From Melioribacteraceae bacterium (GTDB lineage: Bacteria; Bacteroidota; Ignavibacteria; Ignavibacteriales; Melioribacteraceae), in assembly GCA_026983795.1 (NCBI GenBank), contig JALSTI010000237.1:1-38491 (forward strand): a stretch of DNA of 38,491 bases. Direction: 5' to 3'. The translations under genes were made by a program, and so were the position numbers. Of the stretch, positions 1 to 38,491 are shown piece by piece (position 1 is the stretch's first letter; every line of letters begins with the position of its first letter). Below the pieces are notes generated by a model, which was not told where the DNA came from, ran no database searches, and worked only from the letters and a program-made list of their open reading frames with translations.

Positions 1-65
1 GATCATTTTACCTCTTTATTCAAAATTAAACAAATAAATAACATATACAATTTGTTCGGATTTTC

Positions 66-1229
66 TTACTTCAATTTTAAATATCCCCCAACATCATCTA
101 CAATTATTTTTTCTTTTGCGGGAAAAAAATCAAATAATTTTTTCTGCTTGGCATTTAATTTCCCAAAATACTTAGTTTCAAGCAATTTACCATCAAAATA
201 AAAGTCGATTTCAATGCCATTTTGATAAACATAGCACGGATTATATTTTTTAATTTTTAAAAAAACCAAATTTTCAAACAAAGACCCTTTATCGTGAAAA
301 CCAGACACATAAGATTTCAAGCCCGTATCAATTGAAAAAATTTTTTTCGGCGCTTTTAATCTTTCATTTAGTTTTCCACAACGTTCAATAGCGAAAATTA
401 AATATGTGCGTAAAAAATAATCAAAATAACGCCTGACGGTATCTACGGAAATATCCAACACTTTAGAAACCTTACTTATCGATAGTTGCTTGCCTGTTCT
501 TTCCATTAATAGTCTGAAAAAATCTTTTAATAAAGTCATATCCCTAACCCCGTAATATCCTGCTATATCTTTGTAAAGAATACTATCAATCAGGTTATCG
601 AGATAACTCACATCGTTGGTAAGAACATACTCCGGCATTCCTCCGGTTTGCATAAAATCTTCAAAATAAGATTCGGTTAAATAACTTTCGGATCTTTTGA
701 TTTTGATTTTTTTAAATGCAAGATATTCGTTAAAATCCAATGGGAATACTTCCAAAATCCTTGCACGACCGGTTAAGTAAGCATTTTTTTCTTGTAACAA
801 AGATGCCGAAGATGAGGTAACAAATAATTTCACATTTTCGGAATCATATAAATTTTTCAATTCCAAGCTGATATTTTTCCTGTAAGTTATTTCATCGAAA
901 AAAAGATAAATTTTTTCGCTCAAAGAAATTTTGTGTAGTTTCCGGTATTCATTCAGAAGCTCGGCTATCGAATATTTTTCCAATGCTATTGAATCTAACG
1001 ACGCATAAAATATTTTTTCCTTTTCCACTTCGTTAAGAAGTGCTTTAATAAACATTTTTAATAACGATGTTTTACCTGCACGCCGTAACCCCGTTAAGAT
1101 GATGATATCTTTGTTGGATAAATTTTTGGAGAAAAAATTCACATACACCGGACGTTTAATAAAGCTTCCCGGGAACTCATCATCCCACCAAGGATTAAAT
1201 CGTAACAACTCATTTTTTAACAAACCCAT
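66..1229 (-). CDS. AAA-type ATPase, DUF4143 family
   Basis: A 387-residue ATPase of the AAA_14/DUF4143 class. The Walker A motif GLRRAGKTS lies at about residues 47-55 and the Walker B motif IYLFFDEI at 107-114. A helix-turn-helix-like stretch follows at about 260-295. The C-terminus carries an EIDF...ExK pattern like the PD-(D/E)XK fold that ends many DUF4143 proteins. Biological roles in this family are poorly known. An ATG 51 bases further upstream is in frame, but I chose 1229 because AGGGA sits at normal spacing before it. The longer version would also place coding sequence over repeated ATCGTATA half sites at 1243-1325, which look regulatory. It lies downstream of yjbQ on the same strand and probably has its own promoter. 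The family call is firm; the function is unknown. Confidence 0.85.
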   Translation of the reverse strand: MGLLKNELLRFNPWWDDEFPGSFIKRPVYVNFFSKNLSNKDIIILTGLRRAGKTSLLKMFIKALLNEVEKEKIFYASLDSIALEKYSIAELLNEYRKLHKISLSEKIYLFFDEITYRKNISLELKNLYDSENVKLFVTSSSASLLQEKNAYLTGRARILEVFPLDFNEYLAFKKIKIKRSESYLTESYFEDFMQTGGMPEYVLTNDVSYLDNLIDSILYKDIAGYYGVRDMTLLKDFFRLLMERTGKQLSISKVSKVLDISVDTVRRYFDYFLRTYLIFAIERCGKLNERLKAPKKIFSIDTGLKSYVSGFHDKGSLFENLVFLKIKKYNPCYVYQNGIEIDFYFDGKLLETKYFGKLNAKQKKLFDFFPAKEKIIVDDVGGYLKLK

Positions 1230-1242
1230 AAGAATTTCCCTT

Positions 1243-1325
1243 ATCGTATAAATTTGCATTAAAATATAGGATACTATCATACATTTTTCAAGTTTTTTAT
1301 ACGATAGTGTGCTTTTTATCGTATA
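1243..1325 (-). promoter_or_regulatory. Operator-like cluster of TATACGAT half sites
   Basis: TATACGAT at 1298-1305 and its exact reverse complement ATCGTATA at 1318-1325 form an inverted repeat with a 12-base spacer. A third exact half site, ATCGTATA, lies at 1243-1250, just ahead of the chosen ATPase start at 1229. A looser match (ACTATCATAC) lies near 1272-1281. The placement between the end of yjbQ and the ATPase start suggests a protein-binding or autoregulatory site. The sites are seen in the sequence; the role is inferred. Confidence 0.45.
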
Positions 1326-1335
1326 GTGCCGGAAT

Positions 1336-1755
1336 CTATTCCCCCATTACGGTTACAACAAGCCTTCTCGCTCCGCCGTGGTTTCTATGCTCACAAAGAT
1401 AAATTCCTTGCCAGGTTCCGAGATTTAGTCTGCCGTTTGTAATGGGAATAGTTAAAGAATATCCCAGCATGGAAGATTTAATATGTGCCGACATATCATC
1501 CGGTCCTTCGAGCGTATGTTCGAAGTAAGGCAGATCGTCCGGAACAAGTTTGTTGAAGTAATGCTGCATATCCGTTTTAACTTCGGGAGAAACATTTTCG
1601 TTAATTGTAAGCGAAGCCGAAGTATGTTTGATAAAAATATTCGCAATGCCTATTTTGATTTTGTCTAGTTCCGGAACAGCATTTTCAATTTCGCGGGTAA
1701 TTATATGGAACCCGCGGGGACGGGGTTTTAAGGTTATTTCGCTTTGGTAATACAT
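1336..1755 (-). CDS. yjbQ: YjbQ family (UPF0047) protein
   Basis: This 139-residue protein is full length for the YjbQ/UPF0047 family. Family signatures are HTSASLTINEN at residues 44-54, the DDMSAHIKSSMLGYSLTIPI block at about 86-105, and the C-terminal GTWQGIYLCEHRNHGG at 113-128. The conserved histidines and acidic residues probably form a small metal or phosphate site. Some members have weak thiamine-phosphate synthase activity and are named secondary thiamine-phosphate synthase, but the physiological role is unclear. It is a single-domain cytosolic protein with no signal peptide. It starts at an ATG 178 bases downstream of the ogt stop, and nothing recognisable lies in that gap. Confidence 0.9.
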   Translation of the reverse strand: MYYQSEITLKPRPRGFHIITREIENAVPELDKIKIGIANIFIKHTSASLTINENVSPEVKTDMQHYFNKLVPDDLPYFEHTLEGPDDMSAHIKSSMLGYSLTIPITNGRLNLGTWQGIYLCEHRNHGGARRLVVTVMGE

Positions 1756-1933
1756 AATAGATTCATGCGACTAATTAAAAAAATAAGGAATTAACTATGG
1801 TCGTTGATACTCATGTATCTCACTTTGTTTGATGTCATTTAATTGTAATTACAAAGTTAACTTTTTCTTTTACCAATTGAATTAATATAATTATTCGGTT
1901 TTATCCCAATTGTAGTAATTTCTTTTTCAAATT

Positions 1934-2431
1934 CTAAAACATCTCCATCTGTATTTCTTTCCCGGAATATTCTGCTTCGTGTTTCAGCAGCCACTCTTTG
2001 CGCCACAGTCCGCCCGCATAACCGGTTAGACTACCATCGCTGCCAATTACTCTATGGCACGGAACAATGATCGAGATTTGGTTTTTCCCGTTTGCGGCAC
2101 CGGCCGCCCGGATTGATTTTACATTTCCCAATGCTTTTGCAAGATCGTTATACGAAACTGTTTTACCGTAAGGGATTTTAATTAGCTCAGTCCAAACTTT
2201 TTGCTGAAACTCTGTCCCTTCTTGATAGACCGGAACGTCAAACTTTTTCCGTTTACCGGCGAAGTATTCGCCAAGTTCGTTTTTGCATTGAGTCAATACA
2301 GAATTAATATTTTCCTCTTCCATTTCCGTATCATCAAAAACAAAGAGGATGGAATTAACGGCATTATCATCGGCAGTTATTTTTATTTGTCCTAGTGGAG
2401 TTCTGAGGTATGCTATATATTTAGTCGGCAT
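1934..2431 (-). CDS. ogt: Methylated-DNA--protein-cysteine methyltransferase
   Basis: This suicide repair enzyme moves the alkyl group from O6-alkylguanine in DNA to its own cysteine. The 165-residue length is normal for Ogt proteins without an Ada domain. The active-site motif IIVPCHRVIG is at residues 121-130 with the acceptor cysteine at 125. The preceding helix-turn-helix contains GKTVSYNDLAKALG at about 89-102, followed by the arginine-finger region SIRAAGAANGKN. The ATG at 2431 is preceded by GGAGG at good spacing. It is near lexA on the same strand, separated by the RAYT gene, so a DNA-damage theme is possible, but there is no evidence that the two are co-transcribed. Confidence 0.95.
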   Translation of the reverse strand: MPTKYIAYLRTPLGQIKITADDNAVNSILFVFDDTEMEEENINSVLTQCKNELGEYFAGKRKKFDVPVYQEGTEFQQKVWTELIKIPYGKTVSYNDLAKALGNVKSIRAAGAANGKNQISIIVPCHRVIGSDGSLTGYAGGLWRKEWLLKHEAEYSGKEIQMEMF

Positions 2432-2515
2432 AATTTTCCCTCCTTGTTTGAGACAAAAATATATAATCCATTAACAATTTTATAGAGATTATTATACAAT
2501 TTTTTAATTTTATTT

Positions 2516-3070
2516 TTACAAATTAAATTTATCAATATTCCAATTTTCCAGGTTGTTCCGTATATAATCCCGGATCCGGTTTAATGATTTTTCATTTCGA
2601 ATTATATGATCATAAAACCGTGATTGCCATCCGAAATTATAATTATTTTCATTGGCAAATTTTGTTACCGCCGATTTGAATGAACGTATAATTGTTGACA
2701 ATGAACCGGATTTCGGTGAAATGATCGACATTTTATTTGATTTTGATATATTCGGCATATCCGTAGAGACGTTGCATGCAACGTCTCTACGGATATTACC
2801 ATTATCAATCACAACAATACCATGAATATGATTGGGCATCACGCAAAATTCATCCAATACAACAAACGGAAAATGTTCAGGTATTTCACGCCAATATTTA
2901 TCGGCAATTCCTCCGATTTCTGTAAATTGCATTTTTTTATTAACAATTTTACCAAAATAATGTTCGCGATTTTTTGTAACAATTGTTACAAAATATTTGC
3001 CGTTCCGTCCGTAATTCCAATTTTGCAAACGCGTTGTTTCTACGCGGTATTTGTTTTTAAATAACGACAT
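2516..3070 (-). CDS. REP-associated tyrosine transposase (RAYT, Y1_Tnp)
   Basis: A single-domain HUH endonuclease of the IS200/IS605-like Y1 family, 184 residues. The HUH motif is HIH at residues 81-83 within MPNHIHGIVV. The likely catalytic tyrosine is Tyr153 in SRFYDHIIRNE. The N-terminus (SLFKNKYRVETTRLQNW) is typical of RAYTs. There are no flanking insertion-sequence ends, as expected for RAYTs, which are thought to process REP hairpins rather than move themselves. Residues 92-105 are encoded by a perfect 40-bp palindrome and sit in the variable linker between the HUH half and the tyrosine half. The ATG lies in the first copy of a 23-bp direct repeat; no strong ribosome-binding site precedes it. 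The lexA stop is 31 bases upstream on the same strand. Confidence 0.92.
   Translation of the reverse strand: MSLFKNKYRVETTRLQNWNYGRNGKYFVTIVTKNREHYFGKIVNKKMQFTEIGGIADKYWREIPEHFPFVVLDEFCVMPNHIHGIVVIDNGNIRRDVACNVSTDMPNISKSNKMSIISPKSGSLSTIIRSFKSAVTKFANENNYNFGWQSRFYDHIIRNEKSLNRIRDYIRNNLENWNIDKFNL
2757..2796. repeat. REP-like perfect palindrome inside the RAYT gene
   Basis: Forty bases form a perfect inverted repeat centred between 2776 and 2777. The core runs GTAGAGACGTTG then CATG then its complement, and it is bounded by GTAG on one side and CTAC on the other. GTAG next to a hairpin is the mark recognised by well-studied RAYTs. As RNA it would fold into a long stem. It is translated in frame as residues 92-105 of the RAYT. 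A near-identical palindrome lies at 3119-3146. Confidence 0.9.
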
Positions 3071-3114
3071 TTGTTTTATCCGTTTTGCAATGACATTTGT
3101 TTTATCCGTTTTGC
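3066..3114. repeat. 23-bp direct repeat, two copies
   Basis: The 23-base sequence starting GACATTTGTTTTATCC occurs at 3066-3088 and again at 3092-3114, a period of 26 bases. The first copy contains the RAYT start codon (3068-3070). The second contains the lexA stop codon (3102-3104). A second ATG complement in the second copy is out of the RAYT frame. This could be a local duplication formed when the RAYT/REP module landed beside lexA. Confidence 0.85.
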
Positions 3115-3758
3115 CGTGGTAGAGACGTTGCGTGCAACGTCTCTACATTTGTATTCATGTTCCTATAAACGCCAACAACCACGCCGACCAATTTAAAATT
3201 CTCGTAATCTTTTTTAATAATTATCGGTTCGTATTCGGGATTTTCCGAATGTAATTCAATTGCTTTTGATCTTTTGAAAAATCTTTTTACGACTGCCGCA
3301 TCATCTAAAATTGCAACCACTATTTTACCATTTGCCGGTTCTAAATTCGGGTCAACAATTACCACATCACCGCTGAAAATATAGGCATCTTTTAAACTAT
3401 CGCCTTTTACTTTTAGAAGAAACGAATCCCGCGGCATACGTGCAATTGTGGGCAATTCGATCGTCTCAATTGCATCGGGATAGATGGTAAGCGGATTGCC
3501 GGCGGCTACTTCGCCCAAAACGGGTCGGGGAATAAAAAATTTATCTCCCGTAAGCAATTCAATTCCCCGCGAAATCTTTGGATTACGTTTGATATATCCT
3601 TTTTTCTCAATTGCCTGCAAATGCTGCTGTACGGTTGAGCGGTTGCGGTAACCGAAATGTTCAGCAATTTCGGCAAGCGTAGGAACTTTTGCTTCGGCTT
3701 TTTTATCGATTATAAAATCGAGTATTTTCTGCTGGGTTTGTGTTAATTGTGTTTTCAT
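3102..3758 (-). CDS. lexA: LexA SOS repressor with REP-derived C-terminal tail
   Basis: LexA represses DNA-damage genes and inactivates itself by RecA-stimulated self-cleavage. The winged helix is at residues 1-68 (TLAEIAEHFGYRNRSTVQQH). The cleavage site is Ala86-Gly87 in GEVAAGNP. The catalytic serine is Ser121 in KGDSL (most LexAs have KGDSM) and the lysine is Lys158 in AAVVKRF. The normal fold appears to end near residue 200 (VGVVVGVYRN). The last 15 or so residues are unusual: 205-214 (VETLHATSLP) are translated from a REP-like palindrome, and the stop lies in a 23-bp repeat. The tail follows the catalytic domain and need not abolish function. No canonical LexA box was recognised upstream; an 18-bp palindrome lies about 200 bases before the start. 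Confidence 0.93.
   Translation of the reverse strand: MKTQLTQTQQKILDFIIDKKAEAKVPTLAEIAEHFGYRNRSTVQQHLQAIEKKGYIKRNPKISRGIELLTGDKFFIPRPVLGEVAAGNPLTIYPDAIETIELPTIARMPRDSFLLKVKGDSLKDAYIFSGDVVIVDPNLEPANGKIVVAILDDAAVVKRFFKRSKAIELHSENPEYEPIIIKKDYENFKLVGVVVGVYRNMNTNVETLHATSLPRQNG
3119..3146. repeat. REP-like palindrome at the 3' end of lexA
   Basis: A 28-base inverted repeat, GTAG at one end and CTAC at the other, with a single mismatch at the centre (3132/3133). It matches the core of the element at 2757-2796 except at that central position. It lies wholly within lexA and encodes residues 205-214, ending five bases before the 23-bp direct repeat. The RNA hairpin would sit just before the lexA stop. 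Confidence 0.9.
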
Positions 3759-3957
3759 AGATTACGCTTTTATTTTTTGACTATTTTGTTTCATATTTTA
3801 ATGGGATGCAAATCATTTAAGGTCAGTTATGATTTTACTGTTTTTTCATCATAAATAATCAGTGCAAATCAGCGTACCAAAAACAAAGCGACACTTTATT
3901 TTCCTTACACCTCCGGCACGTGAGTTACATAGTGGAAATAAAAATGGAATTATAAAT

Positions 3958-3975
3958 ACCATACATTTGTATGGT
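3958..3975. promoter_or_regulatory. 18-bp palindrome, possible operator
   Basis: ACCATACA and TGTATGGT form perfect 8-base arms around a TT centre. It lies about 70 bases past the stop of the hybrid kinase gene and 200 bases before the lexA start, both on the minus strand. No U-rich tail follows in the kinase direction, so an operator is a better guess than a terminator. A LexA-binding role is possible but unproven. Confidence 0.35.
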
Positions 3976-4043
3976 AAAATTAAAAAACATAATTATTCTT
4001 ATCAAGGGAAAAATTAAATGCGGAAATAAAAAGTAAGATGAAA

Positions 4044-6827
4044 TTATAAGATTTTCTTTAGGGATTGTAAAACATCATCTCGTAAAAAAGGTTTTGGCAG
4101 GTAATCGTTAAAGCCAAGACTCAAATATTTTGCGTGCTCGGTCGGAAGATCATAAGCGGTAACAGCAATTACAGGAGTATTTTTAAATTCTTCAAATTTT
4201 CTAACAATTTTAAGCGCGTTCATTCCATTAAATTTTCCTTCAAGATTTATATCCATTACAATAAAATCGAACTTGGATTTTTCTAAAAGCGGAAGGGCTT
4301 CTTCCAAACTTGAAACAACATCAAGATGTTTAAGGTCTTTAAATTGAGTTTTGAACAACAATTGCGAGTCTAACTGATCCTCAAAATATAAACATGACAA
4401 ATTACTTAGGTCAATCTTGCCATTGTTATTCTTAGCCGCACTTTCATACTCTATTGTTTTTGTATCCTGAATATGATTATTCACGGTTTCCGGTTTAGTA
4501 TTTGTAATGTTTTTAACCGGCGATCCGGTTAAGCCGGTTTTTGTTTGCTCATTTAATAAACCCGTTTGCAAATTCTTAGGTAAAACAAACGCAAATTCAA
4601 AGGGTAAATTGTTTGTTGAAATAATTTCCGTTTTTATTTCCAGAATACTTGAGAGCTTGCGGGAAAGTTTAATAACAATTTCCGGTATTCCGATATTATT
4701 ACTGTCTGTCAATTCTTTTGTTGCAAATGCCAAATTCAATTTTTCCAGAAAGCCTTGTGAAATATTATCTTCGTTATCCCGCAATCCGATAAACACTTTG
4801 TTTTCTTGTTCGTACGACCGTAAATACAATTTGCCGGAAGGCGTAGAATGAATTGCAAATTTCAGAATATGGAAAAGAAATGCAGATAATTTGGAGTAAT
4901 CCGATTTTAATTCTCCTCCCGCTTTTTCGGAAATTAAATCTACTCCATTCTTGTTTAGTTGGTAATTCAAATTATCTTTAACTTTAGATAATATTTCGTG
5001 CAAGGTTAACTGCGAAATATTAAGCCCGTTTTCACCAAGTTCCAATTGAGCATATTGAGCGGCTGCATCCATAATTTGCAACAAAATTTTTTGATTTTGA
5101 AATATTATTTCGGCAGACTCTTTTTGTTCGTCGGAAGGATTTTCAATGCTTTCGTAAATTTCATGTACAAAACCCAAAATTACGTTTATCGGCGTTCTTA
5201 ATTCGTGAAATAACTCAATTAAAAAATCAATTTGAAGGGATTTATTGTTCTTTTTTACAGGTTCTTCAATTTGTGCGGATGTTTTTGATGTTTTAATTTC
5301 GTTAAATAAAAAGAGAAACTCATCCTCTTTTTCCAAAAACTTGCCCGTTATTTCGAAAGGTTTTTGATTATTACCGGAACTCTTTAATTTCGCTTTTAAT
5401 TTAATATTTCCATCGTGTTCAACATCATCAAAAAATTTACCGACGCTTAATTTATCTTCATCGGCAAACAAACTTATAAAAGGACGATTGTCCAATTCCA
5501 CATCGGAATATTTTAAAAATCCATTTAATATTTCATTTACGAAAATTATGAAACCGTTACGGTCGGTAACTGCAACAGGTGCAGGTAATAAATTAAATTG
5601 ACTGTATTTGTTTTGCAGCGGTTTATATTTTTTTTCTTCGGGATAAATCCGGAAAAGTATAACTTTCTGATCTTCATAATCAACCGGTAAACTTTTAATC
5701 AGTACCGGCAAAAGAGAACCGTCTTTTTTAATATTTTGAATGGGACCGATATTTTTAAGTGCTTTTTCTTCGTAATTTACACTTAACAACATCTGAATAT
5801 CCTGAACCGGTATCAAATCCAACACGCTTTTTGTTTTAGCTTCTTCGGATGTGTAACCGTATAATTTGCAAAACTTTTCATTTACATTTATAATTTGAAA
5901 ATTATCCGAATTAAAAAGCAAAGATGGAATATCAGAATTATCAATAGCAGTATGTTGCATTATCTGTAAATTCTCCGAAAATGAATTTGTACTTAATTCT
6001 ACGCCTAATGTTTTGTGAAATGATTGTAAAGTTTCTTGAGAATTATAATCAACCGAGATTATACTTATCACTTTATTTTCACTATTTAAAATAGGATACT
6101 TTATAAGCCAATTTATTTGATCTACATCACGTTTTTGAAAATTATTTTTTTGAATTAAAACACTGTTACCGCTAACGAATATAAAATTGTCTATAAGCTC
6201 AAAATATTTTTGTTTTCCCACCGAAATTATTTGTTGCTCGTCCAAACCTATCAGTTCATCTACGGCAACGGCAGTAATTTTCGAAAAATAATTGTTCACA
6301 TATTCGTATTTACCTTCACCATTTTTAATCCATATTTTCCCCTCAAAATTATTTGCGGACTCAAACTTTTCAAAATCCCGTTGAGTAACGGATTTATAAT
6401 TTTCGTTAAAGTTTTTAATAATTTTTTTTATAGAATGATTGAAAGGTAAACAATCAATATTACAATTGACCGGATAAACAATTTCTAAATTTTGAGTTTG
6501 TAAATCTTGTATAAAATTTAAGCCGAATAATTTTTTATCTTCCCAGAAAAACTTAGTCAAAATGATTTCGTCAAAAAGAGGAAAATCATTACTTGATAAT
6601 GCATCCGGAGTAATTTGCGAAATGGGACTTTCAACTTCGTTAAAGCTTTTAAAATATACATCCAATTGTTTCCTAACAGTTTTTTCAAAAAAACCGCTAT
6701 GCTCTTTTGAAAAATTAACTGCGGAAACATTGCTATATAAAATAGATGAAGTCTCATCCGCCACTATAAACGGAGAACGGATTATTTCGTCAAAAAAATT
6801 AATGATATGTTTACTGAATCTATGCAC
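4044..6827 (-). CDS. PAS hybrid histidine kinase-like protein with receiver
   Basis: A 927-residue soluble signalling protein without clear membrane helices. There are about three PAS-like regions (roughly 155-270, 300-395 and 410-515). A HisKA dimerisation helix follows with His541 in FHELRTPINV. The C-terminal receiver is at about 805-927, with Asp859 in VMDINL as phosphate acceptor and Lys912 in LPKPF. The ATP-binding domain between them appears degenerate: both N-box asparagines are absent (HILKFAIHSTP), the G1 position reads DNEDN rather than DxGxG, and the G2 loop reads NNIGIP. It may not bind ATP and may instead act as a scaffold or be phosphorylated by another kinase. The start is a GTG with a weak ribosome-binding site. 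No partner regulator gene is adjacent, so its input and target are unknown. Confidence 0.85.
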   Translation of the reverse strand: MHRFSKHIINFFDEIIRSPFIVADETSSILYSNVSAVNFSKEHSGFFEKTVRKQLDVYFKSFNEVESPISQITPDALSSNDFPLFDEIILTKFFWEDKKLFGLNFIQDLQTQNLEIVYPVNCNIDCLPFNHSIKKIIKNFNENYKSVTQRDFEKFESANNFEGKIWIKNGEGKYEYVNNYFSKITAVAVDELIGLDEQQIISVGKQKYFELIDNFIFVSGNSVLIQKNNFQKRDVDQINWLIKYPILNSENKVISIISVDYNSQETLQSFHKTLGVELSTNSFSENLQIMQHTAIDNSDIPSLLFNSDNFQIINVNEKFCKLYGYTSEEAKTKSVLDLIPVQDIQMLLSVNYEEKALKNIGPIQNIKKDGSLLPVLIKSLPVDYEDQKVILFRIYPEEKKYKPLQNKYSQFNLLPAPVAVTDRNGFIIFVNEILNGFLKYSDVELDNRPFISLFADEDKLSVGKFFDDVEHDGNIKLKAKLKSSGNNQKPFEITGKFLEKEDEFLFLFNEIKTSKTSAQIEEPVKKNNKSLQIDFLIELFHELRTPINVILGFVHEIYESIENPSDEQKESAEIIFQNQKILLQIMDAAAQYAQLELGENGLNISQLTLHEILSKVKDNLNYQLNKNGVDLISEKAGGELKSDYSKLSAFLFHILKFAIHSTPSGKLYLRSYEQENKVFIGLRDNEDNISQGFLEKLNLAFATKELTDSNNIGIPEIVIKLSRKLSSILEIKTEIISTNNLPFEFAFVLPKNLQTGLLNEQTKTGLTGSPVKNITNTKPETVNNHIQDTKTIEYESAAKNNNGKIDLSNLSCLYFEDQLDSQLLFKTQFKDLKHLDVVSSLEEALPLLEKSKFDFIVMDINLEGKFNGMNALKIVRKFEEFKNTPVIAVTAYDLPTEHAKYLSLGFNDYLPKPFLRDDVLQSLKKIL

Positions 6828-6972
6828 TTTATAAAGTTTTAGTGTCGTTACTTATTTTGATATACCAAAATATTAAGAATTATTTAATGTATAACTTTAA
6901 GCTTATTTGATAACTTATTATATATAAAGAAGTTACATTGTGTTGCATTATTTATCTTCATTACAACAGAAA

Positions 6973-6994
6973 ACTGCTCTAATTAAAGAGCAGT
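6973..6994 (-). terminator. Hairpin downstream of the hydroxylase gene
   Basis: ACTGCTCT at 6973-6980 and AGAGCAGT at 6987-6994 pair around AATTAA. It lies about 60 bases past the stop of the fatty acid hydroxylase gene. The tail in that direction (TTTCTGTTGT) is only moderately T-rich, so this is a weak intrinsic terminator candidate. Confidence 0.45.
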
Positions 6995-7054
6995 CTGTAT
7001 AATTTATTTTTTATTGTAAAATTACAAAAATCAGAATAGAGAAATAAAATTAAA

Positions 7055-7690
7055 TTATTTCTTTTTGTTTTGTTTATGAGGGAAAGTTGTGCCGAACACA
7101 TGATCCCATACGGGTTGACTAACGCCAAAACCGTTTTGCGGATCTTTAAAATGATGCAACATGTGATGATTTTTAATTGCAAGCATTAACTTGCTTCTCA
7201 TATTAAAATGATGAATTGCATAATGAGTAATATCGTAAATAAGATATCCGGTAATGAAACCCGCAAAGAACGGAGCCGTTATAATATTGCCTAAAGTATA
7301 GTAAAACAAAACATAAAAAATTATTGCCAACGGAATACTTGCCGAAGGCGGCATTACCAAACGTTTTGAATCGCTTGGATAATCATGATGAACGCCGTGA
7401 AATGTCCAAATTATCTTTTTCCCAACTTCACTTTTCGGATGAAAATGAAAAAGAAAACGGTGAAGGAAATATTCGGCAAACGTCCAAAAAAACAATCCAA
7501 GCACAAAATACAATATTGTATTTTCAATACTTTCGCCGAATATATAAAGAGATCTATAAAGAAAGTAAAGCACTACGGGAACGTAAAAATAAAGCGGAAC
7601 TGTCCAGTGAACTTTGGATAAAGCTTCCATAAAATCACTTTTGAACATTCTTACGGTTTCATCTTTATTTGAAACGAAGTTCTTTACCAT
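7055..7690 (-). CDS. Fatty acid hydroxylase / sterol desaturase family membrane protein
   Basis: A 211-residue membrane di-iron oxygenase of the FA_hydroxylase family. The histidine clusters that bind the irons are visible: HRFLFHFH at 77-84, HGVHH at 98-102, HYAIHH at 156-161 and HHMLHH at 175-180. Hydrophobic segments lie at about 30-52, 58-78 and 118-150, with the histidines on the cytoplasmic face. The length and spacing resemble the catalytic part of fatty acid 2-hydroxylases (Scs7/FAH type), without the cytochrome b5 domain. A role in 2-hydroxylating lipid acyl chains is plausible, but the substrate cannot be read from the sequence. The ATG at 7690 has a strong AAGGAAGGGG upstream. It appears monocistronic. 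Confidence 0.87.
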   Translation of the reverse strand: MVKNFVSNKDETVRMFKSDFMEALSKVHWTVPLYFYVPVVLYFLYRSLYIFGESIENTILYFVLGLFFWTFAEYFLHRFLFHFHPKSEVGKKIIWTFHGVHHDYPSDSKRLVMPPSASIPLAIIFYVLFYYTLGNIITAPFFAGFITGYLIYDITHYAIHHFNMRSKLMLAIKNHHMLHHFKDPQNGFGVSQPVWDHVFGTTFPHKQNKKK

Positions 7691-7751
7691 TGTATATCCC
7701 CTTCCTTTGTTTTTTGTGATTTATAATTTATAAAAAATATTTAACACAATA

Positions 7752-8909
7752 TTAAATTTTATTCCATACATTTTTGTCGGGCACAAGACCAATACCGGGA
7801 TAATCCGTTAATTTAAGTTTTCCGTCAACCACTTCAGTTCCTTTGAACGGATCGTTTTTAATCAGTAAATTACCATCTAAATCAGCCCAATCAACCATAG
7901 GAGATAATTGAGATGCAGCAGATATTCCGCAAGAAGTTTCCGTCATACAACCAATCATAACTTTCATGTTTAACGATTTTGCCAGATTTAACATTTTGTG
8001 GGCTTCACGCAAACCGGTGCATTTCATTAATTTGATATTAATTCCCGAAAATACTCCGTGCGCTTTAACAACGTCCGGTATTCTTTGAATTGATTCGTCA
8101 CCCATAATTGGCAACGGACTCCTTTCGGTCAACCAAGCAATATCGTCAACCTGATCTTTTGGCATAGGTTGTTCAACAAATTCCACATTTTGTTCTTTCA
8201 GCCAAAACGCCATATCCAATGCGTACTGTTTGTCTTTCCACCCTTGGTTCACGTCTACTGTAAGCGGTACGTTTGTAACTGCTCTTACGGCTTCAATCAT
8301 TTCTTTATCGTTACCACGACCCAATTTTACTTTCAGGATTTTAAATCCTGATGCTTCCTTCACTTTTTGTTTAACTACTTCCGGTTTATCAATTCCTATT
8401 GTAAAAGTTGTATACGGTGTTTTGTTTTTATCGTAACCCCAAATGTTATACCAAGGTTGATTCATTAATTTTCCGACCAAATCGTGTAAAGCAATATCCA
8501 CGGATGCTTTAGCGGCGGGATTGCCTTTATCGATTGAATCCACATAATCAATTATATCTTCCAGATCGAAAGGATTTTTAAATTGATTCAGTTTAACCTT
8601 GCTTAAAAATTTAATTGCCGTTTTATGAGATTCTCCTAAATAAGGCGGCATTGAAGCTTCACCATATCCCACTTTGCCATCGTATTCAATTTTTGTTATT
8701 ACAACAGGAGTTGTAGTACGGGAATTTGTAGCGATTGTAAATACATGTTTAAGTTTTAAAGTATAAGGCTTAAAATTAAAATTCATGGTAAAATTCTTTT
8801 CTTTATTGATGAAATTATTTCTTAAGCTTGATGGAAAAGTTGTTCCCACAAATATACTGCCGGCAATAATTCCGCCGGACTTAATAAAATTTCTTCTGTT
8901 TGTTTTCAT
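7752..8909 (-). CDS. ykfB: Dipeptide epimerase (L-Ala-D/L-Glu type) with Tat signal
   Basis: An enolase-superfamily enzyme of 385 residues that probably converts L-Ala-D-Glu from murein peptides to L-Ala-L-Glu. Catalytic residues fit the family: Lys193 and Lys195 in LKVKLG, metal ligands Asp219 (VDVNQ), Glu246 (VEQPMP) and Asp271 (GDES), and Lys293 in INIKLMK. The DLDG motif near the C-terminus fits dipeptide epimerases. The N-terminus carries NRRNFIKSGG followed by a hydrophobic stretch, a twin-arginine signal, so export is predicted. I start it at 8909: an in-frame upstream ATG at 8960 would overlap the preceding gene and bury the signal. It is translationally coupled to the NlpC/P60 gene, whose stop is one base upstream. 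The symbol follows the Bacillus pair by analogy. Confidence 0.88.
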   Translation of the reverse strand: MKTNRRNFIKSGGIIAGSIFVGTTFPSSLRNNFINKEKNFTMNFNFKPYTLKLKHVFTIATNSRTTTPVVITKIEYDGKVGYGEASMPPYLGESHKTAIKFLSKVKLNQFKNPFDLEDIIDYVDSIDKGNPAAKASVDIALHDLVGKLMNQPWYNIWGYDKNKTPYTTFTIGIDKPEVVKQKVKEASGFKILKVKLGRGNDKEMIEAVRAVTNVPLTVDVNQGWKDKQYALDMAFWLKEQNVEFVEQPMPKDQVDDIAWLTERSPLPIMGDESIQRIPDVVKAHGVFSGINIKLMKCTGLREAHKMLNLAKSLNMKVMIGCMTETSCGISAASQLSPMVDWADLDGNLLIKNDPFKGTEVVDGKLKLTDYPGIGLVPDKNVWNKI

Positions 8910-8910
8910 T

Positions 8911-10098
8911 TTAGTAATAGAATTTATTGGATAATATAGTTTGTACTCCTTTTTTACCAACGGAATTTAGTATACGTCTTGCAAATAAAAAAGTGTTGTA
9001 TCTGTATTCGTTAAAATCAACGTCATTTTTTTTCAAACTATTTCTTTTAACCATTCCCGATGCATGTATAAATTTACCATTTCCTACATAAATACCAACA
9101 TGCACAACTTTAGATGATTTTATGTCCCGTCCCCTTTTTCCGAAAAATAATAAATCTCCCGGTTGGAATTTATCTAAATTTACTGTAGAATCAACAAAAG
9201 TACCCACAAGCGCTTGTTGGGAAGCATCTCTTGGTAAAATAATTCTGTTAAGAAAATAAACGGTTTTGGTAAAACCGCTGCAATCAAATCCTTTTTCTGA
9301 CGTTCCTCCCCATAAATAAGGAATTCCTGTAAATGCTTTTGCCGTATCAATTACAGAAATCGCCGAAACTCTGAATTGTTTTGTCCATTTTGTAAATTCG
9401 GAACAATTACTTTTTGGAATGAATGCCTCTCTACCGTCGGGGTATTTAACTTGATAAAAATGTCTCAATTCCTTTTTTACTTGTAAAATATCTCCGGCAA
9501 CAAGGTCCGAAACTCTGGATGATTTTTTGTTCGCAGTTTCATAAGAAAATCCAAAATCGGAAATATAAATAATTCGTTTGCCGGTGAAATATTTTTTTAA
9601 TTCCTGCTTATTAATCTGTGCAATAGCGTCGGCTTCAATCCATGAAATATACTTATCGGGAGTTTGAACCATTAACCAACCGTCATTTTTCTTCAATACT
9701 TTAACAACCGTACCTAATAATGCTTGGGTTGCCATTTCGGCGGAATGTTTTGGTTTGGTTCTTAAATTTGCGGTTGACAGATTAACTATACCATAAATTT
9801 TATCTTTCAATTTTTCATCCGGCAATAGTTTGAAATTTTCTTTTACTTGAATTTTGTTTTTATTCAGATAACTTCTTAATCTGCTTAGTATTTCAGGTTC
9901 GGTAGTTTCTACGGATAACTCAACCGGCTTTTTATTTATGTTTATCGAATAATTAAAAACAGCCGTCCGATGATCGGGAGCAAAATTATTCTTCAGATCA
10001 GCCAAATTTTCTTTCAGTTTGTCAACACTTGTAGTATTAACCGAACATGAAACAAAAACTAAAACTGAAACAATTATTACTGCAGCAAATTTACTCAT
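8911..10098 (-). CDS. ykfC: NlpC/P60 peptidase lipoprotein, YkfC-like
   Basis: A 395-residue peptidase probably cutting gamma-D-Glu to diamino-acid bonds in murein peptides. A lipoprotein signal ends at VFVSC with Cys18 as the lipidated residue. SH3b-like domains cover about 100-235 (NLSTANLRTKP opens the first). The NlpC/P60 domain follows with Cys273 (GFDCSGF), His333 (VVHVGIYVG) and probably His345 (KFIHASG). I prefer the ATG at 10098; a TTG 24 bases upstream in the same frame adds eight charged residues before the signal. The next gene, the epimerase, would act on the L-Ala-D-Glu released, as in the ykfB/ykfC pair. The upstream region is shared with the divergent glutaredoxin gene. Confidence 0.9.
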   Translation of the reverse strand: MSKFAAVIIVSVLVFVSCSVNTTSVDKLKENLADLKNNFAPDHRTAVFNYSININKKPVELSVETTEPEILSRLRSYLNKNKIQVKENFKLLPDEKLKDKIYGIVNLSTANLRTKPKHSAEMATQALLGTVVKVLKKNDGWLMVQTPDKYISWIEADAIAQINKQELKKYFTGKRIIYISDFGFSYETANKKSSRVSDLVAGDILQVKKELRHFYQVKYPDGREAFIPKSNCSEFTKWTKQFRVSAISVIDTAKAFTGIPYLWGGTSEKGFDCSGFTKTVYFLNRIILPRDASQQALVGTFVDSTVNLDKFQPGDLLFFGKRGRDIKSSKVVHVGIYVGNGKFIHASGMVKRNSLKKNDVDFNEYRYNTFLFARRILNSVGKKGVQTILSNKFYY

Positions 10099-10227
10099 AT
10101 CAAATCTTTTTTTGTAAGACAAAATTTAGTGATTTTTTCTAAAAAAATTTTTTTAATTTTACAGATTCTTTAGAAACTTTTTTTTGAATCTATCATCATA
10201 TAAAATTTGAAAAAATCTGGAGATGAT

Positions 10228-10479
10228 ATGAACAATGCACAACCTAAAGTTATAATATTTACAACACCTACTTGCAGTTTTTGCAATGCTGCTAAAAGGT
10301 ATTTCCGTGAAAAAAGAATTAAATTTAAAGATATTGACGTTTCGAGGGACAGAAAAGCCGCATTGGATATGCAAAGAAGAACGGGTTCTACCGGAGTTCC
10401 GGTAATTTTAATAAATAACCGCCCTATTGTTGGGTTTGATAAACCAAAAATAAACAGATTGTTAAACATAAAAAATTAG
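10228..10479 (+). CDS. Glutaredoxin-like thioredoxin-fold protein
   Basis: An 83-residue thioredoxin-fold protein with the redox motif CSFC at 16-19 in TTPTCSFC, the cis-proline segment TGVPVILINN, and a GFDKPKI end typical of NrdH/glutaredoxin-type proteins. It probably reduces disulfides in the cytosol. The start at 10228 is set by GGAG five bases before it; a TTG 21 bases upstream is in frame but has no such site. A TATAAA sits at 10199-10204 as a possible -10 element. It is followed ten bases later by groES and is probably co-transcribed with it. The exact partner (ribonucleotide reductase or other) cannot be told. Confidence 0.88.
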   Translation: MNNAQPKVIIFTTPTCSFCNAAKRYFREKRIKFKDIDVSRDRKAALDMQRRTGSTGVPVILINNRPIVGFDKPKINRLLNIKN

Positions 10480-10489
10480 AGGAGATATT

Positions 10490-10762
10490 ATGAAAGTACA
10501 ACCAATGGATGACAGAGTTTTAGTAGAATTAACAGAAGAGGAAAATAAAACGGCATCCGGTATTATCATCCCCGATACTGCCAAAGAAAAACCTACCATG
10601 GGTAAAGTTATTGCGGTAGGAACTGACGAGGACCTTAAAGAACATGTTAAAGAAGGCGACAGAATTTTATTTGGCAAATACGGTGGTGAAGATATAACAC
10701 TTGACGGTGTTGATTACAAAATTATTCAACGAAGTGATATTTTAGCAATTGTTACCGATTAA
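10490..10762 (+). CDS. groES: Co-chaperonin GroES
   Basis: A 90-residue Hsp10 that caps GroEL during protein folding. It is full length: the N-terminal MKVQPMDDRVLVE, the mobile loop at about 17-35 (ENKTASGIIIPDTAKEKP) and the C-terminal YKIIQRSDILAIV are all present. It starts at an ATG with GAGGAGA just upstream. Unusually, groEL does not follow: a strong terminator comes 25 bases after the stop, then an amino-acid transporter. The gene is instead paired with a glutaredoxin-like gene. A groEL gene must lie elsewhere in the genome, perhaps with a second groES. No CIRCE element was recognised upstream. Confidence 0.96.
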   Translation: MKVQPMDDRVLVELTEEENKTASGIIIPDTAKEKPTMGKVIAVGTDEDLKEHVKEGDRILFGKYGGEDITLDGVDYKIIQRSDILAIVTD

Positions 10763-10787
10763 TTAATTAAAATTGACCGGTTTTCCA

Positions 10788-10816
10788 AAGGGTCGTTTTA
10801 GGCGACCCTTTTTTTT
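10788..10816 (+). terminator. Intrinsic terminator after groES
   Basis: AAGGGTCG at 10788-10795 pairs with CGACCCTT at 10803-10810 around a 7-base loop, followed by an uninterrupted T run to 10816. A strong rho-independent terminator closing the glutaredoxin-groES unit. Confidence 0.9.
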
Positions 10817-10927
10817 ATTTCCCCGTAATTTTTCTTTCCTTTAGTATTGAAATTATCATATTATTCTTTGTAATTTGTTGCATTTGTTTTCAAAGCTTAT
10901 AACTACCTACAAATTAAAGGATATTTG

Positions 10928-12301
10928 ATGCATTCTGATAAATCGGTAAAAAGGGAACATTGGGGATCTAAATTAGGATTTATTTTAGCGGCTGCCGGTT
11001 CTGCTGTCGGTTTGGGTAATATTTGGAAATTCCCTTACATAGCGGGAGAAAACGGAGGCGCTGCGTTTATATTTGTTTATTTAATTTGTATAGCAATTAT
11101 TGGTTTGCCGGTTTTAATAGCCGAAGTTTTAATGGGTAGAACTACCCAGCGTAATCCGGTAGGAGCATTTCGAAAATTATCCAACTCCCCTTTTTGGTCG
11201 GCTGTAGGAGGATTAGGTGTTTTAGCGGGTTTTGTTATCCTTTCTTTTTACGCGGTAGTTGCCGGATGGTCGTTTGGATATATTGTTGAAGCAATAAAAG
11301 GTTCTTTCTCCAGTTTTACTAAAGTCGGAGCTTCCGGGGATTACTTCTCATCACTTACTAATAACATAGTTTGGATAGTAGGTTATTTAGCCGTCTTTAT
11401 GGGATTAACCATGTTAATTGTTTACTTCGGAGTTCAAAAAGGAATTGAACGTGCAAGCAAAATTATGATGCCGTTGCTTATAATTATTTTACTGATATTA
11501 ATGATAAGAGGATTAACTCTTCCCGGCGCGGATAAAGGGTTGGAATTTCTGCTTAAACCGGATTGGAGCCATGTAACCCCGCAAGCTATATTGATTGCAC
11601 TCGGTCATGCTTTTTTTACACTCAGTCTGGGTATGGGGGCTATGATGACTTATGGAAGTTATATGTCCAAAGACGATAATATTCCAAATGCAGCTTTTCA
11701 AATTGTAATATTAGATACTTTAATTGCTTTAATTGCAGGCATTGCAATCTTTACCGCTGTTTTTGCAATGTCAGAAAATCCTGCAGTAGGTCCCGGATTA
11801 ATATTCCATACTTTACCGGTCGTTTTTTCTAAAATGGCAGGCGGATATATATTTGCCATTCTGTTTTTTATATTATTAACAATTGCGGCGCTTACATCCG
11901 CAATATCTTTGTTAGAAGTTGTAATTGCTTACTTTGTTGACGAGAGAGGTTGGCAAAGGCATAATGCGGTTATTACTTTCGGTTTGGTTGCATTTATTGT
12001 TGGAATTCCCAGTGCACTCTCCTTCAATGTAATGTCCGATTTTACTATTTTCGGTCTTAACTTTTTTGATTTTGTAGATTTTTTGGCTTCTAATATATTG
12101 TTGCCCTTAGGCGGTTTGTTAATTTCTATTTTTGTAGCATGGGTCTGGGGCTTCGATAAAGCGTTAATAAATTTGAAATATGGCGCTGAACGTTTATTTG
12201 ATAACCATTTTTGGATTATTGCCACTTGGAAAGTATTTATTAAATATTTTGCGCCGGTTTTAATATTTTTGGTTTTGTTAAATTCTATAGGAATACTTTA
12301 A
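10928..12301 (+). CDS. Sodium:neurotransmitter symporter family (NSS) transporter
   Basis: A 457-residue inner-membrane transporter of the LeuT fold that couples Na+ entry to uptake of an amino acid or related solute. Helix 1 carries the family signature GSAVGLGNIWKFPY followed by GENGGAAF, the unwound Na+/substrate-binding region. About 11-12 hydrophobic segments follow. The length suits bacterial members (LeuT, MhsT). The substrate cannot be assigned. The ATG at 10928 follows AAAGGA; the TTG just before it is in frame but less likely. It heads a three-gene run with an AGCS symporter 26 bases downstream and then the phosphofructokinase. Confidence 0.93.
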   Translation: MHSDKSVKREHWGSKLGFILAAAGSAVGLGNIWKFPYIAGENGGAAFIFVYLICIAIIGLPVLIAEVLMGRTTQRNPVGAFRKLSNSPFWSAVGGLGVLAGFVILSFYAVVAGWSFGYIVEAIKGSFSSFTKVGASGDYFSSLTNNIVWIVGYLAVFMGLTMLIVYFGVQKGIERASKIMMPLLIIILLILMIRGLTLPGADKGLEFLLKPDWSHVTPQAILIALGHAFFTLSLGMGAMMTYGSYMSKDDNIPNAAFQIVILDTLIALIAGIAIFTAVFAMSENPAVGPGLIFHTLPVVFSKMAGGYIFAILFFILLTIAALTSAISLLEVVIAYFVDERGWQRHNAVITFGLVAFIVGIPSALSFNVMSDFTIFGLNFFDFVDFLASNILLPLGGLLISIFVAWVWGFDKALINLKYGAERLFDNHFWIIATWKVFIKYFAPVLIFLVLLNSIGIL

Positions 12302-12327
12302 CTTTCATCAATAATCGATAAAATCCT

Positions 12328-13932
12328 ATGTCTAGAAAATCTTTTGGGATAATTACTTTTATTATTATCTTTTTAGTTCTAATTATTTGGGGAGTTTCAT
12401 TTTATAATTCGGTTTGGACTTTTCCAGGCAACTTTGAATTTTTTAGAAATTTTCCTGATAAAAAAACTCCCATCGGTTCAATTCCTTTAATGATTATCGC
12501 ATTGTTAGGAACCGGTATTTACGTTACATTCAAGCTCGGTTTTCCGCAAATCCGTTATTTATGGCACGGCATAAAAGTTACGGCAGGTATTTACGACAAT
12601 CCTGAAGACGAAGGCGATCTTAATCATTTTAAAGCTTTATCTACCGCTCTTTCTGCTACGGTGGGTATCGGTAATATTGCTGGCGTTGCAACAGCACTTT
12701 ATTACGGAGGTCCCGGCGCTTTGTTTTGGATGTGGATTACGGCCTTTTTCGGCACAACTCTTAAATTCGCAGAAAGTTCTTTGGCATTGAAATACAGAGA
12801 GTTCGATCCCGACGGACACACGGCAGGTGGACCGATGTACACAATTGAAAAGGGATTGGGGCAAAATTGGCGATGGTTAGCCGCCGCATTTGCCAGCTTT
12901 GCCATTATTTGTTCATTTGCAACAGGCAATGCAATCCAATCGTTTACGGTTTCCGATCAAATTTATTCCGAAGTTGCTCAAATTGTGGGAACAACTCATT
13001 TTCTAACGTATAAACATCTTCTCTTCGGTTCTTTCACTCTGTCTATTGAGCAAGTTATTAATGGAATTGTTTTGGCTTCTATAGTTGCATTAGTAATAAT
13101 TGGCGGAATTAACCGTATTGGAAAAGTTACCGGATTTTTAGCTCCGTTTATGGCTATAATTTATGTTTTTGCAACTTCGTTAATTTTATTAGCAAATTGG
13201 GATAAATTAGGGCAAAGCTTCAATCTGATTTTTTCGATGGCATTTAATCCGCCGGCTAAAATTGCCGGTGTTGGCGGCGGCGCATTTCTTGTGATGTTAA
13301 ATACCATGTTATGGGGAATTAAGCGCGGACTCTACTCAAATGAAGCCGGGCAAGGCAGCGCTGCAATTGCACATTCCACGGCTAAAACCAAATATCCAAT
13401 ACGCGAAGGTTCGGTAGCAATGCTCGGTCCCTTTATAGATACTATTCTAATTTGTTCGTTAACAGGTCTTTCAATTTTGGTTACCGGCGCTTGGCACCAT
13501 ACTGAATTTTACGTTCAAAGAATTAATCCGAATTTTACCGGTCAGTTATTAAACAGCAGTCTATTGACTTCGTTGGCATTTAAGGAAGGTCTAAGTTGGC
13601 TATTCAATTACGGAGATAAAATCGTTACTATTTCAGTACTCTTATTTGCAATTTCAACCGCAATAAGTTGGTCTTTTTACGGCGATCGCGCAACCGATTA
13701 TTTATTCGGACCCAAAGCGCTTATGCCTTACAAGTGGATTTTTGTTTTATTTGTTTTTATCGGTGCTATAGCTCAATTGGAATCAGTATGGAGTTTTGGT
13801 GATGCGGCGCTTGGATTTATGACATTCCCCAACCTTATTGCAATAATTGTATTATCGACAAAACTTAAAAAGATGACAAAAGAATATTTCGAAATTGATC
13901 ATCCGGTTTATAAAAAAATAAAAAATAAATAG
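12328..13932 (+). CDS. Alanine/glycine:cation symporter (AGCS) family protein
   Basis: A 534-residue Na+-coupled amino-acid symporter of the AGCS family (AgcS, DagA, AlsT). Signatures include GNIAGVATALYYGGPGALFW, the AGGPMYTIEKGLG segment and the highly conserved NEAGQGSAAIAHSTAKT block that forms part of the substrate and ion path. Around ten or more membrane helices are visible. An N-terminal helix (about residues 7-25) precedes the core and makes this member slightly longer than usual. D/L-alanine or glycine is the likely substrate by family, not by direct evidence. It starts 26 bases after the NSS gene and ends nine bases before the phosphofructokinase, so all three are probably one operon. 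Confidence 0.94.
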   Translation: MSRKSFGIITFIIIFLVLIIWGVSFYNSVWTFPGNFEFFRNFPDKKTPIGSIPLMIIALLGTGIYVTFKLGFPQIRYLWHGIKVTAGIYDNPEDEGDLNHFKALSTALSATVGIGNIAGVATALYYGGPGALFWMWITAFFGTTLKFAESSLALKYREFDPDGHTAGGPMYTIEKGLGQNWRWLAAAFASFAIICSFATGNAIQSFTVSDQIYSEVAQIVGTTHFLTYKHLLFGSFTLSIEQVINGIVLASIVALVIIGGINRIGKVTGFLAPFMAIIYVFATSLILLANWDKLGQSFNLIFSMAFNPPAKIAGVGGGAFLVMLNTMLWGIKRGLYSNEAGQGSAAIAHSTAKTKYPIREGSVAMLGPFIDTILICSLTGLSILVTGAWHHTEFYVQRINPNFTGQLLNSSLLTSLAFKEGLSWLFNYGDKIVTISVLLFAISTAISWSFYGDRATDYLFGPKALMPYKWIFVLFVFIGAIAQLESVWSFGDAALGFMTFPNLIAIIVLSTKLKKMTKEYFEIDHPVYKKIKNK

Positions 13933-13941
13933 AGGTAGTTT

Positions 13942-15147
13942 ATGGCAAACATTAAAAGAAAAAAAGGTGTTATAGGAATTCTTACCGGAGGCGGCGATGT
14001 GCCGGGATTAAATCCGGCAATAAGAGCAATAACAATTAGAGCTTTAAGAGAAGGTTTTAAAGTTATTGGCATTAGACGCGGTTGGGCAGGAATGATTGAA
14101 ATTAATCGTGATAAAAAAGCCGATAATTCATCCTGTTATATTGAGCTTTCGGAAGAAATTGTAAATAAAGCAGGTAGAACAGGAGGAACTTTTTTACATT
14201 CCTCAAGAACCCGGCCGAGTCATGTTCCAAAAGCTAATGTTCCTGTTCATCTTCAAGATAAATACAATGATGAAATTAACGATCTTACTCCAGAAGTTCT
14301 TAAAAATTTAGAATTTCTAAATATCGATTATTTAATTCCTATTGGAGGAGATGATACTTTAAGCTATGGAGTTAGGCTGCATAAAGAAGGAGTTAAAATA
14401 GTAGCTATGCCAAAAACTATGGATAACGATGTGCCGGGAACCGATTATTGTATAGGGTTTAGCACTTGCGTTACCAGAACAATTGAGCTTACACACAATT
14501 TGCGAACAACAGCCGGCTCGCACGAAAGATTTTTGGTAATTGAAGTTTTTGGTAGATATGCCGGTTTTAGCGCTTTGCTTCCAACTATGGCTGGCGCGGC
14601 AAACAGATGTGTAATACCGGAATATAAATTCAGTATGGAACATCTTACGGAATTATTGGTAGCCGATAGATATACAAATCCCAGTAAATATTCTGTAGTG
14701 TTAGTTTCCGAAGGCGCAATGTTTGACGACGTGGACGAAATGGTTTTTGAAAGTAACGAGAAAGATATGTTCGGGCATAAAAAATTAGGCGGAATTGGAG
14801 ATTTGGTTTCAAACAAATTAAAAGAACTTTCACCTAAATACAATAACGGCAAGCGTATTAATGTTATTAATCAACGTTTAGGATATTTGGTTCGTTGCGG
14901 AAATCCGGACGCTATCGATTCTATTGTTCCGATGGCTTTTGGAAATTTAGCTCTTGATTTGATTTTGGAAGGTACTTCCGGAAGATTGGTAACTTTACGG
15001 AACGGCAGGTATGATAACGAACATATCGAAATTATTAGCAGCTATAAAAAAGTTGTTGACGTACATAAATATTATAATACGGAAAGACTAAGACCGGTTT
15101 ATAAAAGTTTCGAATCGAAACCTTTATTTATAATGACAAGCGATTAA
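13942..15147 (+). CDS. pfp: 6-phosphofructokinase, pyrophosphate-type signature
   Basis: It phosphorylates fructose 6-phosphate in glycolysis and is 401 residues long. The phosphoryl-donor site reads GGDDT at 135-139 with Asp138 where ATP-dependent enzymes have glycine. The catalytic loop reads PKTMDND at 157-163 with Lys158 in place of the ATP-type glycine; Asp161 is the base. In this family these two changes together mark pyrophosphate as donor, making the step reversible. The N-terminal GGGDVPGLN loop and the later ERFLVIEVFGRYAG substrate block are intact. A GAGG precedes the ATG at 13942. It closes the operon begun by two Na+ symporters; a terminator follows. Confidence 0.93.
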   Translation: MANIKRKKGVIGILTGGGDVPGLNPAIRAITIRALREGFKVIGIRRGWAGMIEINRDKKADNSSCYIELSEEIVNKAGRTGGTFLHSSRTRPSHVPKANVPVHLQDKYNDEINDLTPEVLKNLEFLNIDYLIPIGGDDTLSYGVRLHKEGVKIVAMPKTMDNDVPGTDYCIGFSTCVTRTIELTHNLRTTAGSHERFLVIEVFGRYAGFSALLPTMAGAANRCVIPEYKFSMEHLTELLVADRYTNPSKYSVVLVSEGAMFDDVDEMVFESNEKDMFGHKKLGGIGDLVSNKLKELSPKYNNGKRINVINQRLGYLVRCGNPDAIDSIVPMAFGNLALDLILEGTSGRLVTLRNGRYDNEHIEIISSYKKVVDVHKYYNTERLRPVYKSFESKPLFIMTSD

Positions 15148-15157
15148 AGATGAAAAG

Positions 15158-15191
15158 AAGGCTGTATTGTAATTTATTTACATACAGCCTT
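15158..15191. terminator. Bidirectional terminator between convergent genes
   Basis: AAGGCTGTAT at 15158-15167 pairs with ATACAGCCTT at 15182-15191, with A-rich and T-rich flanks on both sides. It lies in the 56-base gap between the phosphofructokinase (plus) and uvrD/pcrA (minus) stops and probably serves both. Confidence 0.85.
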
Positions 15192-15203
15192 TATATTTTA
15201 TAA

Positions 15204-17378
15204 TTAAATCAGTCTTAAGTTTGCGAATTTAGCAAGTAATGTTTTCTTACCTTTCTTTTCAAAATTTACGGTAATTTTCATCATATCGCCCGAGCCGTTA
15301 ATTTGTAATATTTTACCTTGCCCAAACAGATCGTGTACTACCCTGCTGCCAACCCTGTATGAACGTCTCTCTTGGTTAAAATCATCGTAACTCTCTTGAT
15401 ACAGTTCGTCGTAATATGATTTTCTCTTTCTTCCGCCTTTTTTAGAACCTGCACCGTTTAATTCGTTATAAGTATCTGGAAGCAATTCTTCTAAAAATCT
15501 GGATTTACTTTGATAAGCAACTTCTCCGAATCTATAACGCGATCTTGCATAAGTTAAAAATACTTTTTCTCTGGCTCTGGTAACAGCAACATAAAACAAT
15601 CTGCGTTCTTCTTCAATTTTAGAATCGGAATCGAATTTCGGATTAAGCGGAAAAATATCCTCTTCGCAACCGGTAATAAACACAATAGGAAATTCGAGCC
15701 CTTTAGCGCTGTGAATGGTCATTAAGGTTACCGTGTTGTCTTTCTCGTCGTAACTGTCGGCTCCCGTTAACAATGAAACCTCGGAAAGGAAATCGTGAAT
15801 AGTAGCGCCTTTATGTTCTTTAGCGTATTCCTGAATTCCTGCTAACAGCTCCTGAACATTTTCGTATCTTACCATAGATTCGGGAGAGTTTTCTTCTTTG
15901 TACATTCTTAAAATTCCCAATTCGTCAACCAAGGCCGAAGTTAATTCCGGCAAGGACAGCTTATCTTTAAGTTCAATATATTTATTAAGGAACAGTTTAA
16001 ATTGTTTAACATTTTTTTGTATTCTTTCTTTAACTTCAATAACTTCAAAAATTCTTGCCATAGTATCAAAAAGAGTAATATTTAATTTTCTTGCAAAAGC
16101 AATCATTTTGCTTATGGAAGTATTACCAATACCTCTTTGCGGAAAATTCATAATTCTCAGTAAACTTTCTTCGTCATTTTGATTTGCCAAAACTCTTAAA
16201 TAAGCAATTAAGTCTTTTACTTCCTTTCGTCTGTAAAATTCAACTCCGCCTATTATCCTGTAAGGGATTTTTTCCCTTCTTAACGCTTCTTCCAAGGCAC
16301 GGGATTGAGAATTAATTCTATATAAAATAGCTATATCTTTAAAAGATAGTTTACGCGACGTAACTTCTTTTTTAATTTGTTTTGCTATTTGAAAAGCTTC
16401 GTCCTTTTCATCCGAACAGCGTAAAATAGTCAGATGCTCACCGTCGTTATTTTCCGTCCATAAAGTTTTTTGAATTTGTTCGGTATTATTTTTAATAACG
16501 GAGTCTGCTGCCGCAAGAATCATTTTTGTCGATCTGTAGTTCTGTTCAAGGCGGAAAACTTTAACCTTCGGAAAGTCTTTTTCAAACTGTAGCATATTTC
16601 TCAGATCTGCTCCGCGCCAACCGTAAATGCTCTGTGCATCGTCGCCAACCACGCAAATTTTTATTCTGCTTGTGGTTAAAAGTTTTAATAATTCGTATTG
16701 GGCTTTATTTGTATCTTGAAACTCATCGACTAAAATAAACTTAAACTGTTTGCGGTATTTTTGAAGTATTCTTAAATGCTTTGAAAACAACTCAATTGGT
16801 TTTAACAATAAATCGTCAAAATCCATTGAATTATTCTCTTTAAGCCTTTTATTATACTCAAGGTAAATCTCCGCTATTTTTCTTTCGATAGGTGATTTTG
16901 CAATATGCTTTCCATATTCTTCCGGATAAATCATTTGGTTTTTAAGAAAGCTGATACGGTGTTGAACGCTGGAAGCCGAAAATTTATCGAAGGAGATATT
17001 CATTGCTTGAATTATATTATTAACTAACGAAACGGAATCTTCCCTATCGTAAATCGAAAAATTCGGTTCATAACCAAGCTTTCCCGCTTCCGCTCTTAAA
17101 ATTCTGGCAAATATCGAATGAAAAGTTCCCATCCAAAGCTTCTTTGCTTTTGCTCCTATTAAACTTATGATACGCTCTTTCATTTCTTGAGCGGCTTTAT
17201 TCGTAAAAGTTAATGCTAATATAGACGACGGGTCGTATCCTTGTTCTATCAGATAAGCAATCTTATAAGTTAATACTCTCGTTTTGCCGGAACCAGCACC
17301 GGCAACTATCATACTTGACGACGATATATGCTTAACCGCTTCAATTTGTACTTCATTTAACTCTTTTTCTAATTTCAC
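15204..17378 (-). CDS. pcrA: UvrD/PcrA-type superfamily 1 DNA helicase
   Basis: A 724-residue 3'-5' DNA helicase for repair and for clearing blocked forks. The Walker A motif GAGSGKT is at about 27-33. Motif II is DEFQDTN, motif III is GDDAQSIYGWRGAD, and later come RLEQNYRS (IV) and the VTLMTIHSAKGLEF and VAVTRAR motifs. The C-terminal domain (about residues 670-724, GSRVVHDLFGQGKI...) is the Tudor-like fold that contacts RNA polymerase in PcrA/UvrD. The start is GTG at 17378 with AGAGG at good spacing; no ATG fits as well. UvrD and PcrA cannot be separated by eye, and the symbol is chosen on the tail domain. About 200 bases upstream are non-coding with no recognised elements. Confidence 0.94.
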   Translation of the reverse strand: MKLEKELNEVQIEAVKHISSSSMIVAGAGSGKTRVLTYKIAYLIEQGYDPSSILALTFTNKAAQEMKERIISLIGAKAKKLWMGTFHSIFARILRAEAGKLGYEPNFSIYDREDSVSLVNNIIQAMNISFDKFSASSVQHRISFLKNQMIYPEEYGKHIAKSPIERKIAEIYLEYNKRLKENNSMDFDDLLLKPIELFSKHLRILQKYRKQFKFILVDEFQDTNKAQYELLKLLTTSRIKICVVGDDAQSIYGWRGADLRNMLQFEKDFPKVKVFRLEQNYRSTKMILAAADSVIKNNTEQIQKTLWTENNDGEHLTILRCSDEKDEAFQIAKQIKKEVTSRKLSFKDIAILYRINSQSRALEEALRREKIPYRIIGGVEFYRRKEVKDLIAYLRVLANQNDEESLLRIMNFPQRGIGNTSISKMIAFARKLNITLFDTMARIFEVIEVKERIQKNVKQFKLFLNKYIELKDKLSLPELTSALVDELGILRMYKEENSPESMVRYENVQELLAGIQEYAKEHKGATIHDFLSEVSLLTGADSYDEKDNTVTLMTIHSAKGLEFPIVFITGCEEDIFPLNPKFDSDSKIEEERRLFYVAVTRAREKVFLTYARSRYRFGEVAYQSKSRFLEELLPDTYNELNGAGSKKGGRKRKSYYDELYQESYDDFNQERRSYRVGSRVVHDLFGQGKILQINGSGDMMKITVNFEKKGKKTLLAKFANLRLI

Positions 17379-17579
17379 AACAACCTCTTATTTTTTTAGA
17401 ATTGCAAAGATAATAATTACGGTTTGGAAATCCAAAATATTAAGTTTTTTAACTGTGTAAATTTGATTCATTCCTTGCTTTTATCTTAAAGTAATTGTGT
17501 AGAAAGATATCAGGGTAAGGTAATAAAACCAACAAATTGGGTCCGGATTGATTTTACAATAAAATCCCAAGTGAATTTG

Positions 17580-18329
17580 TTAATCATTAATAACTTTTGT
17601 TTTGTATAGTTTTACCGGAGCAAGTTTTTTATTTCTTATTCTCATGTTCAAAAATTCAACACCCATCGAAAATGCCATGGAAAAATAAATATATCCTTTC
17701 GGAATATGAAAATTAAACCCTTCGCCCAATAAAGACACGCCGACTAAAATTAAAAAACTTAAAGCTAACATTTTTATAGTAGGGTGATGATCTACAAACT
17801 CACCAATAGCTTTGGCTGCGAACATCATTATAGCTACTGCAATTATTATTGCAATAATCATCACAATTAAGTCTTCGGCTAAACCTACTGCGGTAATAAC
17901 CGAATCGAGCGAAAAAACTACATCCAAAACAGCTATTTGTATTAAAACACCAAATAATTTTGCCGATTTATGGGATTTTATGGTTTCATTCTCTACTTCC
18001 AAACTATTGTGAATTTCATGAGTAGACTTCGCAATCAAAAACAATCCGCCGACAATAAGAATAATATCCCTACTTGAAAATGAAAAAGGACCGATGCTCA
18101 AAAGCGGATTAGTTAATTTCATTACCCACGCAATTGAAATCAGGAGCAAAATTCTTGTAATCATTGCCAAACCCAATCCCAAAACTCTGGCTTTATTTCT
18201 TTTTGCTTCGTGAACTCTTCCGGCAATAATTGAGATAAAAATTATATTGTCAATACCCAACACAATTTCCAAAACAGTTAAAGTTGCCAAAGCAATCCAT
18301 GCTTCGGGTGAAGTTATCCAGCTAAACAT
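17580..18329 (-). CDS. TerC family integral membrane protein
   Basis: A 249-residue TerC/YkoY-type membrane protein with about seven helices. The conserved acidic segments are present: EIVLGIDNIIF at residues 21-31 and AVLDVVFSLDSVITAVGLA in the second half, the repeats thought to bind a metal ion. Members of this family have been linked to Mn2+ export or metallation of secreted enzymes, and originally to tellurite resistance. No tellurite genes are nearby, so metal homeostasis is the better guess. The ATG at 18329 has AAAGG upstream. It lies 76 bases after the aminopeptidase stop on the same strand and might be a separate unit. Confidence 0.92.
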   Translation of the reverse strand: MFSWITSPEAWIALATLTVLEIVLGIDNIIFISIIAGRVHEAKRNKARVLGLGLAMITRILLLISIAWVMKLTNPLLSIGPFSFSSRDIILIVGGLFLIAKSTHEIHNSLEVENETIKSHKSAKLFGVLIQIAVLDVVFSLDSVITAVGLAEDLIVMIIAIIIAVAIMMFAAKAIGEFVDHHPTIKMLALSFLILVGVSLLGEGFNFHIPKGYIYFSMAFSMGVEFLNMRIRNKKLAPVKLYKTKVIND

Positions 18330-18405
18330 AATTTACCTTTGTTATTTTACAAAACATGTTATTTTAACTACGGAGTGAACTCTAAATAAAAGAAGGCGAT
18401 ATTCA

Positions 18406-19365
18406 TTAAAATAATAATTTACCTCTTTTCATAATCATTTTGTTATCAAAATAAACGGTTGGAAATTTAATGACGCCGTCCACGTGTATCGGGACGTAGA
18501 CTTTTCCACCCATAGATTTATTATTACCAAGCGCAATATGAACCGTACCTAATTTTTTTTCATCTTCAAGCAATAATCCGCTTAATTTTACCTTATCGTT
18601 AGTGCCTATTCCAATTTCGGCAATATTCCTTGCCTTTTTACCGAATTTATCCAGCATTTTAATTAAAGCTTTAGCTTCTTTTCCTCCGGTTATTTCCGTT
18701 GCATAACCTTTTGTCACTTTTATTTCAATGGGAGTTTTTAGCATTCCTATTCCCGCAAAGGAACCGTCGGCAACAAACACACCTTCAGTTTTCCCTTCGA
18801 GAGGTGCGGCAAAAGCTTCGCCGGTGGGTAAATTTCCGCTTTCCCCTTTTTTATGAAACAGGCCTTTACTCGGAATCGGAGTTCTTCCGGTTATATCCAT
18901 AGTTATATCGGTACCTTTGGAGGTAACAACTCTTATCTTCTTAGTCTTACTCATTAGTTTTGTTAATTTTAGCGTAAGGGCAGCTATTTTATTATAATCT
19001 GCATTCAATCCTCTCACCATAACATCCTTTGTAATTCCGGGCAACGTAGCAATTCTTTTTCCTTTAGAAGAGGCGTTAATTCTTGCTTTTGTATGGGTTA
19101 GTGATTTGGTTGTGGGACAAAGAATAACATCGGCATTTAGCATTGCATTGGCAATAAAGTCAGGAGGTTCTTGTCCGTTTACATCAAGGGATTTCATTTC
19201 AAGGTAAAAAGATTCGTGTCCCAAACGCAAAGAATTTTTATATAGCGCATACCCAATTTCCCTTTTATTTTCATCGGTAATAATTAAAACTCTTTCATTC
19301 TTTTTTGTGCCCATACAATCTTTAATAGCTATGATTGCGGCTTTATCGAGTTTGGTAAGCGCCAT
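18406..19365 (-). CDS. Aminopeptidase, M29-like
   Basis: A 319-residue protein resembling thermophilic M29 metallo-aminopeptidases (AmpS/PepS), which remove N-terminal residues from peptides. Ligand candidates line up with the family: Glu183 in NLPTGE, Glu250 in IAEIGIGTN, His276 in TVHIALG, and His294 and Asp296 in PIHVDGV. It is shorter than the usual 400 or so residues, and the missing part is mainly N-terminal. No signal peptide is seen, so it should be cytosolic. Its Shine-Dalgarno AGGAG overlaps the TAG stop of the preceding outer-membrane-type gene, which implies coupled translation. With the OPT and MFS transporters upstream it may belong to a peptide-use group. Confidence 0.78.
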   Translation of the reverse strand: MALTKLDKAAIIAIKDCMGTKKNERVLIITDENKREIGYALYKNSLRLGHESFYLEMKSLDVNGQEPPDFIANAMLNADVILCPTTKSLTHTKARINASSKGKRIATLPGITKDVMVRGLNADYNKIAALTLKLTKLMSKTKKIRVVTSKGTDITMDITGRTPIPSKGLFHKKGESGNLPTGEAFAAPLEGKTEGVFVADGSFAGIGMLKTPIEIKVTKGYATEITGGKEAKALIKMLDKFGKKARNIAEIGIGTNDKVKLSGLLLEDEKKLGTVHIALGNNKSMGGKVYVPIHVDGVIKFPTVYFDNKMIMKRGKLLF

Positions 19366-19373
19366 AAAAACTC

Positions 19374-20102
19374 CTATAATGGAAATCCCACATTAAGTTG
19401 AACATCGGCTCCAAAACCGCCTTGGTTAATGTAACTATTATTAATATTGGAAAATAAGTCGCCATTTTTATCCGGGACCATTTCTTTAATTTCCATTTTA
19501 TGATAAAATGCCGTCCCTTCTATACTAACATAATCTCGTATAAGATGTAAAATTATTCCCGTTCCAACGTAATATCCGATATCGATTTTCGGGTTATCGA
19601 AACGGATTTTACTAAGTTCTTTACCATCCTGTGTAATTTTATTTTCCAAACTTGATTTAAAGAAAGTAACCCCGCCCTCAACAATTTTGAAATCTAAAAA
19701 ATTGAACAACGGTATACCAAAATCAACACCAACACCCCAGTGGTTTAGTTTAAGCGTATAAGATTCTTGAGTAGCGCCTTGCGATTGATTGGTAAAAATT
19801 TTATTCTCTTCTTTCAAAAATTGATAGAAAGCTTTTGCCGTAAGAAAATATCCGGTAAAGTTAGCTCTAAAGATATTTGCGCCAACTTTGAATCCTTTTC
19901 CTTGTTTGAATTTTAGCCTGTCGTTACTAAACTTGAACTGATCCCTAAATAATTTTACGGCGTTATTAACCCCTTCAGCTTTGTATTGTTGAATAGTATA
20001 GCCGCCAAAAGCACCGCTAAAGCCCAAACATCCGAACCCGCAGCTTTGTGCGTTGAGGAAATAGGCTGTAAAAAAGAAAAGAATAACTATTTTTAGTTTC
20101 AT
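19374..20102 (-). CDS. Secreted protein, probable outer membrane beta-barrel
   Basis: I do not recognise a named family. The 242-residue protein starts with a clear signal peptide (MKLKIVILFFFTAYFLNAQS, cleavage after about residue 18 or 19). The rest alternates short polar and aromatic strands rich in Gly, Phe and Tyr and ends with VQLNVGFPL, in the manner of small outer-membrane barrels. Two cysteines follow the signal (CGFGC). It has no long hydrophobic helix. It is 45 bases after the PqqD-like gene and its stop codon forms part of the aminopeptidase ribosome-binding site, so it is probably co-transcribed with them. A structural or porin-like role is inference. Confidence 0.7.
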   Translation of the reverse strand: MKLKIVILFFFTAYFLNAQSCGFGCLGFSGAFGGYTIQQYKAEGVNNAVKLFRDQFKFSNDRLKFKQGKGFKVGANIFRANFTGYFLTAKAFYQFLKEENKIFTNQSQGATQESYTLKLNHWGVGVDFGIPLFNFLDFKIVEGGVTFFKSSLENKITQDGKELSKIRFDNPKIDIGYYVGTGIILHLIRDYVSIEGTAFYHKMEIKEMVPDKNGDLFSNINNSYINQGGFGADVQLNVGFPL

Positions 20103-20147
20103 AACAGATGAAATATTTTATATGCAAAAATATAAAAATTATATTAA

Positions 20148-20489
20148 CTATTCCGATTTTGTCTTGATGAATAACTGCACCAACTTAGTATTTGCCATTT
20201 GATTAATAAACAACGGTACTCTTTGGTCGGCCGGTTCTATTTTATCTGAAAATTCATTTTTAGCCATTTTGATTATATCTTCAACAGTTTTGGTTCCATC
20301 GCATAGAAGCCAAATAAAAGAGCCGATTTCATCCAAATCAATTTTTTGCGGTTTGTTTCCCCAACCGGAAGAGAAAAGTTTTTCAAAAAAATTAAGTTTT
20401 TCTTTTTTAAATAAAACAGTAATCTTGCCTTCATTATTAATAAATTCGCATTTTCTTACGGGATAAGTTGTTAAAATATCATTATTCAT
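20148..20489 (-). CDS. PqqD-like protein
   Basis: A 113-residue protein whose middle part (DLDEIGSFIWLLCDGTKTVEDI, written here in two parts: DLDEIGSFIW at about 52-61 and LLCDGTKTVEDI after it) matches the PqqD/RRE winged-helix pattern, followed by a helical half. PqqD-type domains bind leader peptides for radical-SAM or other peptide-modifying enzymes, but many lone members in Bacteroidota-like genomes have no known role. No radical-SAM enzyme or precursor peptide was found nearby. The start ATG overlaps the stop of the MFS gene in an ATGA arrangement, so the two are made together. The N-terminal 45 or so residues look like an extra strand-rich region not typical of PqqD. Confidence 0.75.
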   Translation of the reverse strand: MNNDILTTYPVRKCEFINNEGKITVLFKKEKLNFFEKLFSSGWGNKPQKIDLDEIGSFIWLLCDGTKTVEDIIKMAKNEFSDKIEPADQRVPLFINQMANTKLVQLFIKTKSE

Positions 20490-21775
20490 GCTTGCGCTTC
20501 CTTAATTCCCACTTCCAGCCCATGTCCATCCGGACCCAATTCACTTTTTCTTAATAGATAAGCAAAAATCAACCCGAAAAACCCAAGTGTAGAAAATATC
20601 CACATTCCAAGTGTATACCCGCCGGAAATATCGTTTGCCCAACCTATCATAAAATTAAATGCTGCCAGTCCTATATTTTGTATCAGAGTCATTAAACCGT
20701 AAGCAGTACCCAACTTAGCTTCATCTACAATTATTGCAACCGAGGGCCACATTACTGCGGGAATAAGCGAAAAGGCTATACCCATCATAGCCATTGGAAT
20801 ATATAATGAAATTTTGGTATATGCCATCATTAAATAAACCGGGACCAATAACGCAGAACCGATCATCATCATCAACGAACGTTTGCCAATATAGTCGGAT
20901 AACAAACCGAAAAGCGGCGAGAAGACCATTGCAAAAACTTTTAGCATACTTAGTTGAAATCCGCCGGCTGATCTTGATACATGATGAACATCAATAAAAA
21001 ATTTAACTGCAAAGGTTTCGAACGGAAAAATAGCCGAATAAAAAGTAACGCATAATAAAACAATGTACCAGAAAGATTTACTAAAAGAAAATATTTGTTT
21101 GAAATTAAATTCGTCTTGTTTCGGTACCGGACGCATAGTATAATTTTTTTCTGCATACACGTCCATTCCCCAGTAAATAACCACGGAAGCTAACGAGAGA
21201 GTTGCGGCAAATACTGTGATTAACAGCGGTCCTTGCCAGTTGCTATACAAACTTTTTGCCCATGTTGGGGAATTAAGCGCGGCGAAGGAACCGAGTCTTG
21301 CAATTGTTAAGTTTAACCCGAATGCAAAAGAAAGTTCCTTACCTTTGAACCATCTTCCCATTATGGTTGTAATAGCCACAATCATCGATTCGGCGCCAAG
21401 ACCAAACACCAAACGACCAACCGCCATCCAGAATAATTCGCCGCCGGAAAATGCAGTAATAGAAGCGCCCACCAAGCAAAGCGCCGTGAAAACAAATGTC
21501 GAGATTCTTGTTCCTACCCTGTCGATAATAATTCCGCCGATAAGAACCATAAAAATATTCGGTACACTATAAATTCCTACAAGCAGCCCGATATCCGAAT
21601 CCTTAAATCCAAGTTGTTTGGAAAGTACATCTGCAAGCGGAGAAATACTATCGTAGATATAATAATTCCCGAACATTGCAAGGCTGACAAAAATCAATAT
21701 TAACCAACGATAATATTTAGCCGGTTCGGGTTTAACCGGAGAAACTTCTGATAATGAATTTTTCAATTTTTCCAT
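20486..21775 (-). CDS. MFS transporter
   Basis: A 429-residue major facilitator with 12 predicted helices. The loop between helices 2 and 3 reads GGIIIDRVGTRIS, the usual MFS signature. The segment SDIGLLVGIYSVPNIFMVLIGG resembles, from memory, the MFSD1-like group, some of which carry dipeptides; nitrate or organic acid transport cannot be excluded. The C-terminal tail is short and hydrophilic. The start ATG at 21775 lacks a clear Shine-Dalgarno. It overlaps the PqqD-like gene by four bases and follows the OPT transporter after an 84-base gap that contains a terminator-like hairpin, so it may have its own promoter. Confidence 0.88.
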   Translation of the reverse strand: MEKLKNSLSEVSPVKPEPAKYYRWLILIFVSLAMFGNYYIYDSISPLADVLSKQLGFKDSDIGLLVGIYSVPNIFMVLIGGIIIDRVGTRISTFVFTALCLVGASITAFSGGELFWMAVGRLVFGLGAESMIVAITTIMGRWFKGKELSFAFGLNLTIARLGSFAALNSPTWAKSLYSNWQGPLLITVFAATLSLASVVIYWGMDVYAEKNYTMRPVPKQDEFNFKQIFSFSKSFWYIVLLCVTFYSAIFPFETFAVKFFIDVHHVSRSAGGFQLSMLKVFAMVFSPLFGLLSDYIGKRSLMMMIGSALLVPVYLMMAYTKISLYIPMAMMGIAFSLIPAVMWPSVAIIVDEAKLGTAYGLMTLIQNIGLAAFNFMIGWANDISGGYTLGMWIFSTLGFFGLIFAYLLRKSELGPDGHGLEVGIKEAQA

Positions 21776-21783
21776 TTATTATT

Positions 21784-21845
21784 TAAAAACAAGGCCACCT
21801 CATTTCAAACAATTAAAAATCAAAAATTAAAAATTAAGGTGACCT
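21784..21845 (-). terminator. Terminator-like hairpin after the OPT gene
   Basis: In the minus direction AGGTCACCT (21845-21837) pairs with AGGTGGCCT (21800-21792), nine pairs including one G-U, around a long A/T-rich loop, and is followed by TGTTTTT. It starts 14 bases past the OPT stop. The 36-base loop is long for an intrinsic terminator. Confidence 0.5.
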
Positions 21846-21859
21846 AAAAATTCTTTAGT

Positions 21860-23878
21860 TTACTTTAAGTTTATTTTATCAGTATGAATAGTATTCTTTT
21901 TAACATTCATCATTTCTTTTAAGGGATATTTAATAAGCACATATCCAAGAATAATAAAGACAACAATTCCAAGAGACCAATAACCATCAAAATCAGCCGG
22001 TAATCCAAACGTAGTTTTTAGATTTATTCCGGCACCCACGAATGCAGCGAGGATTATTCCCACAAGAGCTTCCCCGGCTACTAAACCAGATGCCAATAGC
22101 AGTCCCGTATTATCAATGGCTTCCCTTTCCGCATCGCTTTCTATTTTTTTAGCAGCCATTTTATCGACTATATATTTTATTAATCCACCTACAAATATTG
22201 CGAAAGTAGTATTAAAAGGTAAATACATACCGACGGCAATCAACATAGGAGAAGGGGCTTTGATAAGTATTAAACCGAGGGCAAAAAACATTCCCGCAAT
22301 TACCAAAGGCCAAGCCATTTCCCCGCTTATAATTCCTTTGCTTATCATTGCCATTAATCCGGCTTGAGGAGCTGGCAGAGCGTCGCTGCCAATACCGTTT
22401 GCATTATTAAGTAAAATAATAGGATAAATTAAAATCAGCGAAGCAAATACAACTCCAATCATTTCTCCTAATTCCATTTTCCAAGGTGTACCGCCAAGCA
22501 TTTGTCCTATTTTCAAATCTTGCATCATATCTCCTGATACACCGGCAACAACACAAACTACCGAAGCGACAGCCAATGCGGCGGTAACTCCGGGATCTCC
22601 TTTCATTCCGACAAGTACCATCAATACAGCGGCAATTAACAGAGTGGAAAGCGTTAAACCGGAAATAGGATTTGACGAGCTGCCTATTAATCCCACTAAG
22701 TACCCGGCAACGGCTGCAAATACGAGTGCAGCAATTGCCATTACAACTGCAGATAGAACAGACACGCCAACATTATGAGTAAAAATATTATAGACTATAA
22801 TCATTGCAAAAATTAACACACCAACGGCTACCAAAATAGAACCGAAAGGCAAATCTTTTTCCGTTCTAAGTTCTTTTTCGCCGGTAGCGTCTTTCGCTTT
22901 TCCTAAATCTTTTATCCCCTTGCCAATTCCTTCCATTAAGCTGTTACGCATTTGAAACAGCGTATAAAAAGCGCCCACCAACATTCCGCCTACAGCAACC
23001 GGTTTAACCGTTGCATCATAAGCGGCTTTTGCAACTTGAGTCCAATTATTGCCGCCTGCCGTAAAATCTATAACATTATTATACATTAAGAAAATTACGA
23101 TTGGCATAAGAAAAACCCAACCGAATATTCCCCCTGAAAATGTAATTGCAGACAATCTGAAACCGATTATATAACCGACTCCTAAAAATGCGGGTGAAGA
23201 AGCAGGGCTTTCAACAACCATTCCACCTTTCTGCTTAATTGATGTTATTATTTCCCCCGAACTGTTTAATAAATTTATTTTTGATAATCCGAATTGCCAG
23301 AAGCCTCTTACGGAATCTTTTATAACCGTAATTCCATTAGGATTTTTAAATATCTCTATTAAGGAACCCAAGCCTAAAGTGGCAACTACATATTTAGCGC
23401 CGCTTTTTCCGCCTTGTCCGGCTTTCACAATTTCCGTACAAGCTTGGCTTTCGGGAAATGGAAGGGTGGAATCTTGAACTAATGTTTTTCTTAATAATGT
23501 AATTAACAAAACGCCTAACACACCACCAACAAGCATTAGAAGAGTACTTTCCCAATAATTAAATTCGGTCCAAACCCCGCTCATAACAAATGCAGGAATT
23601 GTAAATATAGCTCCAGCGGCAAGCGCTTCACCAACAGAAGCGGTTGTTCTTGCTATATTTTCTTCTAGAATTGTGCCTTTAAAAATCCTTAATACCGCCA
23701 TAGCTATTACTGCAGCCGGAAACGTTGCCGCTACTGTCATTCCGGCTTTTAGTCCTAAATAAACATTAGCGGAACCGAGTATCATTGCCAGAACAACACC
23801 GAGCGTTAAAGATTTAAATGTTAATTCTTTCATTTCCTTTTCAGGCGGGACGTACGGTTTAAATTTTTGATCAGCCAA
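21860..23878 (-). CDS. OPT family oligopeptide transporter
   Basis: A 672-residue inner-membrane transporter of the OPT superfamily, with about 14-16 hydrophobic segments. Family signatures include NVYLGLKAGMTVAATFPAAV near the N-terminus and PFPESQACTEIVKAGQGG at about residues 143-160. Bacterial OPT proteins are proton-coupled and take up short peptides, or metal-chelator complexes in the YSL branch. Peptides fit the neighbouring aminopeptidase, but the sequence does not decide it. The start is a TTG at 23878 supported by GGAGG at seven-base spacing. The first internal ATG lies after a conserved basic N-terminus and is less likely. Confidence 0.92.
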   Translation of the reverse strand: MADQKFKPYVPPEKEMKELTFKSLTLGVVLAMILGSANVYLGLKAGMTVAATFPAAVIAMAVLRIFKGTILEENIARTTASVGEALAAGAIFTIPAFVMSGVWTEFNYWESTLLMLVGGVLGVLLITLLRKTLVQDSTLPFPESQACTEIVKAGQGGKSGAKYVVATLGLGSLIEIFKNPNGITVIKDSVRGFWQFGLSKINLLNSSGEIITSIKQKGGMVVESPASSPAFLGVGYIIGFRLSAITFSGGIFGWVFLMPIVIFLMYNNVIDFTAGGNNWTQVAKAAYDATVKPVAVGGMLVGAFYTLFQMRNSLMEGIGKGIKDLGKAKDATGEKELRTEKDLPFGSILVAVGVLIFAMIIVYNIFTHNVGVSVLSAVVMAIAALVFAAVAGYLVGLIGSSSNPISGLTLSTLLIAAVLMVLVGMKGDPGVTAALAVASVVCVVAGVSGDMMQDLKIGQMLGGTPWKMELGEMIGVVFASLILIYPIILLNNANGIGSDALPAPQAGLMAMISKGIISGEMAWPLVIAGMFFALGLILIKAPSPMLIAVGMYLPFNTTFAIFVGGLIKYIVDKMAAKKIESDAEREAIDNTGLLLASGLVAGEALVGIILAAFVGAGINLKTTFGLPADFDGYWSLGIVVFIILGYVLIKYPLKEMMNVKKNTIHTDKINLK

Positions 23879-23983
23879 GATTAACCTCCAGATTATTGGT
23901 AAAGGAAAAATTCAACTTATAAATGGAAAACTTAATAATCAAGCTATTTTTTATACTAATTCTTTACCGATTAAGAATAATAA

Positions 23984-24781
23984 TCAGAATTTTTGCTTTC
24001 TTATTCCAATATGGCAAAGAGAAAAATCATATTTAACAGGGTCTGCAGGATTTATTAACTTCAATTCATTCGTTATATCTTCAGCCATTTTCCACGATAT
24101 TATTTTTCGTTTTGTTAGCTTTAATTGCCTGCTGATTTTTGCAATGTGCGTATCGACCGGAATAATAAGTTGATTTTTTCTAATTTCTTTCCACAAGCCG
24201 AAATCGATTTTGTCTTTTCTAACCATCCAGCGCAAGAATAAATTCATCCTTTTGCAAGCGCTTCCTTTTTGCGGATCGGGAAACATAAATTTTATCCCGT
24301 TAGAATAAAGTTGTTCGCGATGAGCAATATATTTCAAATTATTAGAAAAATTCGAAAGTGCATTTTTGAGATTTTGTTCTTCTTCAAGATAATAAAGCAA
24401 AAACAAATTTTTAAGCGAACCGTAATTTTTGTAAACTGTATTCAGTATTAAAAATAAAGAAGCTATGTCGTTTGGTTTATAAAATCGATGTCTGATATTT
24501 GCAAACTCTTTTTTCCCGTGTTGAAATTTATAATCCATTACAAATTCCGCAGGCTTATCTCCGGTAATATTAAAAATTTTGTTTAATGAAAATTTTATTT
24601 GAGCAATAGTTCCATAAGCAAAAACCGAAGCGATAAATGCAGCAATTTCTATATCCGTACTATCTGAAAATTTGTGGGGATATTCTACCGGGTCCGGAGC
24701 CGAGACAGATTTGTTAAACGCCCGGTAATGGTATTCCAATTTATTTTTTAATTTATGACGTGCAATTTTTGGCATATTCAT
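23984..24781 (-). CDS. DUF2400 / TIGR02757 family protein
   Basis: A 265-residue member of the TIGR02757/DUF2400 family of unknown function. Typical blocks are the N-terminal DPVEYPHKFSDSTDIEIAAF and the C-terminal PVDTHIAKISRQLKL with NPADPVKYDFSLCHIGI. The VDTH segment resembles the catalytic-aspartate region of HhH-GPD DNA glycosylases such as endonuclease III (VDTHIFRV). No helix-hairpin-helix LPGVG loop and no iron-sulfur cysteine cluster are seen. The ATG at 24781 has no strong ribosome-binding site. It follows the secreted Asp-box gene by 19 bases and is probably read from the same message; the OPT gene starts 105 bases after its stop. Confidence 0.85.
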   Translation of the reverse strand: MNMPKIARHKLKNKLEYHYRAFNKSVSAPDPVEYPHKFSDSTDIEIAAFIASVFAYGTIAQIKFSLNKIFNITGDKPAEFVMDYKFQHGKKEFANIRHRFYKPNDIASLFLILNTVYKNYGSLKNLFLLYYLEEEQNLKNALSNFSNNLKYIAHREQLYSNGIKFMFPDPQKGSACKRMNLFLRWMVRKDKIDFGLWKEIRKNQLIIPVDTHIAKISRQLKLTKRKIISWKMAEDITNELKLINPADPVKYDFSLCHIGIRKQKF

Positions 24782-24800
24782 TTTTATTTTGGGTGGATAA

Positions 24801-26372
24801 TTATTCCAGGAGAATCATTTTTTTTACTATTCTGCTTTTGCCGAAATTTAATGTATAAAAATAAATGCCCGAAGACACATTGTTTCCGTCGAATCTAACT
24901 TCGTAAGTTCCCGCTTGTTTAATTTCGTTAACAAGCGTGGAAATTTTTCTCCCAAGAATATCATAAACATTCAAGGTAACAAAACTTTTTAGCGGAATGC
25001 GATAACTAATTTTTGTGCTTGAATTAAAAGGATTCGGGAAATTTTGAAACAACTTAAAAGTTAACTCAGTTTTTTTTTCGGTGTTTACGGAAGTAACAAG
25101 GGAAGAATCGGAAATTATGGCTGTCCAAATGCTTAATTTGCTGTTATCAACCCGCATCCAAACAGGGCGGATTTCATTATTATAAGCGTCTATATCAATA
25201 TAATCACCAAAGAAAACCGAAGGGGTCGGGACGAAAGACGAGTCGCTGATTTTATAATTTTGAAATGATTCACCGCCGTTTACCGATCTGGCTAAATAAA
25301 CATCAGTAGCTGTTAAAGAAGTATTTCTTCTATCGTAAAAAACAATATATATTTTACCATTTGTAGGATCGACGCTCATCCACGAAAAAAACTGATGGCG
25401 TGATGTAGTATCATTATTTACTTTGATAACTTTTCCCCAAGTATTTCCGCCGTCTGTGGATTTTATAAAGAATATGTCGGTATTGTCCGTTCCGTTTCGT
25501 TGGTCGGACCAATTAATATAAATATTCCCGCGGTAAGGTGAATTACTGATATCGCAAGCGGTTATGGGCATTCCATTTGCTCTGTTAATACCGGGGATTT
25601 GAAAATCCCATCCGCCAGGTTGACCTGCAACAAAAACATCTTTTCCAAAAGTATTTCCGCCGTCAAGAGATTTATCGAACAAAATTCCGGACGGGCCCGC
25701 CCAACTTAAATAAACTTCTCCATCAGGACCAACAGCCGGAACGGCGCCTTCAACCGTTGAATCGGAATCGACACAATTTCCGCCTTTATCGCTTACTCTA
25801 ACCGGAGTTGACCAGGTTATTCCGTCGTCGTTGCTATAGGAAAATAATATTCTCGTGCTGTCATTAGGATTGTTACTGCCGTAGTCGTCAAATTCCGTCC
25901 AAGCCAAGTAAAGATTATTCCTATAATTAGAATTTGTTCTGTCAACCGCCATCCATTCTTTATCTTGATTTTTCGGAGAATTAAAACCGACTCCGGCTCC
26001 GTCGTTCCAAGTCGCTCCGTTATCTTCCGATTTTTGAACCACTATTCTATCAACCCAATAACCGTTAGTAACCGGATTTGATAAATGTGCGTAAAATAAA
26101 TTTCCCTTATTGTCAAAAATTACACTCGGGTCGCCCCAAACGCCCAAGCTAGATGACATTGTTTTTTCTGTCCACGTATTTCCGGCATCCGTAGAAGAGA
26201 AAAAATAATTCAAATTAGATCCCGCAGCAATAATTTCAGGATTCAGAGGATTAATAGCAATCGTAACTTCGTTCGGTTGCCGACTTGAATCACTGGAAAC
26301 TTTAACATTTTTAATTTGAGCAAATAAAGAACCAGTGTACAGGAGGACGAGTATGTAAATAAAATTTTTCAC
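24801..26372 (-). CDS. Secreted Asp-box (BNR/sialidase-fold) protein with type IX sorting domain
   Basis: A 523-residue secreted beta-propeller. A signal peptide covers about 1-18 (ending SLFAQ). At least five Asp-box repeats of the S-x-D-x-G-x-T-W kind occur (SSTDAGNTW, KSEDNGATW, YSNDDGITW, KSLDGGNTF, KSTDGGNTW), as in sialidases and many other propellers. The last 85 or so residues are a type IX secretion C-terminal domain (LFQNFPNPFNSSTKISYRIP ... GRKISTLVNE ... SGIYFYTL ... KMILLE), so it is probably exported across the outer membrane and anchored. No sialidase RIP motif or catalytic set is obvious, so sialidase activity should not be assumed. The start is GTG seven bases after the pdxJ stop. 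Confidence 0.88.
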   Translation of the reverse strand: MKNFIYILVLLYTGSLFAQIKNVKVSSDSSRQPNEVTIAINPLNPEIIAAGSNLNYFFSSTDAGNTWTEKTMSSSLGVWGDPSVIFDNKGNLFYAHLSNPVTNGYWVDRIVVQKSEDNGATWNDGAGVGFNSPKNQDKEWMAVDRTNSNYRNNLYLAWTEFDDYGSNNPNDSTRILFSYSNDDGITWSTPVRVSDKGGNCVDSDSTVEGAVPAVGPDGEVYLSWAGPSGILFDKSLDGGNTFGKDVFVAGQPGGWDFQIPGINRANGMPITACDISNSPYRGNIYINWSDQRNGTDNTDIFFIKSTDGGNTWGKVIKVNNDTTSRHQFFSWMSVDPTNGKIYIVFYDRRNTSLTATDVYLARSVNGGESFQNYKISDSSFVPTPSVFFGDYIDIDAYNNEIRPVWMRVDNSKLSIWTAIISDSSLVTSVNTEKKTELTFKLFQNFPNPFNSSTKISYRIPLKSFVTLNVYDILGRKISTLVNEIKQAGTYEVRFDGNNVSSGIYFYTLNFGKSRIVKKMILLE

Positions 26373-26379
26373 TAATACT

Positions 26380-27096
26380 CTAAATTTTAAGTAAATGCAG
26401 CATTTCTTTTATGGCTTTTTCTAACCCGACAAACACCGATTTTGCAATAATAGCTTGTCCAATGCTAACTTCGTCAATATTATTATTGATAGCGGTAAAT
26501 TCTTTTATATTTAAATAATTGAGTCCGTGACCCGCGTTGACGCCCAGTCCTAATTTTTTTGCATGCAGCGCTGCTTGTCTTATTCTTTCAAGCTCGTCAA
26601 ACATTTCTTCTTCCGTAGCGGCATTAGCATAAACCCCCGTATGAATTTCGATAAAATCGGAATTTATTTCGGCAGCGGTATCGATTTGCACTAAATCGGG
26701 TTCTACGAATAAAGATACCGGAATATCCGCATCATGTAATTGAATAATTGTAGATTTCAATTGTTCAATATTATCGACCACATTCAAACCGCCTTCTGTA
26801 GTAAGCTCTTGTCTTTTTTCAGGAACAAGCGTAGCCAAATCGGGTTGAACATCGCACGCAATATCAATAATTTCTTTATCCGCGGCCATTTCAAGGTCCA
26901 GCTTGGTTTTAACCAATTCTCTTAATAACCGTACATCCCGTTCATTAACGTGTCTTCTGTCTTCCCTTAAATGCACAACAATTCCGTCTACGCCAAACTC
27001 TTCCGCCATTAAAGCGAATGTAACGGGATCGGGATTATCTTCACCGCGTGCATTTCTTAAAACAGCAACATGATCAACATTTAATGAAAATTTCAT
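26380..27096 (-). CDS. pdxJ: Pyridoxine 5'-phosphate synthase PdxJ
   Basis: A TIM-barrel enzyme of 238 residues that condenses 1-deoxyxylulose 5-phosphate with 3-amino-2-oxopropyl phosphate, the last ring-forming step of the DXP-dependent vitamin B6 route. Family blocks: NVDHVAVLRNARG near the start, HLREDRRHV at about 43-51, LEMAADKEI, SLFVEPD, EIHTGVYA and the phosphate-binding NAGHGLNY. The start at 27096 has AAAGGA upstream. The frame stays open 42 codons further back, but that extension is lysine- and tyrosine-rich and unlike PdxJ. The gene is downstream of an intrinsic terminator and so has its own promoter; the secreted Asp-box gene follows seven bases after its stop. Confidence 0.96.
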   Translation of the reverse strand: MKFSLNVDHVAVLRNARGEDNPDPVTFALMAEEFGVDGIVVHLREDRRHVNERDVRLLRELVKTKLDLEMAADKEIIDIACDVQPDLATLVPEKRQELTTEGGLNVVDNIEQLKSTIIQLHDADIPVSLFVEPDLVQIDTAAEINSDFIEIHTGVYANAATEEEMFDELERIRQAALHAKKLGLGVNAGHGLNYLNIKEFTAINNNIDEVSIGQAIIAKSVFVGLEKAIKEMLHLLKI

Positions 27097-27292
27097 TTGG
27101 TTTTCCTTTATAATATTTTTTTTTCGTAAAATAAATTTATAATATTTATTAGAAACAAGTTTTGAATATCTTTTATAAATAATTGTCCTGCAATTTTTAT
27201 AAAGTAGATTAGAAACCTTCAAGATTTTGGTTAAGCTTAAGGTTATTGATTTTGTTTTTCATAAATGATTGAAAAAGAAAGACCCGGAAAGG

Positions 27293-27324
27293 ACAAAAAA
27301 AACCGCAACCAATAAGTTGCGGTT
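27293..27324 (-). terminator. Intrinsic terminator after the ALDH7 gene
   Basis: GTTGCGGTT and AACCGCAAC (27316-27324 and 27301-27309) pair around a six-base loop. In the minus direction a run of eight T follows. It lies 32 bases past the dehydrogenase stop and is a strong rho-independent terminator. Confidence 0.9.
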
Positions 27325-27355
27325 ATAAATCATTACTTTTTTACAAAATTGATTT

Positions 27356-28888
27356 TTAGATTTCGAATTTAATACCTTGCGCCAAAGGCAAATCCGTACC
27401 AAAATTAATTGTATTTGTTTGACGTCTCATGTAAGCTTTCCAAGCATCGGAACCAGACTCGCGTCCTCCGCCGGTTTCTTTTTCGCCGCCGAAAGCTCCG
27501 CCAATTTCTGCGCCGGATGTTCCGATATTGACATTCGCAATTCCGCAATCGGAACCCCAAGCAGATAAAAATTCTTCCGCTTCTCTTAAATTAGTGGTAA
27601 AAATAGAAGACGACAATCCTTGTACAACATCATTATGTATAGCAATTGCATTGCTCACATCGCCTTTATATTTTATTAAATAAAGAATCGGAGCGAAAGT
27701 TTCTTCCTGAACAATTTTATAATTATTCTCGGCTTCAACCAGAGCAGGTCTAACATAACAACCGGATTCATAACCTTCGCCTTCCAATACTTCACCACCG
27801 AATATTAGATTTCCGCCTTCTTCTTGGACTAATTTCAATGCTTCTTTAAAATCAAGAACCGCCGCTTTATCAATCAAGGGGCCAACATGATTATTTACAT
27901 CCATTGGGTCGCCAATTTTAAGACTCTGATAAGCTTTTAACAATGACTCTTTAACCTGCTCGTAAATATCTTCGTGAATAATTAATCTTCTGGTAGATGT
28001 ACATCTTTGTCCAGCGGTACCAACCGCACCAAAAACTATAGCGGGAATAGCCATTTTCAGGTCTGCATTAGGAGTTAAAATAATTGCATTATTTCCGCCT
28101 AATTCCAAAATAACTTTTCCGAAACGTTTAGCGATTACTTCGGCACCGTGTCTGCCGACGGGAACGGAACCGGTAATGGAAATAAGAGGTACATGTTTAT
28201 CGTTCAACATTCTTTCACCAACGGTTGAACCTTTACCAATTACCAGGTTAAATATTCCCTCGGGCAAATTATTTTCTTCGATAACTTGGGCAATAATTTT
28301 CTGAACGGCTATAGCCGTTAAGGGTACCTTAGAAGAAGGTTTCCACAAATTAGTATCGCCCGCAACAGTTGCTATCATTGCGTTCCAAGCCCAAACGGCA
28401 ACGGGAAAATTGAACGCCGAAATAATTCCCACAACACCAAGAGGATGATATTGATCGTACATTCTATGTTTTGGTCTTTCCGATTTCATCGTAAATCCAT
28501 AAAGTTGACGGGACTGCCCAACAGCAAAGTCGCAAATGTCAATCATTTCCTGAACTTCACCCCATCCTTCCTGTAAAGATTTTCCCATCTCATAGGAAAC
28601 CAATCTTCCCAACGGGTCTTTATATTCTCTTAATTTCAAACCAATTTGTCTAACTATTTCACCGCGTTTAGGCGCGGGAACCGTCCGCCAATATTTAAAT
28701 GCTTCATTTGCTTTTTTTACAACCTTATCATAATCATCTGTAGATGCTTGATAAACTTTTGCAATTAATTTGCCGTTAACCGGCGTTTTTACATTTAGTT
28801 CGCCCTGATCGGTTGTTTTATTCCACTCAAGACCTGTAGACGAGCCGAAATTTTCTTCTTCAATTTTTAATGTTTTCAAAAAATCCAT
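27356..28888 (-). CDS. ALDH7-type aldehyde dehydrogenase (aminoadipate semialdehyde / piperideine-6-carboxylate)
   Basis: A 510-residue NAD-dependent aldehyde dehydrogenase. The nucleophile is Cys296 in [12 protein letters not shown] and the general-base motif is LELGGNN. The C-terminal [20 protein letters not shown] and [20 protein letters not shown] blocks are those of the ALDH7 (antiquitin) branch, whose usual substrate is alpha-aminoadipic semialdehyde in lysine breakdown. The length is normal. The cytosolic enzyme starts at an ATG preceded by GAGG. No other lysine-degradation genes are adjacent, so the substrate rests on family similarity. A terminator follows and a 387-base non-coding region precedes it. 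Confidence 0.92.
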
Positions 28889-29275
28889 AGTGTTACCTCA
28901 TTATTTTTTACGATTATTTTTATGAAATTCTTATGTAAATATACTACAATTTCCTTCTAACTTGCTTCTCATTTGTTTAAAATTTAGTAGAAATAACCAA
29001 GTTTATTCTTAACTTTAGTCTTATCTGATTTCAAAAACTATTTTTTGGTTTATTATCAAATTTTACTTTATTTTTGTATACCCTATTACTAACAAAATAA
29101 TTACTTTTTCACTACTTGCACAAAACGGTTCCTAAACGGAGCCGTTGTTATTTTTAAATTGAGCATTTTCAGTATTACTAATTATCCGCCGGTATTTGTT
29201 TTTCTTATTATTACCGGGTTAAACTAAATTTAATGATAAATAGCCATTAAGCTTAATAAGTTATAAATTTCAACT
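28889..29275. other. Non-coding region between divergent genes
   Basis: These 387 AT-rich bases separate the dehydrogenase (minus) and rsmI (plus) starts and should carry both promoters. The ribosome-binding site GAGG of the dehydrogenase lies at its left end. The only clear structure is a hairpin at 29124-29146 followed by T residues. I see no protein-coding frame of useful length and no tRNA. Confidence 0.7.
29124..29155 (+). terminator. Orphan terminator-like hairpin
   Basis: AACGGTTCC at 29124-29132 pairs with GGAGCCGTT at 29138-29146 (one G-U pair) around TAAAC, followed by GTTATTTTT. No plus-strand gene lies upstream of it. It could end a small RNA, attenuate rsmI, or be unrelated to transcription. 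Confidence 0.45.
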
Positions 29276-29959
29276 ATGAAAAAAGGCGAATTGTTTATAG
29301 TAGCAACACCAATAGGAAATTTGCAAGATATTTCCTTCAGAGCAATACAAATTCTTAAAGAAGTTGATTTAATCCTTTGCGAGGACACAAGGGTTACACG
29401 AAAATTATTAAACAATTATGAAATAAATAACAGTCTTGCATCTTTTAACGCCCAAAGTGAAATAAAAAAGATACCTGGAATTATCCGGCAACTACTTTCC
29501 GGAAAAACTATTGCGCTGGTTTCCGATGCAGGAACCCCAACAATCTCAGACCCCGGCGTAAGACTTATAAACGAAGCTATTAAAAATGATATTAAAATTA
29601 CCGGTATACCGGGTCCTAACGCAGCAATTTTGGCTTTAAGCATTTCCGGTTTACCTACCGATTCATTTGTATTCGAAGGATTTCTACCTCAAAAAAAAGG
29701 AAGACAAAAAAAATTAAAATACTTAGCCGATGAAAACCGTACAGTAATACTATATGAATCGACTTATAGAATAGAAAAACTATTAAATGAATTGAATGAA
29801 TACATGCCTGAACGTTATATTGTGGTTCACCGTGAACTAACCAAAAAATTTGAAGAAACTTGGAGAGGTTTACCGCAAGATATATTAAAACAATTACCAG
29901 ACAAAACAATTAAGGGAGAATTTGTAATTTTACTGTCTCCAATTTTATGGAAACAATAA
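29276..29959 (+). CDS. rsmI: 16S rRNA (cytidine-1402-2'-O)-methyltransferase RsmI
   Basis: A 227-residue SAM-dependent methyltransferase of the tetrapyrrole-methylase fold that 2'-O-methylates C1402 in the ribosomal P site. The N-terminal VATPIGNLQDISFRAI, the CEDTRVTRKLL block, SDAGTPTISDPG and the GIPGPNAAILALSISGLP loop are all characteristic. The family's C-terminal 50 residues are shortened; it ends soon after GEFVILLSP. The ATG has no clear Shine-Dalgarno, common in this window. It converges on apt with a gap of only four bases, so the two genes share a transcription end region and no hairpin fits between them. Confidence 0.95.
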   Translation: MKKGELFIVATPIGNLQDISFRAIQILKEVDLILCEDTRVTRKLLNNYEINNSLASFNAQSEIKKIPGIIRQLLSGKTIALVSDAGTPTISDPGVRLINEAIKNDIKITGIPGPNAAILALSISGLPTDSFVFEGFLPQKKGRQKKLKYLADENRTVILYESTYRIEKLLNELNEYMPERYIVVHRELTKKFEETWRGLPQDILKQLPDKTIKGEFVILLSPILWKQ

Positions 29960-29963
29960 ACAA

Positions 29964-30485
29964 TTATTCACTATCATAATGAATTAACGAATGCACCTGA
30001 TAGTTTTTTAATTTTTCCCTTCCTTTCAGAAAGTCCAATTCAATTACAAATGATATAAGTTCAATTCTTGCTCCCAGTTTTTCCACTAAATTACATGCCG
30101 CTTCCATCGTGCCACCGGTAGCAAGCAAATCATCGTGTAATAAAACTTTATCATTTTTATCCAATGCATCTTTATGAATCTCAATTGAATCCGAACCATA
30201 TTCCAATTCATAAGTAAATTTAATTGTATCGGCCGGTAATTTTCCGGGTTTTCTAATTGGAACAAAGCCTGCTCCAAGTTTATGAGCTAATGCTCCGCCA
30301 AAAATAAATCCACGTGATTCTATGCCTACTACCTTAGTTATTCCTTTGTTATTACATAAGTTATATAATTTATCTAAAGTATAATCGAAACCTTCTGCAT
30401 TTTTAATTAAAGTTGTAATATCTTTAAAAACTATTCCTTTTATAGGAAAATCCGGAACATCGCGAATTAATTTTTTAATATCCAT
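29964..30485 (-). CDS. apt: Adenine phosphoribosyltransferase
   Basis: A 173-residue purine-salvage enzyme making AMP from adenine and PRPP in the cytosol. The PRPP-binding loop VLLHDDLLATGGTMEAA is at about 114-130, and the earlier ESRGFIFGGALAHKLGAGFV and RKPGKLPADTI blocks are typical of bacterial Apt. The N-terminus IRDVPDFPIKGIVFKDIT is full length. The ATG at 30485 follows AAGGAG. It begins 21 bases after the PolX-like gene stop and may be the last gene of the run that begins with the MFS transporter at 34965. Confidence 0.97.
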   Translation of the reverse strand: MDIKKLIRDVPDFPIKGIVFKDITTLIKNAEGFDYTLDKLYNLCNNKGITKVVGIESRGFIFGGALAHKLGAGFVPIRKPGKLPADTIKFTYELEYGSDSIEIHKDALDKNDKVLLHDDLLATGGTMEAACNLVEKLGARIELISFVIELDFLKGREKLKNYQVHSLIHYDSE

Positions 30486-30506
30486 TTTTACTCCTTAAAA
30501 TAGAAT

Positions 30507-32174
30507 TTATTTTTTTTCAATAAATCGTTCAAACTTATTTAAATCAAATGTATTAATTACTTCCGATTTTTGTATTCCCCCTTTTCTCGCAATCATAATT
30601 CCATATTTAATATCATTAATTCCCGCGGTCGAATGAGCATCGGGATTAATTGCGAACTTACAACCCTGTTCCCTTGCGTAATAAATTAATCTCCAGTCCA
30701 AATCCAATCTGTGTGGATTAGCGTTAATTTCTATTGCAACCTTATTCCGGGAGCATGCATCAATTACTTTTTTCATATTCACGGCGTACGGGTCTCTTCT
30801 TAACAAAAGCCGCCCCGTCGGGTGACCGATTACATTAGTGTATGGATTTTCAATAGCTTTTATGATTCTCTTTGTCATTTCTTCTTCACTTAAATTAAAT
30901 TGCGAATGGACGGAAGCTACGATAAAATCAAAATTATGTAGAAAATCATCGTTATAATCCAAATCTCCATTCCTTAAAATATCCGATTCTATACCTTGAT
31001 ACAATTTAATTTTAGAATTTTTACTTAATTCATTAATTTCTTCTTTTTGTTTCAATACATCTTTTTCTTTAAGTCCGTTTGCATAAAATGCAGTTTTACT
31101 ATGATCGCATACAGCGGCGAACTTAAAACCTAATTCCGTTGCGGCGTCAAACATTTCTGCCAAAGTATTTATTCCATCCGACCATGTAGTATGAAAATGA
31201 AGTAAACCTTTAAAATCATTAAAAACAAGATCGCTGTTTGTCCTAAGATTTCCGGGAGCATCAAACCATTCTGTTTCTCTCATCTCCGGGATAACAAACG
31301 TAAGATCAAGATTTGCAAATATACTTTCTTCGTTTTCCCCGTCCGGAATATTTTTAGCTTTTGTGAGTTGTTTAATAAACCCTTCCGAACCGGTTGAAGC
31401 AAATAATTTTTTGGGAAATAATTTAGAGTTCTCAACTAAATATATTATAACTTTTGGTTCATAATTAACTAATAAGCTTAATGTATAGCTTAAACTGTTC
31501 TCTTCTAATACATTATATTCAAATAAGTTAGATAAATCTTCCAAAAACTTTTCATAATTAGTAATTTGTAATAGAAACTCAATTTTTGATATAATTTCTC
31601 TTTTACGCCGGAGTTCTCCCGTAATGCTAATTTGCTTAATATGCTTTATTTTTTTTAAGTCCTCTTCAATTTCTCCTGCTATATAAATAGCTTCCGATAA
31701 TAAAACAAATCCTTTATTATTTTTTATTCTCTCAATTTCCTTTAATATTTTTTCTTGAGTTTTCAGCCCGAACCCTTTTAATTCAGCCACTTGATTATTA
31801 CTGCAGGCATTCTCTAAATCAGCTATATTTTTTATATTTAACTCGCTGTACAAAGTTCTTATTTTGCTTGCTCCCAATCCTTTTACGTTCATTAAATCAA
31901 TTATTCCGGGTGGAATATCTTCAAGTAATTTTTGCAATTCAACCGAATTCCCGCTTTGGTAAAATTCGTATATCACGGTTTGTAATCCTTTCCCTATTCC
32001 TTTCAAGTCGCCTATGGATTTATCCCGGATTAAAGATTCAATATCACTGTTTAGTCTTCTAATAATATTTGCTCCATTACGAAAAGCGTTTACTTTAAAA
32101 CGGTTTTCGCCTTTAAATTCCATTAAATCGGCTATCAGAGAAAGATGTTGTATTAAATTTTTGCGTAATGACAT
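30507..32174 (-). CDS. polX: PolX-like protein with degenerate polymerase domain and intact PHP domain
   Basis: A 555-residue protein with PolX architecture. The helix-hairpin-helix and 8-kDa-like region spans residues 1-150 (GIGKGLQ, VKGLGASK, LKGFGLKT). A Pol beta-type nucleotidyltransferase region follows at about 155-300 and a PHP domain at 320-550. The polymerase catalytic aspartates appear lost: where Pol beta reads GSFRR...GDMD, this protein reads GELRR at 186-190 and then SKIE at 196-199. The PHP metal residues are present: HFH at 326-328, CDH at 356-358, ASVHS, GHPTGR and NPDAHS. A DNA-processing nuclease or phosphoesterase is therefore likelier than a polymerase. The ATG at 32174 lies four bases after the stop of the preceding PAP2-like gene. 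Confidence 0.88.
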   Translation of the reverse strand: MSLRKNLIQHLSLIADLMEFKGENRFKVNAFRNGANIIRRLNSDIESLIRDKSIGDLKGIGKGLQTVIYEFYQSGNSVELQKLLEDIPPGIIDLMNVKGLGASKIRTLYSELNIKNIADLENACSNNQVAELKGFGLKTQEKILKEIERIKNNKGFVLLSEAIYIAGEIEEDLKKIKHIKQISITGELRRKREIISKIEFLLQITNYEKFLEDLSNLFEYNVLEENSLSYTLSLLVNYEPKVIIYLVENSKLFPKKLFASTGSEGFIKQLTKAKNIPDGENEESIFANLDLTFVIPEMRETEWFDAPGNLRTNSDLVFNDFKGLLHFHTTWSDGINTLAEMFDAATELGFKFAAVCDHSKTAFYANGLKEKDVLKQKEEINELSKNSKIKLYQGIESDILRNGDLDYNDDFLHNFDFIVASVHSQFNLSEEEMTKRIIKAIENPYTNVIGHPTGRLLLRRDPYAVNMKKVIDACSRNKVAIEINANPHRLDLDWRLIYYAREQGCKFAINPDAHSTAGINDIKYGIMIARKGGIQKSEVINTFDLNKFERFIEKK

Positions 32175-32178
32175 ATAA

Positions 32179-32778
32179 TTAAATTAATAAGAATATTTGA
32201 AAAATTAAACCGGAAACCAAAAATCCTAATATTCCGCCCAGTACTACTTGTGTAATTGTATGAACTTTTAATTTTATCCTTGACCAACCGGTTAAAATTA
32301 GAATTATGAATAAAATCATAGTAAACATTTTGGAATAAAAAATAGTAATTCCCATTGGAATAGCCACGCCCATTGCGTGGGCGCTTATTTTCCAAAATTT
32401 ATTGATAATCAATAAAAGAAGTGAGTTAATAAAATACACAACCCAAAGGGCAATAATTTCAATTTTAAGATGTAGAAATGAGGAAAGAGCGATTGCGATT
32501 ATCGTAAGTAAAATTCCAAATAAATAAGGGTTTTTTCTCTGTTGGCGGATATTGGCATCGTCATCGTCTATTCTCCCTTTTTTGCGCATAATAACGAAAT
32601 AAACGACAGGAATTAACAATCCGAACAAAAAGGATATTAGAACTGAAATTATTTGTTTGGTTTCATTTGGTTCTATTTTTACCGCCACATAAAAAAAGAT
32701 CATAAAGTTCATTAACGGCGGAATAAATAAGTAAGATACAAACCGCGGAAAGTTTAATAAACTATTCTTCTTTTTCAA
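32179..32778 (-). CDS. PAP2-like membrane protein
   Basis: A 199-residue membrane protein with about six helices and PAP2-superfamily features. A basic C1-like loop KKGRIDDDDANIRQQRKNP lies at about 66-84. The motif ISAHAMG takes the C2 place. SRIKLKVHTITQVVLGG takes C3, where the usual Asp is Gln. Such proteins often act as lipid-phosphate phosphatases, for example on undecaprenyl pyrophosphate or phosphatidylglycerophosphate, but the changed C3 residue makes the activity uncertain. The start is TTG at 32778, overlapping the end of dusB by 17 bases, with GGAAAG as ribosome-binding site. The next ATG in frame is inside the first helix and less likely. Confidence 0.78.
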   Translation of the reverse strand: MKKKNSLLNFPRFVSYLFIPPLMNFMIFFYVAVKIEPNETKQIISVLISFLFGLLIPVVYFVIMRKKGRIDDDDANIRQQRKNPYLFGILLTIIAIALSSFLHLKIEIIALWVVYFINSLLLLIINKFWKISAHAMGVAIPMGITIFYSKMFTMILFIILILTGWSRIKLKVHTITQVVLGGILGFLVSGLIFQIFLLI

Positions 32779-33775
32779 TTTTCTTTCCGGTGTTTAGCAA
32801 TTCGTATTGCTTTAATTTTGCCAAATAATTCATAAGAATTTCTTCAATAGGTTCATAGGTTTCATATTTCATAAGTTCTTGTCTTATTTTAGAAGAACCG
32901 TAAAGTCCTTTTAAGTAACCGGTGTAAAATTTTCTAAAAGGAATAACAGCTCTTCTTTCCTCTTTAATTTTAATTTCATACTTAAGATGTTTTAATGCGG
33001 TTTTAATACGCAGTTCAGGGGTGATTTTAGTTTTAATTTTACCATAGGTCAATAATTCTTTTGCTTCCGTAAAAATCCACGGATGTTCAATTGCTCCCCT
33101 GGCAATCATAACCCCATCGGCTCCGGTTTCATTAAAAGCCCTTTTAACATCTTCTGCGCTGAAAACCCCGCCATTCAACACAACAGGAATACTTACAACT
33201 TCTTTTATTTTCGGGATCCAGCTCCAATCGGCTTCACCTTTATGAGCTTGACTACGCGTGCGGCAATGTACGGTTAATGCTTGAGCTCCGGCATCTTCCA
33301 TTCTTTTTGCTACTTCAATAATCATAATAGAATTTTCATCCCAGCCTATTCTTGTTTTAACGGTGACCGGTAATTTTACCGTTTTAACAATTTCTTCAAC
33401 CATCTTTTGCATATAAGGCGGATCTTTTAATAATCCGGCACCAGCTCCTCTATTAGCAACTTTCTTAACCCAACATCCTGCATTAATATCAATTAAATCC
33501 GGTTGTTCAGTTTCGGCAATAGCTGCAGATTCTTTCATAGCATCTATTTCTTCACCGTAAATTTGAATTCCCACGGGTCTTTCTTCATCGGAAATCGTTA
33601 ATTTTTTTTGAGTTTTTTTATCATTCCTGACCAAACCGTTTGAATTTACAAATTCGGTATAAACAACATCGGCTCCCATTTCTTTACATAATTTCCGGAA
33701 AGCAATATTTGTAATATCTTCCATGGGAGCCAGAAGAAGCGCTTTTTCAATTTCTATTTTGCCTACTGTAAACAT
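32762..33775 (-). CDS. dusB: tRNA-dihydrouridine synthase DusB
   Basis: A 337-residue FMN-dependent TIM-barrel enzyme reducing uridine to dihydrouridine in tRNA. Family motifs: LLAPMEDITNIAFRKL at the start, the DINAGCWVKKVANRGAGAGL block (most DusB proteins have GCPVKK, so Trp here is a small variation), VKTRIGWDE, and the catalytic-cysteine segment VHCRTRSQAHKG. IPVVLNGGV and DGVMIARG follow for FMN binding. The C-terminal helical tRNA-binding part is complete. The start ATG shares one base with the MFS stop (TAATG), so the genes are coupled, and the PAP2-like gene overlaps its 3' end. Confidence 0.95.
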   Translation of the reverse strand: MFTVGKIEIEKALLLAPMEDITNIAFRKLCKEMGADVVYTEFVNSNGLVRNDKKTQKKLTISDEERPVGIQIYGEEIDAMKESAAIAETEQPDLIDINAGCWVKKVANRGAGAGLLKDPPYMQKMVEEIVKTVKLPVTVKTRIGWDENSIMIIEVAKRMEDAGAQALTVHCRTRSQAHKGEADWSWIPKIKEVVSIPVVLNGGVFSAEDVKRAFNETGADGVMIARGAIEHPWIFTEAKELLTYGKIKTKITPELRIKTALKHLKYEIKIKEERRAVIPFRKFYTGYLKGLYGSSKIRQELMKYETYEPIEEILMNYLAKLKQYELLNTGKKIEKEE

Positions 33776-34965
33776 TATTCTTGTTCTATCAATGTTTTAT
33801 TGGTTTTAACAAAAAATAAAGTAAGAAGAAATGTAATTAAAGTAAATAAAGCGCCTGTTAAGAACGGGAACTGATAACCAAAAAATTGGAATGCAAATCC
33901 TCCCCAAAGAGGTCCCATAACCCTGGCAAACGCTCCCAGTGATGAATTCATTCCAAGTATTGAACCTTGTTCTTTTTCCGAAGTTAGTTTTGAGATAAGT
34001 CCTAAAATAACCGGTTGTGAAATAGCCGTACCAAAACCTAAAACAATTGCAACCATTGCAACGCCGGAGAATGTTCCGCCGTAAGGGAGCAGACCTAATC
34101 CAATCATCATTAAAAAGGCGCCGGAAACAATAAGCGATTTGTCTGAAAAGCGTTTGGAAAGAGTTTTAATCAATCCTCCTTGTACAACTGCGCCAACTAT
34201 TCCTATAATTCCAAAAAGATAACCGATTTGTCTATCGGAAAAAGAATAAACCTTGTAGCCCAACAATGAAAACGTGCCGTAAATATTAGCCATAGAAAAC
34301 ACAATAATAAAATATAAAATTACAAGTATTCCAACATCCGGATGTTTAATCGTCTCAATGGTCTTCTTAAAATCTATTAATCTATAATTAATTTTTATCT
34401 CTTTCTGCTTAGTTAAATTTGATTCAGGTAAAAAGAAAAACGAATAAATAAATGCGGTAAAAGAGAAAGCAGCGCTGGCAAAACCAACCACAGGATATCC
34501 GTAATGAGAAAGGATTCCTCCAATCATCGGACCAAAAACAAAACCGAGTCCGAATGCAGCACCGATTATACCCATTCCTTTGGCCCGTTCTTCTTTAGTA
34601 GTTACATCTGCAATATACGCTTGAGCTACACCGATATTACTACCTCCTATTCCTGCTAGCATTCTTGAAAGGAGCAAGACTAAAAACGTAGTAGAAAAAC
34701 TGAAAATTATATACGAAACGCCCGTTGTAAAAAGGCTTAATAATATAAACGGACGTCTGCCGTATTTATCGGAAAGACTTCCAAGAACCGGATTAAATAA
34801 AAATTGCATAAGCGAATAAACAGCTACAATAATCCCGATTCCGAAATCCGAAATTGCAAGGTCTTTACTTGCAAACGTAGGCAGAATTGGTATCAGAACA
34901 CCAAAACCCATTAAGTCGATAAAAACGGTTATGAATATGGCTGATAAAGAAGGTTTATGTTTCAT
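33775..34965 (-). CDS. MFS transporter, TetA/multidrug efflux-like
   Basis: A 396-residue 12-helix major facilitator of the drug:H+ antiporter-1 kind. The signature loop GSLSDKYGRRPFILLS is at about 61-76 and the helix-5 region reads GIIGAAFGLGFVFGPMIGG, as in TetA-like exporters. Efflux of a drug or metabolite is likely; the substrate is unknown. There is no adjacent TetR-type regulator, but a 9-base inverted repeat lies about 80 bases upstream. The ATG at 34965 has no clear Shine-Dalgarno. It heads the tightly packed run MFS-dusB-PAP2-polX-apt, whose members overlap or nearly touch. Confidence 0.9.
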   Translation of the reverse strand: MKHKPSLSAIFITVFIDLMGFGVLIPILPTFASKDLAISDFGIGIIVAVYSLMQFLFNPVLGSLSDKYGRRPFILLSLFTTGVSYIIFSFSTTFLVLLLSRMLAGIGGSNIGVAQAYIADVTTKEERAKGMGIIGAAFGLGFVFGPMIGGILSHYGYPVVGFASAAFSFTAFIYSFFFLPESNLTKQKEIKINYRLIDFKKTIETIKHPDVGILVILYFIIVFSMANIYGTFSLLGYKVYSFSDRQIGYLFGIIGIVGAVVQGGLIKTLSKRFSDKSLIVSGAFLMMIGLGLLPYGGTFSGVAMVAIVLGFGTAISQPVILGLISKLTSEKEQGSILGMNSSLGAFARVMGPLWGGFAFQFFGYQFPFLTGALFTLITFLLTLFFVKTNKTLIEQE

Positions 34966-35043
34966 GAAGTTAATTTTTTTTCAATAAGAATAGTAATTTT
35001 AAAACAAGTGCAAATTTAACAAAATTTAGCGAAAATATTTCGA

Positions 35044-35067
35044 TAGTTATTAAAAAAGTAATAACTA
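35044..35067. promoter_or_regulatory. Inverted repeat upstream of the MFS gene
   Basis: TAGTTATTA at 35044-35052 and TAATAACTA at 35059-35067 form perfect 9-base arms around AAAAAG. It lies about 80 bases before the MFS start in an AT-rich 276-base gap that has no other visible feature. An operator is possible, but AT-rich palindromes arise easily by chance. Confidence 0.25.
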
Positions 35068-35241
35068 AAAATAATAAGAGTTTGGAATAATGAATTTGCG
35101 GAATTATGAAATAATGTAAAATCAAGTTTTTAATTTTTTCCGCAGCTTTGTTTATCGGGATATTTCCCTTGGCATCAAATTAATGAATTACCGGTATTAT
35201 TTTAAACCCGTAAATATTGATCTTTAATTAAAAATATTTTA

Positions 35242-36429
35242 TCAATTTTTACTTACTAATTGATTATACTTAAACTTTAATAATTTTAATTTGGGCGTGC
35301 TTTTTTTCATTATATCTAAAACATCGAAAATGCATTGTTCCATTGTCAATAAATCTTTTGAATTTAAAAATGGATACGTATTGGAAATTGAAGAATTTGT
35401 TAAGGGAAGTACGGCATATTCCTTTTTGCCGTTAATTTTACCTTTATAAACCCAAAACGGTAAGAATCTTAAATTTTTAATTTTTATTTTATTCTTAGTA
35501 AAATTCTTCTCAATTGTAAAATTCAGCATCGCTCCGCCGTCTGAATAACGCCATCTTTGATTAGATACAAAATTACCGAGCGAATATGCAACAAATCCCG
35601 AATCCAATTTGGAGTTTTTAAGCGGAAATGTTTCTACTGGCTGCAAAGTATGTGTATGACTTGCCAAAATAATATCGGCTCCGTTTAATATTGCAAATTT
35701 TACAATTTTCCTTTGAAATTTTGACGGTTTTCGGGAATATTCTTTACCGAAATGAAAATATACAATAATCACATCGGGATTTAATTTTTTCGTTTTTATT
35801 AAATCGGAACGGATTGAAGAAGTATCGATAATTGATATTAGATACTTACTTTTGCTTGGAATTCGTACGCCATTTGTACCGTAGGAATAAGCTAAAACAG
35901 CAAGCTTAATTCCTTTCATATTAATTATTCTTATTGAATCCCTATCTTTTTGAGATAAATAAGTCCCGATATTGATCATTCCCCTTTTTCTGATTTCCTT
36001 AATTGTTCTAATTACACCGGTTTTACCTTGATCGAGAGCATGATTGTTTGAAGTGAATAAAATTTTAAATCCAGTATCTTTCAATGCATCTAAAAGTTGA
36101 TCCGGCGAATTAAAAAAAGGAAATCCGGAATAACCGTTTCCTTTACCGGCAAATACCGTTTCCAAATTTCCGGTTACCAAATCTTTTTGATGGAAAAAAT
36201 CTTTAACGTATTTAAAGACCGGTTTGAAGTTAAAACTATCTTGTTCAACCCAAGCATAACCGTACTGTGTAGAATGACACATAATATCTCCAACCGACAA
36301 AACACTCATTTCGGAAGTCGAATCTTTTATAACCTTTGGTTTTTGAACGGGACCGGGTTTCTGTTCGGAACACGCAAAGCTCAAAATAATTATAAAAATA
36401 AATATGAATTGTATTTTATGTTTTAGCAT
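35242..36429 (-). CDS. CapA-like metallophosphatase-fold lipoprotein
   Basis: A 395-residue lipoprotein with signal MLKHKIQF... and lipobox LSFAC, Cys20 being lipidated. The body is the CapA/PgsA fold of poly-gamma-glutamate synthesis proteins: LSVGDIMCH near residue 43, the SNNHALDQGKTG block, FHFGKEYSRKPSKFQR, and ILASHTHTLQPVE with SLGNFVSNQ. Metal-binding histidines and asparagines are in place. No pgsB or pgsC synthase genes are adjacent, so poly-gamma-glutamate production should not be assumed; many lone CapA proteins occur in other contexts. It is probably attached to a membrane facing the periplasm. The start ATG lacks a Shine-Dalgarno. It stands apart from its neighbours. Confidence 0.88.
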   Translation of the reverse strand: MLKHKIQFIFIFIIILSFACSEQKPGPVQKPKVIKDSTSEMSVLSVGDIMCHSTQYGYAWVEQDSFNFKPVFKYVKDFFHQKDLVTGNLETVFAGKGNGYSGFPFFNSPDQLLDALKDTGFKILFTSNNHALDQGKTGVIRTIKEIRKRGMINIGTYLSQKDRDSIRIINMKGIKLAVLAYSYGTNGVRIPSKSKYLISIIDTSSIRSDLIKTKKLNPDVIIVYFHFGKEYSRKPSKFQRKIVKFAILNGADIILASHTHTLQPVETFPLKNSKLDSGFVAYSLGNFVSNQRWRYSDGGAMLNFTIEKNFTKNKIKIKNLRFLPFWVYKGKINGKKEYAVLPLTNSSISNTYPFLNSKDLLTMEQCIFDVLDIMKKSTPKLKLLKFKYNQLVSKN

Positions 36430-36461
36430 AAAGGATAATATTGTGAAGAATAATGAAGATA

Positions 36462-36512
36462 AAAAGAAACGAGACCATTAAAACAGATTAACTTCATTTA
36501 ACAGTCCCGTTT
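36462..36512 (-). terminator. Intrinsic terminator after the Hc1-like gene
   Basis: In the minus direction AAACGGGAC (36512-36504) pairs with GTCTCGTTT (36475-36467), one G-U pair included, and is followed by CTTTTT. It lies about 25 bases past the stop of the small histone-like gene and separates it from the CapA-like gene. Confidence 0.75.
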
Positions 36513-36537
36513 ATATAAATCAAAAAATTCCTCAGAT

Positions 36538-36729
36538 TTAGCCTTGAGCTTTTCTTTGAGCTTTAATCTCTTGAATTTCATTTCTCATTTCTTGAGCCAT
36601 TTTTTTCAATTCGCTCAAAGATTTTCTAACGCGGGTGCCGGCGGCAGATTGACCTTTTACATAGAATTTATGGACATCGGTTTCCATGCTTTGTAAAAAT
36701 TCAATCATTTTGTTATACTTATCGCTCAT
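36538..36729 (-). CDS. Histone H1-like Hc1 family protein
   Basis: A 63-residue helical protein matching small Hc1-like proteins of Bacteroidota and relatives. The core GQSAAGTRVRKSLSELKKMAQEMR (given here as GQSAAGTRVRK then SLSELKKMAQEMR) spans about residues 26-49 and is followed by an acidic-basic helix. In chlamydiae, Hc1 condenses DNA; the function of the shorter relatives is not well established. The ATG at 36729 has AGGAGA at good spacing. It starts 19 bases after the Fe-S protein gene, which suggests co-transcription with a respiratory gene, and a terminator follows. Confidence 0.85.
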   Translation of the reverse strand: MSDKYNKMIEFLQSMETDVHKFYVKGQSAAGTRVRKSLSELKKMAQEMRNEIQEIKAQRKAQG

Positions 36730-36748
36730 TTGGATCTCCTCTATTTTG

Positions 36749-38491
36749 TTAATTGATTTGTGAGTTTTCTAAAATAATTTCCGCAATATCTTTAACTTCC
36801 ACTTCTTCCGATTTTTCGAAAGTTTTAACTCCGTCTGTCAGCATTGTCATACAAAACGGACATGCAGAGGCAATAGTATTAGCATTTGTATCAAGCGCTT
36901 CTTTAGTCCGGTTTTCATTAATTCTTGTTCCTTCGGTTTCTTCCATAAACATTCTTCCGCCGCCAGCGCCGCAGCAGAATCCGTTGCTTTTATTTCTATC
37001 CATTTCAATCAGTTCAATTCCGTTAATTTTATTTAAAGATTTTCTCGGTTCTTCATAAACATTATTATATCTTCCCAAGTAACAAGAATCGTGATATGTA
37101 ACCCGTTTTTTTGTTGTATCGTCTTTAAGTTTAATTTTACCATCCGCCAATAAATTTTCTATTAATTCGGTATGATGAATAACTTCGAAGTTACCGCCAA
37201 ACTGCGGATATTCGTGTTTAAGAGAATTAAAACAGTGCGGACATGCAGTTACAATTTTTTTAACGCCGTATTTGTTTAGTGTTTCAACATTCTCTTGCAT
37301 CATCATTTGAGCCAAATATTCGTTGCCCAATCTTCTTGCAGTATCGCCGTTACATTTTTCTTCCGTGCCTAAAATTCTAAAATCGACTCCGGCATTCTGC
37401 ATTAGTTTTGCAAACGCTTTACTTACTTTTTGGTATCTGGCATCGAATGAACCGGCACAACCGACCCAAAAAAGATATTCGGTATTAGAATCTTCCGCCA
37501 TTGTTTTTATATTCAATCCTTCGGCCCAATTTGCTCTGTCTTGCGAATTAAAAGCCCAGGGCGTAAAGTTTGTTTCAATATTTTTAAATACCGTATTCAA
37601 CTCCGATGGAAATTGAGATTCCATCAATACCAAATCCCGTCGCATATCTACAATTGCGTCTACATGTTCAATAGTAACCGGACATTGTTCCATACAAGCT
37701 CCGCATGTTGTACATGCCCAAAGTTCTTCGTCTTTTACGTAATTGTGTACTAAGGTATTTTCTAAAATTTCCGTATTGTCAGAACCGCTTATAATTAACG
37801 GAGCTTTTTCTTTTGTTCTTTTTCGAATGTTAATAATTATTTCGCGCGGAGAAAGCGCTTTCCCTGTATTCGAAGCCGGGCAAGCGTCAAAACATCTTCC
37901 GCATTCGGTACATGTATAACCGTCAAGGATTTGCTTCCATGTTAAATCGTCAATATCTGCAACGCCGAATTGTTCGGCATTTTCATCTTCCAAATCGAGA
38001 GGCTTTAACGCAAATTTATGTTCTCCAACTTTATGGAAATACACATTAGGAATTGAAGTAAAAACATGAAAATGTTTCGAATAAGGCAGGAAATTCATAA
38101 ATCCCAATACAACTAATATATGTAACCACCAAAAAAATTCGTATAAAAATGCAGAGGTTTGGCTAGGACCGGAATAAAATAATTTACTAAGGAAAGCAGA
38201 AACCGGCCGGATTTCATATTTCGAAAGATGAAAATTTTGCTGGGCAATATGTGCGCTGTTTTCACCGAACATTCCTATTACTACAAACAGAATAAGAAGC
38301 AGTACAATTGTAGCGTCTATTAAACTTTCCTTTCCGTGTTGTAACCGTTTTACTTTTTGAATATACCTTCTATAAAGAGCATATAAAACGGCAAAGAATA
38401 CAAAAACTGCAAAAATATCTTGTACAAGAGTAATAAGACTGTAAAACGGGCCCAAAAATTCAAAAGTAAAAGGTGTATAGAAACCTTGAAT
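36749..38491 (-). CDS. Heterodisulfide reductase-type Fe-S membrane protein, partial
   Basis: The gene runs off the right edge; the frame stays open to base 38491, so the true start is outside the window. The TTG at 38455 is an internal codon. Visible order: about three membrane helices, then two 4Fe-4S motifs (CTECGRCFDACP and CTTCGACMEQCP). Two cysteine-rich CCG domains follow, with GCAGSFD, CNGD, ACPHC, DSCYLGRYNN, GFCCGAGGG and ACPFC. This is the HdrD/GlpC-like architecture that passes electrons between a membrane pool and a soluble partner, often an electron-transfer flavoprotein or a dehydrogenase. The partner is not in the window. Assignment to the family is firm; the exact electron route is unknown. 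Confidence 0.9.
   Translation of the reverse strand: MQGFYTPFTFEFLGPFYSLITLVQDIFAVFVFFAVLYALYRRYIQKVKRLQHGKESLIDATIVLLLILFVVIGMFGENSAHIAQQNFHLSKYEIRPVSAFLSKLFYSGPSQTSAFLYEFFWWLHILVVLGFMNFLPYSKHFHVFTSIPNVYFHKVGEHKFALKPLDLEDENAEQFGVADIDDLTWKQILDGYTCTECGRCFDACPASNTGKALSPREIIINIRKRTKEKAPLIISGSDNTEILENTLVHNYVKDEELWACTTCGACMEQCPVTIEHVDAIVDMRRDLVLMESQFPSELNTVFKNIETNFTPWAFNSQDRANWAEGLNIKTMAEDSNTEYLFWVGCAGSFDARYQKVSKAFAKLMQNAGVDFRILGTEEKCNGDTARRLGNEYLAQMMMQENVETLNKYGVKKIVTACPHCFNSLKHEYPQFGGNFEVIHHTELIENLLADGKIKLKDDTTKKRVTYHDSCYLGRYNNVYEEPRKSLNKINGIELIEMDRNKSNGFCCGAGGGRMFMEETEGTRINENRTKEALDTNANTIASACPFCMTMLTDGVKTFEKSEEVEVKDIAEIILENSQIN

Follow-up and report, generated by a model that had tools for sequence, protein, structure and literature searches.

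Comparison of RAYT genes suggests that a hairpin inside their coding sequence is an old cognate site kept at the DNA level

Comparison of a RAYT gene (encoding a TnpAREP-like HUH-Y1 transposase) from a Melioribacteraceae bacterium with its relatives suggests that the REP-like hairpin within its coding sequence is an old cognate site kept at the DNA level and not a chance insertion. The comparison supports the view that the hairpin is long-standing in these genes, stays paired although its sequence and that of the enzyme diverge together, and is similar to the hairpins that flank its own gene. The gene lies in a 38,491-nucleotide stretch of contig JALSTI010000237.1, referred to here as the window, and its locus, which carries double-foot REP hairpins, probably belongs to TnpAREP subclass 2.4 (RAYT group 4), the in-gene hairpin being the predicted cognate site that moves with the enzyme gene. 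Should the coding sequence of a RAYT gene indeed hold the cognate site of its enzyme, each gene would name its own substrate, and substrate prediction, cleavage specificity, and enzyme-site co-evolution would become testable for many genes with no need of a genome-wide search for repeats.

Results

The open reading frame (ORF) at 2516-3070 on the minus strand encodes a protein of 184 residues in which an HUH motif (PNHIH), a WQ pair, and a Y motif (YIRNNL) can be recognized. An earlier reading made from the letters of this DNA (the sequence-only reading) had described the product as an HUH transposase, and Pfam agrees, as the ORF matches the Y1_Tnp family (PF01797) over the gathering cut-off (30.9 bits against 23; E-value of 3.3e-7). 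The sole NCBIfam match of this ORF was NF047646, REP_Tyr_transpos (REP-associated tyrosine transposase), with 56 bits and an E-value of 3.9e-15, which is under the curated cut-off of 80. The HUH motif conforms to the NH[IFV]H pattern, with H81 and H83 invariant across 58 aligned rows, and the WQ pair ahead of the Y motif corresponds to W148 and Q149. Compared to the YIxNNP pattern, the Y motif keeps Y169 and N173 with its final proline replaced by leucine; among 148 relatives, this motif ends in NP in 124 and in NL in 2. In an AlphaFold model of the protein (mean pLDDT of 86.5), the insertion that separates strand 3 from helix C in subclass 2.4, variable in both length and sequence, is present at residues 89-123, between a strand at 81-88 and a helix at 124-141. 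This loop is poorly modelled, with block means of 49-60 at residues 91-120 and values below 50 at residues 98-107. The nearest solved fold according to Foldseek was 4er8, a RAYT bound to a REP hairpin (E-value of 5.6e-7; TM score of 0.53 by query length), and an HMMER profile search of the sequences of solved structures matched 4er8 alone. The Y1_Tnp match, the NCBIfam match below its cut-off, and the nearest solved fold all fit the RAYT-like protein that had been proposed. A second copy of the gene was not found in the genome (95% complete), in which matches elsewhere are at most 46% identical; one 48% match lies antisense within the same RAYT gene. The several near-identical genome copies that characterize an IS200/IS605 insertion sequence (subclass 1.1 in PMC6006769) were thus not seen for this gene.

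Inside the RAYT gene, a palindrome at 2757-2796 has arms of 20 bases and contains a 28-base GTAG...CTAC core at 2763-2790 (GTAGAGACGTTGCATGCAACGTCTCTAC). A second 28-base GTAG...CTAC palindrome, differing from this core by one base, is located at 3119-3146, 48 bases before the RAYT start codon, where it forms part of the final lexA codons and is read in frame. These two near-identical palindromes, with their GTAG starts and CTAC ends, are at the places given by the sequence-only reading and are REP-like in their GTAG feet, but the in-gene palindrome, at 40 bp, is longer than first described. A 22-base core pattern allowing up to three mismatches matched twice in the window compared to no match in 100 dinucleotide shuffles, and the folding energies of the palindromes as single-stranded DNA (about -19 to -20 and -12 kcal/mol) were reached by none of 200 shuffles for either one. 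The in-gene and lexA-end hairpins agree at 0.89 of their inner positions (rank 5 of 98). Hairpins flanking the window RAYT were found on one side only, namely at 3119-3146. The core at 2763-2790 encodes RRDVACNVST, corresponding to residues 94-103 in the loop after the HUH motif, and the reading frame is kept. An AT-rich palindrome is also present in the RAYT gene at 2969-2996 (TTTTGTAACAATTGTTACAAAA), ahead of the HUH codons.

The RAYT gene sits between lexA (3102-3758; 218 residues; TIGR00498, 3e-49) and an ogt-like gene for an O6-methylguanine DNA methyltransferase (1934-2431), with a UPF0047 gene at 1336-1755, all on the minus strand. Only 31 bases separate lexA and RAYT, and a 26-base tandem duplication at 3063-3114 (3063-3088 and 3089-3114; 96% alike) spans the lexA stop and the RAYT start. 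The tail of the window LexA protein (NVETLHATSLPRQNG) includes the palindrome-coded residues. We compared 20 lexA loci of the family, i.e., the window's own and those of 19 relatives. The LexA proteins of the 19 relatives end at 201-207 residues without a palindrome-coded tail, and none of the 19 stretches fetched around lexA contains a RAYT match near this gene. An ogt match is found in 10 of these 19 stretches, and in five of them (L222, L232, L235, L236, and L237) ogt starts within about 80 bases behind lexA, directly following it without a RAYT there. Because lexA lacks both the tail and an accompanying RAYT in all 19 relatives and adjoins ogt in five, the RAYT gene and hairpin at this locus are most simply taken as sequence that was inserted at the 3' end of lexA. 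The UPF0047 gene is likewise near lexA in five fetched relatives, and lexA with ogt and UPF0047 nearby, again without RAYT, recurs in family genomes (L231, L232, L234, and L235). A conserved lexA-RAYT pairing is not supported by these 19 relatives or by loci L001-L130, among which lexA or ogt matches occur only in loci cut from the window. Given the 31 bases by which the RAYT ORF starts behind lexA, the two may be co-transcribed; such co-transcription, and hence control by DNA damage, is a guess. In E. coli K-12 (L238), rayT likewise lies near a DNA damage gene, dinB, about 2.8 kb away, possibly by coincidence.

A RAYT profile search had hits in 49 of the 79 family genomes and, with a stricter cut-off, in 101 of 247 genomes of the phylum, and the RAYT loci compared here are a subset taken from the profile matches listed for both. 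In the family sample, 92 loci yielded 85 ORFs with both anchors (L015, L059, L083, L097, L111, L117, and L125 were dropped, and L015 was put back by hand before tree building), while 62 of 69 loci gave an ORF in the sample from elsewhere in the phylum (the phylum sample). A stem with a score of at least 10 was detected in the loop, i.e., from the HUH motif to the next helix, in 59 of the 85 family RAYT ORFs compared to 21 of 1,700 shuffles, and in 44 of the 62 ORFs elsewhere in the phylum compared to 16 of 620 shuffles; the loops without a stem of score 10 numbered 26 of 85 and 18 of 62, respectively. In the family sample, strong short-loop palindromes numbered 35 for the RAYT loops (10.3 kb), 5 for the remaining RAYT ORF sequence (37.7 kb), 0 for other ORFs (168 kb), and 19 for intergenic DNA (65.7 kb). 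For the phylum sample, the counts over these four classes were 32 (10.3 kb), 4 (28.9 kb), 9 (95 kb), and 21 (50.6 kb). The stem starts 13 to 16 codons after the HUH motif in 33 of 59 family and 17 of 44 phylum cases and, in the others, 10 to 55 codons after it. Loop lengths vary across both samples, and short-loop RAYTs of the family sample are without the hairpin. When the reading frame of 62 strong hairpins with GTAG near their start was considered, GTA was read as a codon in 44 and the frame was shifted by one base in 18, and none was in the frame that reads TAG as a stop. A hairpin also occupies the same loop in a RAYT from Anaerolineaceae (L012). Six RAYT loops of the phylum sample (L159, L162, L187, L188, L189, and L200) contain tandem arrays of hairpin-like coded peptide repeats (e.g., VGARRRP and VAPNNA), which look like the outcome of a multiplied in-gene hairpin.

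The sequence-only reading had further proposed that a self-contained RAYT/REP module of this layout could be the source of a repeat found elsewhere in the genome. The layout does recur, and the core is not absent elsewhere: allowing up to three mismatches, it is present at 8 places in the 3.35-Mb genome (95% complete) compared to 0 for the reversed pattern, and GTAGAGAC-N12-GTCTCTAC, allowing up to two mismatches, is found at 10 places. However, just 3 of these 10 places are exact, namely the window RAYT, the lexA end, and a second RAYT on contig C89, whose hairpin differs (GCACGGCCGTGC). Each exact copy is thus in or beside a RAYT gene, and the window module is not supported as the source of a dispersed repeat in its own genome, where no large REP population has arisen. 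The seven inexact places (contigs C22, C62, C147 twice, C199, C218, and C312) are in frame at one site of ORFs that encode a YPNPFNP...YDVLG or YDILG tail, and a type IX secretion sorting domain was matched in all four of the sorting-tail proteins scanned. Six of the seven sorting-tail hairpins have unpaired positions, and the remaining one (C218) is fully paired with GTTG feet. Among these frames (L003-L008 and L132, on contigs C22, C62, C147, C218, C312, and C199), L003 and L007 carry extra tandem copies of half the hairpin, and the hairpin of L132 is different in sequence. The same genome also harbors a more distant RAYT-like ORF (L020:1135-1923) with another type of palindrome (GGACAACTTG), two of which follow the HUH motif.

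Some other genomes carry more copies of one hairpin, for instance, 7 exact GGGATATATCCC places in G019. G226 has a single place with a GTTGC core, inside a RAYT, and G039 has nine, of which the seven listed include none within the listed RAYT matches; copy number does not strictly track a matching RAYT. Exact GTAGRGNC-N10..14-GNCYCTAC sites were counted in the eight family genomes with complete site lists out of 12 searched (G039, G079, G113, and G320 were left out), and 15 of 65 fell within the RAYT matches listed (2/3 in G000, 1/20 in G019, 0/8 in G215, 5/10 in G093, 3/5 in G307, 1/6 in G145, 1/3 in G191, and 2/10 in G226). Since these RAYT matches sum to 18 kb, which is <0.1% of about 27 Mb, RAYT genes show a strong enrichment of such sites, although the majority of the sites are found elsewhere.

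The chief rival explanation, which is near the reading of Quentin et al. 2018 (PMC6006769), is that the in-gene palindromes are ordinary REP insertions with no role in the gene, in a loop that tolerates extra residues. The low confidence of the loop in the AlphaFold model (49-60 at residues 91-120) is in line with such tolerance, and similar in-frame hairpins are present at one site of the seven sorting-tail frames and at the lexA end. REPs within unrelated genes have also been published (PMC3733652). The hairpin is also missing from short-loop RAYTs, and its start within the loop varies. A recurrent site was not taken on its own as proof of function, given that the sorting-tail reading frames also have their hairpins at one site. 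On the other hand, RAYT loops contain palindromes of this kind much more often than other ORFs do, and insertions made by chance would be expected to differ between sister genes and to decay.

The sequences of the hairpins were compared with those of the genes that carry them. A tree was built from 82 RAYT cores with the loop excluded (L073 and cores of <120 residues were left out); its support is modest, with 25 of 79 inner branches well supported. Relatedness of RAYTs on the 82-row tree tends to go with relatedness of their hairpins: the centres GCCGCGGC, CCCGATCGGG, and ATATAT are each mostly confined to one clade, while other centres, including the window's GTTGCATGCAAC, which is also found in L050 and L076, recur in separate branches. 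Hairpin presence (a score of at least 9 in 69 of 82 rows) requires at least 8 changes on this tree, given here as a raw count. The similarity of the inner arms tracks that of the RAYT cores in the family (r of 0.345; 0 of 5,000 permutations; 64 genes), and hairpin and RAYT similarity are also correlated in the phylum sample (r of 0.246; 0 of 2,000 permutations; 41 genes), contrary to what tolerated chance insertions would give.

At eight stem positions, in pairs with a core identity of at least 0.55, 966 cells differ on both arms compared to 50 that differ on one, a comparison in which genes with lost pairing are under-counted because detection of a hairpin depended on its pairing. A further rival explanation is that replication, and not selection, keeps the hairpin perfect: in a quasi-palindrome, a switch of template from one arm to the other can make the second a copy of the first, and paired changes would then arise without any function. 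This explanation would account for the paired arm changes as well as for the near-equal numbers of G-U and A-C mismatches: in 66 hairpins with a stem score of at least 9 and a loop of at most 8 (64 of which entered the similarity and two-arm comparisons), 86 stem cells are unpaired, comprising 22 G-U, 23 A-C, and 41 other combinations. Nonetheless, template switching alone leaves unexplained the low third-position divergence and the likeness to flanking hairpins reported below, as well as why other ORFs hold so few such palindromes (0 in 168 kb and 9 in 95 kb), and 6 of the 7 sorting-tail copies in the same genome retain unpaired positions. We consider it improbable. The mismatch counts also bear on a hairpin acting in mRNA, either as a translation brake or as a binding site for the protein on the message that encodes it. 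The hairpin does lie within the transcript, but the lack of a G-U excess over A-C (22 versus 23) gives no sign that an RNA form is kept, and flanking copies outside the ORF have a similar sequence. An RNA-level hairpin is therefore not favoured, and we regard a role of this kind as very improbable.

Codon positions were compared in same-frame, same-parity pairs, 34 from the family (core identity of at least 0.65) and 36 from the phylum sample (at least 0.55). In the 34 close family pairs, which are not independent, hairpin divergence at codon positions 1, 2, and 3 is 0.23, 0.11, and 0.12, compared to 0.23, 0.16, and 0.46 for the rest of the gene in the same pairs. In all 10 of the 10 disjoint family pairs, third positions differ less within the hairpin than outside it, and a third-position divergence as low as that of the hairpin was seen in only 38 of 1,436 nine-codon windows of the cores. 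In the phylum sample, the same result was obtained for 7 of 10 disjoint pairs, the exceptions being the three closest (core identity of at least 0.85), one of which was compared out of register. The low third-position divergence therefore indicates that the nucleotides, and not the peptide, are unusually conserved.

Flanking hairpins were examined in 41 genes having both an in-gene hairpin and a GTAG-like hairpin within 300 bases, with shared ancestry uncorrected. The in-gene hairpin agrees with its own flanking hairpin at 0.79 of inner positions compared to 0.49 for other genes (0 of 10,000 permutations). The gene's own in-gene hairpin ranks first of 98 for its flank in 20 of the 41 genes, while the flanking hairpin is less like its own in-gene copy than like the average other in 4. 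Taken together, the tree, the codon positions, and the flanking hairpins argue against an insertion that is purely incidental, although function is not implied by them. With hairpin similarity following the gene and third positions unusually conserved, tolerated insertion of ordinary REPs appears unlikely to us.

Discussion

A cognate site that moves with its enzyme gene is the reading that we prefer for the in-gene hairpin. A stronger version, which we advance tentatively and would rate at somewhat less than an even chance, is that this hairpin is a built-in, DNA-level part of the gene: a recognition site locked to the enzyme by being coded inside it and kept through paired changes at the expense of the loop peptide, so that enzyme and site form one evolving unit. 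At this locus, one hairpin lies beside RAYT, at the 3' end of lexA, and the other inside RAYT, in a loop that connects the HUH strand to the following helix and is predicted to be poorly ordered. By analogy with the family, the RAYT would recognize the single-stranded hairpin through its GTAG foot, for example at replication forks, cut beside it by means of Y169, and join the strands. The in-gene copy would be the predicted site for its own enzyme, carried along wherever the enzyme gene goes. It and the flanking hairpins could be kept perfect and alike by exchange or copying from one to the other, or by selection that acts on both. Several points count against this explanation, including the recurrent site shared by the sorting-tail frames, the RAYT loops without a stem, the variable stem start, the hairpin centres that recur in separate branches of a modestly supported tree, the 4 of 41 genes whose flank is less like their own in-gene hairpin, the three exceptional phylum pairs in the codon comparison, the YIRNNL motif, and the NCBIfam score under the cut-off.

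The presence of a REP inside a RAYT gene is not new. It is a published feature of subclass 2.4 in Quentin et al. 2018 (PMC6006769), which describes "double foot" REPs in frame inside subclass 2.4 tnpAREP genes as insertions and places RAYT group 4 of Bertels et al. 2017 in this subclass. The window RAYT is similar to these proteins in its HUH motif (NHIH), its WQ pair, and the insertion of variable length that follows strand 3 and precedes helix C, and its locus shares with them GT[AG]G...C[TC]AC double-foot REPs and an in-frame REP between the HUH and Y motifs. It differs in the Y motif, which ends in L and not P, and in the single flanking hairpin found. Neither paired evolution nor DNA-level conservation of the in-gene hairpin was found in print in a limited search of open papers that included passages of PMC6006769.

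The E. coli RAYT (rayT, 4er8) has the same fold as the window RAYT and is its best Foldseek match, but the two share 18% identity in the Foldseek alignment, and rayT contains no palindrome with a score of at least 8 inside the gene. The REPs of E. coli are described as bulged, imperfect palindromes that follow a GTAG (PMC8266576). In the RAYTs that have been assayed, changes to GTAG weakened or abolished cutting (Stenotrophomonas) or shifted the cut site (Marinomonas) (PMC8266576). Palindromes within genes are also known from the intragenic GTAG and CGTC REPs and the Rickettsia palindromic elements (PMC3733652), which resemble the hairpin described here in lying in frame in protein genes. Whereas the palindromes listed there occupy other kinds of genes, the palindrome here is inside the gene of the enzyme that is predicted to act on it, in a loop where it recurs from one RAYT to another.
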